Part shown: one piece after another, positions 1-64,000 of the stretch | How positions within the stretch are numbered: the first letter of the stretch is position 1 | Layout of the letters: each line of letters begins with the position of its first letter | Assembly (NCBI GenBank): GCA_903857865.1 | Contig: CAIOGO010000015.1 | Span: 1-64,000, forward strand | DNA: 64,000 nt | Origin: an uncultured bacterium | Lineage (GTDB): Bacteria > Bipolaricaulota > Bipolaricaulia > UBA7950 > UBA9294 | Reading direction: 5' to 3' | Position numbers and translations under genes: made by a program | Notes under the pieces: model-generated | What the model saw: only the letters and a program-made list of their open reading frames with translations | Told to the model about the DNA's origin: nothing | Databases searched by the model: none

Positions 1-1426
1 CGCCGCGCGTCGAGCGAAAGAGGTCGAGCAGCCCTTGGTGCTGACGGCCGGCGAGCGCAGCCGCCCTGACGAGGACCTCGGAATCGAGGTTGTAGAGGAA
101 GGAACTCGCGAGGTCGTGGAGCGACAGATCGTCGTAGGGATCCGCCATCACGCGCAGGAAAGCGATCACGGCGCGGATCTCCTCCTGGTCGTAGAGGCCG
201 CGGCTGCCCGAGAACCGCCAAGGGATCCTGAGCATGTTGAGGGCCCGCAGGAATCCGGTGGCCTGAGCATTCGAGCGCACGAGGATGGCGAAGTCCGAAA
301 ACGCTCGAGCTTCGTTCGTGTGGCGCTCGCGGATGGTCGCGGCAACGAAGTCCGTCTCTTCGTCGAGTGTTGCGAAGTGAAGTTGATGGGGGGGACGACC
401 CGGGCCGGAGACGGAGCGGAGGCGCTTCTGAATGGATCGTTTGACCTCGAGACGGTCGGGGTTGTTGTTCTGGATCAGGCGATACGCCGAGTCGAGGATT
501 GCCTGCGTCGAGCGGTAGTTCTCATCGAGCACCACGAGGTCCGCGTCGGGGTAGGCGTCCTGGAAGCTCAGGATGTTGCTGATCGCGGCGCCGCGAAACT
601 TGTAGATCGATTGGTCGTCATCTCCGCAGACCGCGATGTTGCGATGCGCGGCCAGCAGCCTCAGCAGTTCGAACTGCGCGTAATTCGTGTCTTGGAACTC
701 ATCGACGAGAACGGCGCGGAACCGCCTCTGCGTGCGCGCCAGGACTGCCGGATGCTCGCGGAGAAGCCGCAGCGCGAGGGCAATGAGGTCGCCGAAGTCG
801 ACGAAGCCGTACCGCAGGAGAAGAGCCTGGTAGGCGCTGTAGACCTCGGCGAGTTCGGTCTGCCGGGCCAACTCGTCGGCCGTCTCGGCCGTGGCGGCGG
901 ATGCCGCCCCCTGCGCGGAGAGCTTCTGCACGTAGGCCGTGTACTCCGCCGGCGTGACGTCTTCGTCCTTCGCCCGCGAGAAGAGAGACAGGAGCGAGCG
1001 AAGGTTGTGCAGCGGGTTTCCCAGGGGACGAAACTGGTGGAGCGGCAGCTCGAACAAGCGCTCCTTGAGGAAGATGGCCTGCTCGGCCTCCGTGAGGATT
1101 CGGTAGTCGGGCGACAGCCCTAGGAGTACGGCGTTTTCTCGCAGAATGCGGTCGCAGAACGAGTGGAACGTCCCGATGTGCGCTTCCACGTAGCCGTAAG
1201 GCACAAGCCGGTCGACGCGTTCCTCCATCTCGGCGGCCGCCTTCTCGGTGAAGGTCAAGGCGAGGATTTCGGCAGGGTGAGCTCTCTTCTCTGCGATGAG
1301 CCACGCGATGCGCCGCGTGATGACGGTCGTCTTTCCCGTGCCTACGCCGGCGATGATGAGGAGCGGTCCGTCAGGGTGAGTGACCGCCTCGCGTTGGCAC
1401 GGGTTCAGATCCGCGAGGAGATCCAA
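1..1426 (-). CDS. uvrD: UvrD/PcrA-type superfamily 1 DNA helicase, C-terminus cut by window edge
   Basis: ATP-dependent 3'-5' DNA helicase of the UvrD/PcrA/Rep family, acting in repair and replication. About 475 residues are visible. Motifs in order: Walker A GVGTGKT (residues 27-33; the usual form is GAGSGKT), TFTEKAAAEM (motif Ia), VDEFQDT (about 241-247, Walker B), GDDDQSIYKFRGA (about 268, motif III) and DENYRST (motif IV). The start is a TTG placed after a good GGAGGT on the minus strand; no in-frame ATG sits nearby and LDLLADLNPCQREAV is the normal beginning of the family. The 2A/2B parts with motifs V-VI lie outside the window. The family call is firm; which paralogue (UvrD, PcrA or another) is open. 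Confidence 0.93.
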   Translation of the reverse strand, partial: MDLLADLNPCQREAVTHPDGPLLIIAGVGTGKTTVITRRIAWLIAEKRAHPAEILALTFTEKAAAEMEERVDRLVPYGYVEAHIGTFHSFCDRILRENAVLLGLSPDYRILTEAEQAIFLKERLFELPLHQFRPLGNPLHNLRSLLSLFSRAKDEDVTPAEYTAYVQKLSAQGAASAATAETADELARQTELAEVYSAYQALLLRYGFVDFGDLIALALRLLREHPAVLARTQRRFRAVLVDEFQDTNYAQFELLRLLAAHRNIAVCGDDDQSIYKFRGAAISNILSFQDAYPDADLVVLDENYRSTQAILDSAYRLIQNNNPDRLEVKRSIQKRLRSVSGPGRPPHQLHFATLDEETDFVAATIRERHTNEARAFSDFAILVRSNAQATGFLRALNMLRIPWRFSGSRGLYDQEEIRAVIAFLRVMADPYDDLSLHDLASSFLYNLDSEVLVRAAALAGRQHQGLLDLFRSTRG

Positions 1427-1598
1427 GGTGACACCTCCCCTGACTCGACGACAGCGCGCAGGCCCGCTGCCTGCGTCACGTCGGTGCGCGGTGGCTCGTT
1501 CAGCGGAGAGAGGAGATCCACGACACACCTCGGAGTCCTCGGCGCGGGACCGCGCACCGAATCGGATCTAGGCCGGATAAGAATTCCATGGGCAGGCC

Positions 1599-1629
1599 AG
1601 TATACGAACAACCGGCCGCTCGTAGCCAA
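1599..1629 (-). promoter_or_regulatory. possible promoter for the helicase gene
   Basis: Minus strand: TTGGCT, 19-base spacer, TATACT. The -10 box is good but the spacing is long, and it would give a leader of about 170 bases before the TTG start. Otherwise the 1427-1701 spacer holds only the hairpin at 1634-1657. Confidence 0.3.
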
Positions 1630-1633
1630 ACGA

Positions 1634-1657
1634 AAGGGGAAGCCGTAGCTTCCCCTT
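1634..1657 (-). terminator. hairpin downstream of HU gene
   Basis: Perfect 10-bp inverted repeat AAGGGGAAGC / GCTTCCCCTT with a 4-base loop, 45 bases past the HU stop codon. On the minus strand it is followed by the T-rich tract TTTCGTTT, as expected of an intrinsic terminator. Confidence 0.6.
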
Positions 1658-1701
1658 GCCTCATTCCGTAGGCTGCCCGTGGGCAGCGAGCTCCTCTGGC
1701 C

Positions 1702-1998
1702 CTACCTCTTCGTCGCGGCGGCCTTCTTGGCGACGATGTCCTTCAGGTTCTTCCCGGCCTTGAAGGCGGGAACGACCTTGGCCGGGGTCTTGATGCGCTG
1801 CCCGGTCTGCGGGTTCATCCGCGTGGTCGCCTTGCGCTTTCGGGTCTCGAACTTCCCAAACCCGGTGATGATGACTGGCTCGTTCTTCGCCAGTGCCTGC
1901 GTGATCACATCGACCACGCCATCCAGTGCCGCCCGTGCATCCTTCTTGGTGAGCCCGGTGCCCTTCGCCAGCTTCTCGACGAGTTCTGCCTTGTTCAC
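1702..1998 (-). CDS. hup: HU family DNA-binding protein
   Basis: Histone-like nucleoid protein that dimerises and bends DNA. The 98-residue product has the typical start (NKAELVEKLAK), the GFGKFETRKR segment, and the beta-arm with RMNPQTGQ, which intercalates into the minor groove. A short lysine/alanine tail (KKAAATKR) extends slightly past the family's usual 90 residues. The start is GTG at 1998, preceded by AGGGGGT; a longer reading from 2040 would add a non-homologous leader and run through the -10 promoter box. It has its own promoter and a hairpin behind it, so it is probably monocistronic. Confidence 0.95.
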   Translation of the reverse strand: MNKAELVEKLAKGTGLTKKDARAALDGVVDVITQALAKNEPVIITGFGKFETRKRKATTRMNPQTGQRIKTPAKVVPAFKAGKNLKDIVAKKAAATKR

Positions 1999-2030
1999 GT
2001 CGTACCCCCTAGGTATGAGGATCTGCCGCC

Positions 2031-2059
2031 AGTATGGCAACGAAGGGTGCCGTTGTCAA
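2031..2059 (-). promoter_or_regulatory. sigma70-type promoter of HU gene
   Basis: Minus strand: perfect TTGACA (2059-2054), 17-base spacer, CATACT (2036-2031), about 33 bases before the GTG start. This is one of the best promoter matches in the window. Confidence 0.7.
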
Positions 2060-2206
2060 GTCTACATCGCAGTGCGTGCGGGGCTTTCTGGTCGTGGAGA
2101 CAAGGAAACGCCCTTCCCTACGATCGTTTGGCCTCATCCACGCGGAATGCCCAACCGTTGCCGGACGGCGGCGCTTCCCCTTTTCGCTGGGCGTCATGTC
2201 CGTGGG

Positions 2207-3532
2207 TCACACTCTTGCTTTGGACAGGACCTCGGCGAAAGCGTCCTCCAGGATGTCCATCCCTTCGTCGATTTGCTGATCGGTGATGACGAACGAGACG
2301 AGAACGCGCAGGACGTTCCCCTGGAGGCCGGCGGTCGGGAAGATCGCCCCGTTGGCGAGTGCAGTCTGGGCGATGCGCCCGGCGATCTCCTTGGCGGGCT
2401 CCTTCGTGACGCGATCCTTCACGAGTTCGATGGCGACCATCGCCCCGAGTCCGCGGACATCTCCGACGATGTCGAATCGATCCGCCAGTCGTTGGAAGCG
2501 GGCCTTGATCCGATTGCCGACGTGCGTGGCGCGGCTCAGTAGATCCTCTTCGTCGAGGATGTGAATGACCTCGATCGCGGCGCGGCAGGCAAGCGGGTTC
2601 CCGGCATACGTTCCCCCAATCGCGCTGGGGATGGGGGCATCCATGATCTCCGCTCGCCCGATCACTCCAGAAAGCGGGAGCCCGGACGCGAGGGACTTGG
2701 CGACGCAGACAAGGTCAGGTTCGACGCCGAAGTGCTCGAAGGCGAAGAACTTCCCCGTGCGGCCGATGCCCGATTGGACCTCGTCGAAGGCGAGGACGAA
2801 TCCATACTTGTCGGCCAGTGTTCGCAGGAAGGGCAGGAACCACGCGGGCGGAACGAGGAATCCGCCCTCGCCGATGACGGGCTCGACGACCATCACTGCA
2901 ACCTCGGCCGGGTCGACGAGCGACAAGAGCGACGACTCGATCTCCTCCGGCGTGACGTGCTTGCGGTACTCGTACGGGTAGGGCAGGCGATACACGTCCG
3001 AGGCGAACGGCCCGAATCCCGTCTTGTAGGGTTTTGCCTTGTGCGTCATCGTCATGGTCAACAGCGTCCTGCCGTGGAACGCGTTCTCGAACACGAGGAT
3101 GGATTTGCGCTTCGTGTACGCACGCGCGATCTTGACGGCGTTCTCGATCGCCTCGGCGCCGCTGTTGAAGAACGCGGCCTTCTTGTCGCCGGAGATCGCC
3201 GTGTGCTTGCAGAGGAGTTCCGCCAGATCGACGAGCGGCGCGTAGGGCACCGCCGTGAAGTCCGTGTGGAGGAAGTCGTCCATCTGGTCCCGAAGCGCCT
3301 TAACGATGCGTGCGTGGCGTTGACCGACGGCAAGGCAACCCCATCCTCCGGTGAAGTCGATGAACCGATTGCCGTCGAGATCCTCGATGATCGCGCCCTC
3401 ACTCGAACGAATGACGAACGGCGCGTACGCCTCGAGTGGCGCGGCGACGTACTTCGCCTTCCGGGCGAGCACGGCGGCCGACTTGGGTCCAGGGAGCGCG
3501 GTCTGAATGCGCGTCGATTTCCGTTCTACCAT
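2207..3532 (-). CDS. class III PLP-dependent aminotransferase (GABA/acetylornithine transaminase family)
   Basis: 441-residue PLP enzyme that moves an amino group from an omega-amino acid to a keto acid. The fold-type I signature is clear: FNSGAEAIENAVKIAR (cofactor phosphate site), FHGRT, and LAFDEVQSGIGRTG with the PLP-contacting Asp. The catalytic lysine is K279 in AKSLASGLP. The start at MVERKST is set by GAGGAGGAG just upstream; earlier in-frame codons give low-complexity sequence. It lies 68 bases behind the RNase Z-like gene on the same strand and probably shares its transcript. Resemblance is strongest to 4-aminobutyrate aminotransferases, but substrate cannot be fixed from sequence alone, and no arginine-biosynthesis genes are nearby. 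Confidence 0.9.
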   Translation of the reverse strand: MVERKSTRIQTALPGPKSAAVLARKAKYVAAPLEAYAPFVIRSSEGAIIEDLDGNRFIDFTGGWGCLAVGQRHARIVKALRDQMDDFLHTDFTAVPYAPLVDLAELLCKHTAISGDKKAAFFNSGAEAIENAVKIARAYTKRKSILVFENAFHGRTLLTMTMTHKAKPYKTGFGPFASDVYRLPYPYEYRKHVTPEEIESSLLSLVDPAEVAVMVVEPVIGEGGFLVPPAWFLPFLRTLADKYGFVLAFDEVQSGIGRTGKFFAFEHFGVEPDLVCVAKSLASGLPLSGVIGRAEIMDAPIPSAIGGTYAGNPLACRAAIEVIHILDEEDLLSRATHVGNRIKARFQRLADRFDIVGDVRGLGAMVAIELVKDRVTKEPAKEIAGRIAQTALANGAIFPTAGLQGNVLRVLVSFVITDQQIDEGMDILEDAFAEVLSKARV

Positions 3533-3600
3533 GACTCCTCCTCTGGTCAGAGACACGAGTGCGATCGTAACGAAGGGCAGGCGGGAACGCCACTCGCGGC

Positions 3601-4449
3601 CTACTCCGCGACGAACACGCGGCCCGGCGGGACGAGGGTGACGCGGCAATCCAGGCCGTCGAAGTGCCCCCCGGCGGCCTCGATCTCCTTCACCTTGCCC
3701 TTGTAGCGGCTGGAGATATGGAAGCAGATGAGCTCCTTCTTGACCCTCGCCTCGCGCGCCACCTGGATGGCCTCGGCAAGCGACGCGTGCTTGTACTCCT
3801 TGCGATCCTGTTCATCGAGAAAGGTCGTATCGTGGCAGAGAATCTCGGTATCCTCGACGTAGGCCGGCTTGATGGGAACCGAATCGCCGCCGTACGAGAA
3901 GAGCTTCTGCTCGTAGTGCTGAGTGACGGCTTCTTTCCCTTGGGCTCGCACCATGGTCACGATCTCTTCCTGGCTCAGATCGGCCAGTTCGGGCTTGAGG
4001 CGGTGGCGGACCTCAACGATGTTGAATCCCAGCGATTTCTCGCTGTGAACGTGAACCGTCGGGAACGCCTCGACATAGCGTGGCGTCGCGCCTCCCTCGA
4101 GCGGGACCCGGTCGCCCGCGACGAGCGGCACCCACTCCAAGTCGTAGGTCAGTCGGCGGTTCGTCCGAGCCAAGAACGCCATCATCTCCGTAACGAGGTA
4201 GTTGTCCTTCGGGTAGTAGATGGACAGTTCCTTCTCCTTGTCGCCCATCGCGTTGTTGCGGATGTTGACGAGGCCGACCAAGCCGCCGACGTGGTCGGCG
4301 TGCCCGTGCGAGAGGAAGACCCGCCGTATGGCGAACGCCTTGTTGCCGAGGATCGAGCTCGCACCCTCGCCTGCGTCGAACAGGATGCGGTCCGGGCTGT
4401 AGTAGAGCCAGCTCGAGTAGAGCGCTTTCGAGTACATCAAGAGCCGCAT
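3601..4449 (-). CDS. RNase Z-like metallo-beta-lactamase hydrolase
   Basis: 282-residue metal-dependent hydrolase of the RNase Z/ElaC branch, whose members trim tRNA 3' ends. The zinc motif HxHxDH is SHGHADH (H48, H50, D52, H53), followed by the metal-bridging Asp in CHDTTF and a late His in CFHISSRY, both placed as in RNase Z. It is somewhat short for canonical RNase Z (about 300 residues) and begins unusually (MRLLMYSKALYSSW), so another phosphodiesterase activity is possible. The ATG at 4449 has GGGAGG about 11 bases upstream. It is transcribed divergently from serS. Confidence 0.8.
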   Translation of the reverse strand: MRLLMYSKALYSSWLYYSPDRILFDAGEGASSILGNKAFAIRRVFLSHGHADHVGGLVGLVNIRNNAMGDKEKELSIYYPKDNYLVTEMMAFLARTNRRLTYDLEWVPLVAGDRVPLEGGATPRYVEAFPTVHVHSEKSLGFNIVEVRHRLKPELADLSQEEIVTMVRAQGKEAVTQHYEQKLFSYGGDSVPIKPAYVEDTEILCHDTTFLDEQDRKEYKHASLAEAIQVAREARVKKELICFHISSRYKGKVKEIEAAGGHFDGLDCRVTLVPPGRVFVAE

Positions 4450-4504
4450 GACCGTGGGCCTCCCGGGTTGGTGCGAATGCCGCAGGCCATCCTGCGGCTC
4501 GGGC

Positions 4505-4510
4505 ATTATA
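4505..4510 (-). promoter_or_regulatory. -10 box for the RNase Z-like gene
   Basis: Perfect TATAAT on the minus strand, about 55 bases before the ATG at 4449. No convincing -35 box is seen at 16-18 bases. Confidence 0.4.
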
Positions 4511-4564
4511 CCCGCCTTGATGCGGGCGCGAGATCCGTTCGGAAGGGCCATAGCGGCGGACGTG

Positions 4565-4593
4565 TTGCCCGGCGGCGAGCCGTCTCCTAGAAT
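4565..4593 (+). promoter_or_regulatory. promoter of serS
   Basis: TTGCCC, 17-base spacer, TAGAAT, ending 26 bases before the serS start. It lies back to back with the minus-strand -10 box at 4505-4510. Confidence 0.6.
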
Positions 4594-4619
4594 TGCAGCG
4601 CGAAACGGAGGCCGTGACG

Positions 4620-5879
4620 ATGCTCGACATTCGCGAGTTGCGGGAACACCCAACGGACATGGAAGCGCGGCTCAAGACGCGCGACCCGTCCATCGACCTC
4701 GCTCCGATCTTCGAGCTTGACGACGCGAGGCGGAAGCTGATCGGTGAGGTCGAGGAGCTGAAGGCCGAGAAGAACCGCGGATCGCAAGAGGTTGCCGCCC
4801 GGAAGAAGGCGGGGCAAAGCGCCGAGGACCTCTTCGGACGCCTGAGCGAGATCTCGACTCGAACGTCGAAGCTGGACGAGGCCCTCCGCGGCGTGGAGCG
4901 GGACATCGAGGATCTCGTGGGGCGCCTTCCGAACGTTCCCCACTCGTCCGTGCCGGTCGGTGGGAAGGACGACAAGATCGTGCTCCGGACGTTCGGCTCC
5001 CGCCGGGAGCCTGGGTTCGCTGTGCGGCACCATCTGGAAATCGGAGAGGAGAGGGGCCTGCTCGACTTTCGGCGTGCCGCCGCGATCGCCGGTGCGAAGT
5101 TCCCGATGTATGTCGGGCGCGGCGCGCTCCTCGAGATGGCGCTGATCCAGTTCATGATCTTCCACCACGCCCGGCGAGGCTACACGCCGATCTTCCCACC
5201 GTTTGTCGCCAACGCGGAGAGCTTCTTCGTTTCGTCGCAGCTTCCGAAGTTCGCCGACGACGTCTACGCCATCGAGAAGGACGGGCTGTACCTGAATCCG
5301 ACCGCGGAGAGCATCCTCGTGAATCTGCATCGTGGTGAGATTCTGGCGGCGGAGGAACTGCCGAAGAAGTACGTCGCCTACACCCCCTGCTTCCGTCGCG
5401 AGGCCGGCAGCTACGGCGAGGAAGAGAGGGGCCTGATCCGCGTCCACCAGTTCAACAAGGTGGAGCTGTTCAAGTTCACCGTCCCGGAGACGTCGTACGC
5501 CGAACAGGATGCGCTGATCGAGGACGCCGAGTCAGTTCTTCAAGCCCTCGGCATGCACTACCGAGTCGCCCTCCTGACCACCGAGGATATGGCGCAGCAG
5601 GCATCGAAGACGGTTGACCTCGAGGTCTACCTGCCTGGGCAGGGACGGTACTACGAGGTCTCCTCGTGCAGTAACTGCGAAGCCTTCCAGGCGCGGCGCG
5701 GCAACATCCGCTACCGGCCAAGCCCCAAGGAGAAACCCGCCTTCGTACACACGCTCAATGGATCCGGTCTGGCGACGTCCCGCTTGATGGCGGCCATCCT
5801 GGAGAATAACCAAGCGGAAGATGGGACGATCGAAGTTCCGGCCGCCCTCCGTCCGCTCGTCGGATTCGACACGCTATGA
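4620..5879 (+). CDS. serS: seryl-tRNA synthetase
   Basis: Class II synthetase that charges tRNA-Ser (and tRNA-Sec). The 419-residue length is normal. It opens with MLDIRELREH and the long antiparallel coiled-coil arm (about residues 30-105) that binds the tRNA long variable arm. Motif 2 reads FRREAGSYG with LIRVHQFNKVELF. The active-site segment EVSSCSNCEAFQARR is followed by motif 3, NGSGLATSRLMAAILENNQ. The ATG at 4620 follows GGAGG; an upstream ATG at 4593 lacks a ribosome site and overlaps the -10 box. The stop overlaps the next start (ATGA), so the ABC ATPase gene is translationally coupled to it. Confidence 0.97.
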   Translation: MLDIRELREHPTDMEARLKTRDPSIDLAPIFELDDARRKLIGEVEELKAEKNRGSQEVAARKKAGQSAEDLFGRLSEISTRTSKLDEALRGVERDIEDLVGRLPNVPHSSVPVGGKDDKIVLRTFGSRREPGFAVRHHLEIGEERGLLDFRRAAAIAGAKFPMYVGRGALLEMALIQFMIFHHARRGYTPIFPPFVANAESFFVSSQLPKFADDVYAIEKDGLYLNPTAESILVNLHRGEILAAEELPKKYVAYTPCFRREAGSYGEEERGLIRVHQFNKVELFKFTVPETSYAEQDALIEDAESVLQALGMHYRVALLTTEDMAQQASKTVDLEVYLPGQGRYYEVSSCSNCEAFQARRGNIRYRPSPKEKPAFVHTLNGSGLATSRLMAAILENNQAEDGTIEVPAALRPLVGFDTL

Positions 5880-6628
5880 ACGAAACCCTGGTCGAAGCGC
5901 GCAACCTAACGAAGCACTTCCGAACGAGGCGGGGAGCCGTGCGAGCCGTGGACGACGTGTCGTTCGAATGCCGCGCCGGCGAGGTGTTCGGCCTCCTCGG
6001 GCCGAACGGCGCCGGCAAGACGACGGCTCTCCGCATGCTGGCGACGATCCTCACGCCCACGTCGGGAACCGTGACCATCGCCGGGTTCGACACGAGGAAG
6101 GATCCGGACCGCGTTCGGGAGCGGATCGGATTCCTCGCCACCGAGACCGGCCTCTACGACCGGTTCTCGGCGCGCGAGACGCTCCGCTTCTTCGGACGCA
6201 TCAGCGGGCTGTCGAACGGCGACGTCGCCAAGCGGACGGGCGAGATCTTCGAGATGCTGGCGATGACATCGCTCGCCGACCGCCGTGTGGGGACCTTCTC
6301 CACCGGCGAGAAGCAGAAACTGTCGCTCGCGCGGAGCATCGTCCACGATCCCGCCGTCCTGATTCTCGACGAGCCGACGTTCGGACTCGACATCATGGCG
6401 GCGCGAAGCGTCGAGGAGACCGTTGCGCTGTTCCGCGACCAAGGGCGGACGATTCTCCTGTCGACGCACGTCATGCGCCTGGCGGAGAAGCTCTGCGATC
6501 GCGTGGCGATCCTGTACGAAGGACGCATCCACGCGTTCGGGACCCAGGAGGAACTCGCGGCAACGTACGGCGAGACGGATCTTGAGGACATCTTCTTCGC
6601 GGCCATTGGCCGCGAAGCCATGGCCTAG
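5876..6628 (+). CDS. ABC transporter ATP-binding protein (NatA type)
   Basis: 250-residue ATPase that would drive an ABC-2 type exporter. Walker A is GPNGAGKTT (about 42-50), the signature is FSTGEKQKLSLAR, Walker B is LILDEPTFGLD, and the switch His is in STHVM. It resembles NatA/CcmA-type subunits in length and in the GFDTRKDPDRVRERIGF segment. It overlaps serS by four bases. The matching permease is the gene at 8369, separated by a secreted protein gene, so the three probably form one transcript. The exported substrate is unknown. Confidence 0.9.
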   Translation: MNETLVEARNLTKHFRTRRGAVRAVDDVSFECRAGEVFGLLGPNGAGKTTALRMLATILTPTSGTVTIAGFDTRKDPDRVRERIGFLATETGLYDRFSARETLRFFGRISGLSNGDVAKRTGEIFEMLAMTSLADRRVGTFSTGEKQKLSLARSIVHDPAVLILDEPTFGLDIMAARSVEETVALFRDQGRTILLSTHVMRLAEKLCDRVAILYEGRIHAFGTQEELAATYGETDLEDIFFAAIGREAMA

Positions 6629-6690
6629 GGGTTTCCTTGAGGCCCGCCGCGTGGTATCCTGGCCTCCTGTAGTAGCTCAAGGAGGCAAGA

Positions 6691-8358
6691 ATGGGCAGGA
6701 AGGTCGTATGGGCGATGGCGCTCGTTGTGACTGCCGTCGTATCGGCCGGCCTGGTGGGGGGGCAGGTCGGAGGGTTCCTGTGGTGGGGGACCCGCGAGCC
6801 AATCTACATCTACGGTGACGACGAGTTCACATACTCGAACGGGGTCATGTCCGGGAGCGGCGCGGCCGCGGATCCCTACATCATCGAGGGATGGAACATC
6901 TCGCCGGCGAACGCCGACTACGGCGTCTACGTCGATCACACCACGAGCCACTTCGTGATCCGCGACTGCGTCATTGGGGGAGCGCGGATTGCCGGGGTGT
7001 ACTTCAACTCCGTGGAGAACGGACGGATCGAGAGGGTCCAGATCTTCGGCTCCGACACCGCCATCTATCTGCTCAACGCGCGCGACAACCGCATTGCGGA
7101 GAGCGTGATCTCGGAGTGCCGGTACGGCGTTGTCATGGCCGCCATGTCGCAGGAGAACGTCATCACGGGCAACAGCTTCCTCGGCAACGGGCTCGCCGGC
7201 TACGACCCGGAGCACAGGAACACCTGGTACGAGGGCAAGAGTGGGAACTACTGGAGCGACTACCAGGGCGCGGACCTGAACAAGGACGGCGTCGGCGACG
7301 AGCCGTACTACCCGCTCGAGGATCTTCGACCGCTGATGACGTCGCCGGTTGCACTGACCGAGGTCGCGCCTGCCGGGCCGAGCTACGCCGGGAACCTCGT
7401 CGCGCCGGACGGCTCGCTCGTCGTGACGTCGCAGACGCCGATCACGCTCGTGGCCAGCGATCCCGGAAGCGGACTCGCCGAAATCAAGTACTCGATCGAC
7501 GGCGGCCCGTGGACGACCTACACCGGGGCGGTTCTTCTCAGGGGAGACGACGGCCCGCGGAAGGTTGCGTACTACGGGATCGACCGACTGGGCAACGCGG
7601 AGCCCAAGAAGACCGTGTCGTTCCTGCTCGACAACCACTCGCCCCAGACGGTGATGGAGATCGGAGATCCGAAGTTCGCCGACTCCCGCGGAACGTGGAT
7701 CACGTCCGCAACGCGGATCACCCTGCGCCGCACCCAGGAGTCGACCTACGGGCGAACCCAGACGTACTATCGCATCAACGATGGGGCGTGGCTGACGTAC
7801 TCGACTCCGTTCCACATGACCGGAGAGGATGGGGCGCGCGCCGTGTCGTTCTACAGCCGCAACGCCTCCGGCGTCGTCGAAGCCGTCCAGACGAAGATCG
7901 TGATGAAGGACGACGCGCCGCCCACGAGCCGAGGCGCTCGTGCGCAAGCTCCGGGCGGAGTCTCGATTGGCGCGGGGGCCCCGACGGCGACCACGGCCTC
8001 CGCGGGCTCGAGTTCGGGCGCGACGGCGGCGTCGACCTCGACGACGAAGCCCGTGACCGCTGTCTCAGCTCCGACGGCGTCGACATCCTCGACGACGACC
8101 GCTACGGCCGGGACAAGCGCAAGCACGTCGACGACGGCCGGGTCGAGTCTGACGGGCTCGTCCACGTCGCAGGATGCGACGGCGCAGGCCGCGCTCGCCG
8201 GCGCTGCGCTCGGGCAGACGGGGACCGGCTCCACGACACCGTCGTCGACCCAGACGGAGTCCCTTGTCACTCCGTCCGTCGTGACTCCGTCGGTCACACA
8301 GCCTGGGCCCTCCACGGCGGTCCCCGACGCAGCCGAAACCCCGTCCTCGTCGAAGTGA
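6691..8358 (+). CDS. secreted NosD-like beta-helix protein with OmpL47-like domains and a Ser/Thr-rich tail
   Basis: 555 residues with a signal peptide (hydrophobic stretch about 5-27). Residues 40-215 are a right-handed beta-helix of the NosD/CASH type. The helix begins with a motif shared by two other proteins here (EFTYSNGVMSGSG, then DPYIIEGWNI) and ends with GNYWSDYQGADLNKDGVGDE, a calcium-loop-like DxNxDG segment. Two repeats of about 80-90 residues follow (IKYSIDGGPWTTYTG; YYRINDGAWLTYSTPF), typical of OmpL47-like or sugar-binding Ig-type domains. The last 130 or so residues are almost only Ser, Thr, Ala, Gly, Pro and Val and have no anchor. AAGGAGG precedes the ATG. It is probably exported and surface-associated; its ligand is unknown. 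Confidence 0.82.
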   Translation: MGRKVVWAMALVVTAVVSAGLVGGQVGGFLWWGTREPIYIYGDDEFTYSNGVMSGSGAAADPYIIEGWNISPANADYGVYVDHTTSHFVIRDCVIGGARIAGVYFNSVENGRIERVQIFGSDTAIYLLNARDNRIAESVISECRYGVVMAAMSQENVITGNSFLGNGLAGYDPEHRNTWYEGKSGNYWSDYQGADLNKDGVGDEPYYPLEDLRPLMTSPVALTEVAPAGPSYAGNLVAPDGSLVVTSQTPITLVASDPGSGLAEIKYSIDGGPWTTYTGAVLLRGDDGPRKVAYYGIDRLGNAEPKKTVSFLLDNHSPQTVMEIGDPKFADSRGTWITSATRITLRRTQESTYGRTQTYYRINDGAWLTYSTPFHMTGEDGARAVSFYSRNASGVVEAVQTKIVMKDDAPPTSRGARAQAPGGVSIGAGAPTATTASAGSSSGATAASTSTTKPVTAVSAPTASTSSTTTATAGTSASTSTTAGSSLTGSSTSQDATAQAALAGAALGQTGTGSTTPSSTQTESLVTPSVVTPSVTQPGPSTAVPDAAETPSSSK

Positions 8359-8368
8359 GCAAGCCCCC

Positions 8369-9568
8369 ATGCTGAAGAATGTCCGCCTCTTGTTCGCCAA
8401 GGAACTCCATGGTGCGATTCGAGACCGGCGGACGTTCTTCTTGACCGTCATCTTCCCGCTCGTCTTCTACCCGATGGTCATCTCGGTGATGTCGCGATTC
8501 GGCGAGGCGGAGCGGGTTCGGGTGGAGACGCTCGTCCCCACGGTGCTCGTCGTCGACACATCGGGAGATCCGACCTTCGCGCGCGAGCTTGCCGGCACGC
8601 GGGACTTCCACGTCCGGCCGTACCTCGATCGCAATCGGGCGCTCGACGCGTTGCGCCATGACGTAGGCCACATCGTGATGGAGGTGAGCAAGCAGACGGG
8701 CGGCGAGGGTCTCGGCCTCACGGTCACCCTGCACTACGACCAGACGAGCCAGTTCTCCGCGATCGCCGCGGCCGGCGTGCGCCGCTTCCTCGAGGGGTAC
8801 CTGAAGGGTGTTGTGAGCGCCAAGCTCGAGGCTCTTGGCTACGAATACAACGACCTCTCGCCGCCGCTCACGCTGAAGATGGCCGACGTTGCGTCGGGCG
8901 AGTCGTTCGGCCGGGCGTTCCTGAGCCGGCTCTTGCCCTACTTCATGGTCCTCGCCGTGCTTGCAGGCGCGATGGGCCTTGGCGCCGAAATTACGGCCGG
9001 CGAGAAGGAGAGGAGCACGATCGCCACCCTGCTGGTGAGCCATCTCTCGCGGACCGAGATCGTCCTCGGGAAGTTCCTGACCGTGCTCACCGTCTCGCTC
9101 GCGTCGTGCCTCTTGTCCGCATTCGGCTTGCTGATCGGTGTGCGTGCGTTCGGCGGCGGGCTCACTCCGTCGTCGCTCCCCACGTCGGCCGTGTTCCGGA
9201 TTGATGCCGCTGCGTTTGGGTGGATGCTCGCCGTGCTCGTGCCGCTCGCGGTGATCCTCGCTGCCCTCGTCGTGATCGTCGGAACGTACGCGCGCAGCCA
9301 GAAAGAGGCGAGCACGTACCTCCTGCCCATCTACATGGTCATCGTGCTCGTCGGAATGGTGTCGATGACGGGGACGGCGACCTTCCGGGGCGCGCAGTTC
9401 CTCATTCCGATCGCAAATGCGCTCTACGTCCTCCAGTCGATCATCGTCGGCGACGTCGTGCTTGGGGACATCCTCCTGACGCTCGGGGCGAACGTGGTTT
9501 GCGGAGCGATCCTGATTGCCCTTGCGATCCAGCTCTTCAAGCGCGAGGCTGTCCTTTTCCGTTCGTAG
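8369..9568 (+). CDS. ABC-2 type permease (NatB-like)
   Basis: 399-residue inner-membrane permease and likely partner of the ATPase at 5876. Topology fits the NatB family: one N-terminal helix (about 22-40, FFLTVIFPLVFYPMVISV), a large extracytoplasmic domain (about 45-185), then a cluster of five helices. The family motif AGEKERSTIATLLVSHLSR lies between the first two helices of the cluster. It starts 10 bases after the beta-helix gene stop. The last codons lie inside a 33-base segment that is repeated immediately downstream. Family call sure; substrate unknown (NatAB proper exports sodium). Confidence 0.85.
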   Translation: MLKNVRLLFAKELHGAIRDRRTFFLTVIFPLVFYPMVISVMSRFGEAERVRVETLVPTVLVVDTSGDPTFARELAGTRDFHVRPYLDRNRALDALRHDVGHIVMEVSKQTGGEGLGLTVTLHYDQTSQFSAIAAAGVRRFLEGYLKGVVSAKLEALGYEYNDLSPPLTLKMADVASGESFGRAFLSRLLPYFMVLAVLAGAMGLGAEITAGEKERSTIATLLVSHLSRTEIVLGKFLTVLTVSLASCLLSAFGLLIGVRAFGGGLTPSSLPTSAVFRIDAAAFGWMLAVLVPLAVILAALVVIVGTYARSQKEASTYLLPIYMVIVLVGMVSMTGTATFRGAQFLIPIANALYVLQSIIVGDVVLGDILLTLGANVVCGAILIALAIQLFKREAVLFRS

Positions 9569-9653
9569 GTGGACAGCTTGGGAGAAGCCGATTGGGCGGC
9601 TGCTTCTCCTGGCGGTTCTCTTCCGTTCGTAGGTGGGCAGTTTGGGAGAAGCC
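9557..9653 (+). repeat. 33-bp direct repeat covering the end of the permease gene
   Basis: Copy 1 at 9557-9589 and copy 2 at 9621-9653 differ at two positions, with a 64-base period. Each copy includes CCGTTCGTAG, the final codons and stop of the permease, followed by the left arm of a hairpin. It looks like a local tandem duplication of the gene end plus terminator. Confidence 0.7.
9581..9609 (+). terminator. first of two tandem hairpins after the permease gene
   Basis: GGAGAAGC (9581-9588) pairs with GCTTCTCC (9602-9609), with a 13-base loop. A moderate T-containing tail follows. Confidence 0.5.
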
Positions 9654-9676
9654 TCCGCTTGGGTGCTGGCTTCTCC
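9645..9676 (+). terminator. second of two tandem hairpins after the permease gene
   Basis: GGAGAAGCC (9645-9653) pairs with GGCTTCTCC (9668-9676), with a 14-base loop, then TTCTC. The rest of the spacer to 9783 shows nothing recognisable; a tmRNA, often near smpB, was looked for and not found. Confidence 0.5.
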
Positions 9677-9783
9677 TTCTCGGAAACGGACTCGGCCCGT
9701 AGCGAGAGGACGCGGCGCAGAGTGTCTCTTGTGAGTTCTTAAAGTTCTCTGAGCTCGTCGGGTCCCTATCGAAGCTGATGGAT

Positions 9784-9798
9784 GTGGAGCGGCTCCAC
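9784..9798 (-). terminator. small perfect hairpin just past smpB
   Basis: GTGGAGC, one base, GCTCCAC, a few bases beyond the smpB stop. The loop would have to open to three or more bases and no T tract follows, so its role as terminator is doubtful. Confidence 0.25.
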
Positions 9799-9802
9799 GG
9801 TA

Positions 9803-10267
9803 TCAGGCGCGCTCGCCGCGGCTGAAGCGCTTCATGGCCTCTTGGACCTTGCGCTTCTCGTCTTCCTCTCGCAGCTTGTGGCGCTTGTCGACCTGCGTCT
9901 TGCCCTTGGCCAAGCCGAGCTCGACCTTGGCGTTGCCGCGAAGAAAGTAAAGCTTGAGCGGGACGAGCGTGTAGCCGCGTTCCCTGAGCTTGATCGCGAG
10001 CTTGCGCGCTTCCTGGCGATGCAGGAGCAGCTTGCGGTCGCGCACGGCCTCGACGTTCGCGAAGGAGCCCTCCTGATACGGCGCGATGTGGACACCCTTC
10101 AAGATCACTTCTCCGTCGCGGACGACGGCGTACCCCTCCTGCAACGAACAGTGGCCGGCGCGAAGGCTCTTGACCTCCGTGCCGGTGAGCACGATGCCGG
10201 CTTCGACCGTGTCCTCGATCGAGTAGTTGTGCCGGGCCTTGCGGTTCGTTGCGACAGCGTCAGCCAT
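9803..10267 (-). CDS. smpB: SsrA-binding protein SmpB
   Basis: 154-residue partner of tmRNA in trans-translation, which rescues stalled ribosomes and tags their products for degradation. The family core is intact: RKARHNYSIEDTVEAGIVLTGTEVKSLR, the GHCSLQEGYAVV segment, the YTLVPLKLYFLRG strand, VELGLAKGK, and the basic C-terminal tail that inserts in the mRNA channel. Its length is normal. The ATG at 10267 gives the expected short leader before NRKARHNY. Monocistronic, divergent from the PKD protein gene. The ssrA gene itself is not in the window. Confidence 0.96.
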   Translation of the reverse strand: MADAVATNRKARHNYSIEDTVEAGIVLTGTEVKSLRAGHCSLQEGYAVVRDGEVILKGVHIAPYQEGSFANVEAVRDRKLLLHRQEARKLAIKLRERGYTLVPLKLYFLRGNAKVELGLAKGKTQVDKRHKLREEDEKRKVQEAMKRFSRGERA

Positions 10268-10444
10268 GGCGCAAGGCTACCGATCCAAGTTGGAGCGTGC
10301 AAGTACGGTCCAACTGCCGCTCCGTCCCCGGCGGACGCGCGTCTCGCCGCTGGAAGGGGTGAGCAGGACACGCGTCCCTTTGGTGGGCGACAGAGACGCG
10401 GGTGCCCGCGGACGCGACTCTCGCTTTGTTCCCTTCTCTCTCCC

Positions 10445-10450
10445 TATACT
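10445..10450 (+). promoter_or_regulatory. -10 box upstream of the PKD protein gene
   Basis: TATACT, 64 bases before the ATG at 10514. The -35 region (around 10422-10427) is poor. Apart from this and the ribosome site, the 10268-10513 spacer shows nothing clear. Confidence 0.35.
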
Positions 10451-10513
10451 CGCCGCGGAGCGTTTAGCGAAATGATGATGTTCCTTCCTAGAGACACGCA
10501 CAGGAGGACGAGA

Positions 10514-13500
10514 ATGAGTACGACGTGCCGGCGCGTCCTTGCGCTTGTTGGGCTGTTGGTGGGGGTGTCGACGCTGGCTATCTCGGCGGCGCCGGCTTTC
10601 TCGGACCAGAACGTAGCCGCGGGCAACCTGAATCCGACCGATCGCGTCATCGTGCAGGAGATCAAGGTCACCGGGGACTCCGGTGATCCGGTGAGCATCA
10701 CATCGGTTACGGTGAAGAACCAAGGATCGGCCGCGAGCGGTCAGATCGACCGCATCGAATTCTGGGACGGGGGAGTCAAGCTGGGCGAGACCACCAACAT
10801 CAGTGGCCTTGCTTCAGGTATCACTGTGAACCTCGGGGGATACGTGATCCCGCGGAACGAGATCCGCTACCTGAAGGTGTTCGTCGTCGTCGGGACCTCG
10901 GTCTCTGGTGGTGAGACGGTGCAGTTCCAGGAGCAGTTCTACTATGAGCGCGCCGGGTCGTCGTTCACCAGTCCACGGATCACGGATCTGACCGGCGAGA
11001 CGATCCGCAAAGGCGGGTTCGATCAGATAAGCGACAGCTCGGCGACCACTGGTTACCTTAATCCGGGGGACGAGAGCGAAGTGCAGACATCGGTGTTCAC
11101 CGATAGCGATGCCAATGGCAACAATGTCCTGTGGGTGCAGACAGGATCGAGCACCATCCTCCGGGTCGAGAACCTCGGAAGCGCGACGACCTCGGACATT
11201 CTGCAGGTGCAGGTGACGCTGACAGTCAACGGTACAGCGCATCCCTCCGGCTGGCGCAATTGGACTCCAACGGGAAGCGTCATGGACTTCCAGCACGCGT
11301 GGTTCGCAGCCCTTCCGGCGACGATTCCCGACGACAGCGGCGTTACCGCGAAGATCGAGATGAGGATGCAGAACGCGGGGGCGCTCACAGATCGGCGCAC
11401 GATTCGCACGAAGACCACACTGCTCGTTAAAGAGGGGACCGCTGGTAGCGAGCAGACCTACGAGCAGTCGGCAACGGCCACAACGGCTCAGACCTTGCGT
11501 AAGCAGGGGTTTGAAGTGACGACAGACCAGAGCACAGCCGTGGCGTCCGGCACGAAGGCGACTGGCGAGAGTCTGGAACAGGTGACCAAGGTTCAGGACT
11601 CGGACATCAACAACTTCGACGTGACGATCACCGACGTGTGGGTTCAGAACCTCGGTACGGCCGACGGGACCGAGATCCACGAGATCCGCGTCGTCATCGG
11701 CGGGACGACCGTGACAATCACGGGAGCCGCTCTGAACGCACTCAAGTCGGGGATCACGATCCCCATCGTGCCGAACGTCGTCGTCCTTGACGATCAGAAC
11801 GTGCTCGTCAAGGTCTACTACGAGATCGGGACGCCTGTGGACGGCCACACTCTGCGGCCCGTCGTCAAGGCGCGCGGAACAGAGAACGGGACGCAGTACT
11901 GGTCCGACGAGTCGTCGTATCCGAGCTCGGTCGAGCTCTTCCGTCCCGGCTTCGAGGTGGTGGAGAACGTGACTCCGCCAGAGGGCGGGACGGCCTACTC
12001 GGGCCAACGGTTCCTTGCACAGACGATCCACGTCGTTGATCGCGACGAGAACACGTACAACGTCACGATTCATCCTGTGGTGGTGAAGAACATCGGGACG
12101 GCAACGTCGACCGACATCGTGAAGATCGAGGTCTGGCGGCAAGACACAGTCGGCGGGACGGAACTGAAGCTCGGAGAGACGACCGATCTTTCGGGCCTGC
12201 GGACGGGCGGTTCCAGGATCGAGATCCTAAGAGACAACGTGGTTGTCGACCACTCGCCCTCTGCCGAAACGTATCTCAACGTCTACGTCACGATTGCGGA
12301 ACCCGAAGTCGTCACGGCTGGCAGAACCATTCAGCTGGAGACGCGCGTACTCCACACAGAGAATCAAGTGGGGTATGACAAGATGGTGACCAGCAACCCG
12401 TGGACACTGGAGATCAACCACCGGCCGGTGGCCGACTTTACGTTCGCGGTCGCGACGACGCCGGCATCGGTCCAGGCGAAGGCGGACTTCACCTACGAGC
12501 AGACGATCCAGTTCACGGGCACGGCGACGGACGCCGACAGCGACGCGATCACAACGTGGGCGTGGACGTTCGGAGACGGGGCGACGGCAAGCGTGCAGAA
12601 CCCGACGCACCGGTACCCGAACGGTGGAACGTTCACGGTGACGCTGACGGTCACCGACGCGCGGGGCGTGAGCGGGTCGAAGTCAAAGACGATCACGGTT
12701 CAGGGACCACCTAACGTGGTGCCGACGGTCGCGTTCACATGGACGCCGCAGGCGCCGGGGGAGACTCAGACGGTGACCTTCACGTCGACGGTCACGGACT
12801 CGGATCAGCCGACGGGGACGGCGTTCACCTACGCCTGGAACTTCGGCGATACCACGACCAGCGCGGTCGCAAACCCGACGCACGCGTTCGCGGCGAAGCA
12901 GACGTACACGGTCAAGCTGACTGTCACCGACGCGCAGAGCGCGTCCGTCACGGTCGAGCACACGATCTCGGTCGGCAATGCGGCGCCGGTCGTGGGCACG
13001 CTGACGGCGAGCAACGCGTCGCCGAGCACGGGCGACGAGGTGACATTCACGGCGTCCGGCGTTACGGACGCGGATACGGGAGACACGATCGCCAACTACC
13101 GGTGGAATTATGGAGACGGCGCGACGAACAATGCCGGAGCGGCCATATCCACTCACATCTTCAACGCGCCGGGCGCGTACATCGTGAGCGTGATCGCCGT
13201 CGACTCGCGCGGCGGAGAGAGCGTGGCGAAGACCGTCACGGTGACCGTGAGCGGTCCGACGCGCGTCATTCTCTACGCCTATCCAAACCCCGCATCCACC
13301 CAGGCGATGTTCAACCTGCTCTTGCCGGAGGGGACGACGAACCCGATGCTGCGCATCTTCCGCATCGACGGCCGGTTGGTGCTGGAAGAGGACCTAGGAA
13401 CCGGTGCCACGACCTACCTGTGGAACCTGCTCGACGCCGCGGGCAACCGAGTGGGCAATGGGCTCTACCTCGGCGTGGTGACAGCGACCGCCGCCGGCGG

Positions 13501-13546
13501 CGGCAGCGTGCGGTCCGAGATCTTCCGGCTGCTCATCGTGCGATAA
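10514..13546 (+). CDS. large secreted protein: four CARDB-like repeats, three PKD domains, sorting-type C-terminal domain
   Basis: 1010 residues with a signal peptide (ALVGLLVGVSTLAISAAPAFS). Residues about 40-635 hold four repeats of about 150 residues, each marked by a motif like QNLGTADGTEIHEIRV (near 68, 219, 378 and 526), resembling CARDB-type beta domains. Three PKD domains follow (about 636-733, 734-820, 822-912) with WTFGDGA, WNFGDTT and WNYGDGA cores. The last 95 residues (AYPNPAS, IFRIDGRLV, WNLLDAAGNRVGNGLYL) match the FlgD-Ig/type 9 sorting domain style. AGGAGG sits six bases before the ATG at 10514. The next gene, 14 bases on, is a PorV-like outer-membrane protein. Exported adhesive or structural role is inferred. 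Confidence 0.82.
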   Translation: MSTTCRRVLALVGLLVGVSTLAISAAPAFSDQNVAAGNLNPTDRVIVQEIKVTGDSGDPVSITSVTVKNQGSAASGQIDRIEFWDGGVKLGETTNISGLASGITVNLGGYVIPRNEIRYLKVFVVVGTSVSGGETVQFQEQFYYERAGSSFTSPRITDLTGETIRKGGFDQISDSSATTGYLNPGDESEVQTSVFTDSDANGNNVLWVQTGSSTILRVENLGSATTSDILQVQVTLTVNGTAHPSGWRNWTPTGSVMDFQHAWFAALPATIPDDSGVTAKIEMRMQNAGALTDRRTIRTKTTLLVKEGTAGSEQTYEQSATATTAQTLRKQGFEVTTDQSTAVASGTKATGESLEQVTKVQDSDINNFDVTITDVWVQNLGTADGTEIHEIRVVIGGTTVTITGAALNALKSGITIPIVPNVVVLDDQNVLVKVYYEIGTPVDGHTLRPVVKARGTENGTQYWSDESSYPSSVELFRPGFEVVENVTPPEGGTAYSGQRFLAQTIHVVDRDENTYNVTIHPVVVKNIGTATSTDIVKIEVWRQDTVGGTELKLGETTDLSGLRTGGSRIEILRDNVVVDHSPSAETYLNVYVTIAEPEVVTAGRTIQLETRVLHTENQVGYDKMVTSNPWTLEINHRPVADFTFAVATTPASVQAKADFTYEQTIQFTGTATDADSDAITTWAWTFGDGATASVQNPTHRYPNGGTFTVTLTVTDARGVSGSKSKTITVQGPPNVVPTVAFTWTPQAPGETQTVTFTSTVTDSDQPTGTAFTYAWNFGDTTTSAVANPTHAFAAKQTYTVKLTVTDAQSASVTVEHTISVGNAAPVVGTLTASNASPSTGDEVTFTASGVTDADTGDTIANYRWNYGDGATNNAGAAISTHIFNAPGAYIVSVIAVDSRGGESVAKTVTVTVSGPTRVILYAYPNPASTQAMFNLLLPEGTTNPMLRIFRIDGRLVLEEDLGTGATTYLWNLLDAAGNRVGNGLYLGVVTATAAGGGSVRSEIFRLLIVR

Positions 13547-13560
13547 GGAGGGGACAGCGC

Positions 13561-14514
13561 ATGAAACGGACGTACACATTCCTTGGGGTGGCCCTCCTCG
13601 TTGCAGGACTGGGCCTCGGGGCGGCGTGCGAGGAGGCAGTGTCGGTGCTCGACATCGCCCCCGGCGTAGGCCAGCTTGGGGCGGGCGGCGCCGGCATCGC
13701 GGTGGTAAGAGGCGCGGAGACGCTCTACTACAACCCGGCGGGCCTCGTGGGGCTTTCGGGCATCAGCTTCAGCTCGTTCTATGCCTCGCAGATGGGAGTT
13801 TCCGACTACTCGGCCTTCTGCTTGGCGCTGCACGGCTTCGCCGTCGCGGCCGAGCTCTACAGCTCGGGCAGCATCCCCGGCTACGACGATGAGGGGAACC
13901 CAACGAGCGAGCTAGGGTACTCCAGCACGGCGTACATGTTCGGGTTCGGCCTTGAACCGAGCATGTTCTCCTTCCTACCGAAGCTGCCGCTGGCGTTCTC
14001 CATCGGCGGCGTGCTGAAAGGCGTCTCAACGAAGATCGCGGATGTCAAGGGCTCGGGATTCGCGTTCGATCTGGCGTTCCGCACGACGTTCCCTTCGATG
14101 TCCCTCGGTCCCGTCGTGGTGACCGACGCCGCGTTCGGAGTCACGCTGTCAAACCTGTTCGGCGGGATCTCCTACGATGCCACTCAGGACAGCCTGCCGA
14201 TGGACATCGGACTCGGCCTGTCGGCGCGGCTTCTCGGCGTGGTTCTGATTGCGGCTGACGCTCATCTGGCCGGGTCGCTCGGGATCGGGGTCACGTACGA
14301 GCCGGTGCCGACCTTGGCGTTGCGGCTCGGTGTGCTGATGAAGGGAGGGACGTCGCTCACGGCCGGCGTGGGTCTCAATGTTGCAGGATTCCTGATCGAC
14401 TACGCCTTCGTGTCGCACGCCGTGGGCCCGACGCACCGCATCGGCCTGACGCTCGACTTCTCGGCGCTTGACATCGGTGCGTTGGGGAGCTCGCTGCGGA
14501 GGATCCTTCCGTAG
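13561..14514 (+). CDS. PorV/UPF0164-like outer-membrane beta-barrel protein
   Basis: 317 residues with a signal peptide ending near GLGAACEE. The mature start is typical of the PorV/UPF0164 group: a segment on Gly-rich GVGQLGAGGAGIAVV, then ETLYYNPAGLVGL, as in many 'NPAGL' barrel proteins of the FadL/PorV superfamily. The rest alternates hydrophobic and polar residues in strand-length blocks. It follows the PKD protein by 14 bases with AAGGAGG before the ATG, so the two are almost certainly co-transcribed. In type 9 secretion systems PorV shuttles cargo that carries a C-terminal sorting domain; whether this pair does so is inference. No other Por genes are visible. Confidence 0.75.
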   Translation: MKRTYTFLGVALLVAGLGLGAACEEAVSVLDIAPGVGQLGAGGAGIAVVRGAETLYYNPAGLVGLSGISFSSFYASQMGVSDYSAFCLALHGFAVAAELYSSGSIPGYDDEGNPTSELGYSSTAYMFGFGLEPSMFSFLPKLPLAFSIGGVLKGVSTKIADVKGSGFAFDLAFRTTFPSMSLGPVVVTDAAFGVTLSNLFGGISYDATQDSLPMDIGLGLSARLLGVVLIAADAHLAGSLGIGVTYEPVPTLALRLGVLMKGGTSLTAGVGLNVAGFLIDYAFVSHAVGPTHRIGLTLDFSALDIGALGSSLRRILP

Positions 14515-14544
14515 GGCTCCCGAATCGTACGACGGGGAACTGAT

Positions 14545-14568
14545 CAGGGCGTCGGTTGCGGCGCCCTG
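14545..14568 (+). terminator. hairpin between convergent genes
   Basis: CAGGGCG (14545-14551) pairs with CGCCCTG (14562-14568) and is followed by TCTCCTTCT on the plus strand. It would end the PKD/PorV-like transcript. Confidence 0.5.
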
Positions 14569-14589
14569 TCTCCTTCTGTGGGCATGCGT

Positions 14590-15813
14590 CTACGTCAGGT
14601 GGAAGCCCCACTCCTTCGCCAACGTCTCAAGGCGGTCGGCGGCGATGGCCTCTCGGATCTCGTCCATGAGTCGCGCCATGAAACGCAGGTTGTGGAGGGT
14701 CGCGAGGCGGTAGTAGGAAAGCTCGCCGGATCGGCAGAGGTGTTGCAGGTAGGCGCGGGAATGCTGCGCGCACGTCGGGCAGTCGCAGCCTGGGTCGATC
14801 GGACGGTCGTCGAGGCGGAAGGCGGCGTTGCGCAGGTGAATGCGGTGTCGGGGCGCGTCGCGCAGGAAGACGCTTCCGTTCCGAGCCATGCGCGTGGGTG
14901 CGGCGCAGTCGAATGTGTCGACCCCGCGGGACACGGCGGCGAAGATGTCCTCGATCTCGCCGATGCCGAGCAGGTGGCGCGGCTTGTCCTGGGGGAGACT
15001 GGGGATCGTCCAGTCGAGAACCCGCCACATGTCGTCCTTGGATCGTCCGAGCGATCCGCCGATCGCGAAGCCGGCGAAGTCCATCTCGCCGATGACGTCC
15101 GTGCTCTCGCGGCGGAGGTCCTCGTAGGCGCCACCTTGGACGATTCCGTACAGCTCCTGGCCGGGGTTGGGGAAGGTCGGATCGTCGGCGAGAAGCTGAA
15201 ATGCCTCGAGGGCGCGGCGCGCCCAGCGGTGGGTGCGTTCCATCGCGGCCCGCGTGTAGCCGTAGTCGTGGAGGGGCGACGTGCACTCGTCGAGCGGCAG
15301 GATGATGTCGGCGCCAAGCTTTCGCTCGATCGTGATGACGGATTCCGGTGTGAACGTGTGCTCGGACCCGTCGACCACGGAGCGGAACCACGCGCCGGCC
15401 TCGGAGAGGCGAACGAGCGGAGGGCCGTCGCGCCCAGCGAGCGCGGCAGGAGTCGCATCCGATTCGCCGGGGAAGATGGGCGCCACCTTGCCGACGCCGT
15501 GCTCCTTGCCGGCGCCAAGGCTGAACACCTGGAAGCCGCCAGAGTCGGTCATCGTCGGGCCGCGCCAGCCGGAGAAGCCGTGGAGACCCCCGAGCGACGC
15601 CACCACATCCTCTCCAGGGCGCATATGTAGGTGGTAGGTGTTGGCAATGAGGAGCTCGAGGCCGAGGCCGGCGAGGGCCGCGGGCTCGACGCCCTTCACG
15701 GAAGCGCGGGTGGCGACGGCCACGAAGGTCGGGGTCCGGACAACGCCGTGTGGCGTCACCAGCTCGCCGATCCGCGCGGGGGAATGAGTCGACCGATGCA
15801 GTTCCCGAAACAT
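14590..15813 (-). CDS. tgt: queuine/preQ1 tRNA-guanine transglycosylase
   Basis: 407-residue enzyme that exchanges G34 of Asn, Asp, His and Tyr tRNAs for preQ1, the first tRNA step of queuosine formation. Key features: TPHGVVRTPTFVAVAT, NTYHLHMRPG, the general acid/base Asp in TDSGGFQVFS, ELYGIVQGG, GGSLGRSKDDM, the nucleophile Asp in VDTFDCAAPTR, and the zinc site CDCPTCAQHSRAYLQHL. The ATG at 15813 fits family N-termini (MFRELHR...) although no good Shine-Dalgarno is seen; a TTG at 15855 is the alternative. No queuosine biosynthesis genes are adjacent. Confidence 0.95.
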   Translation of the reverse strand: MFRELHRSTHSPARIGELVTPHGVVRTPTFVAVATRASVKGVEPAALAGLGLELLIANTYHLHMRPGEDVVASLGGLHGFSGWRGPTMTDSGGFQVFSLGAGKEHGVGKVAPIFPGESDATPAALAGRDGPPLVRLSEAGAWFRSVVDGSEHTFTPESVITIERKLGADIILPLDECTSPLHDYGYTRAAMERTHRWARRALEAFQLLADDPTFPNPGQELYGIVQGGAYEDLRRESTDVIGEMDFAGFAIGGSLGRSKDDMWRVLDWTIPSLPQDKPRHLLGIGEIEDIFAAVSRGVDTFDCAAPTRMARNGSVFLRDAPRHRIHLRNAAFRLDDRPIDPGCDCPTCAQHSRAYLQHLCRSGELSYYRLATLHNLRFMARLMDEIREAIAADRLETLAKEWGFHLT

Positions 15814-15899
15814 GGAGGATCGAGTTCCGATCTCGATGGCGCAGACTCTACCCAATCCTGCGCGCGAGGGCTAGTGTTTCTCATCTTGGCGGTCTCGGT

Positions 15900-15915
15900 G
15901 CGCTTTGCGTGATGC
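15900..15915 (-). repeat. core of dispersed palindromic repeat, third (diverged) copy
   Basis: GCATCACGCAAAGCGC on the minus strand, identical to the core of the copies at 19826-19917 and 20993-21097. Flanks here are only loosely similar (about 15860-15935). It lies between tgt and the next gene. Confidence 0.5.
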
Positions 15916-15934
15916 GGTCGATCGGCGCCTAGGG

Positions 15935-16978
15935 CTAGTACGAGACGCCGAGGACGCGGTACAGGGCGCGGTAGTCGTTCGACGGCTCCCAGAACAGGTA
16001 TCCGTCGGCGCCGCACTCCTTCGCGGCGCGAATCTCGGCGGCGATGTAGGCGTCGATGGTCATTCCGGCTGGGATGGTCATGTCAAACACCTGCAGGAAT
16101 GGGCGGATGGGCGTGCTGGTGCGCTTCTTTCCCGTCGTCAGCGCGTCCTTGACCACGAGGTACGGGCCGTCCTTGTACTTCTGCTCGGTGTAGTGGGATG
16201 GATAGACCATCGGAGATACGTAGTCCAGGTGTGCCGCCATGTCCTCGAGCGACTGCCCGATCGGGTCGGTACGGCGAGCGTTCCAGTCCCACATCACGCG
16301 GCCGAACAGGTCGGCCGACAGCGTGATGCGGCTGCCGACGCTCGCCTCGATCTTGGTGAGAAACGAATCGATGGCCGCAAAACGTGCCTCGTAGCCGGTG
16401 GCCAGTCCACCGCCGTCCGCGTAGCGGATGTAGTCGAACTGGAGCTCGTCGAACCCGAAGCCTGCAACCTCTTCCGCGATGGCCAGGTTGTAGGCGACGG
16501 CCGTCGGGTCGTTGGCCGGAACCCACCCATCCGAGTAGCCGAGGCGCGCCGCGAGAATCGGGTCGTTGAACACAACCTGCCGCGCGATGAGGTAGAACCC
16601 CTGGGCTCGGAGGATGGGAATCAGCTTCTTGAAGTCGAGGCGCCCGGTCGACGCGCCCATGGCTTTGGCCAAGGGGACGTTGCTGGCATACGAGACGTCG
16701 CCGTGATTGTCTTTGACGTTGATCACCAGCGTGTCGATCTTGCCGGCCTTCCGTGCCTCGAGGACGCCGCGTAGGATGTCCTCCCGCAGCACGCCGTAGG
16801 CGGTCAAGTAGACGCCCACTCGGCCGTGGCCCTTCTGAGCGGCCGGCTGCACCGTGGCCTTCGGTGATGTCGCAGCCTGTGACGGCGGCGCCGCCACGCG
16901 TTCGATGGACATGAGGGGAACGAACAGCACTACAACACTCGACAGGACAAGGCAAAGGACCCGCTTCGGTCGTCGCAT
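15935..16978 (-). CDS. putative secreted glycoside hydrolase (DUF4015 family)
   Basis: 347 residues with an N-terminal hydrophobic segment (VLCLVLSSVVVLFVPLMS) and a short Ala/Pro linker, then a TIM-barrel-like domain of the DUF4015 'putative glycosyl hydrolase' family. Recognisable pieces are GVYLTAYGV, INVKDNHGDVSY, FYLIARQVVFND, FGFDELQFDYIRYADGG, SADLFGRVMWDW, YVSPMVYPSHY and YLFWEPSNDY. The FDYIRY and MVYPSHY motifs carry the acidic and aromatic residues expected near the catalytic site. It is extracytoplasmic; the substrate is unknown. The ATG at 16978 lacks a clear ribosome site. It appears to be a single-gene unit. Confidence 0.8.
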   Translation of the reverse strand: MRRPKRVLCLVLSSVVVLFVPLMSIERVAAPPSQAATSPKATVQPAAQKGHGRVGVYLTAYGVLREDILRGVLEARKAGKIDTLVINVKDNHGDVSYASNVPLAKAMGASTGRLDFKKLIPILRAQGFYLIARQVVFNDPILAARLGYSDGWVPANDPTAVAYNLAIAEEVAGFGFDELQFDYIRYADGGGLATGYEARFAAIDSFLTKIEASVGSRITLSADLFGRVMWDWNARRTDPIGQSLEDMAAHLDYVSPMVYPSHYTEQKYKDGPYLVVKDALTTGKKRTSTPIRPFLQVFDMTIPAGMTIDAYIAAEIRAAKECGADGYLFWEPSNDYRALYRVLGVSY

Positions 16979-17152
16979 GGGACGACTCTATCTGCGTGTC
17001 GGCCGCCCCACGATCCTCCCGGTCCGGCAGGGAGGGGACGTTCGGCACGCAGAGACGCGCCCCGCCTCCCTTCACAGCCTCTTCACGAGGTTGCCACACG
17101 GTCGCCAGTCTGACCGGGGACTATGGAATTCTCGGAAGCCGCGCGATGGCGA

Positions 17153-17182
17153 TTGCCGCGCGCGAACCGGGTCGACTATACT
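17153..17182 (+). promoter_or_regulatory. promoter of second beta-helix gene
   Basis: TTGCCG, 18-base spacer, TATACT, 65 bases before the start at 17248. Confidence 0.5.
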
Positions 17183-17247
17183 CCCGTTGCTGTCTCGCGC
17201 GAAGGATCCCGGTGGGGCCTCGCGCGCTTTGAAAAGGAGTCTGACGC

Positions 17248-19143
17248 ATGAAACGCGTTCTTACATGGTTTCTGTTGATGGGGGGAGCGCTGGTGCTTTT
17301 CTCCGGAGTGTGTGCGGCCCGCGGGCCGATCATGATTCTGAGCGATGCCGACTTCACGGCCGAGAATGGGGTCGTCTCCGGCACGGGGTCGGTCGAGGAT
17401 CCGTACTTGATTGCCGGGGTTGAGGTCGCGGCCGCTCCGGCGGACGCGTACGGGGTGAGGATCGAGAACACGCAGGCCGCTTTCGTGTTGCGGGGCGTGA
17501 TGGTTCAAGGCGCGACGGATCTGACCGGCGCCGCCGTGCGCATCGCCTTCTCCTCGCGAGGACGCCTGGAGGCGTGCACGATCTCCGGATCCGTGAACGG
17601 ATTCGAAATCGTCTCGTCAACCGGCATCGTCATGCGCAACTGCGTTCTCTACGTGACCGGATTGGGCCTGCGGGTGAGCGGCGAGACGGCGGAGCAGTAC
17701 AACCACGATATCAACGAGTCGAATCTGCTGAACAACAAAGAGATCCGCTACTACTACGGACTCGATGGGCAGACGATCTCCGGGTTGACGACAACTCACC
17801 TCACGATTGCCGGCAGCCGGAATATGACGGTGACCGGGAATAGCGTGATCAACGGCGATGGGTTGCGGCTTGCGTTCGTCACCGGATCGACCGTGTCGAC
17901 CAATTCCGTGTACCGGACGTCGCCCACCTACACCGAGCACGGGATCTTCCTGCTCCAGTCGTCGGACAACGTGGTGGTCGACAACTCGCTGCGCAACAAC
18001 CGCCTTGCAGGGGTTCAGCTGACTCTCTCCTCGCGGAACGTGCTTCGGGGCAATCAGCTCCTGGCGAACGATTCCGGCATCCGGCTCGTGGGCTCGGATG
18101 AGAACCAAGTCCTCGGCAACGTCCTCCTGGCCAACGTCTCGGGGATCCTTCTCTCGGGCGGATCGAGCGGCAACAGCGTGGCCGAGAACGTCATCTATCA
18201 CGAGAACACGAAGCAGGGCATCACGCTCGAGTTGGCGGATGGGAATCGGATCGAGCGGAACGGGCTCACGGATTGCGAAGTGGGAATCACGCTCGGCGAA
18301 GAGGCCACGGGCAACGTGGTCGAGGCGAACACGATCGTCAACGGCTCCTATGGGATCTCGCTCTACGGGAGCTACAACTGGATCGACAAGAACCTGATCG
18401 CGCAGCAGGCGCGCGGCATCATCTGTCCCGAGACCTTCACGCGCTCGGTGACTCGTGGGAACGAGATCCGCGCCAATGTGTTTGCCGACGACAACCAGGA
18501 CGTCTACATGAACCTCGATTCGACGGCGAATCGCATCGGCGAGAACGCGTTCCTCGGTGACGCGACCGCTCTCGTGGCCGATCAGGGGCAGGCGAACGTG
18601 TGGACGATCAACGGCGTGGGCAACTTCTGGGGCAATGCGCCCATCGTGGACAGCAACGGGGATGGCATCGGCGAGTCGGCGATCACGGTGTACCCATCTT
18701 TGGCGACAGACGGCGCGCCGCTTGCGATCTGGAGTCCGGTCGGAGCTGGGTTGGGCATCCTCGGGGGACTCGAGCCGGGAACCGTGACGATCTCGAATGC
18801 GAGCGGAGGCTCGTTCCAGCTCAGCGTGCTTGTGGCGGACAGTGGGATCGAACGTTGGGCGGGGTTCCGGGGCTTTCCCGCCTCGTTCGCCGAGCGGTTC
18901 CCTGGCGTCCTCTTCCGCTTCGACAGTGAGACGGAGGCCAGGTTCACGATGCTGACCGTGCTCTTCGATCTCGACATCGCGTTCTTCACCGCGGACGGGA
19001 CGTTTGCCGGGGGGGCTGTGATGAAGGCGAACAGCGCGGAGCTGTACACGGCCTCCGCGGCCTTCCAGTACGCGCTGGAGTTGCCGGCTGGGTCGCTCGC
19101 CAGGCTCGGCATAGCGGACGGAGCCCGTCTGCTCATCCCATAG
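17248..19143 (+). CDS. secreted NosD-like beta-helix protein
   Basis: 631 residues. Signal peptide at about 4-24 (LTWFLLMGGALVLFSGVCAA). The N-terminal motif DFTAENGVVSGTG with DPYLIAGVEV matches the other two beta-helix proteins in the window. Residues about 60-470 are repeated 21-24-residue coils of the right-handed parallel beta-helix, with many N-rich turns (NVVVDNSLRNNRLAG, NVLRGNQLLANDSG). The helix closes at GNFWGNAPIVDSNGDGIGES, again with a DxNxDG loop. The last 140 residues form a separate beta-rich domain (SFQLSVLVADSGIERW) that I do not recognise. AAGGAG precedes the ATG. The HAD phosphatase gene starts one base after the stop, so they are co-transcribed. Confidence 0.8.
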   Translation: MKRVLTWFLLMGGALVLFSGVCAARGPIMILSDADFTAENGVVSGTGSVEDPYLIAGVEVAAAPADAYGVRIENTQAAFVLRGVMVQGATDLTGAAVRIAFSSRGRLEACTISGSVNGFEIVSSTGIVMRNCVLYVTGLGLRVSGETAEQYNHDINESNLLNNKEIRYYYGLDGQTISGLTTTHLTIAGSRNMTVTGNSVINGDGLRLAFVTGSTVSTNSVYRTSPTYTEHGIFLLQSSDNVVVDNSLRNNRLAGVQLTLSSRNVLRGNQLLANDSGIRLVGSDENQVLGNVLLANVSGILLSGGSSGNSVAENVIYHENTKQGITLELADGNRIERNGLTDCEVGITLGEEATGNVVEANTIVNGSYGISLYGSYNWIDKNLIAQQARGIICPETFTRSVTRGNEIRANVFADDNQDVYMNLDSTANRIGENAFLGDATALVADQGQANVWTINGVGNFWGNAPIVDSNGDGIGESAITVYPSLATDGAPLAIWSPVGAGLGILGGLEPGTVTISNASGGSFQLSVLVADSGIERWAGFRGFPASFAERFPGVLFRFDSETEARFTMLTVLFDLDIAFFTADGTFAGGAVMKANSAELYTASAAFQYALELPAGSLARLGIADGARLLIP

Positions 19144-19144
19144 C

Positions 19145-19816
19145 ATGGCGCGGCCGCGGAGCGCGATCACGACCGTCGTGTTCGACCTTGACGGCACCCT
19201 CGTCCGTTACCGCGGCGTGGAATTCGAGTCGAGCTGGGGAGCGATCGCCGTCGCGGCAGGCGTTGGCGATCGCTCCGAGGCTCTCTTGCGCGAGTACTTC
19301 CCGCGCCGCGATGCGTACGCGGAGTGGGTGGCCGCGGACGCCGCGCTTCTCGCCGGCGTGCCCTACGCGAAGGTGGCGGCGAGCGTCCTTCCCGCGCCGT
19401 ACGCGGAGGGCGTGCGCCTCGCGGTTCGTGCTCTGCGCCCGCGGTACCGTCTCGGCATTCTGTCGTCGGGCGTGGATCTCGTGGCCGATTGGGTGCGAAG
19501 GGATCTCGGATTCGATTTCGCTCTGGCCAACCGGATTCACGTGCGCGATGGGATCTTCACGGGGACGAGCGAGACCGTCGTCAACTTGTGGGCGAAGGAT
19601 GACGCCCTGCGGGCGCTGGCGAAGGAGCGCGGGATCGGCCTCCAGGAGATCTGCTTCGTCGGCGATCACGTGAACGACCTTCCCGTCATGCGCATCGTGG
19701 GGATGGCCGTGGCGGCAAATCCGAAGGACGAGTCTCTGGTCGACATCGCCGACTACGTGATCGAGCGATTCGACGACTTGCCCCGGCTCATCGACGAGTG
19801 GACAGGACGGCGCTAG
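19145..19816 (+). CDS. HAD-family phosphatase, SerB-like
   Basis: 223-residue haloacid dehalogenase-type hydrolase. Motif I is VFDLDGT (nucleophile D14, acid D16), motif II the Ser in GILSSGVDL, motif III the Lys in WAKDDALRAL, motif IV GDHVNDLPVM. The layout is closest to phosphoserine phosphatase-like enzymes, but the cap region is diverged and the substrate could be another phosphomonoester. It begins one base after the beta-helix gene. A 17-bp inverted repeat lies 10 bases past its stop. Confidence 0.8.
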   Translation: MARPRSAITTVVFDLDGTLVRYRGVEFESSWGAIAVAAGVGDRSEALLREYFPRRDAYAEWVAADAALLAGVPYAKVAASVLPAPYAEGVRLAVRALRPRYRLGILSSGVDLVADWVRRDLGFDFALANRIHVRDGIFTGTSETVVNLWAKDDALRALAKERGIGLQEICFVGDHVNDLPVMRIVGMAVAANPKDESLVDIADYVIERFDDLPRLIDEWTGRR

Positions 19817-19825
19817 CCTCTCCGG

Positions 19826-19917
19826 CCTTTGCGCTCTTGGCGTGAAACGGCGCGCGCATCACGCAAAGCGCGCCAAGAGCGCAAAGGTGGGGAACAGAGA
19901 GTCTAGGACTGGTGTTT
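19826..19917. repeat. palindromic repeat element, copy A
   Basis: A perfect 17-bp inverted repeat CCTTTGCGCTCTTGGCG (19826-19842) / CGCCAAGAGCGCAAAGG (19871-19887) encloses 28 bases that contain the core GCATCACGCAAAGCGC (part of the core overlaps the right arm). The homology to copy B continues to about 19917 (GGGGAACAGAGAGTCTAGGA). Sitting between the 3' ends of two convergent genes, it could also act as a two-way terminator. Confidence 0.7.
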
Positions 19918-19964
19918 CTTTGCGCCCTTTGCGTGAGACCGCTGCGGAACTGGGCGCGCTAGAG

Positions 19965-20588
19965 CTACGTCCCGAAGATGCGGTCTCCGGCATCCCCGAG
20001 TCCGGGGAGGATGTATCCCTTGGCATTGAGTTCGCGGTCGAGCGCGGCGCTGTAGATCGGCACGTCGGCGTGTGCCTCGGAGAACGCCGCGACTCCTTCG
20101 GGCGAAGCGACGAGGCACAGGAACTGGATGTGCTTCCCGCCGCAGCGCTTGATCATCTCGGTGGCGGCGCTAGCGCTTCCCCCCGTCGCGAGCATCGGGT
20201 CGACGAGGATGATGTGCGCATCCTCCAAGTCCGGGGGCAGCTTGCAGTAGTACTCCACCGGCTGCAGGGTCACGGGGTCTCGGTACAGCCCGACGTGACC
20301 GACCTTGGCCATGGGGATGAGATCGAGTACCCCCCCCAACATACCGGTCCCCGCCCGCAAGATCGGCACGAGGACGACGCGCGCGTCGAGAACGCGGCCG
20401 GTGGTTCGTTCGAGCGGCGTCGCGAGATCGACCTCGCGAAGCGGGTAGTCGCGTGTGATCTCGTACACCATGAGCGCCGTCAGTTCATCGAGGAGGCGGC
20501 GAAACGTCTCGTTGTCGGTGCGAGCGTCACGCATCCGCGTGAGCTTGCTCTGGATCAGCGGGTGGTCAATGATGTGCAGTGTTCCCAT
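19965..20588 (-). CDS. upp: uracil phosphoribosyltransferase
   Basis: 207-residue salvage enzyme making UMP from uracil and PRPP. The start MGTLHIIDHPLIQSKLTRMRD, the VPILRAGTGMLGGVLDLIP segment, the PRPP-binding loop HIILVDPMLATGGSA, and the C-terminal uracil site GYILPGLGDAGDRIFGT are all standard. The ATG at 20588 has GGAG at a proper distance; the longer frame from 20636 has no homology. Flanked on both sides by copies of the palindromic repeat. Confidence 0.97.
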   Translation of the reverse strand: MGTLHIIDHPLIQSKLTRMRDARTDNETFRRLLDELTALMVYEITRDYPLREVDLATPLERTTGRVLDARVVLVPILRAGTGMLGGVLDLIPMAKVGHVGLYRDPVTLQPVEYYCKLPPDLEDAHIILVDPMLATGGSASAATEMIKRCGGKHIQFLCLVASPEGVAAFSEAHADVPIYSAALDRELNAKGYILPGLGDAGDRIFGT

Positions 20589-20607
20589 AGTCGTCTCCGG
20601 CCGCAGA

Positions 20608-20636
20608 ACGTTACCCGATCGGCGCGGGGCCGGCAA
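20608..20636 (-). promoter_or_regulatory. possible promoter of upp
   Basis: Minus strand: TTGCCG, 17-base spacer, TAACGT, 20 bases before the upp start. The -10 box is weak. Confidence 0.35.
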
Positions 20637-20992
20637 CTGCCGCTGCGTCTACGTCCCAGCGACCCGCGTGGCGCTCACGATGACTCCACCTCTCCGCTGT
20701 GGCGTCGTGAGCTGGGCTCCCGGCGTTTCGTTGGTGCCGGTGAGCTTGGCTTGCGGCGGTTCGGTGATGCCGCAAGCTTGCCTGCCTGTCACAGATGTCG
20801 AGCAGACAGGTCTCCGACGCCGTGTTCGCGTCGTTCCCAATTCACCAACGCCGCACACAAAGGTGGTGCGCTCTTTCGTGAGAACCGAGCGTGCACCCCT
20901 TCATAGAGGAGCGCGGGGCACTCTCCTCTCAGGCCCGAGTGCGGCGCGGTCTCTCGTTGGAACCGAACGCGTGCGACGCTACAGGGACACTG
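20637..20992. other. intergenic stretch with hairpins, no gene
   Basis: No credible gene on either strand. Two clean inverted repeats are present: CTTGCGGC / GCCGCAAG (20750-20776) and CCTGTC / GACAGG (20785-20810). The composition and short G+C-rich repeats resemble decayed repeat material around copy B of the palindromic element. Confidence 0.4.
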
Positions 20993-21097
20993 CCTTTCCT
21001 TGCGCTCTTTGCGCTGTTGGCGTGAGGCGGCGCGTGCATCACGCAAAGCGCGCCTAGAATGCCAAGGTGGGAACAGAGAATCTAGAACCTGTGTTCC
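20993..21097. repeat. palindromic repeat element, copy B
   Basis: It shares with copy A the TTGGCGTGA segment, the exact core GCATCACGCAAAGCGC (21036-21051) and the tail GGGAACAGAGAATCTAGAAC. The arms have diverged, so the long perfect hairpin of copy A is lost. Between 21097 and 21197 nothing further is recognised. Confidence 0.6.
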
Positions 21098-21197
21098 ACG
21101 GTGTGAGACGCGGTGTCGAGCTCGCTACGCGCGTTCGGCGCCCTCCCCGGCCTCAACTGCTGCCGAGACTGGAGACACACCTGTGAGACCGGACAGA

Positions 21198-22007
21198 CTA
21201 GAGGATCGCCTCGACCGTGTCCTGCGTGAGATCCGACGGGTGACCGACGAAGCGGATGACGCCCTGGCGGTCGATGACGTAGGTTCGCGGGATTCCGACG
21301 TCGTCGCCGGACACGCCATAGAGCTGAGCGATGGGGCTCCCGGACTTACCTCCGGGCTCCCACACGCTAGCGAACCGGGTCAGCTCATGCTGCGTCAGAT
21401 AGTCAACGCCGTCGGCCTCTTCGATGTCCGTGCCGACGATGACGGCGACCAGGCCGCGGGAGGCGTAGGTGCGGGCGAGGCTGTCGAGGTGGGGCAGTGT
21501 GGCTTGACACGGGGGGCACCAGGCTCCCCAGAAGTCGAGCAAGACGACGGACCCGCGCAGGGTCGAGAGGGTCAGGGTCCCACCGTCCGTCGTGTGGGCC
21601 GTGAAGTCGGGCGCCGTCTCTCCAGCCCGCGCTCCAACCGGGGGCCCGATGTCGTCGACCGTGATCTGCACGCGATCCGTTCCGGCGGCACCCGCATCGT
21701 CGGTCACCGACAGCACCGCCTCGTAGATTCCGCCGAGGGAGTACGTGTGGTGCGCGATGACCCCGAAATCGGATCCGGAGGAGGGCGCTGAGCCGTCGCC
21801 AAAGGAGAGTTCGAACGTCATCGGTCGATCGAGCGGGTGAACCGTGTGCGAGAGATCGAACGCCACGTCGAGCGGGGCGGGTCCGGTGACCACGGCCGTG
21901 GCAAGAACCGCGATGGGGTTCCGGCCGCCGACGCACCCCGCGAGTCCGACGGCGAGCACCGTGAGGCCGAAGAGTGGCAACGTGAACCGCAGCAATCTAG
22001 ATCCCAT
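21198..22007 (-). CDS. lipoprotein with PKD domain fused to a TlpA-like thioredoxin domain
   Basis: 269 residues. A lipoprotein signal ends in the lipobox LAGC (C25). Residues about 30-130 form a PKD-type beta-sandwich (PAPLDVAFDLS, FELSFGDGSAPS, VIAHHTYSLGGIYEAVLSV). Residues about 135-269 are a TlpA/ResA-like thioredoxin fold: GETAPDFTAHTTDG, LLDFWGAWCPPC with the redox pair C164/C167, and the cis-Pro loop GIPRTYVIDRQG. TlpA-like proteins keep extracytoplasmic thiols reduced, for example in cytochrome c maturation; the PKD domain probably mediates protein or surface contact. No cytochrome genes are nearby. The start at 22007 places the lipobox correctly; the longer frame adds a non-signal leader. 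Confidence 0.82.
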   Translation of the reverse strand: MGSRLLRFTLPLFGLTVLAVGLAGCVGGRNPIAVLATAVVTGPAPLDVAFDLSHTVHPLDRPMTFELSFGDGSAPSSGSDFGVIAHHTYSLGGIYEAVLSVTDDAGAAGTDRVQITVDDIGPPVGARAGETAPDFTAHTTDGGTLTLSTLRGSVVLLDFWGAWCPPCQATLPHLDSLARTYASRGLVAVIVGTDIEEADGVDYLTQHELTRFASVWEPGGKSGSPIAQLYGVSGDDVGIPRTYVIDRQGVIRFVGHPSDLTQDTVEAIL

Positions 22008-22159
22008 ACGCCAAGACTGCGCCCGCGGATCAGAACCCACAACGACCGATGCGCGGCGCGACATTGACACTCGTCCGCCGTGGAGGTGCATGTGTGTCCT
22101 GCTTGGGTGCGGGTCGGCTGGCCGACTCGCCTCCGTGCAATCCCCATCTGCGGATTCTG

Positions 22160-22188
22160 TTGACTCGCGGCGAGAGCGCCGCTATGAT
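22160..22188 (+). promoter_or_regulatory. promoter of ileS with a ~155-base leader
   Basis: TTGACT, 17-base spacer, TATGAT. The leader to the GTG start has one small hairpin (GCCCC AGTA GGGGC, 22256-22269). I looked for the T-box AGGGUGG signature and did not find it, so control by tRNA is not supported. Confidence 0.6.
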
Positions 22189-22343
22189 GCCCCCGTGATC
22201 CGCTCATGACACATCGAGTCGAACGCAACACGCCTCTTCTCATCTATATTCGTCTGCCCCAGTAGGGGCGCTTGTCGGTTGAGTTCCAGATCCAGTGTGC
22301 CATCGTTAGGTGAGAGAGCCTGTTGATCGAACAAGGAGAGAGC

Positions 22344-25300
22344 GTGAAGCGCTACGAGAAGCTGATTCGGAATCCGGTCGCCCGCGAGGAAGCCGTGCTC
22401 GCCTTCTGGGAGAAGGAGGACGTCTTCCGCGAGTCGCTGCGGCGGACGGAGGGGCGACCTCGCTACGTGTTCTTCGAGGGTCCGCCGACCGCCAACGGTC
22501 GGCCCCACTTCGGGCACCTCATGCCGCGCGTCTACAAGGACCTCTACCCGCGCTACAAGACCATGCAAGGCTTCTACGTGGGGCGGAAAGGTGGGTGGGA
22601 CACGCACGGGCTCCCGGTCGAACTCGAGGTGGAGAAGGAGATCGGCGTCAACAGCAAGCCGGAGATCGAGGCCTACGGAGTCGAGCGGTTCGTCGAGAAG
22701 TGCAAGGAATCGGTGTGGCGCTACAAGGTCGACTGGGAGCGAATGATGCGCCGCATGGGGTTCTGGATCGATCTCGAGAATGCCTACGTAACCTATACCG
22801 ATGAGTACATCGAGACCGTGTGGTGGGAACTGAAGTCGATGTTCGACCGCGGACTCCTGTACAACGGCCACAAAACCCTGCCCTATTGCCCGCGGTGCGG
22901 GACGGGGCTCTCGTCGCACGAGGTGGCGCAGGGATACCGGGCGGTGAAGGATCCGTCCGTCTCGATTCGCATGAAAGTGGTCGGCGATGACGACGCAGCG
23001 TATGCCCGCGAAGGAGACGCGCCCACCTCGCTGCTGACGTGGACCACCACGCCCTGGACGCTGCCAGCCAACGTAGCCCTCGCCGTGTCCGCCGAGGCGC
23101 CGTACGTGGAGGTCGAGCAGGGCGGCGAGCGGCTGATCCTCGCCAAAGCGCTCCTGTCCACCGCGCTGATTGGCGACCACCACGTTCTACGCGAGTTCCG
23201 CGGCGCGGATTTGGTGGGCGTTCGGTACGCGCCTCCCTACCGGCTGACGGAGGACCCAGCGGCCCACCGTGTGTACGCGGCATCTTTCGTGAATCTCGAG
23301 GACGGGACGGGCATCGTCCACATTGCCTCCGCGTTCGGAGAGGATGACTACCGATTGGGCCAAGAAGTGGGTTTGCCGTTCGTTCAGCCGGTTGACCTGG
23401 CCGGCAACTTCACCGACGAGTTCGCCCAGTGCGCCGGGACGTTCGTGAAGGACGCCGATCCTCTGATCGTCACCGACCTCCGCGAGCGAGGCCTGTTGTA
23501 TCGCAGCCAGGAGGTCGAGCACGACTACCCGTTCTGCTGGCGCTGCGATACGCCGCTTCTCTACTACGCCCTCGACTCCTGGTACATCCGCACGACGGAG
23601 TTCAAGGACGCGATGATCGCGAACAACGCGAGCGTCCATTGGCATCCCGGCCACGTCGGCGAAGGTCGGCTGGCCGACTTCCTCGCGAACCTCAAGGATT
23701 GGGCCTTGTCGCGCGATCGGTACTGGGGCACGCCGCTCAACCTTTGGATCTGCGAGGCGTGCGGGGAGGTCACCTCGGTGGGAAGTCGGAAGGAGCTCGT
23801 GGAGCGTGCCGTCGACCCGAAGCTTGCGGGCGAGGTAGAGCTGCACAGGCCGTACGTCGATCGGGTCGTGCTCTGTTGTCCGCACTGCGCGGGCACGGCG
23901 CGACGGGTTCCCTACGTCATCGATACGTGGTTCGATTCGGGCAGCATGCACACCGCCCAATGGCACTACCCGTTCGAGAACCAAGAGGAATTCCGCGACA
24001 GCTACCCGGCGGATTTCATCTGCGAGGCGATGGAGCAGACACGCGGGTGGTTCTACACGTTGCTCGCGACGGGCACGATCCTGCACGGCCAGGCTCCCTA
24101 CCGGAACTGCATGGCCACGGGCCTCGGCCTCGATGAGAACGGGCTCAAGATGAGTAAGAGCAAGGGGAACGTGCTCGACCCGTGGACGTACATCGATCGG
24201 TTCGGCGCGGATTGCATCCGCTGGTACCTCTACTCCTCGAGCGCTCCGTGGAAGTCCAGGCGGATCGTCGAGGCGGCGGTGCAGGAGCCGTTGTACCGGT
24301 TCCTCGATACTCTGCGCAACACAACTGACTTCTTCGCGCTGTATGCGTCGATCGACGGCTACGATCCCGCACTCCACAAGATGGATCCGCGGGACCTCTC
24401 CGTCATGGACCGCTGGGCGCGGTCGCGGCTCCAGTCGACCGCGAAGGCGGTGGCCGGAGCCCTCGATGCGTACGACGTCGTGGCCGCGACGTCCGCACTG
24501 GAGTCGTACGCTGACGACCTCTCGAACTGGTACGTGCGGCTGTCGCGTCGGCGCTTCTGGAAGGGCGGGATGGGAAAGGACAAGGTCGCTGCGTACGACA
24601 CGCTGCGCGGCGCCCTTCTGGCGGTCGCGAAGCTCGCGGCCCCCTTCATCCCCTTCATGGCGGAGGCCATGTATCAGGAGTTGCGGGGGGCGTCCGATCC
24701 GACGAGCGTCCACTTCTGCGCATATCTTCAGCCCGACGAGCGCGAGCGCTCCGAGACGCTGGAGAATCAGATGGCCCTCGGGCGCTCGATCGCCGCACTG
24801 GGGCACCAGGCGCGGAACCTTGCCCAGGTGAAGGTCCGCCAGCCGCTGGCGTGCGCCGTCGTCGAGCGGGTCGATGCCGTCCTCTCCGACGAGGTGCGCG
24901 GCCTGATCGAGCAGGAGCTGAATGTGAAGCGGCTCGAGATGCTGAACGACGCGAGCGCGTTCGCGACGCTCGCCGCAGAGCCCAATTTCCGCACGCTGGG
25001 TCCGCGACTGGGAAACGCGGGGCAGAAGGTGGCGGCGTGGATCAAGCAGCAGCCGGCGGATGCCTTGCGCGAGCGGCTCGCGCAGGGCCCGGTCGAAGTC
25101 CGTATCGAGAGCGCCTCCGTGCAGGTCTTGCCAGAAGACGTCGTCTACTCGGCGACGCTCGCGGCGGGATTCGTCGAGGCCGCGAGTGGATCCGAACGCG
25201 TGCTTCTCGACGTTCGCATCGACGACGATCTCCGTCGTCAAGGGGTGCTCCGCGAGGTCGCGCATCGGGTCCAGCTGGCGCGCAAGGAGGCCGGTTTCGA

Positions 25301-25502
25301 TGTGACCGACCGGATCGTCCTCTCGTACGACGCGGACCCGGAGCTTGCGGCGCTTCTGGCTGAACACGAAGAGGATCTTGCGGCCGAAGTTCTCGCCAGC
25401 GAGGTCCGGCACGCAGTCGACGAGGGTTCGGAATACCGCGAGTCGATCGAGCTTCCGCTGGGCAGGCTCGCGATCGGGCTCGCTCGGTCGCGAGCCTGCT
25501 AG
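22344..25502 (+). CDS. ileS: isoleucyl-tRNA synthetase, type 2
   Basis: 1052-residue class I synthetase. The HIGH motif is HFGH in PPTANGRPHFGHLMPR and the KMSKS loop is LKMSKSKGN. Editing (CP1) signatures are LTWTTTPWTLPANVAL and the GTGIVHIA segment. DTHGLPVELEVEKEIG, the length and the C-terminal extension place it in the eukaryote-like IleRS type 2 group, which is commonly insensitive to mupirocin. Paired cysteines (CPRCGTG; CEACGEV; CCPHCAG) suggest zinc sites. The GTG at 22344 follows AAGGAGAG; a TTG at 22323 would overlap that ribosome site. purA follows after nine bases. Confidence 0.96.
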   Translation: MKRYEKLIRNPVAREEAVLAFWEKEDVFRESLRRTEGRPRYVFFEGPPTANGRPHFGHLMPRVYKDLYPRYKTMQGFYVGRKGGWDTHGLPVELEVEKEIGVNSKPEIEAYGVERFVEKCKESVWRYKVDWERMMRRMGFWIDLENAYVTYTDEYIETVWWELKSMFDRGLLYNGHKTLPYCPRCGTGLSSHEVAQGYRAVKDPSVSIRMKVVGDDDAAYAREGDAPTSLLTWTTTPWTLPANVALAVSAEAPYVEVEQGGERLILAKALLSTALIGDHHVLREFRGADLVGVRYAPPYRLTEDPAAHRVYAASFVNLEDGTGIVHIASAFGEDDYRLGQEVGLPFVQPVDLAGNFTDEFAQCAGTFVKDADPLIVTDLRERGLLYRSQEVEHDYPFCWRCDTPLLYYALDSWYIRTTEFKDAMIANNASVHWHPGHVGEGRLADFLANLKDWALSRDRYWGTPLNLWICEACGEVTSVGSRKELVERAVDPKLAGEVELHRPYVDRVVLCCPHCAGTARRVPYVIDTWFDSGSMHTAQWHYPFENQEEFRDSYPADFICEAMEQTRGWFYTLLATGTILHGQAPYRNCMATGLGLDENGLKMSKSKGNVLDPWTYIDRFGADCIRWYLYSSSAPWKSRRIVEAAVQEPLYRFLDTLRNTTDFFALYASIDGYDPALHKMDPRDLSVMDRWARSRLQSTAKAVAGALDAYDVVAATSALESYADDLSNWYVRLSRRRFWKGGMGKDKVAAYDTLRGALLAVAKLAAPFIPFMAEAMYQELRGASDPTSVHFCAYLQPDERERSETLENQMALGRSIAALGHQARNLAQVKVRQPLACAVVERVDAVLSDEVRGLIEQELNVKRLEMLNDASAFATLAAEPNFRTLGPRLGNAGQKVAAWIKQQPADALRERLAQGPVEVRIESASVQVLPEDVVYSATLAAGFVEAASGSERVLLDVRIDDDLRRQGVLREVAHRVQLARKEAGFDVTDRIVLSYDADPELAALLAEHEEDLAAEVLASEVRHAVDEGSEYRESIELPLGRLAIGLARSRAC

Positions 25503-25511
25503 GAGGACGAA

Positions 25512-26774
25512 GTGGCCACCGCGGTGCTTGGGCTTCAGTGGGGCGACGAGGGGAAAGGGAAGATCACCCATCTCTTGGCACGCTCTGCATTGATGGTCGT
25601 GCGGTTCAACGGAGGGCCGAATGCCGGGCACACGGTGATCGACCGCGGTGTGAAGTTCGGGACGCATCTCCTACCGGCCGGGGTGTTCTATTCCGGAGTG
25701 ACCTCCGTTCTCGCCGGGGGGGTCGTGATCGATCTCGACGTGATGAGGCGGGAGTACGAGGAGGTTGCGCGGCACCTCGGCCACGGGCCGGTGCTTCTTC
25801 TCGCAGAAAACGCCCATCTCATCCTTCCATACCACCGGATCCTGGAGGAGCTCGAGGGCAGTGGGTCCCGCTTTGGGACGACGCGTCGCGGCATCTCGCC
25901 GGCGTACTGCGACAAGATCGCCCACGTCGGCGTTCGCGTCGGGGATCTCTTGGAGCCAGAGCAGCTGCGGGAGCGCATTGCGTGGCGCCTCGACCTCCTG
26001 CGGAGGGAGTGGCCGCAGTGCGAGGAGCTCAGAGATCTCGATCCCACGAACATCGTCCGCGGGCAGCTCGAGCTCGCGGAGCCGTGGATGGGGTGCATCG
26101 TGGATGCATCACGGGTTGTCGAGCAAGCTCTTGCCACGGGCGACGAGGTGCTGTTTGAAGGGGCGCAGGGCGCGCTCCTCGACGTGGATTGGGGGACCTA
26201 CCCCTACGTCACGTCCTGTTCCACGACCTTCGCCGGCATCGGGACATCGTTGGGCATCGAGGGCTCGTCGATCGGCAGCCGCATGGGAGTCACGAAGGCG
26301 TACCAGACGCGAGTCGGCGAAGGGCCCTTCCCAACCGAATTGACGGACGGGATCGGCGCTTCCCTGCGGGAGCGCGGCGGGGAGTTCGGGACGACGACCG
26401 GGCGGCCGCGCCGTTGCGGCTGGCTCGACCTTGTCGCCCTTCGCTACGCCGTCCGGCTGAACGGGATCACCGAACTGGCGCTGACCAAGCTGGATGTGCT
26501 TGAGGGCCTGCCCACCGTCAAAGTATGCTGTGCGTACCGAGTTGGCGGGGAGACGACCGACCGATTCCCGCTCTCGGGCGACCGGCTGGCCGAATGCGAG
26601 GCGGTCTACGAAGAGTTGCCTGGCTGGAAAGACAGCGTGGAGGCGGACACGTGGGACGAACTGCCCGTGGCAGCCGGGCGATACGTCGCGCTCATCGAGG
26701 AGGCGACGGGCGTCCCGGTGGGCCTCGTATCGTACGGCCCATCGCCTGAAGAGACGTTGCGAAGGCCCCTTTGA
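25512..26774 (+). CDS. purA: adenylosuccinate synthetase
   Basis: 420-residue GTP-dependent enzyme joining IMP and aspartate, the first committed step to AMP. The N-terminal signature [12 protein letters not shown], the NAGHTV loop, IGTT-like [16 protein letters not shown], the [21 protein letters not shown] block and the [21 protein letters not shown] motifs are all intact. The start is GTG after AGGAGG. Its end carries the -35 box of the rplM promoter. Confidence 0.97.
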
Positions 26775-26799
26775 AAGGACGAAGCAGCGTCGCTATAAT
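26771..26799 (+). promoter_or_regulatory. strong promoter of rplM inside the end of purA
   Basis: TTGAAA, 17-base spacer, perfect TATAAT. The -35 box overlaps the purA stop codon. It allows ribosomal protein L13 to be expressed independently of ileS-purA. Confidence 0.75.
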
Positions 26800-26836
26800 C
26801 ACGCGCTTGAACTGGACATCCTGGAGGAGCACGAGA

Positions 26837-27280
26837 ATGCAACGGACGTTTGTGGCGAAGAACGAAGAGATGGGCACGAGCTGGAATCGCGACTGGTACG
26901 TCGTGAACGCTGACGGCAAGCGCCTCGGGCGGATGGCGACGGAGATCGCCACCATCCTGCAGGGCAAGCACAAGCCCATCTACACGCCTCACGTGGACAC
27001 GGGCGACTACATCATCGTGATCAACGCCGAGAGGATCGTGCTCACCGGGCAGAAGTGGGATGACAAGTTGTACCAGCGCCACACCGGGTACATGGGCGGG
27101 TTGAAGGAGATGTCCTACCGCAAGCTCATTCAGCGCCACCCAACCTTGCCCGTCCGCGAGGCTGTTCGGCGGATGCTGCCGAAGTCGATTCTCGGTCGCC
27201 AGATGCTCCGCAAGCTGAAGATCTACGCGGGTCCCGTGCATCCTCATTCGGCGCAGGAGCCTAAGGATCTCGAGATCTAG
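26837..27280 (+). CDS. rplM: 50S ribosomal protein L13
   Basis: 147-residue large-subunit protein that binds 23S rRNA early in assembly. Family blocks: [74 protein letters not shown], and [32 protein letters not shown]. The ATG at 26837 follows GGAGGAG. Usually rpsI (S9) follows directly; here there is a hairpin and then an unrelated secreted protein gene. Confidence 0.97.
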
Positions 27281-27308
27281 AGTCCTCGCGAGATCTGTCC
27301 TCGACTGG

Positions 27309-27326
27309 CCGGGACATTGGTCCCGG
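27309..27326 (+). terminator. hairpin after rplM
   Basis: CCGGGAC, ATTG, GTCCCGG: a perfect 7-bp stem 28 bases past the stop. It has no clear T tract. Confidence 0.45.
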
Positions 27327-27441
27327 ACCCTCTAGACAAAGACGGGAAGGCGCGTCGACACCGTTCCCTCTTCCACCGCTTGGCGTTGCTAGACTCCTTT
27401 TGGCAATTAGGAAGTCAGCCATAGGGGTGGTGGAGAGAAAC

Positions 27442-28071
27442 ATGCTCGATCGAACGCGCGGGATCATAAGGTGCGTCGCCGTTGTCCTCCTCGTCGTCGC
27501 GCTCGCCGCAGCGACGGCCCAGGGTCGCGAGAGGGTGGCCCTCTTCATGCAGGCCGCTGCCGCAGTGCCGACGGCGGACCTCGAACTGGTCAGAAACTAC
27601 GCAGCTCAGCGCTGCTCGATCGTGTCGGGCGGGGAGACATGCTCCCAGGGCGATCTCATGTTGGCCCAGCGGGCGGCCAACGCGTACATCGGGAACAGCC
27701 TCACGGTCGACGGACTGCAGAGGCTGGCGGCGACTCTCGGCGCGGACCACATCATCATCATGCGGATCGTGACCTGGGAGAACGCGATCACATACCGCCC
27801 AGAGCGATCCCTCCTCCTTCTTGGAGCCACATACTTCCTCGATACGTCGCTGCAGCTGCTCATCACTCCGCTCGGTCTCCTGTTCGGGATTGAGAGGAAG
27901 GCCTCGGTCAGCCTCTTTGCGACCGTCTTCAACCCAAGGGGAGATGTCGTGTTCACGACAACGGTTTCCGCGGACGACCGACCTCTCTTCTCGCTGCTGA
28001 CTGCGGACCCCGTCGAGGCAGCGAAGAAGGCGGTCGAGGCGGCGCTCTACCAGATGGTCGTGACCCTGTAA
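27442..28071 (+). CDS. secreted or periplasmic protein of unknown function
   Basis: 209 residues. A signal peptide is likely (IIRCVAVVLLVVALAAATAQG). The mature part is mixed alpha/beta, with two cysteines (RCSIVSGGETCS), an ALGADHIIIMRIVTWENAIT segment, and a hydrophobic stretch (about 130-155) that may be an amphipathic or membrane-close helix. The phrase LGADHIIIMRI loosely recalls periplasmic proteins that bind other lipoproteins, but I do not recognise the family. The ATG has GGTGGAGAG upstream. It lies before the three-gene PKD cluster, separated by 141 bases with a possible extended -10 box, so it may be independent. Confidence 0.6.
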   Translation: MLDRTRGIIRCVAVVLLVVALAAATAQGRERVALFMQAAAAVPTADLELVRNYAAQRCSIVSGGETCSQGDLMLAQRAANAYIGNSLTVDGLQRLAATLGADHIIIMRIVTWENAITYRPERSLLLLGATYFLDTSLQLLITPLGLLFGIERKASVSLFATVFNPRGDVVFTTTVSADDRPLFSLLTADPVEAAKKAVEAALYQMVVTL

Positions 28072-28145
28072 TGAAGATGGAATCTTGCATGTGGAGGCCC
28101 GAAGGAGCGTAATCGCTGTTACAGACTTTCGTGGAGGGCATCTGC

Positions 28146-28151
28146 TAGAGT
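28146..28151 (+). promoter_or_regulatory. possible extended -10 box before the PKD gene cluster
   Basis: TGCTAGAGT (TG-N-TAGAGT) with no good -35 box, about 60 bases before the start at 28213. Confidence 0.3.
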
Positions 28152-28212
28152 GGAGCTGCATTCCTGCTTCGCGCAAGAAGAGAAGATGAATACGCCAACA
28201 AAGGAGGTAGCA

Positions 28213-30435
28213 ATGAGGGTGCGTAAGGTCAGCCTCTTTGGCCTTCCCCTCCTCCTGGCGGTGGTCGTTCTCCTCGTACCGTTGATGGGCTTCGCCCAAG
28301 GAGACGGTTTCTACACTGTCAGTCAAGGGGAAACGCAGGTTCCAATCGTACCGCTGGCGAACGCAGCGGACCCGGTCGCGTTCTACAAGGCGACGAACAT
28401 GCAGTCGGCGACGGGCTTCGAAAAGCCCAACACCGCGATCATGTTCCTCTATCAGAACACAGTCAACGGCCAGATCTCGCTGTTCGTCCTCCTCGGAGCC
28501 GCGGGGGGCACGGCGGGCTCGACGACCGTGACGTTGTCCGGCGTTCCGGCGGGTGCGAAATTCCAGGTTCAGGACGATGGAGCCGGGGACTTCCGCGAGC
28601 AATGGCAGGTGACGCCGCCGACCGGGAGCGTCTCGTGGGTCTGGGACCAGGGCCGCGGCGACGGCCTAGTGCTCGGGCCGTTGGGCAACGTGTTCCAAGT
28701 GACGCTGTTCCCGCAGTTCACGGCCGGAATCACTGACGTGAAGTTCCTGTCTGGAGACAGGACGGTTCCGCAGACGATTGCGCTGAATCGCGTCGACCCG
28801 ATCATCGTCGGAGCGGTTCAGAACCAGCCGCCGACGGTGTCCTTCTCGGTGTCGACTGCGAACGCCCGCGTCAACCAGCCGCTCACCTTGGATGCCTCGG
28901 CGTCGAGGGACGCTAACGGCCAGATTGTGAAGTACGAGTGGGACTTCAACGGGGATGGGATCTTCGATCAGACCACGACCGAGCCGACGGTGAGCTACAC
29001 CTACGCGACGAGTGGCACGAAGAGCATCACCGTGCGGGCCACCGACAATGAGGGTGCGACGGCTCGTGCCACGCAGACCGTCAGCGTGGGTGACTTGGCC
29101 GTTCGGGTGACGCGCACCATCTCGACATCGGCCGCTCTGCCGGGGAGCACGTTCCTCGTCATCGTCCGAATGGAGCCGCAGATGGACGTTGCGGGTGTCG
29201 GTCTGCAGGAGAACCTGCCCGTGGGCTGGCAGATCAAGCCACTGGAGAACGCCGGTGCCGCGTTCAAGCGCTCCACGGTGCAGTGGATCTTCGTGGACAC
29301 GATTCGCGCGAATTCGACGAAGGTCATCTCATACGAGTTGACGGTTCCGCCGGCGTCCCAGCTCATGACCTCGACGATGCCCGTTTGCTTCACGCTCTCG
29401 GGCACGTTCCAGGCGATGACGCCGTTCATGGAGCTTCCCGTCGAAGGCGATGCCAAGGTGGAAGTTGCCTCGGCGCTGCCGCTGAAAGAAGCGATCGCGC
29501 ACCTCGTGCCACGCATGGGCCTCGACTCGGAGGACACCATCGATCTGCGCCTCTCGCAGAAGATCGACTCGCAGCAACTGGCGCGAGCGCTCGAGATGTG
29601 GCAGAACGACGAGTCCGTGCCCTGGACTGCGGGTGCAACGATCAGCCTCGAGGACATGAAGGAGCTGTCGGCGTACGCCTACACGTGCACGCCGGTTGAC
29701 CTCCCGTTGCCGCTGGTGCCCGCGGCGAACATCAACGCCGTGCGCACGATCCTGGCACCGGTTCCGTGCAACAACGTCCTCCTGAACTACACCGGCCCGG
29801 GCGGCGATCGAGCGGGAAGCACGTTCACCGTCAAAGTTGAGATTTGGGCCGACCAGGATCTCTACGGCGTAGGGTTGAACGAAGATGTGCCGGCCGGATG
29901 GAAGGTCATTCCGGTCGAAAACGACGGCCTCACGTACAAGAGAGCGAGGACGGAATGGGTTTTCCCGACCAAACTGCCGGCTGGCGTGATGAAGACCATC
30001 ATCTACCAGGTTGAAGTTCCAGCCACGCAGGCTATCGAGATCTCGTCCAGCGACCCGTGCTACGCCAGCAGCAATGACCTGTACGGAGTTGTCGACGCGG
30101 CGCTGCCGTGCATGGAGACGACCGTGACGGGCGACTCAGGCGTGGACGTCAGCGAATGCGTGTCGGTCCTCGTCGCGATCTCCCGCTGGGACGTGCAGCA
30201 CGACCAGTTGGATATCACCTTGTCCGACAGGATCTCGTTCCAGCAAGTCCAGCGCGCGATTGCGTTCTGGTTGGAGGACGAGGTGGTTCCGTGGACCTGC
30301 GGGCAGACTGTGGGCTACCACATGCTGAAGGAGATCATCGCCTACTGGCTCACCGGCACCAACATCTGTGATCCGCTTCCGGTCGTCCCGACTGGCCCAT
30401 GCGATCCGGATGCGTCCGTGTGCAGCGGCGGCTAG
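28213..30435 (+). CDS. secreted PKD protein with two DUF11-like / Trp-rich tail modules
   Basis: 740 residues with a signal peptide (FGLPLLLAVVVLLVPLMGFAQ). Residues about 25-200 are an unrecognised beta domain; about 208-297 a PKD domain (VKYEWDFNGDGIFDQ). Then the same two-part module occurs twice: a DUF11-like beta domain (VGLQENLPVGWQIKPLENAG; VGLNEDVPAGWKVIPVENDG) followed by a helical domain of about 80 residues (417-503 and 645-726). The helical domain has the pattern IDLRLSQKIDSQQLARALEMW and VPWTAGATI, or ISRWDVQHDQLDITLSD and VPWTCGQTV, then AYWLTG and a PLPVVP exit. The next gene carries a third copy. AAGGAGG precedes the ATG at 28213. Surface location is inferred; function unknown. 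Confidence 0.75.
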   Translation: MRVRKVSLFGLPLLLAVVVLLVPLMGFAQGDGFYTVSQGETQVPIVPLANAADPVAFYKATNMQSATGFEKPNTAIMFLYQNTVNGQISLFVLLGAAGGTAGSTTVTLSGVPAGAKFQVQDDGAGDFREQWQVTPPTGSVSWVWDQGRGDGLVLGPLGNVFQVTLFPQFTAGITDVKFLSGDRTVPQTIALNRVDPIIVGAVQNQPPTVSFSVSTANARVNQPLTLDASASRDANGQIVKYEWDFNGDGIFDQTTTEPTVSYTYATSGTKSITVRATDNEGATARATQTVSVGDLAVRVTRTISTSAALPGSTFLVIVRMEPQMDVAGVGLQENLPVGWQIKPLENAGAAFKRSTVQWIFVDTIRANSTKVISYELTVPPASQLMTSTMPVCFTLSGTFQAMTPFMELPVEGDAKVEVASALPLKEAIAHLVPRMGLDSEDTIDLRLSQKIDSQQLARALEMWQNDESVPWTAGATISLEDMKELSAYAYTCTPVDLPLPLVPAANINAVRTILAPVPCNNVLLNYTGPGGDRAGSTFTVKVEIWADQDLYGVGLNEDVPAGWKVIPVENDGLTYKRARTEWVFPTKLPAGVMKTIIYQVEVPATQAIEISSSDPCYASSNDLYGVVDAALPCMETTVTGDSGVDVSECVSVLVAISRWDVQHDQLDITLSDRISFQQVQRAIAFWLEDEVVPWTCGQTVGYHMLKEIIAYWLTGTNICDPLPVVPTGPCDPDASVCSGG

Positions 30436-30439
30436 TTGC

Positions 30440-30463
30440 CTCGGACGCGCTTGCGCGTCCGAG
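30440..30463 (+). terminator. strong hairpin between the two cluster genes
   Basis: CTCGGACGCGC, TT, GCGCGTCCGAG: an 11-bp perfect inverted repeat immediately after the stop of the upstream gene, overlapping the start of the GAGGAG ribosome site of the next gene. No T tract, so it may attenuate, protect the transcript end or mask the ribosome site rather than terminate. Confidence 0.5.
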
Positions 30464-30480
30464 CGAGGAGATGATCAGTT

Positions 30481-32673
30481 ATGAGAACGACCACAAACAC
30501 GGCGAGGGGGAAACCCCTCGCCGTGGCTCTTCTCTTCTTCGTGTTGGCGTGCGCCTCCGGGGCGGTGTGGGGAGAGGGGTCCCTGCAGGTTGAACAATCG
30601 TTGAGTCCGGCGCAGATCAACGTCGTCGGGATGGGCACGAAACCCGATACAGCGACGCTCGGCGTGTCGCTGCTCGGCCAAGGAGCGGTCGGGCAGTACC
30701 CGCTCGACTGCGTCGTCGTGATTGACGCGTCGGCTTCGGCACAACTCGCTGAGGCGAAAGCGTTCGCGTTCGATCTCATCGGCCGCTTGGGCAGCTCGGA
30801 CCGCGTCGGCATCGTTTCCTTCGGGACGACGGCTGACTTGGTTGTGCCGCTCACGGAGGACAAGCTGCAGGCCAGGGTCGCCGTGGGCGACCTCGCGGGC
30901 GATAGCAAGTCCGCTCTGGGTGCCGGGCTGCAGCTGGCACGTCAGGAGCTGCAGCGCTACGGCAGAGAGGGTGCCGTCTTGGCGATTGTCCTCATTGCGG
31001 ATGGGCAGAACAACGTCGGCGCGGCGCCCACCATCGAAGGGATGGTGTCCGGCGAGACGGGGATTCGCATCTCGACGGTGGGGATCGCCCCGATCATCAA
31101 TCGGACCCTGCTCATAGGTCTTGCGGAGCAGTCAGGCGGCGTGTTCGTTCCGGCTCCGACGAGCGAGGGCGTCGATGTCGTCGTGGGCCATCTACAGATC
31201 TCGGCCGCGGCGACCGACATCACGGTGACGAAGCATGTTCCGGCGGGGCTCCACTTCGTCGGATCAACTCCCGCAGCGACGCTGACGCGCACGGAACGCG
31301 ACGGATCGACGACGATCACGTGGCAGATCGCGGAAGTCGAGCGTGGCGGGAACGTGCGAATTGAGGCACGGTTCGATGCCTCGGCGAAGAGCAATCTGGT
31401 CACGGACGATCTCTCGAAGGTTACGTATCGAGATTTCCGGGGCGTGGTTCGGGAGGCGGCCATCTCTCCACTTGTCCTCTCGGTCATCATGCCGAATCGG
31501 GCGCCGACTGCGGCGTTCGCGTTTGATCCCGTCAGTCCGACCGCATCCGATCTCGTCACGTTCCGCGACCAGTCGCGCGACGTCGACGATGACGATCAGA
31601 TCGCAGGTTGGCGCTGGAACTTCGGGGATGGGACGGGGAGCGAGGCGGCGAAGCCCGAGCACCGCTACGTGGCGGCCGGTGCCTACAGCGTCTCGCTTCT
31701 CGTGGTCGATGGCCACGGAGCGGAGTCGAGCTCGGTGACGCGCACGATTACCGTGGGAAATGGGATTCCAGTTGCGAGCTTCGTGCTGCGGGAGCCCGGA
31801 ACCCTGCGGGTCCTGTCGGTGTCGCTGATCGGCATGGACGTCGTCCTCGACGCCGGCGGGTCCTACGACGTGGACGGCACGATTGCGCGCTACGCGTGGG
31901 ATCTGGATGCGGACGGTGACGTGGATGAGGAATCCACGCGGCCGACCCTGACGACCTCCTTCCCCGTAGCGGGAGAGCAGAGCGTCACTCTGGCGGTGAC
32001 CGACGACTACGGCAATGTGGCCGTTGCGACGGCGACCTTCGCTGTCGCGTCGAGTGTGACCGTGGAGCGCACTCTGGACACGTGCCTGCCCGGCGATCAG
32101 ACCATTGCGGGCGGCGTCGTCACCGTGGCCATCGTGGTCACGGCCAACGCGACGCTGGACGGAATGGCCGTGAGCGAGACCATCCCCTCGGGGTGGACGT
32201 TCCGTTCGCTCGAGACGGACGGCGCGACGGTTCGGACCACGGCGACGTCCGCGGAATGGATGTTTGCGGAGCGGTTTGTCGGCGGCTCGACGGACTCGCG
32301 GCGGGAGATTCGCTACACACTCACTGCGCCAAGTTCGGGGCCGACGGAGGAGCGCGAGTTCGCGACCCTGCGAGGCTTCGTTACGAGTTCGTCTCCGCGC
32401 ATGACGGAGACGACAACGGGCGAGGACAAGATCACGCTCCTCAAGCACCTCTCGATTCCTCTGGCCATCTCGCGGTGGAACACGAAGACCTCGGCCATCG
32501 ATCTCTGCGTTGGGGAGAAGGTCGCGTTTGATCAGATCCAGTACGCGATCTCACTGTGGGTGTCCGGCGGCAAGGTGCCGATGACGAACAACGAGACGAT
32601 TGACCTGATCACGATGGAGGACCTCATTGCCTACTGGCTGACTGGAAGCTCGGTCCATGACCCACTCCCTTAA
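30481..32673 (+). CDS. secreted von Willebrand A / PKD protein with Trp-rich tail domain
   Basis: 730 residues, signal peptide at about 12-31 (AVALLFFVLACASGAVWG). A VWA domain (about 72-245) has the metal-binding MIDAS start VVIDASAS (D82, S84, S86) and LIADGQNN. A DUF11-like beta segment follows (about 240-335), then two PKD domains (WRWNFGDGTGS; YAWDLDADGDVDE) at about 342-430 and 433-525, a second DUF11-like domain (VSETIPSGWTFRSLETDG), and finally residues 649-730: ISRWNTKTSAIDLCVGE, QIQYAISLW, VPMTNNETI, LIAYWLTGSSVHDPLP. That tail is a third copy of the helical domain in the gene before. VWA domains bind ligands through a metal, so an adhesive role is plausible. Confidence 0.78.
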   Translation: MRTTTNTARGKPLAVALLFFVLACASGAVWGEGSLQVEQSLSPAQINVVGMGTKPDTATLGVSLLGQGAVGQYPLDCVVVIDASASAQLAEAKAFAFDLIGRLGSSDRVGIVSFGTTADLVVPLTEDKLQARVAVGDLAGDSKSALGAGLQLARQELQRYGREGAVLAIVLIADGQNNVGAAPTIEGMVSGETGIRISTVGIAPIINRTLLIGLAEQSGGVFVPAPTSEGVDVVVGHLQISAAATDITVTKHVPAGLHFVGSTPAATLTRTERDGSTTITWQIAEVERGGNVRIEARFDASAKSNLVTDDLSKVTYRDFRGVVREAAISPLVLSVIMPNRAPTAAFAFDPVSPTASDLVTFRDQSRDVDDDDQIAGWRWNFGDGTGSEAAKPEHRYVAAGAYSVSLLVVDGHGAESSSVTRTITVGNGIPVASFVLREPGTLRVLSVSLIGMDVVLDAGGSYDVDGTIARYAWDLDADGDVDEESTRPTLTTSFPVAGEQSVTLAVTDDYGNVAVATATFAVASSVTVERTLDTCLPGDQTIAGGVVTVAIVVTANATLDGMAVSETIPSGWTFRSLETDGATVRTTATSAEWMFAERFVGGSTDSRREIRYTLTAPSSGPTEEREFATLRGFVTSSSPRMTETTTGEDKITLLKHLSIPLAISRWNTKTSAIDLCVGEKVAFDQIQYAISLWVSGGKVPMTNNETIDLITMEDLIAYWLTGSSVHDPLP

Positions 32674-32683
32674 GGGCAGTGGG
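32661..32683 (+). terminator. hairpin overlapping the stop codon
   Basis: CCCACTCCC TTAA GGG C AGTGGG: nested stem with one bulged C; the TAA stop is in the loop. Confidence 0.4.
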
Positions 32684-32685
32684 CC

Positions 32686-32720
32686 ATGACCCCGCTCCCG
32701 TAGGACGAGAGCGGGGTCAT
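32686..32720 (+). terminator. 12-bp hairpin between cluster genes
   Basis: ATGACCCCGCTC (32686-32697) pairs perfectly with GAGCGGGGTCAT (32709-32720), 11-base loop. It directly follows the hairpin at 32661 and precedes the next gene by 30 bases. Confidence 0.5.
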
Positions 32721-32750
32721 CAGGGCGGATGGAAAAGAGAAGGAGGGGGC

Positions 32751-33446
32751 ATGCGAAAAGGGATTCGCACAGGTATCTTTGGGTTACTGATCGCTGCCGC
32801 CAGCGCGTGGGCCGCGAGCGCAGCGTGGCAGGCGGACTTCACGCCGGCGACGTTCAATCCCGGCGTAGGGGATGTCGTCAACTTCGCTGTCTGCGAGACG
32901 TGCCTTGGGAGCGGGGGAGCGTACCGCTACCTGTGGGACTTCAACAGCGACGGCGTCGTCGATCTCAACACGGATTCGACGGTCGCCGCGTGCACGTTCG
33001 ATGCAACGGGCTTCTACGAAGTCAAGCTCACGATTCAGGATCTTGGCGGCCGTGAGGTGACTCGCAGCAAGGGCATCTACGTCGGGCCCGTGCCTGCATA
33101 CGGCGTCCGGCAGGTGCTTCCGCAAGAGGACGGCACGGTGTTCGTGTCGATCTCGATCATGTTGAACTCTTCGGCTGTAGCGATCGGCCTAGTTGAAGAG
33201 ATTCCCGCCGGGTGCCAGTTGGAGATCATCGACGCCGGTGGTGCAATAACGAACTTGAACACCGAGATGCGGCAGCTCGAGGTCACCTGGGCGAGCCAGG
33301 TGGAAGCTGGCGACGAATTGACGCTCACCTACCGGCTGTATTCCAACTACGCGACGCAGACGCGCCAACTCTCCGGCGAGGTGAGCGGGTACGTCGGCGG
33401 AGCGCGGTTTGCCGACTCTGTGTGCGGAGAGCTGGCGGTGCCGTAG
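32751..33446 (+). CDS. small secreted PKD / DUF11-like protein
   Basis: 231 residues. The signal peptide is at about 6-24 (GIFGLLIAAASAWAASA). A PKD-type domain (about 25-112) has YLWDFNSDGVVDLNTDS and FYEVKLTIQDLGG. A DUF11-like beta domain (about 118-231) has VGLVEEIPAGCQLEIIDAGG, clearly the same family as in the two upstream proteins. It lacks the Trp-rich tail and ends at ELAVP, so it looks like a shortened paralogue of those proteins. AAGGAGG is directly before the ATG. Four cysteines in the PKD part (CETC and two more) could form disulfides. Confidence 0.72.
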   Translation: MRKGIRTGIFGLLIAAASAWAASAAWQADFTPATFNPGVGDVVNFAVCETCLGSGGAYRYLWDFNSDGVVDLNTDSTVAACTFDATGFYEVKLTIQDLGGREVTRSKGIYVGPVPAYGVRQVLPQEDGTVFVSISIMLNSSAVAIGLVEEIPAGCQLEIIDAGGAITNLNTEMRQLEVTWASQVEAGDELTLTYRLYSNYATQTRQLSGEVSGYVGGARFADSVCGELAVP

Positions 33447-33491
33447 CCTCAAGCACAACGTGAGAGCGAGTCTTGTGACGCGGGCGCCCGG

Positions 33492-34046
33492 CTATCGGTC
33501 GTCCGCGTCTCTCTTGGTCGCGGAGTTGTCGGCGTCCGCATCCTGTGGATGGGAGAACGACGCAACTCGCCCGCTTTGCCACAACGCGAGGCCGAGCAAG
33601 GCGAGGATGCCGAGCGACAGTCCGAGCGCGGCTGGGAATCCGAGTGTGGGGCGAACGGCGATCGCGAGGAGCGGCACGGCGAACGCTACGCCCGCCGTGG
33701 CCGCGGCGTGGGCGACGTAGTGGGGGGCGATCCGCCGATAGGCGAGGGGCGGCAGGGCCGCAAGGATGCGGCGGACGCTGGCCGCGTCCCACGCGAACAG
33801 GGACGCCGTCGTCGCGGCCAGGGAGAGAATCGTGTGCCCTTGAGCCGCCGCGAGGCCGGCCGCACCGAGCGCCATGAACAGGAACAGCCCGTGGACGGGC
33901 GTCCTGGGTCGCCACAGGAGAATGGCGACCCACATCGCTCCGAGGAGGGTGGGGGCAAGCGTCGCGACTCCCGCTCCGCCGACGGCGAACGCGGAGGTGA
34001 GGCAGCCGGTGGTGAGAGCCGCAAGCAGGCCGGCGGTCAGGTTCAA
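33492..34046 (-). CDS. integral membrane protein of unknown function
   Basis: 184 residues with about six hydrophobic helices (for example LLAALTTGCLTSAFAVGGAGVA, GLFLFMALGAAGLAAA, ALGLSLGILALLGLALW) and a polar, acidic C-terminus. The start is TTG at 34046, overlapping the DUF58 stop (TTGA) with GGAGAGGAG upstream, so it is translationally coupled. It is the last gene of the aspS-MoxR-DUF58 unit. No family recognised. Confidence 0.65.
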   Translation of the reverse strand: MNLTAGLLAALTTGCLTSAFAVGGAGVATLAPTLLGAMWVAILLWRPRTPVHGLFLFMALGAAGLAAAQGHTILSLAATTASLFAWDAASVRRILAALPPLAYRRIAPHYVAHAAATAGVAFAVPLLAIAVRPTLGFPAALGLSLGILALLGLALWQSGRVASFSHPQDADADNSATKRDADDR

Positions 34047-35329
34047 TGGATTCTCCTCTCCGCTTGGTCCAATCGCGCGGCGCGGATCGCGGAGCCTAGA
34101 GATTGACGCACGTTCCACGGCACGACGTGCACCCCCAACGACTCCATCACCTGGAAGTCGATCTGCATTTCCAGCCGGCGGATTCGCAGCGCGAGGGCAC
34201 GAGCCGGGTCGTCCGGCAGCGATTCCCGTTCGAGTTCGAGCGAGTCGGCGTAGATGACGAGCACGGAGTAGCCGCGCGCTCGCAGCTTGGCCGCGACCAT
34301 AGCATCCTCAGTTCGTGACAGGGGGCTGACGATGACGATCTGGGAGCCGCTCGGCAGCATCTGGATGGGAAGCTGTGCCAGGTCCTGGAAGGCGTCGCTG
34401 CGTGCCGGACGCGCCTTGGCGAGCGACGCAAGGATCTTCTCGAGGTGGAAACGGCCGCCCGCAGGCTGGATCCAATCGAGGAAACGACCGTACATCAGGA
34501 ACCCCACCCGGTTCCCCTCGCGGACGAAGTGCGCCGCCAGGCTGGCGGCCGCACGGCAGCACGGCTCGAACGTCGACTCGCCGCCCTCGCGGACATGGAC
34601 GGAAGCGCGGACATCGAGGATGACGATCACGTCCGTCATACGCTCCTGTTCGTACTCGTTGACGAACAGGCGCCCGTGGCGCGCGAACGCGCGCCAATTG
34701 AGGCGGCGAACGTCGTCGCCGGGCGCGTAGGCGCGCGAGCCGAACAGCTCGACGCCGGGCCCGGCGGCGCGTGCCCGCACCGGGCCGACGAAGGCGTGGG
34801 TCTTCCGTGGCCGGATGGCCATGCGGGGCAGCTTCTCGATCAGCGGGAGCACGGAGACGAACGTGGGGCAGTCGAACCGATACTCCTCCAGGGACAGGCC
34901 GAAGCGAGCCCACACCCAGGCGCGGACGCTGGCTTGCTCATGGAGGCCGCGGCCCGCGAGCAGTCGGTACTCGATCGTGATGGCACCGCCGCTTTCCAGG
35001 GGGCCGCAGAAGGAGGCCTCTCCGTCAACCACCGTTGCGCCCCCGGGAACCTCGTCCAGGACCGCGGCACAGGCGACGGCCTGTCCTCGGTTGGTCACGG
35101 ACAGGGTGACGTCCAAGGCGTCTCCCTCGACGATGCGACCGGAGGACAGAGAGCGCGTTGCATCGAGGAGCGGGCGGCGCAGCAGCGCATGCGACAGGAG
35201 GTGCGAGGCTGCGTAGACCAGGAGCGGCACGCTGAGCAGTAGGAGCGAAGACGAGCGCCCGTACAGCCCAGCGGCCAAGAACGCCGCGGCGAGCAGGACA
35301 GCCGTCGGGTAGCGGCGGTCGGCGTGCAC
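34043..35329 (-). CDS. DUF58 domain-containing protein
   Basis: 428 residues. Two N-terminal membrane helices (about 7-50) are followed by a beta domain and the DUF58 region: GPGVELFGSRAYAPGDDVRRLNWRAFARHGRLFVNEYEQERMTDV holds the family core (Y-x-PGDD-x-R-x-NW). A VWA-like MIDAS region follows (VIVILDVRASV). DUF58 proteins usually sit next to MoxR ATPases, and here moxR is directly upstream, one base away. The pair is thought to assist maturation or metal loading of other proteins. The start is GTG. Confidence 0.88.
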   Translation of the reverse strand: MHADRRYPTAVLLAAAFLAAGLYGRSSSLLLLSVPLLVYAASHLLSHALLRRPLLDATRSLSSGRIVEGDALDVTLSVTNRGQAVACAAVLDEVPGGATVVDGEASFCGPLESGGAITIEYRLLAGRGLHEQASVRAWVWARFGLSLEEYRFDCPTFVSVLPLIEKLPRMAIRPRKTHAFVGPVRARAAGPGVELFGSRAYAPGDDVRRLNWRAFARHGRLFVNEYEQERMTDVIVILDVRASVHVREGGESTFEPCCRAAASLAAHFVREGNRVGFLMYGRFLDWIQPAGGRFHLEKILASLAKARPARSDAFQDLAQLPIQMLPSGSQIVIVSPLSRTEDAMVAAKLRARGYSVLVIYADSLELERESLPDDPARALALRIRRLEMQIDFQVMESLGVHVVPWNVRQSLGSAIRAARLDQAERRIH

Positions 35330-35330
35330 G

Positions 35331-36281
35331 TCAGGAGACCTTCGGGACGACGGTCGAGTCCACCACGGCCTGGACGACGGCGTCCGTCGACGCGTGGCGG
35401 CTCCAGAACTCGGGCTTGAGGATCATGCGATGAGCCAGCGCGGGAATCGCGAAACGCTTGACGTCGTCGGGAATCACGAAGTCACGTCCTTGGATTGCCG
35501 CCCACGCGCGCGACAGCTTCAAGAGAGCGAGGGATCCCCGCGGGCTGGCTCCGACGTAGATGTTGGGGTGTGTGCGGGTCTTCGTCACGAGGCTGACGAT
35601 GTAGGCGTGGAGTTCGTCGTCGATGATCACCGTCTCTACAGCCGCCCGCATCTCGAGGATCTCCTTCGCGTTCGTGATGGGCGTGAGGTCGACCTCATCG
35701 TCGTGGCGAGCGGCGCGGCGGCGCAGGATCTCAATCTCCTCATCGTTCGTTGGGTAACCGACGGAGAGGCGAATCATGAACCGGTCGAGTTGCGCCTCCG
35801 GCAGCGGGAACGTGCCCTCATACTCGATCGGATTCTGCGTCGCGAGGACGGCGAACGGCCGCGGCAGCGGCCTCGTGTCGCCGGCCACCGAGACTTGAAG
35901 CTCCTGCATCGCCTCGAGGAGCGCCGACTGCGTCTTGGGCGTCGCGCGGTTGATCTCGTCGGCCAGGACCACGTTGGCGAAAATGGGGCCGGGCGCGAGG
36001 ACGAACTGGCTCGTGTCGCGATCGAAGACGTGCGACCCAGTGATGTCTCCGGGGAGAAGATCCGGTGTGAACTGGATCCGACGGAAGTCTAGTCCCAGTA
36101 CGCGGGCGAAGCTGCGTGCGATCAACGTCTTCGCCAGTCCCGGATTGTCCACGAACAGGACGTGGCCACCCGCGAGCAGCGTGGCGACGACCTGGCGGAG
36201 AACATCGTCCTTGCCAACTACGGCTTGGCTCACCTCGCCGACGATGGCCGCGGTTCGCGCCTTGACACCTTCTACATTCAT
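35331..36281 (-). CDS. MoxR family AAA+ ATPase
   Basis: 316-residue chaperone-like ATPase. The Walker A position reads DNPGLAKT (typical degenerate MoxR form), Walker B is VLADEINRATPKTQSALLEAMQE, sensor 1 is VLATQNPIEYEGTFPLPEAQLDRF, and the C-terminal lid has ASPRGSLALLKLSRAWA. The ATG at 36281 is preceded by GAGGAGG. It forms a unit with DUF58, DUF4129 and two membrane proteins, a combination widespread in bacteria and linked to envelope protein maturation. Confidence 0.93.
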   Translation of the reverse strand: MNVEGVKARTAAIVGEVSQAVVGKDDVLRQVVATLLAGGHVLFVDNPGLAKTLIARSFARVLGLDFRRIQFTPDLLPGDITGSHVFDRDTSQFVLAPGPIFANVVLADEINRATPKTQSALLEAMQELQVSVAGDTRPLPRPFAVLATQNPIEYEGTFPLPEAQLDRFMIRLSVGYPTNDEEIEILRRRAARHDDEVDLTPITNAKEILEMRAAVETVIIDDELHAYIVSLVTKTRTHPNIYVGASPRGSLALLKLSRAWAAIQGRDFVIPDDVKRFAIPALAHRMILKPEFWSRHASTDAVVQAVVDSTVVPKVS

Positions 36282-36825
36282 CTACGCCTCCTCTTGCTGT
36301 CGCTCGAGAGCGTTCAGGGTCTGGTCCACCAGGGCGCGAAACTCCGACCCGGAGGGGTTGCGCGCTCCCCTCGCGCCGCAGGAAGGCGGCGACGTGGGGT
36401 GCCGTCGTCTCCAGTCTGCGTTGTGCTTGCTCCCACGCGTCTTCCTCGTTGCCCTCGCGCCGGGATGCGGCGAGATTCGTGGACAGGCGCACGAGGCGCG
36501 CGACGACGTGCGAGCGGGACAGCCGGCTCTCGCCAGCGCGGCGGAGAGCGTCCGCCAGCGGGGCCAGGGAGCCCGTGGGGACGGCATCCGGACTTGGGTC
36601 GCGAAGACTGTGCCAGTGAGGGCGGACGCGGAGGGCGAGGGCTACGAGGATCGGTGTCGCAGCGACGACCGGGATGATCCACAACACCGCTTGCGGGAGG
36701 ACGGCGATCGCTTCCCAGAGAGACGCGCCGCGCCGCAGCGGCACGGAGAGCGCCGAGAGCAGGAGCAGCAACAGGAGGAGAACCAGCGCGGCGACCGTCC
36801 CGAGTGACGAGGAGGACTCGCGCAT
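36282..36825 (-). pseudogene. membrane protein gene with an apparent frameshift
   Basis: Reading from ATG 36825 gives two hydrophobic helices (LVLLLLLLLLSALSV; AVLWIIPVVAATPILVALAL) and a soluble helical part up to HVAAFLRREG. The sensible frame then moves by one base near a run of four Gs (36367-36370) and continues as RNPSGSEFRALVDQTLNALERQQEEA to a stop just before moxR. Neither frame alone makes sense over the full length. The start overlaps the DUF4129 stop (TGATG). Both ends are perfectly spaced to neighbours, so a sequencing or assembly error is as likely as real decay. The family is not recognised; the position suggests a partner of the MoxR/DUF58 set. Confidence 0.65.
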
Positions 36826-37760
36826 CACGAATCCAAAGCGGATGCCGTGACAAGGGAGTCGCGCAGCTGCACCATGCATCGCAGGGCGCGGGGCGAGAAA
36901 CCGTCGTCCGACCGTCGTCCGTATCGGACCAGCTCAAATAGACCGGTCAGTTCATCGAGGGCGGCTCCGCCAAGACCCGTTGCGGCGAGAGAGCGCGCGA
37001 ACTCGCGCGGAGTGAGCGCTGTCGCGTCAATCCCGGAGGCCTCGGCGTAGCTCTTCATCATCTCGCGATAGCACCGTTCGACGATGCCGACGGCGTCGCG
37101 GCCCAAGCGCAGCTCCTCCAGCGCGGCTTCCACGGGGGTCATGAGGTTTTTGGGGGGCGGCGTGTGATGGGGCGTGTGTGCGCGGCGGCGAAGGGCGGCG
37201 ACGAACAGCCCGGCGGCTGCGCCAAGCGTGACGATGGCGAGCACGATCTGAAACACGGAGGACGACGCCCGTCCCTCCGCTACCGACGTCGTCGGACCCT
37301 CGGCCGGCTCATTCAAGGGTGGGGCCGCCTCGCCTGGAGGTTCGGCCGCATGCTCGACGCTTTCTTCACTCAGCACAGGGTCCTCGCCGAGGGTCCTCGC
37401 TATCTGTTCTCGCGCCACGATCGCCAGGGCGATCATGATGAGGGCAAGCGCGAGGGTCCCCGTCAAGCTGGTCTTGCGCTGGGTCCAGCCGGTGCGGCGG
37501 GCTGCAACGTAGACGAGAAGGCCGATGATGAGGACTCCAGGCGGACCGTAGGCCATGAGGTAGTCGATCCACCGCAGAGGCACCATGGGCGATGGTGCTA
37601 GGGCCATCCCCAGCGGGCTCCGTTCGTGGTTGTGTTCGTCAAACGGACTGCCCTCGGTGAATGTGACCGTGCCGAGCGACGCAGAGAGGAGCACCGAGAG
37701 GATGACGAGCGACACGAGGCAGGCGAAGGCGAGCCAGACGCTGCCGCGCTCGCTCAGCAC
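36825..37760 (-). CDS. DUF4129 domain-containing membrane protein
   Basis: 311 residues: an N-terminal helix (LAFACLVSLVILSVLLSASL), further helices around 70-90, 103-116 and 172-193, and a C-terminal cytosolic DUF4129-type domain (IVERCYREMMKSYAEASGI, LTPREFARSL, ELVRYGRRSD). DUF4129 is a usual member of MoxR/DUF58/transglutaminase clusters. The GTG start at 37760 overlaps the end of aspS by seven bases with GAGGGA upstream; the stop overlaps the next start. Confidence 0.8.
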   Translation of the reverse strand: MLSERGSVWLAFACLVSLVILSVLLSASLGTVTFTEGSPFDEHNHERSPLGMALAPSPMVPLRWIDYLMAYGPPGVLIIGLLVYVAARRTGWTQRKTSLTGTLALALIMIALAIVAREQIARTLGEDPVLSEESVEHAAEPPGEAAPPLNEPAEGPTTSVAEGRASSSVFQIVLAIVTLGAAAGLFVAALRRRAHTPHHTPPPKNLMTPVEAALEELRLGRDAVGIVERCYREMMKSYAEASGIDATALTPREFARSLAATGLGGAALDELTGLFELVRYGRRSDDGFSPRALRCMVQLRDSLVTASALDS

Positions 37761-39499
37761 GTTCCCTCGACGCGGATGCCGAGCTCATCGAGTTGCTTCG
37801 CGGCGGCCGGCATGGGCGCCTCGGTCAGCGGGCACATCCCGTTGGCTGTCTTTGGGAACGCAATCACGTCCCGGAGCGAGGCTTCTCCCGTCATCATCAT
37901 GACCAGCCGGTCCAAGCCGAGGGCGAAGCCGCCGTGCGGTGGGGCGCCGTACTCGAGTGCCTGGAGGAACCACCCGAAGCGGAGGTCGGCATCCTCGGCG
38001 GTGATGCCGAGTCGGCGGAAGATCCGTTCCTGGAGTTCGCGCGAATGGATACGGATGCTGCCGCTCCCGAGCTCCGTCCCGTTCACGACCAGGTCGTACG
38101 CATTGGAGAGAATGTGGAGCGGATCCGTCTCGATGCGGTCGATGTACTCTGGCCGAGGCGACGTGAAGGCGTGGTGCGCGCTGGCTAGCTGCCCCTCCTC
38201 GTCGAGTTCGAACAGGGGGAACTCGGTGACCCAGAGGAACCTCCACTCTTGGGCGGCGAGCGACTCCTTGCGCGCCACGGTGAGGCGCAGCTCTCCGAGT
38301 GGCTTCTCGATTCCCTGGCCAGCGAGGATCAGAAGGAGGTCGCCGCGTTCGGCGCCGAAGGCGGCGGCTAGGGCCTCCAATTCGCCGGGACTCGTCAACT
38401 TGACGATGGGGGACGCGATCGGATCCTCGATCTTCACCCATGTGAGCCCCTTGGCCCCCGCGGCGACCGCCACGGACTGAAGCTGGTCGAGGGTCGCACG
38501 AGAGTAGTGGGCGCACCCCTTGGCGAGGATTCCGGCGACCTTGCCGCCTGAGGCGATGGCCTCGGCGAAGACGCGGAAGCCGGAGTCGCGGGCGATCGAA
38601 GACAGGTCGCGGATCTCCATGCCGAACCGCATGTCGGGCTTGTCGATCCCAAACCGGCTCATGGCCTCGGCGTGGGTGAGGCGTGGGAACGGGAGCGGGA
38701 GCTCGATTCCCAGGACTTCGCGATAGATGTGGGCGACGGCGCCCTCGACCAACGTGTAGATCTCCTCGGGGCCGCTGGGGAACGAGACCTCAAGGTCGAG
38801 CTGGGTGAACTCGGGCTGTCGGTCGGCGCGGAGGTCCTCGTCGCGGAAGCACTTGACGAGCTGGAAGTAGCGGTCAATGCCTCCCACCATCAGGAGTTGC
38901 TTGAACAGCTGGGGCGACTGGGGCAAGGCGTAAAACGAGCCTCGGTGCAGTCGGCTGGGGACGAGGAAGTCGCGCGCGCCTTCCGGCGTCGATTTCGTCA
39001 GGACCGGCGTCTCAACCTCCAAGAAGTCTCGCTCGGAAAAGAAGTCCCGCGTTGCTTTGAAGACGCGATGCCGCACCCTCAAGGTTCGTTGCAGTCGCTC
39101 GCGGCGCAAGTCGACGTAACGGTAGCGAAGTCGCGTCTCCTCGGTCGCGTCGGATCCATCGCCTTCCACGAGGAACGGCGGCGTCTTCGATCGATTCTCG
39201 ATCGACATGTGCTCGACGTGGACTTCGATCTCGCCGGTCTTCATCTCCGGATTGATGTTCGCCGGCGACCGTCTCGCCACCGTTCCGCGTACAACGAGGA
39301 CGTCTTCACGGTTCACGGTGTGTGCGTCGCGGAGGTCGGGTCGGTCGTCGCCGAAGAGGAGTTGGACAAGCCCCGTGGAGTCGCGCAGGTCGACAAACGT
39401 GAGCTTTCCGAGATCACGACGGCGGTTGACCCACCCCGCGAGTTCGACGTTCCGACCGACATCAGCTGCTGAAAGCTGGCCGCACTGTGCCGTGCGCAT
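37754..39499 (-). CDS. aspS: aspartyl-tRNA synthetase (bacterial type)
   Basis: 581-residue class II synthetase. An N-terminal OB-fold anticodon domain (WVNRRRDLGKLTFVDLRDSTG) is followed by the catalytic core with FLEVETPVLTKSTPEGARDFLVPSR, motif 2 FRDEDLRADRQPEFTQLDLE, the bacterial GAD insertion (about 290-410), and motif 3 GFALGLDRLVMMMTGEASLRDVIAFPK. The GAD domain marks the bacterial, not archaeal, form. The ATG at 39499 follows GGAGG. It heads the unit leading into the DUF4129-MoxR-DUF58 genes. Whether it is discriminating or charges tRNA-Asn too cannot be told; no gatCAB is in view. Confidence 0.96.
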   Translation of the reverse strand: MRTAQCGQLSAADVGRNVELAGWVNRRRDLGKLTFVDLRDSTGLVQLLFGDDRPDLRDAHTVNREDVLVVRGTVARRSPANINPEMKTGEIEVHVEHMSIENRSKTPPFLVEGDGSDATEETRLRYRYVDLRRERLQRTLRVRHRVFKATRDFFSERDFLEVETPVLTKSTPEGARDFLVPSRLHRGSFYALPQSPQLFKQLLMVGGIDRYFQLVKCFRDEDLRADRQPEFTQLDLEVSFPSGPEEIYTLVEGAVAHIYREVLGIELPLPFPRLTHAEAMSRFGIDKPDMRFGMEIRDLSSIARDSGFRVFAEAIASGGKVAGILAKGCAHYSRATLDQLQSVAVAAGAKGLTWVKIEDPIASPIVKLTSPGELEALAAAFGAERGDLLLILAGQGIEKPLGELRLTVARKESLAAQEWRFLWVTEFPLFELDEEGQLASAHHAFTSPRPEYIDRIETDPLHILSNAYDLVVNGTELGSGSIRIHSRELQERIFRRLGITAEDADLRFGWFLQALEYGAPPHGGFALGLDRLVMMMTGEASLRDVIAFPKTANGMCPLTEAPMPAAAKQLDELGIRVEGTC

Positions 39500-39531
39500 A
39501 CCTACAGACCTCCGAGACCTTCGATGTGCCG

Positions 39532-39537
39532 ATTATA
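39532..39537 (-). promoter_or_regulatory. -10 box of aspS
   Basis: Perfect TATAAT on the minus strand, 33 bases before the start codon. The -35 region is poor. Confidence 0.4.
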
Positions 39538-39577
39538 GTGCCGCGTGAGGGTGCCGCCATCGTCGTCCTGGCCGGGA

Positions 39578-40612
39578 CTACACGTTGGAGAGAGATCCCT
39601 TGAAGAACCGCCGATCCAGGTTCCTCTCCCAATCCGTGAAGTCTCCTTCCTCGCTGTCCATGGCGATGTGTGTTTTGATCATGTTCAGCTTGGCCGAGAT
39701 GTTGTCGAAGTGGTACACGGCGACGGCCTCGGCGCTCTTCGGAACCATGGCGGCCGCGTATTCCAGTTCGCCGTGGTGGGAGATCAGGATGTGTTCGAGG
39801 AGGACCGGCAGGCGCGGGTCCGACCAAGAGAGCGTCCCCGCCTCATCCCGGACCATGTCACGGCCGAGAAGTAGGTGGCCGATCAGCTGTCCGGCGAAGC
39901 CGTAGCGTGGGGCGATCGGATTCTCGAACTCCTTCAGTTTGCCGATGTCATGGAGGATCGCGCCGGCCACCGCTAGGCCGCGATGGAGTCGGAGTCCGGC
40001 CTGGTCCTCGGCGAAGCGGGCTACGCCTTCCGCCACCTCGAGGGTGTGCTCGAGAAGGCCTCCGATGTAGGCGTGGTGATTCGAGACCGCCGCGGGAAGC
40101 TCGCGGAACTCCTTCGCGGTCTTGGCGAGGAGGCGAGACGTAAGGACCCGAAGGGGCTCAGGCTCAATGGTCGCCGCCAGAGCGAGCAGCTTGGACCACA
40201 TCTCGTCGACGTTTCTCTCGGAGGTGGGGACAAGCAGTCCTGGATCGAACCCGGGAAGCTTCCCGCCTTCCCGCTCCTCCACCGTGAGGCGGCGGATCGA
40301 TTCGACAATGAGCTGAAGGGCGTTTCGATAAGTCTCGACCCTGGCCTGGACCGAGACGAAGTCCCCTTCCTCGAACGCGCTCGCGTAGCGCTGCGCCGCC
40401 TCAGCCCAGGCGCGCGCCGGGATCGTCCCCGACCGGTCCGCGAGGACGAGCTCCAGGTAGGGATCTCCCGTGCGTGTCGATCGCTGTGCTTTCTTCTTGA
40501 CGAGGAAACATTGGGTGACGCGCGTCCCTTCGTGAAGGTCGGTGATTGGCACGTGCAGAAGAGGGTAGGGGATCTCCCCGCGCACGCGGTCCATGAACCG
40601 TTCTTGCGACAT
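39578..40612 (-). CDS. YhaM-like 3'-5' exoribonuclease (OB-fold + HD domain)
   Basis: 344 residues. An N-terminal OB-fold (about 18-100; VTQCFLVKKKAQRSTRTGDPYLELVLADRSGTIPARAW) precedes an HD phosphohydrolase domain: HHAYIGGLLEHTLEVAEG, the HD pair in ILHDIGKLKE, and LEHILISHHGELEYAA. This is the YhaM/CBF1 layout; YhaM is a manganese-dependent exonuclease that degrades single-stranded RNA and DNA from the 3' end. The ATG at 40612 gives the normal family start; AAAGGATG precedes it. It has its own promoter. Confidence 0.87.
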   Translation of the reverse strand: MSQERFMDRVRGEIPYPLLHVPITDLHEGTRVTQCFLVKKKAQRSTRTGDPYLELVLADRSGTIPARAWAEAAQRYASAFEEGDFVSVQARVETYRNALQLIVESIRRLTVEEREGGKLPGFDPGLLVPTSERNVDEMWSKLLALAATIEPEPLRVLTSRLLAKTAKEFRELPAAVSNHHAYIGGLLEHTLEVAEGVARFAEDQAGLRLHRGLAVAGAILHDIGKLKEFENPIAPRYGFAGQLIGHLLLGRDMVRDEAGTLSWSDPRLPVLLEHILISHHGELEYAAAMVPKSAEAVAVYHFDNISAKLNMIKTHIAMDSEEGDFTDWERNLDRRFFKGSLSNV

Positions 40613-40641
40613 GGCATCCTTTCTCCGGGCGAGCTTGAGGG

Positions 40642-40670
40642 AGTGTAGAAGCAATGCCCAGCACACACAA
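40642..40670 (-). promoter_or_regulatory. promoter of the YhaM-like gene
   Basis: Minus strand: TTGTGT, 17-base spacer, TACACT, 30 bases before the start. Confidence 0.4.
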
Positions 40671-40734
40671 ATGCCCGAACCGGACCTCTCCACTTGGCAG
40701 AACGAGGTCAAACGCTTGAGCTGCGCGACGGTTA

Positions 40735-40750
40735 CCGTGCCATAGCACGG
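40735..40750 (-). terminator. small hairpin after the third beta-helix gene
   Basis: CCGTGC, CATA, GCACGG, 46 bases downstream of the gene stop; no T tract. Confidence 0.35.
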
Positions 40751-40795
40751 GTCCGACGCGAGTCCCGCTCGGAGCCCTCGAACATCCCTCCTACG

Positions 40796-41614
40796 CTAGC
40801 TTCCGCACGTCGCGGGCGGCGCGGCGGGAACTAGAGTATGAGTGACAAGCGGAAGGGAGTCCTGGTCGCCATCCTGGTTGATGGGGTAGGGAGTGTCCCG
40901 GATTCCATCCAGGTTGGCGTCCACGGCCGCGAAGTTGCTCCAGTAGTTTCCGCCTGCGTCATCGTTCCAGAAGTTGGGTTCGTCCGAGTAGGCGTTGTGG
41001 ACGTTGGCGACAAACGCATTCCGCAGGATCGAATTGTGCGTGGACCCAAGGTTCAGGTAGGCGCCCATGTACGAGTCCTGGATCAGGTTGCCCCAGATCT
41101 GGTTCCCATCGCAGGAGTCAAGCCACAGCGCGGTGTCGTTGGTCCGGAACACGCAGTCAAGGACTTGATTCTCGTCGGAGAAGAAGAAGTGGATGCCGTC
41201 CGTGTTCTTCTCGAACGTGCAGCCCACGATGCGCACGAACGTCGAGAAGTTGAGGGTGACGCCGGCCCAGTTGGCCTCGAACGTGCAGCCCTCGATGTTT
41301 GCGTTGCGGGCGTAGCTGAGCGAGATGGCGGCCGCCGAAGCCCCCGAGATGGTCACGTTGCGGATCACGAACGGCCGCGTCGTGCCATGAATCCGAATGC
41401 CGTGCCGACTGTCGCCGGCATCGATCTTCCACCCGTCGATGACGTAAGGATCATCGAAGGCGCCGCTTCCCGAGCAAACGCCGTTTGCGACCGTGAACTC
41501 ATAGTCACTCGAGATGGAAATGACGCCGTGATCTATCTGGCTGCTTGCCGAAACCAGCAGGGGCAAGAACAGAACAAAGACAAGGGTGCAAAGGAACAAT
41601 GCACCGTGTTTCAT
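40796..41614 (-). CDS. secreted NosD-like beta-helix protein (short)
   Basis: 272 residues, signal peptide (ALFLCTLVFVLFLPLLVSAS). The shared N-terminal motif is EFTVANGVCSGSG with DPYVIDGWKI. About seven beta-helix coils follow (about 60-215), ending in GNYWSNFAAVDANLDGIRDTPYP, the family's closing DxNxDG segment. The protein then stops within about 25 residues, so it is the minimal version of the two larger proteins at 6691 and 17248. AAGGAG stands before the ATG. NosD itself acts with an ABC exporter in copper insertion into nitrous oxide reductase, but no nos genes are present, so a carbohydrate-related or structural role is equally possible. Confidence 0.82.
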   Translation of the reverse strand: MKHGALFLCTLVFVLFLPLLVSASSQIDHGVISISSDYEFTVANGVCSGSGAFDDPYVIDGWKIDAGDSRHGIRIHGTTRPFVIRNVTISGASAAAISLSYARNANIEGCTFEANWAGVTLNFSTFVRIVGCTFEKNTDGIHFFFSDENQVLDCVFRTNDTALWLDSCDGNQIWGNLIQDSYMGAYLNLGSTHNSILRNAFVANVHNAYSDEPNFWNDDAGGNYWSNFAAVDANLDGIRDTPYPINQDGDQDSLPLVTHTLVPAAPPATCGS

Positions 41615-41722
41615 AGCTCACCACTCCTTTTGGCGTTCCGTGCCGTGCGCGTCACCGTATGATACTCGTTCAAACGTCTCTGATGAAGCCAATCGTGCGG
41701 CGGTCGAGCGACGATTTTCCCA

Positions 41723-42556
41723 CTACGCCGAGACCCGCCTGCGGAGGAGGCTCAGGAGTCCAATGGGGGTGCCCCTCTTGCGGAACAGCACGACAAGCGC
41801 CATGCCGGTTGCGAATCCGCCGATGTGGGCGAGCCAGGCGACGCCGCTGGAAGCCCCGAACGAGGTCGCGCTGTTCACGACCTGCAAGAGGAACCAGATG
41901 CCAAGGACAACGATGGCCGGGATCGAGATGAGGCGGATGAAGAAGAAGATCGGGATGATCGTGAGGATCCGCGATGTCGGGAAGAGCATGAAGTAGGCCC
42001 CGAGGACGCCGGCGATCGCGCCGGAGGCTCCGATGAGGGGCACGGCGGCGTGCGGGTTGGGGGCGAGTTGCGCTAGCCCGGCGGCGCAGCCGCAGAGGAG
42101 GTAGAAGATGAGGAACCGGGCGGGCCCCATCGCATCCTCGACGTTGTCCCCGAAGACCCAGAGGTAGAGCATGTTGCCCAGAACGTGGAGCAAGCCCGCG
42201 TGGAGGAACATCGATGTGATCAGGGTCAGCCAGATGGGGAGGGCAATCGTCGGTGGGAGATCGCGGCCGCTGGAGAACTCGACCGCAACGAGACCGTATT
42301 GCATGACGAACGCATCTCCCGCCCCCATCGGATAGCGCCACGGATCGCCACTCGAATGGACGTAGGCGTTGTATGCGCGCCGGTCGAGAGCCGGTGCCGA
42401 TAGCCCAGCGTCAGTCCACGGCCGAAGGTCGTTCAGCACCGTGGGACGGGTTTCGAGATAGCCCTGATAGAGAAACACGAGGAGGTTGAGCACGATCAGG
42501 CTCACGGTCACGATCGGAAAGCGTTGGCTGCGCAGCGCGTCGCGGATCGGGATCAT
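41723..42556 (-). CDS. rhomboid family intramembrane serine protease
   Basis: 277-residue polytopic membrane protease. The catalytic Ser is in GASGAIAG and the catalytic His in LAHIGGFATG; the HLLHVLGNM-type loop appears as HAGLLHVLGNMLYLWVFGDNVED. Six or seven helices are visible. An insert between the first helix and the core (about 35-100) is longer than in minimal rhomboids. No Shine-Dalgarno is obvious before the ATG at 42556. Divergent from the M42 operon. Confidence 0.9.
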   Translation of the reverse strand: MIPIRDALRSQRFPIVTVSLIVLNLLVFLYQGYLETRPTVLNDLRPWTDAGLSAPALDRRAYNAYVHSSGDPWRYPMGAGDAFVMQYGLVAVEFSSGRDLPPTIALPIWLTLITSMFLHAGLLHVLGNMLYLWVFGDNVEDAMGPARFLIFYLLCGCAAGLAQLAPNPHAAVPLIGASGAIAGVLGAYFMLFPTSRILTIIPIFFFIRLISIPAIVVLGIWFLLQVVNSATSFGASSGVAWLAHIGGFATGMALVVLFRKRGTPIGLLSLLRRRVSA

Positions 42557-42595
42557 GGCGGCATGGTAGCGACGGCGATGAGGGCCGGCAAGCCA

Positions 42596-42623
42596 TTGAC
42601 CCAGTCTCTTCGGGCATTACACT
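42596..42623 (+). promoter_or_regulatory. promoter of the M42 peptidase operon
   Basis: TTGACC, 16-base spacer, TACACT, 24 bases before the ATG at 42648. Confidence 0.55.
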
Positions 42624-42647
42624 GTCCGTTGTCACAGAGGAGGCTGC

Positions 42648-43679
42648 ATGGAGCTGTTGAAGAAGCTGTCCGAAGCCACGGGCGTTCCCGGCTATGAGGG
42701 GCCGATCCGCCGGGTCATTCTTGACGCCCTGGCCGGTCACGTCGACTCGGTGGACGTCGACCTTCTCGGGAACGTGATTGCGCACAAGGCGGGCAAGGGT
42801 CCGGTGGTTGCGCTCGCGGGTCACATGGACGAGATCGGGTTTCTCGTCTGCCACATCGAGGAGAAGACGGGGTTCCTGCGTGTTCAGCCGCTCGGTGGAT
42901 TCGACCCCGTGACCCTCGTTGCCCAGCGCGTCGTCGTGCACGCTCAGGGGGGAGACCTCGTCGGCTGCATCGGCCGGAAGCCGATCCACATCCTGACGGA
43001 CGATGAGAAGAAGAAGCCCGTCGACATCGCCGACCTGTTTGTCGACGTCGGTCTGCCGGGCGAGGAGGTTGCGGCTCGGGTTGCGCTCGGCGATGTCGTG
43101 ACGATGCAGCAGGAGTTTGTGCAGTACGGCGACATCGTCTCCGGGAAGGCCATTGACGATCGCGTCGGCGTCTACGTCGCCATCGAAGCAATGAAGCGTG
43201 CGAAGAAGCTGGGATGCGACCTCTACTTCGTGGCCACGACGCAGGAAGAGGTGGGCGTTCGGGGGGCTACGGTCGCCGGATACCGCATCCATCCCCAGAT
43301 TTCGATTGCTCTCGACGTGTGTATTGCTGCCGACATGCCGGGCGTGCCGGACAAGGACCAGATCTCGCAGATGCGGAAGGGAGTTGCGATCTCCCTGAAG
43401 GACGCGCGTTCCATCTCGCACCCGGGACTTGTGCGAGCATTCCGTGAATTGGCGGAGAAGCGCAAGATTCCATACCAGATCACTCTCTCGTCCCGGGGCG
43501 GAACCGACGCCGGAGCGATGCAGCTCGCGCGCGACGGCTCGGCGGCGATCACGCTGTCGATTCCGACGCGCTACGTGCACTCGGTCGTCGAGACGGTCCA
43601 CGTCGGGGCGATCGACGCGGCCATCCGGCTGTTGACGGCATTCCTCGAGACGGCCCACAAGGTGGATCTGTCGGGATGA
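42648..43679 (+). CDS. M42 family metallo-aminopeptidase
   Basis: 343-residue cytosolic dinuclear zinc peptidase of the tetrahedral aminopeptidase / glutamyl aminopeptidase group (also annotated endoglucanase M). Metal and catalytic residues are in place: AGHMDE (His, Asp), AIDDRVG (bridging Asp), TQEEVG (catalytic and metal Glu), ALDVC (Asp) and the late His in TRYVHSVVE. GAGGAGG precedes the ATG. It overlaps the amidohydrolase gene by four bases (ATGA). These enzymes trim short peptides left by larger proteases. Confidence 0.9.
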   Translation: MELLKKLSEATGVPGYEGPIRRVILDALAGHVDSVDVDLLGNVIAHKAGKGPVVALAGHMDEIGFLVCHIEEKTGFLRVQPLGGFDPVTLVAQRVVVHAQGGDLVGCIGRKPIHILTDDEKKKPVDIADLFVDVGLPGEEVAARVALGDVVTMQQEFVQYGDIVSGKAIDDRVGVYVAIEAMKRAKKLGCDLYFVATTQEEVGVRGATVAGYRIHPQISIALDVCIAADMPGVPDKDQISQMRKGVAISLKDARSISHPGLVRAFRELAEKRKIPYQITLSSRGGTDAGAMQLARDGSAAITLSIPTRYVHSVVETVHVGAIDAAIRLLTAFLETAHKVDLSG

Positions 43680-45037
43680 CGCGCCGCACGCTGTTCCGGG
43701 ACTTCGATGTTGTCGTGACGATGGATGCCGCCGGGCGAGAGATCCCCGGCGGTTTCGTCTTGGTGGAAGACCACCGTATCGTCCGCGTGGGCGACGATCC
43801 CGGCGGCATTCGTGCCGACGAGGTCGTGCGCGGCGAAGGGAAGGTCCTCCTGCCTGGGTTCGTCAACACGCATCACCATCTCTACCAGTCCCTGTTTCGA
43901 TGCGTCCCCGGGGCGGCGGACGCCGAGCTGTTCAAGTGGCTCGTCTTCCTCTACGAGCGCTGGAAGGGCATCGATGAGGAGGCGGCCCGTGTCTCGGCGG
44001 CTGTCGCCTCGAGCGAGTTGCTCTTGTCCGGCGCGACCACGACGACCGACCACTGCTATCTCTTCCCTCGCGGTGGGGGCGCAATCCTCGACGGGGACAT
44101 TGAGGGCGCGAGACTCGCCGGCATTCGCTTTCACCCGTGCCGCGGCTCGATGTCGCTGTCCAAGAAGGATGGGGGCCTGCCTCCCGACAGCGTGGTACAA
44201 ACCGAGGATGAGATCCTCGCAGACTGCCGGCGCGTCCTTGAGCGATACCACGATCCGTCTCCGTTCGCGATGCTCCGGATCGCCCTCGCGCCCTGCTCGC
44301 CTTTCTCCGTCTCGCCGGACCTCATGCGCGAGACCGTGTCGCTGGCCGAGGAGTACGGCGTGCTCCTGCACACGCACCTCGCCGAGACCCAGGACGAAGA
44401 AGCCTACTGCTTGCGCCGGTTCGGGCGTCGGCCGGTCGACCTCATGGAGGACCTCGGGTGGCTGCGCGCCGACGTGTGGTTCGCTCACCTCGTCGTTCTG
44501 AGCGACGCGGACATCGTCAAGCTTGGCCGCGCCAAGGTGGGCATGGCGCACTGCCCGAGCTCCAACATGACGCTCGGCTCGGGGATCGCGCGCGTGTCTG
44601 AGATGGTCGGATCCGGCGTTCGCATCGGCCTGGCCGTGGACGGATCGGCGAGCAACGACAGCTCGAACATGATTCGCGAGGTGCGACAGACGATGCTCCT
44701 GCAACGCGTGCGGTACGGAGCGAGCGCGCTGTCGGCTCGTCAGGCCCTCCGCATGGCCACGATGGGTGGGGCGTCCGTACTAGGGAGGGATGCCGAGATC
44801 GGCTCCATCGAGTCCGGCAAGGCTGCGGATCTCATCGCATTCGATCTCTCCGACATTGCGTTCGCCGGCGCGGTCGCTGACCCGGTGGCCGCCGTCGTCC
44901 ACTGCGCCGCGGATCGGGTTGCGTTTTCGATGGTGAACGGTGAGTGGCGCGTGCGCGACGGGCGGCTCGTCTCGGACGAGGTCGAGGAACTCGTCGTGCG
45001 GCACAACGAGCTGTCCCGGAAGCTGGTCGGGCCATGA
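43676..45037 (+). CDS. amidohydrolase, 8-oxoguanine deaminase / AtzB-like
   Basis: 453-residue member of the cytosine deaminase-like amidohydrolases. Metal ligands: HxH in GFVNTHHHLYQSLFR, then HTHLAETQDEE, AHLVVLSDAD, and the Asp in AVDGSASND. The LFKWLVFLYERWKGID and TTTTDHCYLFP segments are typical of 8-oxoguanine deaminases and hydroxyatrazine ethylaminohydrolase relatives. It probably deaminates an oxidised purine or a related heterocycle. It sits between an M42 peptidase and a MoaD-like gene with ATGA overlaps on both sides, so all three are co-translated. Confidence 0.85.
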   Translation: MTRRTLFRDFDVVVTMDAAGREIPGGFVLVEDHRIVRVGDDPGGIRADEVVRGEGKVLLPGFVNTHHHLYQSLFRCVPGAADAELFKWLVFLYERWKGIDEEAARVSAAVASSELLLSGATTTTDHCYLFPRGGGAILDGDIEGARLAGIRFHPCRGSMSLSKKDGGLPPDSVVQTEDEILADCRRVLERYHDPSPFAMLRIALAPCSPFSVSPDLMRETVSLAEEYGVLLHTHLAETQDEEAYCLRRFGRRPVDLMEDLGWLRADVWFAHLVVLSDADIVKLGRAKVGMAHCPSSNMTLGSGIARVSEMVGSGVRIGLAVDGSASNDSSNMIREVRQTMLLQRVRYGASALSARQALRMATMGGASVLGRDAEIGSIESGKAADLIAFDLSDIAFAGAVADPVAAVVHCAADRVAFSMVNGEWRVRDGRLVSDEVEELVVRHNELSRKLVGP

Positions 45038-45318
45038 TTCGCGTGCGGGTGGAGATCGGGTTCTCGTTCAAGCGTGAGCTGGCCGGCGACTACCGCGAAC
45101 TCGTCGTTCCGAGCGGTGCTGACGTCGCGTTGGCCCTGCGGGCGCTTGTCGACCGCTTCCCGGCGATCGAGGGGCGCATCTTCGGGCGCCTCGGCGAAGT
45201 AAGGCGGGACGTCGGGGTCCTGGTCAATGGGGGCAACGTCCTGCGGCGAGACGGTCTGCGAACCGAGCTTGTGGACGGCGACCGACTGACGCTCCTTCCC
45301 CCGGTCGGCGGCGGCTGA
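45034..45318 (+). CDS. MoaD/ThiS family sulfur-carrier protein
   Basis: 94-residue beta-grasp protein ending in Gly-Gly-Gly, the tail needed for adenylation and thiocarboxylate formation. Supporting segments: VRVEIGFSFKRELAG, ALRALVDRFPAIEGRIFG, DVGVLVNGGNVLR, LVDGDRLTLLPPVGGG. MoaD supplies sulfur for molybdopterin; the long form and the FxFKRELAG start favour MoaD over ThiS. It overlaps the amidohydrolase stop (ATGA). The distant mobB and oxidoreductase genes at 62-64 kb fit a molybdenum or tungsten cofactor role. Confidence 0.82.
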   Translation: MIRVRVEIGFSFKRELAGDYRELVVPSGADVALALRALVDRFPAIEGRIFGRLGEVRRDVGVLVNGGNVLRRDGLRTELVDGDRLTLLPPVGGG

Positions 45319-45712
45319 TGGCAGCCGGGCCCCACTGAGAAGCGCAATCGGGGGGAACCCTGGACCAGGAGGGCCTTCCCGACAGGTGAGGGCTGCTCGC
45401 CCCGATGGCGAGTGTGGGAGGGGCGGAGCCAACGTAGAAAGGGTGCCGGGGAGATCCCGGAGGGTCTCCCCGACTGGTGTGGTGGCTATCCGCAAGGAGG
45501 TCAGCGGAAGAGCAGCTTCAGGCTGCGGGCAAGAGAATGGCCGCCGGATGTGAGGCGCGTGTGAAGAGGCCATGGCCCCGCCGTGTACGTTGGAGCGCTT
45601 GCGGCGTGGTTTCGAGGCCGCGCCGCGTGCACTCCGGGACCCAGAGCTGGTGCGGTTCCGAAGCCGCGGCATGCACGTTGGCGCCTGACATGCACAGCGG
45701 CGACGTCGCGCA
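45319..45712 (+). ncRNA. candidate structured RNA in a gene-free stretch
   Basis: No gene is credible in these 394 bases, but the plus strand has an unusually dense series of stems: GGGAA/TTCCC with inner CCCT/AGGG (45353-45380); CTCGCC/GGCGAG (45396-45412) enclosed by GGCT/AGCC (45391-45430); a near-continuous 10-bp stem at 45448-45471 (GGGGAGA-CCC / GGG-TCTCCCC); TCCGC/GCGGA (45489-45508); GCAGC/GCTGC (45512-45526). The stretch GACAGGTGAGGGCTGCTCGC and the following GGGGCGGAGCCAACGTAG recall, from memory only, HEARO RNAs (omega RNAs of IscB/IsrB) and 5' parts of group II introns. No IscB, IsrB or reverse transcriptase is present, so it would be an orphan or decayed copy. Strand and ends are uncertain. 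Confidence 0.4.
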
Positions 45713-46114
45713 TCAGGTGTCCCGCGGGGCTGACTGCTTGGCGGCGACTCCGGCGGCGAATCGAGCTTCGTCGATGATGAAGCGGTCGTGCGTCCCGCGA
45801 GCCACGAGCTCAACCTCGTCGCGCGCCTCGATTCGGAAGGACAGTCGACGTCGGTCGATCTCGACCAACTCGGCGATTACGGTGACGCGCATTCCCGGGG
45901 GTGTTGCGGCAACGTGATCCATGGCGATGGCCATACCTACTGTCTTCTGACCGCTTGGCAGCGTGGGGTCGACCATCGTGCGCGCGCACTCCTCGAAGAA
46001 GCCGACGAGGACGGGCGTAGCGAGCACATCCACCAACCCGCTCCCGAACGCGCTCGCGAGGTGTTCCTTGTCGACGACCCACGTCTGCGCGCGCTTCGTA
46101 CCGACGTCCACCAT
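45713..46114 (-). CDS. hotdog-fold thioesterase (fluoroacetyl-CoA thioesterase-like)
   Basis: 133 residues. The sequence VVDKEHLASAFGSGLVDVLATPVLVGFFEECARTMV matches the FlK-like thioesterase family (acyl-CoA hydrolysis), followed by SGQKTVGMAIAMDHVAATPPGMRVTVIAELVEIDRRRLSF, the central hotdog strands. The ATG at 46114 has AAGGGAGAT upstream; an in-frame TTG at 46129 would place the ribosome site inside the gene. The natural substrate is probably a small acyl-CoA rather than fluoroacetyl-CoA. Confidence 0.83.
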   Translation of the reverse strand: MVDVGTKRAQTWVVDKEHLASAFGSGLVDVLATPVLVGFFEECARTMVDPTLPSGQKTVGMAIAMDHVAATPPGMRVTVIAELVEIDRRRLSFRIEARDEVELVARGTHDRFIIDEARFAAGVAAKQSAPRDT

Positions 46115-46174
46115 GGGATCTCCCTTCAAGAGTCGGCCGCTTCCTCCGCCCTCACGGGCGATCGCTCGCCGAGG

Positions 46175-46978
46175 TCACGCGGCGGGATCAAGAGTGTACA
46201 AGTGGGGGCGGCGATCGGCGAGCTTGCCGTTGCGCGATGTGATGGCCTTGTCTCGCGCACGGGAGATGTCGATCTCGACGACGGCGATCTCGGGGCGATC
46301 TTCGGAGAGGCGGACGAGCACGTCGCCGTCCGGTCCGACGATCTGGCTTTGGCCGGTGTAGCGAAGCTCTCTCCCGTTCCGTGCCTCGCTTCCGACGCGG
46401 TTCGCCGTGGCTGCGAAGACACCGTTCTCCAGAGCACGAACCTCCATCGTTCGCTGCGCGACGCCGGGTAGGACAAGGTTCGCTGGGTGGACGATGACGT
46501 CAGCCCCGAGAAGGGCGAGGGAGCGGGCCGCTTCCGGGAAGAGGTGGTCGAAGCAGATCATGATGCCGACGCAGGCCTCGCCGACATCGCACGTTGAGAA
46601 GGGGCGATCGCCCGGGAGGAAGAAGAGCGTCTCCATGCCGAACAAGTGGATCTTCCGGTAGCTGGCGATGTATCCCTCCGGCCCCACGAGCACCGCGGCG
46701 TTGTAGAGGCCGCTTGGCGCCGCTTCCGGCAGGCCGCCGACGGCCACGCAGTCGTGGTCGCGGCAGAATGCGACGAGAGCCTGCGTCGTGGGGCCGGAGG
46801 GAACGGGTTCGGCCAGGCGCGAGACCTCGCGCGCGTCCACGAACTGATACCCGGATGCGAAGAACTCCGGCAGCACCCACAGATCGGCCGAGTCTCGCTC
46901 CATGAGCTCAAAGGCGTCGTCAAGGTTGCGACGCCACTCGCCGAAAACCGGCTCCGTCTGAGCAATTCCCAGGCGCAT
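46175..46978 (-). CDS. nitrilase superfamily carbon-nitrogen hydrolase
   Basis: 267-residue hydrolase. The Glu-Lys-Cys triad is E38 (LPEFF), K109 (YRKIHLF) and C142 (MICFDHLFPE). It resembles omega-amidases, beta-ureidopropionase-like and carbamoylputrescine hydrolase-like branches; the exact amide or nitrile is unknown. It lies 60 bases upstream of the thioesterase on the same strand. Confidence 0.9.
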   Translation of the reverse strand: MRLGIAQTEPVFGEWRRNLDDAFELMERDSADLWVLPEFFASGYQFVDAREVSRLAEPVPSGPTTQALVAFCRDHDCVAVGGLPEAAPSGLYNAAVLVGPEGYIASYRKIHLFGMETLFFLPGDRPFSTCDVGEACVGIMICFDHLFPEAARSLALLGADVIVHPANLVLPGVAQRTMEVRALENGVFAATANRVGSEARNGRELRYTGQSQIVGPDGDVLVRLSEDRPEIAVVEIDISRARDKAITSRNGKLADRRPHLYTLDPAA

Positions 46979-47039
46979 GCAAGACGCGCAGCCGCCCGCT
47001 TACGTGGCGAGTTGCCGTGCTCCTCCTCTCTTCTTGGGA

Positions 47040-47132
47040 CTAGCCACAGGTTCCGCAGCTGCCGACGTAGAACTTCGCGACGAGAATGATCGCGACAAGC
47101 ACGTAGAACAGTGCCGAGAAATCACGTTCCAT
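47040..47132 (-). CDS. 30-residue single-helix membrane peptide ending in CGTCG
   Basis: The 30-residue product has a short charged start (MERDFS), one transmembrane helix (ALFYVLVAIILVAKFYV) and the C-terminal tail GSCGTCG with a CxxC pair. A strong GGAGGAGG lies about ten bases before the ATG, and both ends are clean, which supports real translation. It lies between the LptF-LptD fusion and the nitrilase gene on the same strand. The CxxC could bind a metal or cycle thiols at the membrane face. No known family recognised. Confidence 0.6.
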   Translation of the reverse strand: MERDFSALFYVLVAIILVAKFYVGSCGTCG

Positions 47133-47218
47133 AGTTCGGATCCCTCCTCCGGCGGGGCGAACTGCGCCTCGCCCTGTGGTGCCGCCCATTCTAGCACGTG
47201 GACTGGTGGTACCTGCGG

Positions 47219-50200
47219 CTAGTCGCCGACCTCGACCTCGAACGTGCGCGGAGCATAGCGCAAGACGGCCTCGGGGAAGGCGAGGATGGAGATGTACACC
47301 CAGGTCTCGCCGCTGGCGCGCTCTACCCCGATACGAAGGCACTTGGCGATGTCCTTGAACACTCCGAACTCGGGGTGCAGCGTCGACGGCGTGTCTGCGG
47401 AGTACGTCGCGCCGACCGTGACCCCCCACCCGCCCGTGGCCTCGACGGCTCCATCGATCTCCCAGGCGTCGACAGAAAGAGGGGCAAGGTTCGCGTCCAC
47501 GCGAGCGGACACGGAAACGTTGTCCAATTCGGACCCGACGCTGAGCGATGTCTGGGCGAAGCGGCCACTCGTCGCGTCGAAAGGCAGCTTCCACGTCGCG
47601 GTCCGCACGCCGTCGGTCCACGTGCCGCGAAGCGCAAACTGGGTGATGCAAACGAGCACCGGGTCGAATGCAGCCGTAACTAACCACGAGGCGCCCCCCT
47701 CCCATGCCATCGTGGTCCGGATCGGGCCGAATCCCGCCGCGAGGTTGTAGGATCCGGCGAAGGTAACGTCGAAGCGGCCCTTCCGCTCCACGGTCCAGCG
47801 CAGCTCGTGTCCGGCCTCGGCGCGATCCGAGTCGAACGGAGTCGAGCCGTTGACAAACGTGCTCGACCACGCCAGCTTGAGGTCCCCCAACGTCGCCGTG
47901 GGCGTTAGTGCCCACGAGGTCTGGAGCGTCCGCCCGTCCGAGCCTTCGTACGCGGACACTTGCGCCGCGGCGTGCGGCGTGACGTGGAGCTCGCCGACGT
48001 CGAAGGCAGGGGCCGTGGCCTCAGCGCTTGCCGAGAGGCGAAAGGCTTCCCCCAGGATCTCGCCGAGCGTGCCCTGCTTGAGCCAGCCTGCTGTCAGACG
48101 AGGTTCGAGGCGGATTGCGCCGATCTGGAGCGGCGCGACGTCGAGGGAGATCTCGGGCAGGCGCTCGTCGACCTTCGTCGTTTCTGTGGTCCACAGCTGT
48201 CGGGAAGCTCGGATCGCGACGCCGCCGAGCGGCGCATCGCCGGCCAGCTCAAAGGAATACGAGAGGTTCTCCTGGTCGCCCTTCGCCTCGTAGTCAAACC
48301 TGCCGCTGCCCTCCCAGCCGGATGCGAGATCGGCGGTGTGGCGAAGGCGGAGCGTGGTCTCGGAATCACCGACCTTGGCTGGGAAGCGATAGACAGAGAT
48401 CTCACCCTTCTGGTTGCGAAGGTCGTAGTGCAGTGCGCCGCCCAAGCCGATCTCCGCGTAGCGTGTGAAGACGTCGATGTTGATGCTGCCGTAGACTGAT
48501 TCATTGAGGAAGAACGGCAAGCTCCACTTTGCGAACCAACCCCGCGCCGTGCTGTTGCCGACGGCGGGGAAGAGCGGGGCTTCGAGAGTCTCCTTGAGCG
48601 GTTGGACATAGAGGGGAAGCCACACGAGTCCCACCCCGGCGGCTCGTCCAGTGAGGCTGAAGGCGACGAACAGGCGATCCGGATAGAGAAGGAGGCGCTC
48701 GGCCCGCAGGCTGTATGGTTGACCCCGGAGGTTGGCGTTGCAGCAGTTGCAGGTTGTGAGCTCGCTTCCGAACGCCTCGAGCAGCGCGACTCGGCCTCCC
48801 TCGAAGCGGAGTTCGCCGCGTTCGGCGCGGAAGAAGAGCTCTACGTCCTCGCCGTCGGAGTTGGTGAACTTCGTGGACCCCGCGAGCGACGTTGCCTCCG
48901 CGGTCCGAGTCAGCACCGCGCCTGTCTCGGTGTCCACCTCGGCGACGAGCGTCTCGCTCTGGACGGACACCTCCTCGCCGACGTCAAGTGCCACGTGGCC
49001 GGTGGCCGAGATTCGCCAACTCGAGGACTGCACTTGCTCGAGAACGAGAAGATCCGCTCGAATGGCCGTTCCCTCGAACGTCGCGCTCGCCGATCCCGAG
49101 GCGCGCATCAGCGTCCCGTCCTCGGAGAGGAAGAGCTCGTCGCAATCGATGTGAACGGGGATTGCGGGGGCTGCGAACGACGAGGGGGCCAGGAGAGCGA
49201 GTGCCAGAAGCGGGAGAACTAGAAACGGGAGCCGCGTTCGAATGCGACTCCACACGTCGCGCGAGGCCAACCTGTCCACGCGGAGGAAGAGAAGGACTCC
49301 GACGGCGCCGAACAAGATGTCGGGCAGCCACGCGGCCAGGGCGGGGTTCATCGCACCGCGGCGGCCGAGCGTCTGCGTCCACCACAGCACGCCTTGATAG
49401 ACGGCGACGAGGAGGAGGCCGAGGACCACGCCCACAGCGCGGCCGCGCGGCAGGAACGCGAGACTGAGCGAGCCGCTCAAGAGGACGAAGATGACCGCGG
49501 CGAGGGGGAGCGCCATCTTGAGGTGGATCTCAACGAGGTACTCATCGACGCGCTGGCCGTTCGCCCGCGCCTGACCGACACGCTCCCACAGCTCTCCGAT
49601 CCCCATTTCGGAGGTCGTTCGCGACCGTGAGAGGAGCTGGGACACGCCCTGATCGACGGGAATGACGAGCGAGTCGACGACAGCGGAGAAGGTGAGATTT
49701 CCCTCTCGATCGAAACCGTAGACGTGTGCGTCCGCGAGGTGCCATGAGCCGTCGCTCCACACGCCTTCATCGGCGGTCAGCATGGTCAGCTGAGCCTGGG
49801 CCTGCTGTTGGGGGAAGAGCTGCCCGGTCGTATCGTAGATGTGGACGTCGTAGATCTTGCCCGTCGACTCCTCGTACCGGCGGATGTAGAGAAACTGGTC
49901 GTTCGGGCCCTTGAAGAACGCGTTGGACGTGATGCGCGGAACTCCCTGACGGAAGATGACAGTGCGGAGCGCGTCCTGATATGCACTCTCCGACGCGGGA
50001 ACCAGCCAATTGTAGACCGCGAAGTCGGCGGCCGCGATGACGCTGGCGGCGAGCACGAGCGGCAGGAGTACGCGCCGCAGAGGGATCCCCAGGGACTCCA
50101 GGGCCACGATCTCGCGGTCGTGAACCATTCTGCCCAAGCCGAGGAACGTGGCGAACAAGACGCTCATCGGGACGGCGACCACGAGCAGGCTCGGAACCTT

Positions 50201-50368
50201 GAGGAGGACGAGCCGGAGGAGCATTGGCATCGTGACGCCGCGGTCGACCATCAGATCGGACAAGGACAAGATGATGTTGAGCAGGATGAAGAGGATGAGT
50301 CCCGCGAGGGCCAACGCAAACGGGCCGATCATCTCGCGCAGGACATAGCGGTCGGAGCGACGCAGCAT
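47219..50368 (-). CDS. fused LptF/LptG permease and LptA/LptD-like outer-membrane protein
   Basis: 1049 residues. Residues 1 to about 370 are an LptF/LptG (YjgP/YjgQ) permease: RRSDRYVLREMIGPFALALAG, helices near 17-38, 50-75 and 98-118, a periplasmic beta-jellyroll (about 120-280), and a second helix group (MALPLAAVIFVLLSGSLSLAF). Another hydrophobic segment (about 378-400, LPFLVLPLLALALLAPSSFAA) leads to an OstA/LptA-like domain (about 405-530), the LptD-type TTCNCCNANLRGQPYSLRAE with C540, and a C-terminal beta-barrel-like region to residue 1049. In other bacteria LptF/G and LptD are separate inner- and outer-membrane proteins of lipopolysaccharide export. One reading frame, no stop, and even codon usage argue against a chimeric error. 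The ATG at 50368 has no clear ribosome site. Confidence 0.8.
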   Translation of the reverse strand: MLRRSDRYVLREMIGPFALALAGLILFILLNIILSLSDLMVDRGVTMPMLLRLVLLKVPSLLVVAVPMSVLFATFLGLGRMVHDREIVALESLGIPLRRVLLPLVLAASVIAAADFAVYNWLVPASESAYQDALRTVIFRQGVPRITSNAFFKGPNDQFLYIRRYEESTGKIYDVHIYDTTGQLFPQQQAQAQLTMLTADEGVWSDGSWHLADAHVYGFDREGNLTFSAVVDSLVIPVDQGVSQLLSRSRTTSEMGIGELWERVGQARANGQRVDEYLVEIHLKMALPLAAVIFVLLSGSLSLAFLPRGRAVGVVLGLLLVAVYQGVLWWTQTLGRRGAMNPALAAWLPDILFGAVGVLLFLRVDRLASRDVWSRIRTRLPFLVLPLLALALLAPSSFAAPAIPVHIDCDELFLSEDGTLMRASGSASATFEGTAIRADLLVLEQVQSSSWRISATGHVALDVGEEVSVQSETLVAEVDTETGAVLTRTAEATSLAGSTKFTNSDGEDVELFFRAERGELRFEGGRVALLEAFGSELTTCNCCNANLRGQPYSLRAERLLLYPDRLFVAFSLTGRAAGVGLVWLPLYVQPLKETLEAPLFPAVGNSTARGWFAKWSLPFFLNESVYGSINIDVFTRYAEIGLGGALHYDLRNQKGEISVYRFPAKVGDSETTLRLRHTADLASGWEGSGRFDYEAKGDQENLSYSFELAGDAPLGGVAIRASRQLWTTETTKVDERLPEISLDVAPLQIGAIRLEPRLTAGWLKQGTLGEILGEAFRLSASAEATAPAFDVGELHVTPHAAAQVSAYEGSDGRTLQTSWALTPTATLGDLKLAWSSTFVNGSTPFDSDRAEAGHELRWTVERKGRFDVTFAGSYNLAAGFGPIRTTMAWEGGASWLVTAAFDPVLVCITQFALRGTWTDGVRTATWKLPFDATSGRFAQTSLSVGSELDNVSVSARVDANLAPLSVDAWEIDGAVEATGGWGVTVGATYSADTPSTLHPEFGVFKDIAKCLRIGVERASGETWVYISILAFPEAVLRYAPRTFEVEVGD

Positions 50369-50457
50369 CACGCGGCATGATAGCCAACCGGGCAAGGTGG
50401 CCGCTAGGCCAGTCGTCCCCGGGGAGCGCCGTCGCGTGGTCTGCCTCGTGCCCATGA

Positions 50458-50486
50458 AGTATAGTTGCCGAAAGAAGCCATGGGAA
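50458..50486 (-). promoter_or_regulatory. possible promoter of the LptF-LptD gene
   Basis: Minus strand: TTCCCA, 17-base spacer, TATACT, about 90 bases before the ATG at 50368. It overlaps the start of miaB. Confidence 0.35.
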
Positions 50487-51793
50487 CGCGCGTCTACATC
50501 GAAACATGGGGTTGCCAGATGAATCTCCACCAGTCGGAAGGGATGGCCGGGGTGCTGGAGCGTGCCGGCCACGCCATCGTTGATCGGCTGGAAGACGCAG
50601 ACGTCGTCCTGTTCAACGGCTGCATGGTGCGGGGAAAGGCGGAAGAGAAGCTACTCGGGCGGATCGGCGCCGTGGTCGAAGAGAAGCGCCGGCGGGACGT
50701 CGTGTTCGGAGTCGGCGGCTGCTTCGGGCAAGTGCATGGAGACTCGCTGTTCGCGCGGTCGCGAGCCATCGACTTCGTGTTCGGGACTCGACAGCATCTG
50801 GCACTGCCCGACCTGATCGATCAGGCGCGCCGAAAGCGAGCCTCCCTTCTCAGCGCGGCGGACGATGCGTCCCTCGAGGAGACGCCGTTTCGTCGTACGA
50901 GTGCGGTGACCGCCATGGTGACGATCGCCGAAGGGTGCTCCAACGCCTGCTCCTACTGTGTGGTTCCCCGCGCGCGCGGCCCGATGCGGAGCCGGGACCT
51001 GGAGACCATCCTCGCTGAGGTGCAGAGCGTGGTCCGAGACGGCCATCGAGAGATCTTGCTCCTTGGGCAGAACGTGAATGCGTACGGAAGGGACAGGTCG
51101 TCCGTCGGCAACTTCGCGCGACTTCTCGAGCGCGTGTCTGCCGAGGTGCCGGCACGCATCCGCTTCACCAGCTCCCATCCGCGGGACATGACGCAGGAGA
51201 TCCTCGACGTCATGGCCGCGCACGCCAACGTGTGCCGCCACCTCCATCTTGCTCTCCAGTCGGGATCGGATCGGGTGCTCGGTGCAATGAACCGTGGCTA
51301 CGAGCGAGCCAGCTTCCTCCGGATCACCGAGGCGGCGCGGCGGACCCTTCCGGGGATCAACCTGACGACCGACCTGATCGTCGGATTCCCCGGGGAGAGC
51401 GTGAGCGAGTTCGAGGAGACGCTCGACGTGGTTCGCGAGATTCGGTTTGGCTCCATCTACGCGGCAAAGTACTCGCCACGGCCGCTGACGCGGGCGGCCG
51501 AGATGCCTGATGACGTCTCGCGCGACGAGAAGGAGCAGCGTCTGGCGAGAGTCCTCGAGGTTGAGCGGGCGATCGCTGCGGAGGAAAATGCGCGCTTCGT
51601 CGGCCGAACCTTAGGCGTGCTTGTGGAAGGAGAGACGGACGGTGGACGGCACTTTGGCCGTGCCGACGATCACCGGACGGTCGTTGTGGAGGGAGAGGTC
51701 GGCGTCGGGGACCTCGTTGCGGTGACGATTCTGCGGGCGTCGGCGTCAGCGCTGACGGGGGCCGTCCAGAGGGCGGGCAAGCCGGCAACCTGA
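50480..51793 (+). CDS. miaB: tRNA-2-methylthio-N6-dimethylallyladenosine synthase
   Basis: 437-residue radical SAM methylthiotransferase acting on A37 of tRNAs that read UNN codons. The N-terminal UPF0004 domain carries the auxiliary cluster cysteines in ETWGCQMN, NGCMVRGKAEEK and GVGGCFGQVHG. The radical SAM motif is EGCSNACSYCVVPRARG (CxxxCxxC). A TRAM domain ends the protein. MiaB, rather than MtaB or RimO, is suggested by QMNLHQSEG and PRARGPMRSR. The ATG at 50480 is chosen because the family starts at this point; the ribosome site is weak. Confidence 0.93.
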   Translation: MGTRVYIETWGCQMNLHQSEGMAGVLERAGHAIVDRLEDADVVLFNGCMVRGKAEEKLLGRIGAVVEEKRRRDVVFGVGGCFGQVHGDSLFARSRAIDFVFGTRQHLALPDLIDQARRKRASLLSAADDASLEETPFRRTSAVTAMVTIAEGCSNACSYCVVPRARGPMRSRDLETILAEVQSVVRDGHREILLLGQNVNAYGRDRSSVGNFARLLERVSAEVPARIRFTSSHPRDMTQEILDVMAAHANVCRHLHLALQSGSDRVLGAMNRGYERASFLRITEAARRTLPGINLTTDLIVGFPGESVSEFEETLDVVREIRFGSIYAAKYSPRPLTRAAEMPDDVSRDEKEQRLARVLEVERAIAAEENARFVGRTLGVLVEGETDGGRHFGRADDHRTVVVEGEVGVGDLVAVTILRASASALTGAVQRAGKPAT

Positions 51794-51927
51794 CTTGCTG
51801 CGACGTCCTCAGACCGCACTTGCGGCGATCTCGGGCGTCGGCCGTGAGGGGAAGAGATGAGATTCGGTGAGCCCGCTCTTAGGGACGTGACAGCAGCCGC
51901 GGCGTGCGTCGCCGCCGCGTTCCGCTG

Positions 51928-54438
51928 ATGGGTATTGCATGGAGCGCGCTTGGCCTCGGTCAGTTCGTGGCGGTCGCGGGGGACGGCTCCGCGTTCTTCC
52001 GCGAAGGCGCTCACGTTCGGGAAGCTGCGGCCCTGGACGACCCGACGGTCCTTCGCGTGACCTACGGCGAGGCTGTGGAGCACGGGATCCCGAACCTCGA
52101 CCTCTCTCTCTTGTACCGCGGCCTGTTTCCCTGCGAGCCAGACCATGGCCTTGCGTCCGCATGCGCGGCGCGCGGCATCGCCTATCGTTCGAAAACGGCG
52201 GCCGTGGCTGTTGGGGAGCTCCTTCTTTGCGTGGTTGCCGAGGCGGCAACCCTCGACCGGGGAATGCTCCAACTCCTCGGGTACCTGTGCGGCGGGGCCG
52301 TCCAGGATCTTCTGCTCGGTCTCGCCACCCTGCCGATTCCTGCGGAGCCCGAAGAGAAGGGGAAGGCGACCTCCAGGTTGGCTCAGACACCCAAGGAGCG
52401 CGGCTGGGTCGCGGAGGACGATGTGCTCGGGCCGAACGGGCTCATTGCGCGGCAGCTCCCCACACACGAGGTGCGCCGGGGTCAGCTTGATATGGCCGGG
52501 GCGGTGGCAGAGACCCTGCGCCTCGGCGGTGCGCTGTGCGTCGAGGCGGGTCCGGGAACAGGAAAGACGTTCGCCTACCTCGTGCCGGCCCTCGTTCACC
52601 TGGAGGCGGAGCGGGCGTCGCGCGTCGTCGTGTGCACGCGAACCAAACAGCTCCAGGAGCAAGTCTTCCGAAAGGACCTCCCCTTCCTCGCTTCGCTGAT
52701 GAGTTCTGAGGTGGCGACAGCGATTCTCAAGGGACGGGAGAACTACCTCTGCCTGCGGCGATGGGAAATCCTGGTGCGGGAAATGAGCGACAGCCTCGAG
52801 CGGGAACGGCTGGCGTCGTTGGCTTCGCTCGGTCGCTGGGTCTTCGACACGGAAACGGGGGACATCGAGGAGAACAGCGCGTTTCTCGCCCAGGACGACG
52901 CGCGAGAGCTGTGGTCCCGCCTCGGCGACTCGCCGACGAGCTGCGCCGGCTCGTTCTGTCCGCATGTCGAGGAGTGTTTCTCGATCCGCGCGCGCCGGCT
53001 GGCTCGAAAAGCCGACCTTGTGGTGGTGAATCACTCGCTCCTGCTGAGCGACGCCGCGGCGGGCGGCGTGGTTCTCGGCAAGTACACGCGCCTCATCGTG
53101 GACGAAGCCCACGCGTTCGAGGCGACGGCGCGGCTTGCCTTCACAGCCACCTTGTCGGAGGCGCGGGTCGAGCGCGTGGTCGACGAGCTCGGGCCTGGGC
53201 GGAGTGGGCGGCGCCACGGGTGGTTCGATCGTCTCTCCTTGCCCCCGGAGCAGAACCAAGCGGCCGCGGCGGGTGTGGCGTCGGCGCTTGTCCGCAGCTT
53301 GACGGTGCGCGTCGTGCAGGCTGTCGCGACGCAAGTGATCGACGACCGGCGAGGACCCCTTCCGGGACTGTCCGCCGTGGCGGAAGAGGTGGCGGCGCTG
53401 CGTAGCGCGCTGCGGCGATGGGAGATCCTCGTCGAGGAGACCATCGAGCGCCTGCGCGACGAGCCGGAGCTTGCCCGCGAGGGCGAGGGCGGCCTGGCGG
53501 CGATCGGCGAACTCATCCATGTGTGCGACGTGCTAGCGGCGCCCGCGGCGGACAACACGGTCCACTGGTACGAATGGGAGTTCGGTCGATTCGCGCTTCA
53601 CGTCACGCCGCTCGACGTGGCCCCGATCCTAGAGGCGCGCGTCTATCAAGGGATCGAGTCCATCATCCTCACGTCGGCGACGTTGTCGCTCGGTGGGGAC
53701 TTCGCGTACCTCAAGGAAAGCCTGGGATTGTCGCATGCATTCGATCCCGTCCGCACTGCCGTCGTAGAGAGTCCTTTCCAGTACGAGAACCTGATGCGTA
53801 TCCTGTTGCCCTCGGGTCTCCCCTCCGTGCTGGTCGATCCCGGGGCGTACGCGGAAGCGCTCGCCTCGCTTCTCGTCGAGCTTCACCGGGCACTTGGGAG
53901 GAACGGCCTCGTCCTCTTCACGTCGTACGACCTCTTGTTCGAGGTGCGAAAGCGCATCCACGACCGAGTCCCCACCCTGGCGCAGGGGATCGACGGATCG
54001 CGCACCGCCCTTCTGGAGCGATTTCGTCGGGAGCCGCAGGGCATGATTCTCCTGGGGACTGACAGCTTCTGGGAAGGCATCGACTTGCCCGGAGAGGAAC
54101 TTGAGTATGTGGTCGTGACGCGCCTCCCGTTCGCCGTCCCGACCGACCCCGTGTTTGCCGCTCTGTCCCTCGAGTTGAGCCGCCGCGGGAAGGACGCGTT
54201 CCTCGATCTAGCGTTGCCGCAGGCGGTGCTCCGGTTGCGCCAGGGCGTCGGGCGCCTGATTCGCACGAGAGCGGACCGCGGAGTGGTCATCCTGACGGAC
54301 GACCGCATTCGGACAAAGCCGTACGGACGGAGATTCGCAGATGCGCTGCCGGTGCGGGTCGAGAACGTGGCGTCCGTACGGGACGCCGCCCGCGAAGCGG
54401 CTCGTTGGTTCGAGCGAGCCGACCCAGAATTGACTTGA
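51928..54438 (+). CDS. dinG: DinG-like superfamily 2 helicase with Fe-S cluster motif
   Basis: 836-residue helicase of the XPD/DinG group (5'-3' DNA unwinding). Walker A is AGPGTGKT (about 206-213), the DEAH box is VDEAHAFEAT (about 392). Four cysteines for a 4Fe-4S cluster are present: C275 in NYLCLRRW, then SCAGSFC and EECF. Later motifs are SATLSLGGDF, LFTSYDLLFEV, GTDSFWEGIDLPGEEL, VVTRLPF and QGVGRLIRT. The first 180 residues recall a degenerate DEDDh exonuclease domain (LLYRGLFPCEPDHGLASACAARGI, AVGELLLCVVAEA) without evident catalytic acids. Start uncertain: ATG at 51928 chosen, GTG at 51904 possible. Confidence 0.88.
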   Translation: MGIAWSALGLGQFVAVAGDGSAFFREGAHVREAAALDDPTVLRVTYGEAVEHGIPNLDLSLLYRGLFPCEPDHGLASACAARGIAYRSKTAAVAVGELLLCVVAEAATLDRGMLQLLGYLCGGAVQDLLLGLATLPIPAEPEEKGKATSRLAQTPKERGWVAEDDVLGPNGLIARQLPTHEVRRGQLDMAGAVAETLRLGGALCVEAGPGTGKTFAYLVPALVHLEAERASRVVVCTRTKQLQEQVFRKDLPFLASLMSSEVATAILKGRENYLCLRRWEILVREMSDSLERERLASLASLGRWVFDTETGDIEENSAFLAQDDARELWSRLGDSPTSCAGSFCPHVEECFSIRARRLARKADLVVVNHSLLLSDAAAGGVVLGKYTRLIVDEAHAFEATARLAFTATLSEARVERVVDELGPGRSGRRHGWFDRLSLPPEQNQAAAAGVASALVRSLTVRVVQAVATQVIDDRRGPLPGLSAVAEEVAALRSALRRWEILVEETIERLRDEPELAREGEGGLAAIGELIHVCDVLAAPAADNTVHWYEWEFGRFALHVTPLDVAPILEARVYQGIESIILTSATLSLGGDFAYLKESLGLSHAFDPVRTAVVESPFQYENLMRILLPSGLPSVLVDPGAYAEALASLLVELHRALGRNGLVLFTSYDLLFEVRKRIHDRVPTLAQGIDGSRTALLERFRREPQGMILLGTDSFWEGIDLPGEELEYVVVTRLPFAVPTDPVFAALSLELSRRGKDAFLDLALPQAVLRLRQGVGRLIRTRADRGVVILTDDRIRTKPYGRRFADALPVRVENVASVRDAAREAARWFERADPELT

Positions 54439-54458
54439 GCTCTCAAGACCGGTAAAAT
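54430..54458 (+). promoter_or_regulatory. promoter of the glycosyltransferase-rpiB unit
   Basis: TTGACT, 17-base spacer, TAAAAT; the -35 box overlaps the dinG stop. About 53 bases to the ATG at 54512. Confidence 0.6.
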
Positions 54459-54511
54459 GGTGGCCACATAAACAATCTCCAGCGCTTCCGATTCACAGAA
54501 CTCAAGACTTG

Positions 54512-55147
54512 ATGGCTATCTCTGTAATAGTACCAGCGTACAACGAGGCCGGTCGTATAGGGGCCGTTCTTGAGCCGATCCTTGCAAGCGCTCTCGTGGA
54601 CGAGATCATCGTCGTCGACGATGGCTCCGAAGACGCGACAGCCGACGAGGCCGGGCGGTTTCCGGTGCGGGTGATTCGACTTCCGGAGAACCGTGGGAAG
54701 GCGTCGGCTCTCGATGCCGGGGTTTCCGTAGCGAAGAACGACGTGTTCCTGTTCCTCGACGCGGACCTCGTCGGGTTGCGGACCGAACACGTCGATCAGT
54801 TGATCCGCGCTTACGTCGACGGGGATCTTGACATGGCGGTGGGTGTCTTCTCCGACGGGCGGCGAAACACCGATCTGGCGCAGAAGATCAACCCCTACGC
54901 GTCGGGGCAGCGCGTTCTTCCAAGGCGGTTGTGGGAGCGAGCCAAGGAGAACGTGCACGAGATGAACTTCGGGATCGAGATCGCGCTGTCGCGATTGGCG
55001 GCGAGAGAAGGGTGGCGGAAGGAGTACGTGAAGCTCGCCGGCGTGACCCACGTGCTCAAGGAAGAGAAACGCGGACTCGCCAAGGGGCTCCTCGACCGCT
55101 TCCAGATGTACGGCGACATGATCAAGTGGCTGTTCAAGAGGGTGTAG
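54512..55147 (+). CDS. family 2 glycosyltransferase
   Basis: 211-residue GT-A enzyme: VIVPAYNEAGRIGAVL, EIIVVDDGSEDAT, LPENRGKASALDAGV, and the DxD motif in FLFLDADLVGL that holds the metal and sugar nucleotide. It has no transmembrane helices and is short, as in dolichol-phosphate-mannose-synthase-like or glucosyl-3-phosphoglycerate-type transferases. Acceptor unknown. No Shine-Dalgarno is clear; rpiB begins at the very next base after its stop, so the two are coupled. Confidence 0.87.
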   Translation: MAISVIVPAYNEAGRIGAVLEPILASALVDEIIVVDDGSEDATADEAGRFPVRVIRLPENRGKASALDAGVSVAKNDVFLFLDADLVGLRTEHVDQLIRAYVDGDLDMAVGVFSDGRRNTDLAQKINPYASGQRVLPRRLWERAKENVHEMNFGIEIALSRLAAREGWRKEYVKLAGVTHVLKEEKRGLAKGLLDRFQMYGDMIKWLFKRV

Positions 55148-55579
55148 ATGAGGATTGTCATTGGGTGCGATCACACCGGGGTGGCGCTGAAGGTGGCGCT
55201 GCAGGAGACGGTTCTAGCCGAGCATAGCGTGATCGATGTCGGGACGGACTCCACGGTCTCGGTGGACTACCCGGACATCGCGCGGGCGGCGGTCGCCGTC
55301 TTGCGCAAAGGAGACGCCGAGCGGGCGATTCTCATTTGTGGCACGGGAATCGGGATGGCCATGGCCGCTGGGCGGTGTCGCGGAATGCGCGCCGCGACGT
55401 GCTCCGACCCGTACGTCGCCGAGATGAGCCGGCGCCACAACGACGCCAACGTGCTCTGCCTTGGGGCGCGCGTCGTGGGATGCGGGATGGCCGAAAGCAT
55501 CGTGCGAACGTGGCTTGGCGCGGATTTCGATGGGGGGCGGCACGCGCGGCGAGTGGAGAAGGTCGAGGGATCGCCGTAG
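55148..55579 (+). CDS. rpiB: ribose-5-phosphate isomerase B
   Basis: 143-residue RpiB/LacA/LacB family enzyme interconverting ribose-5-P and ribulose-5-P in the pentose phosphate pathway. Features: IGCDHTGVALK, VDYPDIA, the catalytic Cys in LICGTGIGMAMAAGR, and RRHNDANVLCLGARVVG. CGTG in place of the usual CGSG is a mild variation. Begins immediately after the glycosyltransferase stop. Confidence 0.95.
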   Translation: MRIVIGCDHTGVALKVALQETVLAEHSVIDVGTDSTVSVDYPDIARAAVAVLRKGDAERAILICGTGIGMAMAAGRCRGMRAATCSDPYVAEMSRRHNDANVLCLGARVVGCGMAESIVRTWLGADFDGGRHARRVEKVEGSP

Positions 55580-55635
55580 AGAGCGGGCAGCGGCACAGGG
55601 TCGCCCGATGGAGCACAGTCGCGAGGTGAGTAGTC

Positions 55636-56886
55636 ATGGAAGTCAGAGAACTGCGCGCGAAGAAGGTCGATGAGTTGGAGGAGTACGGCGAGAGGCTGGG
55701 AATCGCGGACGCGCGCCAGATCTCTCGGGACGACCTCATGCGCTTGGTCATGGCGGAGCTGGCCAAGGCGAAGGACCTTCAGTTTACGGACGGGATCCTC
55801 GAATTGCATCCGGATGGGTACGGGTTCCTGCGCAGCGACAGCTGCCTTCCCGGCAAAGCCGACGTGTACATCTCCCCCTCGCAGATCAAGCGGTTCAGCC
55901 TGCGTGACGGGGACCTCGTCAGCGGCCCGGTGCGCGGGCCGAAGAATGACGAACGGTACTTCGCGCTCCTCAAGGCGGACGCCGTCAACACTCGTGACCC
56001 AGAAGAGTCGCGCCGCCGGGTGCAGTTTCAGGACCTGACGCCGCTCCATCCGGACAAGCACCTCAAACTCGAGCACGACCCCAGCGAGATCTCGACGAGG
56101 ATGATCGACCTGTTCTGTCCGATTGGGAAGGGGCAGCGCGGGTTGATCGTCTCGCCGCCCAAGGCGGGCAAGACGACGCTGTTGAAGAAGATCGCGGCCG
56201 GAATCAACGCGAACCACCCCGAGATCAAGCTGTTCGTTCTCCTCGTCGACGAGCGGCCGGAGGAAGTCACCGACTTCAAGCGATCGATCAAGAACGGGGA
56301 AGTCGTCGCGGCGACGTTTGATCAGGAGCCGAAGCACCACACGCGCGTCGCCGAGTTGGTCACCGACCGTGCCAAGCGACTCGTCGAATTGGGTCACGAT
56401 GTCGTGATTTTGATGGATTCGATCACGCGCCTGGCGCGCGCCTACAACCTGTCCATTCCGGCCTCGGGCAAGCTCTTGTCGGGCGGAATGGATCCCACGG
56501 CGCTGTACAAGCCGAAGGAGTTCTTCGGCGCGGCCCGCAACATCGAGGAGGGCGGGAGTCTCACGATCATCGCCACCGCGCTCGTCGACACGGGGAGCAA
56601 GCTGGACCAGGTTGTGTTCGAAGAGTTCAAGGGGACGGGGAACATGGAGCTGGTCTTGAACCGCGATCTCCAGAACCGTCGGATCTTCCCTGCGATCGAC
56701 ATCGAGCAGAGCGGTACCCGCAAGGAAGAGCTGCTTCTCGGGGAGAAGGAATTGAAACGCGTGTGGATCCTCCGTAAGATGATCAGCGAGTTGCACGACC
56801 TCCAGGCGGCGATGGAGTTCATCAAGGTGAAGATGGAGGGGACGCGGGACAACGACCAGTTCCTCGAGCTGATGAAGGGTGACTAG
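55636..56886 (+). CDS. rho: transcription termination factor Rho
   Basis: 416-residue RNA-dependent ATPase. N-terminal Rho helical domain, then the OB-type RNA-binding domain (DGILELHPDGYGFLRSDS, DVYISPSQIKRFSLRDGDLVSG), Walker A PPKAGKTTLL (about 173-182), VDERPEEVTDF, the DSITRLARAYN block (Q/R loops) and GGSLTIIATALVDTGSKLD. It lacks the long N-terminal insertion found in many high-GC Gram-positives. GAGGTGA precedes the ATG. The next gene overlaps its end by eight bases. Confidence 0.97.
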   Translation: MEVRELRAKKVDELEEYGERLGIADARQISRDDLMRLVMAELAKAKDLQFTDGILELHPDGYGFLRSDSCLPGKADVYISPSQIKRFSLRDGDLVSGPVRGPKNDERYFALLKADAVNTRDPEESRRRVQFQDLTPLHPDKHLKLEHDPSEISTRMIDLFCPIGKGQRGLIVSPPKAGKTTLLKKIAAGINANHPEIKLFVLLVDERPEEVTDFKRSIKNGEVVAATFDQEPKHHTRVAELVTDRAKRLVELGHDVVILMDSITRLARAYNLSIPASGKLLSGGMDPTALYKPKEFFGAARNIEEGGSLTIIATALVDTGSKLDQVVFEEFKGTGNMELVLNRDLQNRRIFPAIDIEQSGTRKEELLLGEKELKRVWILRKMISELHDLQAAMEFIKVKMEGTRDNDQFLELMKGD

Positions 56887-57976
56887 CCAAACGAGGTACG
56901 GGAGCCAGGGCGACAGGCCGATTCGCAAGGATCGGGTGCTGATCGTGGGGCTCGTCGTTGTCGCGCTCATCGTCATCGGTATTCTCCTGAAGAGCGGATG
57001 CACGAAGCGCGAGGACAAGCCGGTCGCCGTCCTGTCGGACGGACAGTCGGTCGGCACGACCGCAACCCCACCCGTGACGACGGGGACGCCGCCGAGCGAC
57101 GTGGATTCCGTGGTCAAGGCCATCATCCCGACATCGTCCGGCTCCACGGCGTCGCCGGGTTCGTCCTCAGGCACTATGCCGCCGCCGACATCGAAACCGG
57201 CGGCTGCCACTACGGCGCCTGCCGCGACCACGCCGTCGTCGAACGCGAGTATCATCTCGCACACCGTGAAGCAGGGCGAGACGCTTCAGAGCCTCGCCAC
57301 CTCGATGGGGGTCAGCGTGAGAGACCTGCGCGCGGACAACCAGATCTACGGCAGCGCGGCGCCGACCGCCGGGCGAGTGCTCTACGCCGCGAAGACAGGG
57401 CTCGTGCACACGATCAAGTCCGGTCAGACGTTGACGGACATCTCCGCGACGTACGGCGTATCGGTCGACGCGATCACAAGAGCGAACGGGATCTCGTCCT
57501 CGTCGACGATCTTCGCCGGCGCGCGCCTCGTGATCCCGGGGGCCAGCTCGGCCTTCTGGGACACGGTGACGACGCTGTCGCGCGGGTCGACGGCGCAGTT
57601 CATTTGGCCGCTCCAGGGAGCAGTGGTCTCGCCGTTCGGATGGAGACAACATCCCGTGCTCGATATGCGGCATCACCACGATGGAATCGATCTTGACGTT
57701 CCGGAAGGAACCACGGTGTACGCTTCGGCGGGGGGCGAGGTGTACTTCACCGGCGAGCAACCGGGCTACGGCAACGTGCTCATCCTCGAGCATGCGGCAG
57801 GGTTCTACACGCTCTACGGACACCTCAAGAGCTCGCTCGTCAACAAAGGGCAGTACGTGGAGAAAGGCCAGCGTGTGGCGATCTCGGGGAACACGGGCAT
57901 CTCGTCGGGCCCGCACCTGCACTTCGAGCTGCGGAATGGCGAGTTCCCCGTGGATCCTGTCTCTTTCCTGCCCTAG
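56879..57976 (+). CDS. LysM - M23 peptidase (murein hydrolase or activator)
   Basis: 365 residues: one N-terminal membrane helix (VLIVGLVVVALIVIGILL), a Ser/Thr/Pro-rich linker (about 45-120), two LysM domains (HTVKQGETLQSLATSMGVS; HTIKSGQTLTDISATYGVS), and a C-terminal M23/LytM domain (about 240-365) with zinc residues in HHHDGIDLDV and GPHLHFELRNGE. M23 enzymes cut peptide cross-links in peptidoglycan; all metal ligands appear present, so activity is likely. GTG start overlapping rho. It is followed after six bases by murA, giving a cell-wall pair. Confidence 0.9.
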   Translation: MTSQTRYGSQGDRPIRKDRVLIVGLVVVALIVIGILLKSGCTKREDKPVAVLSDGQSVGTTATPPVTTGTPPSDVDSVVKAIIPTSSGSTASPGSSSGTMPPPTSKPAAATTAPAATTPSSNASIISHTVKQGETLQSLATSMGVSVRDLRADNQIYGSAAPTAGRVLYAAKTGLVHTIKSGQTLTDISATYGVSVDAITRANGISSSSTIFAGARLVIPGASSAFWDTVTTLSRGSTAQFIWPLQGAVVSPFGWRQHPVLDMRHHHDGIDLDVPEGTTVYASAGGEVYFTGEQPGYGNVLILEHAAGFYTLYGHLKSSLVNKGQYVEKGQRVAISGNTGISSGPHLHFELRNGEFPVDPVSFLP

Positions 57977-57982
57977 ACCCTC

Positions 57983-59230
57983 ATGGACGTTCTCATCGTT
58001 GAAGGCGGCCGCAGACTCGTTGGGCGCGTGCGCGTCGAGGGGGCGAAGAATGCCGCCCTTCCAGCGTGCGTGGCGTCTCTTCTCACCGACGAGTCCATCC
58101 TGGTCCACCGGGTTCCCCAACTGCGCGACGTCAGCACGATCCTCTTCACGCTCGGCGCCCTGGGAAAGCGCGTCGTGCGGAACGGAGGAAGCGTGGTCAT
58201 CTCCGAGGACGGACCTCTCACGGCCGAAGCGAGCCCGTATTCGGTCCGGAAGATGAGGGCCTCGTTTCTCGTGCTCGGCCCGCTGGTCGGGCGTCTGGGG
58301 CGTGCCGTCGTGCCTCTGCCCGGCGGCTGCTCGATCGGCGCGCGCCCGGTGGATCTTCACCTGCAGGGATTGCGTGCCCTTGGAGCGCACGTGGAGGAGT
58401 CGGCGGCCGCCGTGACGGTGAGTGCCGACCGGCTCCGTGGAGCTCGAGTGGAGTTCTCGTTTCCGTCCGTCGGGGCCACAGAGCAACTCTTGATGACCGG
58501 GACGCTCGCGGCCGGCGTGACCGAAATCGTGAACGCGGCCGTCGAGCCCGAAGTATTGGACCTGATTGAGCTTCTGCGGGCGATGGGCGCGGAGATCGAG
58601 GTAGAGGGGCGCACGATCCGCGTCACCGAGGCGAAGCTCCACGGGACGGAGCACACGCTGATTCCGGATCGCATCGAGGCGGGCACGCTGCTTCTTGCCG
58701 GCGTGGCGACGCGCGGCGCGGTGACCGCTGTCGACGTCCGGCCGGACCACCTGGAGCCTTTCCTGGCGGCCCTGCGCGGCATGGGCGTCGAGATCACGGT
58801 CGCCGGCGGGGACGTGACGGCGTCCGCCCCGGGCGGCACGCGGGGCATCGACATCAAGACGGCGCCTCACCCGGGATTTCCGACGGACCTTCATCCGCAG
58901 ACGGCGGCGGCCCTGTGCGGGGCTGTCGGGACGAGCCGCGTCATCGAGACCGTGTTCGAGGGCCGGTTCACCTACGTAGAGGGGATGCGGGCCATGGGCG
59001 CGCAGATGGCCATCGACGGCCGGACGGCGACGATCACGGGAGTGAGCGCGCTCCGGGGAGCCGCGGTGGAAGCTCCCGACATCCGCGCCGGCGCCGCGCT
59101 CGTCCTTGGTGCGCTCGCGGCGCAGGGCTCGAGCGTCCTCTCCGGGCTCGATCAGATCGAGCGGGGCTACGAGGGACTGGCCGACAAGCTGGGATCGCTA
59201 GGAGCGCAGATTGAACGAAGAGAGGCATGA
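57983..59230 (+). CDS. murA: UDP-N-acetylglucosamine 1-carboxyvinyltransferase
   Basis: 415-residue enzyme of the first committed step of peptidoglycan synthesis. The phosphoenolpyruvate-binding cysteine is C116 in PGGCSIGARP (equivalent to Cys115 of E. coli), so it should be fosfomycin-sensitive in principle. Other landmarks: GRVRVEGAKNAALPA, RKMRASFLVLGPL, IPDRIEAGTLLLA, GFPTDLHPQ and FEGRFTYVEGMRAMGA. Its end overlaps hflX by 20 bases. Confidence 0.95.
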   Translation: MDVLIVEGGRRLVGRVRVEGAKNAALPACVASLLTDESILVHRVPQLRDVSTILFTLGALGKRVVRNGGSVVISEDGPLTAEASPYSVRKMRASFLVLGPLVGRLGRAVVPLPGGCSIGARPVDLHLQGLRALGAHVEESAAAVTVSADRLRGARVEFSFPSVGATEQLLMTGTLAAGVTEIVNAAVEPEVLDLIELLRAMGAEIEVEGRTIRVTEAKLHGTEHTLIPDRIEAGTLLLAGVATRGAVTAVDVRPDHLEPFLAALRGMGVEITVAGGDVTASAPGGTRGIDIKTAPHPGFPTDLHPQTAAALCGAVGTSRVIETVFEGRFTYVEGMRAMGAQMAIDGRTATITGVSALRGAAVEAPDIRAGAALVLGALAAQGSSVLSGLDQIERGYEGLADKLGSLGAQIERREA

Positions 59231-60548
59231 CGAAGAGCGACGCCCGCTCGTTGAGGACTACCTCGGAACACGCGCGCGCGTCTACGGCACGGAGCGAGCG
59301 ATTCTCGTCGGCGTCGACCTCCAGGGTCACAACGCCCGCCTGCTCGTTGAGCTCGAGTCGCTTGCCGACACGGCGGGTATCCCGACCCTGGCGACGGTTG
59401 TGCAGAACCGATTCCGGCCCGACGGCGCGACATTCATCGGCAAAGGAAAGACCGAGGAAGTGCGTGCCGCCGCAGAGGAATTGGGCGCTGATGTCGTCAT
59501 CTTCAACAACGACCTCAGCCCCGGTCAAGGGCGGAACCTCGAGGAAGCGTTGGGACGGAAGGTCATTGACCGCACGCAGCTGATCCTCGACATCTTTGCC
59601 CAGCGCGCGGCGACGAAAGAGGCCAAGCTCCAAGTGGAGTTGGCCCAACTCCGCTACCTCTTGCCACGGCTGCGAGGATGGGGAGAGGCTCTCACGCACG
59701 CCGGCGCCGGCATTGGGACGCGCGGCCCCGGCGAGACGAAGCTCGAGATCGACCGGAACAAGGTCACGCGGCGGATCCATGCGATCGAGAAGCGCCTGCG
59801 AGCCGCGTCCGAAGAGCGCGCCGTCCGGCGAAAGCTGCGCGGCAAGAGCGACCTTCCGCAGGTCGCCCTCGTCGGATATACGAACAGCGGGAAGTCCACG
59901 CTGCTCAATCAACTCGCCGGCGCGGATGCGTTCGTCGAAGACAAGCTCTTCGCCACCCTCGACACCCTCGTGCGTCGAGGGCCGGTCGCGGCTGGGCGTG
60001 ACGTGCTGTTCATCGATACTGTCGGCTTCATCCGCGATCTACCGCATCAACTCGTTCCGGCCTTCGCCGCGACGCTCGAGGCGGCCCGCTATGCGGACCT
60101 CGTCCTCCATGTGGTGGACGTCGCCAGTCCCTCCGCTGCCGGTGACTGCCGCGCTGTCGAGGAAACGCTCGAGAAAGAGGTGTTCTCGAAGGGCGAGGAA
60201 CGGCCGCCGATTCTCAACGTCCTGAACAAGATCGATGTCGCCGCCGAGTTCGCGACCTTGGGATTCCAGGGCGTGGCCATCTCCGCCAGGGAAGGCAGCC
60301 ACCTCGACGCGTTGCGCGAGCGGGTCGCTTCGCTCGTCTACTCGGGAGACCGCGAACTTGTGCTGCTCGTGCCGCACGTTGCGCTACGGTCGCTGCCGTT
60401 CCTCCGAGCGAAGGACCGCGTGGAGGTCCTCGACTACGTTTCCGACGGGGCGCGCGTCCGGGGCCGATTCTCGAACGAGGAAGTTGCGGCCGTGCAGGCG
60501 GTCGGAGGCGAGATCACTTCGGCGCCTTCGGCGTCGGAAGAGGCGTGA
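59211..60548 (+). CDS. hflX: GTPase HflX
   Basis: 445-residue ribosome-associated GTPase that can split stalled 70S ribosomes. The N-terminal domain has FRPDGATFIGKGKTEEV and FNNDLSPGQGRNLEEAL with KVIDRTQLILDIFAQRA; GxGPGETKLE is present as GTRGPGETKLEIDR. The G domain has GYTNSGKST (G1), DTVGFIRDLP (G3) and LNKID (G4). The start is TTG at 59211, backed by AGGAGC eight bases upstream and inside murA. The gene meets ricT tail to tail with a 35-base overlap. Confidence 0.94.
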   Translation: MNEERHDEERRPLVEDYLGTRARVYGTERAILVGVDLQGHNARLLVELESLADTAGIPTLATVVQNRFRPDGATFIGKGKTEEVRAAAEELGADVVIFNNDLSPGQGRNLEEALGRKVIDRTQLILDIFAQRAATKEAKLQVELAQLRYLLPRLRGWGEALTHAGAGIGTRGPGETKLEIDRNKVTRRIHAIEKRLRAASEERAVRRKLRGKSDLPQVALVGYTNSGKSTLLNQLAGADAFVEDKLFATLDTLVRRGPVAAGRDVLFIDTVGFIRDLPHQLVPAFAATLEAARYADLVLHVVDVASPSAAGDCRAVEETLEKEVFSKGEERPPILNVLNKIDVAAEFATLGFQGVAISAREGSHLDALRERVASLVYSGDRELVLLVPHVALRSLPFLRAKDRVEVLDYVSDGARVRGRFSNEEVAAVQAVGGEITSAPSASEEA

Positions 60549-61332
60549 TCTCGGCGATGTCCACCTCGATCCGATCGCGATCCCCGGTGAGGACCGTGAC
60601 CGTTCGGCGGAAGATGCTGTGGCCGATGACCTTTCCCCGCTTGTCGCCGACAGTGACCTGCGACCCGAGCTTCGGCAACGTGGCCAGCTCCGCCAGGTAG
60701 GCCTCGCGCTCGTAGGCGAGGCAACACATCAACCGGCCGCAGACTCCGGTGATCCGCTCGGGAGAAACGAACAGCTCCTGGTCGTACGCGTACTCCATCG
60801 GCACGGGCTTCGGCTCCCGAAGGAAGCGGTGGCAGCAAACCTCGACTCCGCATCGTCCGTACCCGCCACGCAGTCTCGTCTCGTCACGGTGACCCATCTG
60901 GCGGAGCTCCATGCGCGTGCCGAACTGGGTGGCAAGGTCTCGCAAGAGGTCGCGGAAGTCGACGCGGTGTGGGGCGGTGAAGTAGACGCGCAGGAGGCGC
61001 CGATCGAGCGAGTACTCTGCGGCGATGAGGTGCATGGGCAGCGCGTGACGGGCCACGGTCGCGCGCGTCGCCTTGAGCGTGCGTTCGACGTCCGCCTGGT
61101 TGAAGCGATGCGCGTCAAGGTCGGCGTCCGTCGCGACGCGGAGGATCGGCTCGAGCTGGTCGCTGAGTTCCACGTCGGCTGCCACCTGCTCAACGACGAT
61201 GCCAAGGCGAGGGCCGCTGTGGTCGACGACGCAGTGGGCGCCCGCCTCCACGGGAACCTGCCCCGCGCGGAAGTACGTGGACTCCCGTTCGACGTCGAGA
61301 AGCCGTACGAGGACGACGCGATCACTGGTCAT
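60514..61332 (-). CDS. ricT: RicT-like protein (PSP1 domain, YaaT family)
   Basis: 272-residue PSP1 protein. The diagnostic cysteine-rich part is GRCGVEVCCHRFLREPKPV followed by ITGVCGRLMCCLAYE, which in RicT (YaaT) takes part in iron-sulfur cluster binding with RicA and RicF. An RNA-binding-like C-terminal segment follows (GSQVTVGDKRGKVIGHSIF). RicT influences RNase Y-dependent mRNA processing in Bacillus; no RicA or RicF is present here. It directly follows holB with overlapping stop/start, the usual neighbour (holB-yaaT). Confidence 0.9.
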   Translation of the reverse strand: MTSDRVVLVRLLDVERESTYFRAGQVPVEAGAHCVVDHSGPRLGIVVEQVAADVELSDQLEPILRVATDADLDAHRFNQADVERTLKATRATVARHALPMHLIAAEYSLDRRLLRVYFTAPHRVDFRDLLRDLATQFGTRMELRQMGHRDETRLRGGYGRCGVEVCCHRFLREPKPVPMEYAYDQELFVSPERITGVCGRLMCCLAYEREAYLAELATLPKLGSQVTVGDKRGKVIGHSIFRRTVTVLTGDRDRIEVDIAEITPLPTPKAPK

Positions 61333-62395
61333 GGGAACGCCCCCCGAACGCGAAGAAGAGCGAGAGAAGCACGGCTTCGGGCGGGGAGTACGCGAGAAGG
61401 GCTCGATTCGTGGTCTCGATGGCGATGCAGGCGCGCTCGAACCCCTGCAAGGGGACTTCTCGCGCCCGGACCGCGCTCGGCTGCCCCGCAACTGCGTCAG
61501 CGGCCGGCCGCCTGTCGGTGGCACGGCCGCCTCCGTGTGGGGCGCTAGCTGCGTCGTTGGCGTCGGCGGCGACGCAGCCACGGACCTCGTCGGCGCACGC
61601 GGAAAGAAGGTCGGTGAGAAAGACGAACAGCGTCGAGCGCTCCTGGCCGGCCAGCGCCAGGACGCCCGATGTGAGGAGTTCCGGGTCGCGCGATGCGGCT
61701 CGGGCGGCGAGAACGAGGTGCGCCTCCCGTCGATCGATGGCGCCACCGTCGAGACACGTCGCGACCAGGTCGACGGCCGACAGGGTCTCCAGCCGAGACC
61801 GCGCCTGAGCGCGTGCCTCGTCGACGTGGACTCGAGCCGCGGCGAGCTCGTCGAGTTCGCCCGCGCGGTCGGCGACGCGGACGAGCCAGTCCGCCTCGGA
61901 GTTCGCGTACCCGGCGGCGACGAGACGTTCGGCGAGCGAGGCCTTGCGCTCCGGCTGCACCCGTTCGACGCGGCTACGGGAGACGATCGTCGGCAGAAGG
62001 TCGCCCGTGTGGGACGCGAGGAGAACGAACACCATGTCTCGCGTCGGCTCTTCGAGGACCTTCAATAGGGCGTTGGACGCCTCGGGGGTCAAGTCCTCGG
62101 CAAACGGGATGAGACACGCCTTGCGGCTCGCTTGGACGGCGGAGAACTGCGCCATGCGGAGCACCTCGCGGACCTGGTCGATGCCGATCTTCTCCTTGCC
62201 GCCCGCGGGAAGGAGCTCCATCACATCGGGGTGGACGCCGCGCAAGGCGAGGGCGTGGTCTTGCGGCCGGCCACCGAGAAGCGGCGCGACAAGGCGCCGT
62301 CCGAGCGTCAGGCGATCGGCCCGCGGTGGGACGAGGAAGATCGTCGCCGCGGCAGGCACTGTGGAAGCTGAGGCGGCTGTAGCCAACACTGTCAT
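61322..62395 (-). CDS. holB: DNA polymerase III delta-prime subunit-like protein
   Basis: 357 residues. The AAA+-like clamp-loader features are SNALLKVLEEP (conserved in delta-prime and gamma), VFVLLASHTGDLLPTIVSRSRV (the SRC-like motif, here SRS), and the N-terminal HPDVMELLP and GIDQVREVLRMAQFSAV strings. No Walker A lysine is seen, as expected for delta-prime. The C-terminal half is diverged and Ala/Arg-rich. Its place directly before ricT and after mobB supports the call. Confidence 0.88.
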   Translation of the reverse strand: MTVLATAASASTVPAAATIFLVPPRADRLTLGRRLVAPLLGGRPQDHALALRGVHPDVMELLPAGGKEKIGIDQVREVLRMAQFSAVQASRKACLIPFAEDLTPEASNALLKVLEEPTRDMVFVLLASHTGDLLPTIVSRSRVERVQPERKASLAERLVAAGYANSEADWLVRVADRAGELDELAAARVHVDEARAQARSRLETLSAVDLVATCLDGGAIDRREAHLVLAARAASRDPELLTSGVLALAGQERSTLFVFLTDLLSACADEVRGCVAADANDAASAPHGGGRATDRRPAADAVAGQPSAVRAREVPLQGFERACIAIETTNRALLAYSPPEAVLLSLFFAFGGRSHDQ

Positions 62396-62402
62396 TGTCC
62401 GC

Positions 62403-62942
62403 TCAGGGTAGCACAGCCTCCTCGGAGGCGCAATCGTCGTCAGTGCCTGCGATCACCGCTTCGACGAAGTCGACGATCCGCTCGAAGTCGTGCGCGCCGA
62501 AGCGGCGCACGCCGTCAGGCAGGGCGACGCGGTCGTCGGTCACGACGGCAAGGACGTCGATCTCCCCCGCCAGCGGCTCGCGGTGAAGGTCCCGCCCGCG
62601 GCGGAACACCTCGATCTTCGGCCACGGGCCGCGCTTGTAGCCTTCGATGACGATGAGATCGCAGCCAACGAATAAGACGTCGAACTCGCTCTCAAGGTCG
62701 TCCGTCTCGCCCTGCTCGAAATAGAGGGCCGAGGTGGTCTCTCCGCGAAGCAGCGTTCGCACCGCCCCGGCCGCCTGGTGCTCGGCGCTGTCGGTGCCCG
62801 GCGCGTCGACCTCATCGAGGTCGGGCGCGTGTTTGACCGTGCCGACGCGGTAGCCGCGTTCGGTCAGCCGCTTTGTGATCTCGACCACGATGCGCGTCTT
62901 CCCGCTCTCGTGGTGTCCGATGAATGCGACGGCCGGGATCAC
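62403..62942 (-). CDS. mobB: molybdopterin-guanine dinucleotide biosynthesis protein MobB
   Basis: 179-residue GTP-binding accessory protein of molybdenum/tungsten cofactor synthesis. Walker A is GHHESGKTRIV (family form GxxxSGKT), then GTVKHAP (typical MobB KH element), DTDS-like GTDSAEHQAAGA, and VIEGYKRGPWPKIEV. The GTG start at 62942 follows GGAGGGCGG and overlaps the stop of the oxidoreductase gene (GTGA), so the enzyme and MobB are translationally coupled. That link supports a pterin cofactor in the oxidoreductase. Confidence 0.92.
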   Translation of the reverse strand: MIPAVAFIGHHESGKTRIVVEITKRLTERGYRVGTVKHAPDLDEVDAPGTDSAEHQAAGAVRTLLRGETTSALYFEQGETDDLESEFDVLFVGCDLIVIEGYKRGPWPKIEVFRRGRDLHREPLAGEIDVLAVVTDDRVALPDGVRRFGAHDFERIVDFVEAVIAGTDDDCASEEAVLP

Positions 62943-64000
62943 GCCGCCCTCCGGCGGATCCGGCCCGCGCAATCGTCGAGGCCGAGCGCGCGCAACGTCT
63001 TGTCCGTCGGGCCGAAGCGGTCGTAACCGCGGGCCTTGTAGTAAGCGGAGATCGCCTGCTTCATCTCCTTCGCCGGAATCGGGTGCTCGGCACTCGCGCC
63101 ACGCGGCAAGGGCTCGGCGAATCGCGCCGGGAGCCCGTCAACGTCGCGCGTGTGCCCGGCCCGCGCGCTCAAGACCCGCAACAGGGCGTAGGCTCGTGCC
63201 CCCACGCGCAGCATCTCGGTCGCGTCTAGCGCGAGTCCCGTTGCGGCCTCGAGGAGGGAGCGAATGGCGGGGAAGTTGTAGTCCGAACCGACTTCGCGCG
63301 TCGTGAAATAGCAGAGGACGAGCGAGTTCGTGAACGAACGCAAGTTCTCGAAGATGACCGAAGGTTCGATCTTGTCGAGCAGCGTGAAGCGGCTGTAGGT
63401 CTTCGTCACGCCGAGTTCGGGGCAGGGGCTCTCGCGTTCGAGCATCGTGTCATGCACGCCCTCTGTGTGGTTGGCTCCCCGGGGAGTTGTGGCGTAGGAG
63501 AGGCCCATCCCCTGCTTGCCGCGCGGCTCGTGCATCGGCAGTTCGACGCCCTTGATTGTCATTGCGAAGTCAGCACCGATCTCGCGCGAGAAGAGTTCCA
63601 GGCCGTCGGCGAGGCGATCGCCGATTCCCTCGCGGCGGGCGATCGCGTGGACGACCGAGACGACGGCGTGCGGATCTCCCCAGGCGATCTCCTCGCGGAT
63701 GAGTCCCTTCTCGCTCGCCTCCATCAGGAAAGCGACGGCTACGCCGGCCGAGATGGTGTCGAGACCGTAGTCGTTGCAGAGCTGGTTGGCGAGCGCGATG
63801 GAAGCGAGGTCCGCGTTGCGGCAAAGGGACCCGAACGCGGCCAGCGTCTCGTACTCCGGGCCGCCGAACTCCGGCAGGACGTCCGTCCCGTCGAACGACG
63901 TCTTCACCACGCGCTTGCAGCGGATCGGGCATCCGGCGCACGTGTCGCGGCCGACGAGGATCGTGTCGTGCATGCGCTCGCCGCCGATCGCCTCGGCCTG
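62939..64000 (-). CDS. aldehyde ferredoxin oxidoreductase, C-terminal part (N-terminus outside window)
   Basis: 353 C-terminal residues of an AOR-family tungsten (or molybdenum) enzyme that oxidises aldehydes to acids with ferredoxin as acceptor. The 4Fe-4S cysteines are in TCAGCPIRCKR (CxxCxxxC) and probably in SLVLCYFT. Pterin-contact segments are EFGGPEYETLAAFGSLC, GLDTISAGVAVAFLME, the VELPMHEPRGKQGMGLSYATTPRGANHTEG block and RDVDGLPARF. The frame is open to the window edge. Subfamily (AOR, FOR, WOR type) cannot be set without the N-terminus. Coupled to mobB. Confidence 0.93.
   Translation of the reverse strand, partial: QAEAIGGERMHDTILVGRDTCAGCPIRCKRVVKTSFDGTDVLPEFGGPEYETLAAFGSLCRNADLASIALANQLCNDYGLDTISAGVAVAFLMEASEKGLIREEIAWGDPHAVVSVVHAIARREGIGDRLADGLELFSREIGADFAMTIKGVELPMHEPRGKQGMGLSYATTPRGANHTEGVHDTMLERESPCPELGVTKTYSRFTLLDKIEPSVIFENLRSFTNSLVLCYFTTREVGSDYNFPAIRSLLEAATGLALDATEMLRVGARAYALLRVLSARAGHTRDVDGLPARFAEPLPRGASAEHPIPAKEMKQAISAYYKARGYDRFGPTDKTLRALGLDDCAGRIRRRAA

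Follow-up and report, generated by a model that had tools for sequence, protein, structure and literature searches.

Dockerin-type modules are calcium-binding plugs for microbial extracellular protein complexes, and CLIPPER domains feature a Lys-Asp-Asn isopeptide triad. The name CLIPPER was given recently to DUF11 for its isopeptide bond (PMC12617251). Of Bipolaricaulota, a single member has been described by microscopy; its cells bear long bipolar prosthecae, and no flagella, pili or adhesins were recognised in its genome (PMC6092417). The window, i.e., the whole 64,000-nucleotide stretch of DNA analysed here, belongs to a Bipolaricaulota genome of 2.24 Mb (22 contigs, 91% complete). It contains three copies of a helical module of about 80 residues, hereafter T, each directly preceded by a DUF11-like beta domain, hereafter B.

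The initial annotation had grouped the three T segments as one family by a shared motif pattern, and this grouping is confirmed. With copy 2 as the query against its own genome, the other two copies were retrieved at E-values of 2.5e-17 and 3.8e-14. Exactly three copies were found in the genome with copy 2, with a 50-row core profile or with an EF-type/archaeal profile. The identity to copy 2 is 35% for copy 3 and 41% for copy 1. The motif pattern itself is recognisable in all three copies, but it is looser in copy 1 (29461-29721), the most divergent of them, which reads AHLVP instead of AISRW and SAYAYTC instead of IAYWLTG. The DUF11-like domain reported before each copy was recovered for all three with a dedicated B profile (2e-27 to 6e-41), while the Pfam DUF11 model scored protein A at 8e-5 and 23.3 bits, just below the cut-off of 24.6. 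As had been described, two copies are located at or near the protein end: copy 2 stops about 18 residues before the C-terminus, and copy 3 ends its protein. Copy 1 is internal in protein A. As to whether T is always C-terminal on exported proteins, the proteins look exported, but among 61 distinct T copies in closed ORFs, 43 are within 25 residues of the C-terminus and 18 are not. In two genomes, a B-T-B-T array is found at the N-terminus of long repeat proteins (ORFs of 1391 and 1515 residues). The coordinates are given in Table 1.

Table 1. Features of the T locus and of related loci. Positions refer to the window unless another locus is named.
Feature	Position	Strand	Basis or remark
rplM	26771-27280	+	
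223-residue exported-looking protein, no Pfam match	27400-28071	+	upstream of protein A
Protein A, exported: PKD, then B-T-B-T	28186-30435	+	signal peptide by eye; start probably 28186 or 28213
B1, DUF11-like beta domain	29107-29451	+	B profile 1e-38
T1, copy 1 of the helical module, internal	29446-29712	+	profile borders
B2, DUF11-like beta domain	29737-30135	+	B profile 6e-41; AlphaFold2 B2-T2 model
T2, copy 2, subterminal	30130-30381	+	profile borders; AlphaFold2 pLDDT 92.3
VWA protein, exported: VWA, DUF11, two PKD, then B-T	30481-32673	+	signal peptide by eye
B3, DUF11-like beta domain	32062-32424	+	B profile 2e-27
T3, copy 3, extreme C-terminus of VWA protein	32419-32670	+	profile borders
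Protein C, exported: PKD and unpaired B, no T	32751-33446	+	signal peptide by eye
B4, unpaired DUF11-like domain of protein C	33114-33431	+	B profile 3e-20
DUF58 gene (34043-35329), MoxR ATPase (35331-36281), DUF4129 (36825-37760)	34043-37760	-	convergent to the T operon
Two proteins of about 101 residues, lipoprotein-type signal and T alone	L093, 90-392 and 2825-3130		G058, one contig
Halobellus membrane-anchored, cohesin-like protein, no Pfam match	L152, 25606-26433	-	by eye

The 223-residue protein occupies the same position upstream of protein A in several relatives. No rpsI follows rplM in the window; the sole rpsI found is located on contig C22. MoxR is present in 11 loci, including the window, and is missing elsewhere; it occurs nearby in one of the four haloarchaeal T loci. 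The Halobellus T operon has DUF4129, DUF58 and an AAA ATPase gene as neighbours. With MoxR so patchy across loci, the MoxR-DUF58-DUF4129 genes were rejected as a mechanism for the T operon and kept as an association only.

The AlphaFold2 model of T2 (pLDDT 92.3, pTM 0.81) contains helices at residues 8-13, 32-43 and 58-70. The two main helices with their preceding loops form an internal repeat (KISFQQLQRAIAFWLEDEVV versus TIDLETLKELIAYWLTCTPV). The two halves score 13.8, compared with a mean of -2.9 (SD 2.7) for shuffled sequences, and none of the 500 shuffles reached this value. The deep-branching genome G058 contains about 42 T matches distributed over many proteins, with copies that read SIEKALDTNNNGRLDDDEIKKAIGFWILGQNVPGTDKTIDDNKIKALVTLWISG and similar; these relatives and those of the haloarchaeal plasmids connect T to EF-hands. 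The loop of a relative, DTNGNGRIDDDEI, aligns without gaps to that of the window, DITLSDRISFQQV, and the window loops DITLSDRISFQQ, DLRLSQKIDSQQ and DLCVGEKVAFDQ align in the same gap-free manner to the EF-type DTNGNGRIDDDE. A strict EF-hand loop, defined as the 12 residues D-x-D/N-x-D/N-G-x-I-x-x-x-E, is found in 14 of 151 distinct T copies, all from G058. In the window loops the ligands at positions 3, 5 and 12 are gone, and position 12 is Gln in 50 of 50 core copies. The second loop is non-canonical in all aligned copies. Core T and EF-type T match with an hhalign probability of 99.2 (E = 2.6e-19), so that, judged by sequence, the two are clearly homologous.

Searches of Pfam, NCBIfam and PDB sequences with single T copies and profiles yielded nothing credible, and no Pfam or NCBIfam family covers T, which agrees with the initial statement that the family is without a name. 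EF-type T matches Pfam EF-hand_7 weakly (20 of 30 bits, below the cut-off), and the best matches of the EF-type profile in PDB, also weak, are EF-hand proteins and not dockerins. Foldseek of the T2 model, i.e., of a window copy only, gave no PDB match at E <= 10. The gap-free loop alignment, the hhalign result and the weak EF-hand matches in Pfam and PDB together suggest, at the level of sequence, that T, an internally duplicated loop-helix, loop-helix module, is related to EF-hands.

T is not confined to this locus. The phylum search found it in 95 of 100 Bipolaricaulota genomes and in all 38 genomes of high quality (at least 90% complete, low contamination). The 28 loci found first belong to Bipolaricaulota, are unnamed or are seemingly mislabelled Bipolaricaulota. 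Two loci labelled Neomarinimicrobiota (L024) and Atribacteria (L009) both contain the Bipolaricaulota operon, and L024 is placed inside the Bipolaricaulota tree, so both look mislabelled. Beyond Bipolaricaulota, haloarchaeal plasmids (three of Halobaculum and one of Halobellus) were the only source of T, the search having covered archaeal plasmids but not chromosomes. A search of a phage collection for T returned nothing credible, and a phage origin of the module was rejected.

The operon is conserved across families and follows a common rule. Protein A (B-T-B-T) comes first, next is a VWA protein with B-T at its end, and protein C, which has one B but lacks T, is last; purA and rplM usually precede the set. 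The VWA gene is absent from some families and loci (such as L026-L031, L132 and L147), where A and C are still present. Protein C with its unpaired B occurs in nearly all loci with enough sequence, L015 being an exception. In complete operons B exceeds T by exactly one when counted with the B profile (two B and two T in A, one of each in the VWA protein, one B in C); a weaker DUF11 match at residues 243-303 of the VWA protein is not counted by this profile. The three kinds of B-T unit separate almost cleanly in a tree of 117 such units, with three changes among kinds versus a shuffled mean of 53. The A1 units form a single clade of 45 rows (support 97), and the A2 and VWA units are nearly separate. 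Since the kinds separate in this way, the A-(VWA)-C arrangement is probably older than the radiation of the phylum, the deepest forks being unsure and the branches long.

The B2-T2 unit was modelled by AlphaFold2 with a pLDDT of 88.6 and a pTM of 0.78. For the B-T model, Foldseek retrieved the CLIPPER crystal structure 9ifr with a probability of 1.00 and a TM-score by target of 0.60. Most hits were low-TM ones to clathrin adaptor mu2, which were dismissed as beta-sandwich noise. The cysteines of the units follow a pattern. Of the 117 B-T units, 59 have both Cys10 and Cys57 of T (profile numbering) and 58 have neither, with no discordant unit, and on a tree built from B alone each changes seven times, always together with the other. 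Only four of these changes are on well-supported branches (p = 0.125), and a formal sign test would need more. The window units B1-T1 and B3-T3 have two cysteines only, one per domain; in A3 numbering, the putative pairs are B108-T207 in unit 1 and B8-T161 in unit 3. The cysteines B8 and T161 occur jointly in 10 of 14 aligned VWA units and are jointly missing from the other four. An odd number of cysteines was counted in 29 of the 117 units. The joint gain and loss of paired cysteines and the single cysteines in B and in T suggest that the two domains are joined by disulfides in the Cys-bearing units, at different places in different copies. The B2-T2 model is compatible with this reading and gave no distances.

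No cohesin was detected in the window genome by PF00963 or by a wider cohesin-like profile, and no Dockerin_1 was detected either; a classical cohesin-dockerin pair in this genome was thus rejected, neither partner being detectable. The deep families f5-f9 often encode cohesin-like domains, and the family of the window has almost none. In G058 and G059, some proteins have T behind one or two cohesin-like domains; the same order was seen by eye in G061, at the cut end of the locus. In a comparable protein of G048, Dockerin_1 takes the place of T after the cohesin-like domains. The gene row of Halobellus includes T proteins, a protein with two B domains and Dockerin_1, and the membrane-anchored protein whose cohesin-like character was called by eye, the wider cohesin-like profile already containing that sequence. 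In Halobaculum, the gene after that of a T protein encodes a B protein whose PGF-CTERM anchor signal is weak. These chains of cohesin-like domains followed by T, and the Halobellus operon with Dockerin_1 and a cohesin-like protein, point to a dockerin-like setting. The initial impression of a dockerin-like flavour is supported, with an EF-hand flavour as a further finding, but by sequence T is not a Dockerin_1 member, the profile comparison being non-significant.

Considering these data together, we regard as slightly better than even the explanation that T, together with B, makes up a rigid unit within an exported complex and is itself an assembly module of degenerate, dockerin-like character. 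The ancestral T would have been a plug that depended on calcium and fitted receptors of the cohesin-like or another beta-sandwich type, and the lineage of the window would have retained it in a metal-free form, attached to its own B domain, the two packing as a single rigid unit held by disulfides. The B-T units could then act as structural or assembly elements of a surface complex that proteins A, C and VWA would form. If T does have an intermolecular partner, the best candidate would be the B that protein C carries unpaired, a natural choice because complete operons have one more B than T. Against this explanation stand the non-significant comparison of T with Dockerin_1-type profiles, the T2 model without a PDB match, a window genome without detectable cohesin or Dockerin_1, and the odd cysteine counts and few supported changes noted above for the putative disulfides. 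The same excess of one B allows for a donor-acceptor chain, in which T of one subunit would plug into B of the next and protein C would end the chain; this version is considered unlikely.

T might instead serve purely as an intramolecular stabiliser, a mechanical clamp of the preceding B that binds nothing else. B is found directly before T in every core copy, the single cysteines in B and T of one unit suggest disulfides, and the missing cohesin and Dockerin_1 in the window genome fit such a role. However, 27 of the 61 closed-ORF copies, in deep families and haloarchaea, have no B before T, and the two proteins of about 101 residues in G058 comprise only a lipoprotein-type signal and T. Hence T stands alone in these groups, and the clamp appears rather unlikely. 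The 43 copies near the C-terminus and the roughly 42 copies in one genome, as with sorting tags, would also suit a C-terminal sorting or retention signal for an export or anchoring machine. This role is quite improbable: internal and N-terminal copies exist, and the two short T proteins bear their own lipoprotein-type signal. Moreover, T in G058 either closes the protein or has a stretch of about 100 nearly constant residues behind it. A distinct C-terminal domain of about 97-113 residues follows eight copies (L095, L096, L099-L101, L103, L105 and L109) and in some G058 proteins weakly resembles T9SS type A sorting domains, which makes T unlikely as the sorting signal in that genome. If T were simply a regulatory EF-hand domain that binds calcium, the 14 strict loops and the weak EF-hand_7 and PDB matches would be accounted for, but the window copies have lost the ligands at loop positions 3, 5 and 12 and the second loop is canonical in none of the aligned copies, so this role is highly improbable.

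The assembly-module reading gives a phylum with an almost unknown cell surface a name-worthy domain and a conserved set of exported proteins, and it points to a dockerin-like module common to bacteria and haloarchaea. A visible series leads from the canonical calcium-binding loop to a degenerate form, maybe held by disulfides instead, so that ligand loss can be directly tested against cohesin absence. If the donor-acceptor version is true, the complex would be a phylum-universal self-assembling surface polymer, separate from pili, S-layers and cohesin-dockerin scaffolds.

Among known systems, the DUF11/CLIPPER family (PF01345) is approached by B, whose score is near the Pfam cut-off and whose structural matches include 9ifr, the others being unrelated and of low TM; B differs as a diverged LPxGW group with cysteines that would pair with T. 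With the wide profile, T homologues were recovered at 3e-15 to 2e-9 in haloarchaeal surface proteins with CARDB, PKD and malectin domains. The segment has no name in their annotation, and B domains are located in the same protein or in adjacent genes, but these proteins are archaeal and T is not fused directly behind B. With the EF-hand pair (PF13499), T of one deep genome shares the first loop D-x-N-x-N-G-x-I/L-x-x-x-E; however, T is below the Pfam cut-off, its second loop is non-canonical and the window copies are degenerate. Dockerin type I (PF00404) is likewise small, often located near the C-terminus of exported multidomain proteins and built of two tandem loop-helix (F-hand) motifs by internal duplication, and T fills the same slot after cohesin-like domains in deep Bipolaricaulota. 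In contrast to Dockerin type I, the second loop of T is VPxTxGxxI, a much shorter linker joins the two motifs and the calcium ligands are lost in the window copies. The PF00404 model gave no Dockerin_1 match in 50 T copies, and hhalign of T against dockerins of the same phylum gave probabilities of 10 (EF-type) and 0.4 (core), which are not significant. Since the family model, the window ligands and a cohesin in the window genome all fail, T should not be filed as Dockerin_1, and from its sequence it is best described as a new EF-hand-derived, dockerin-like module.
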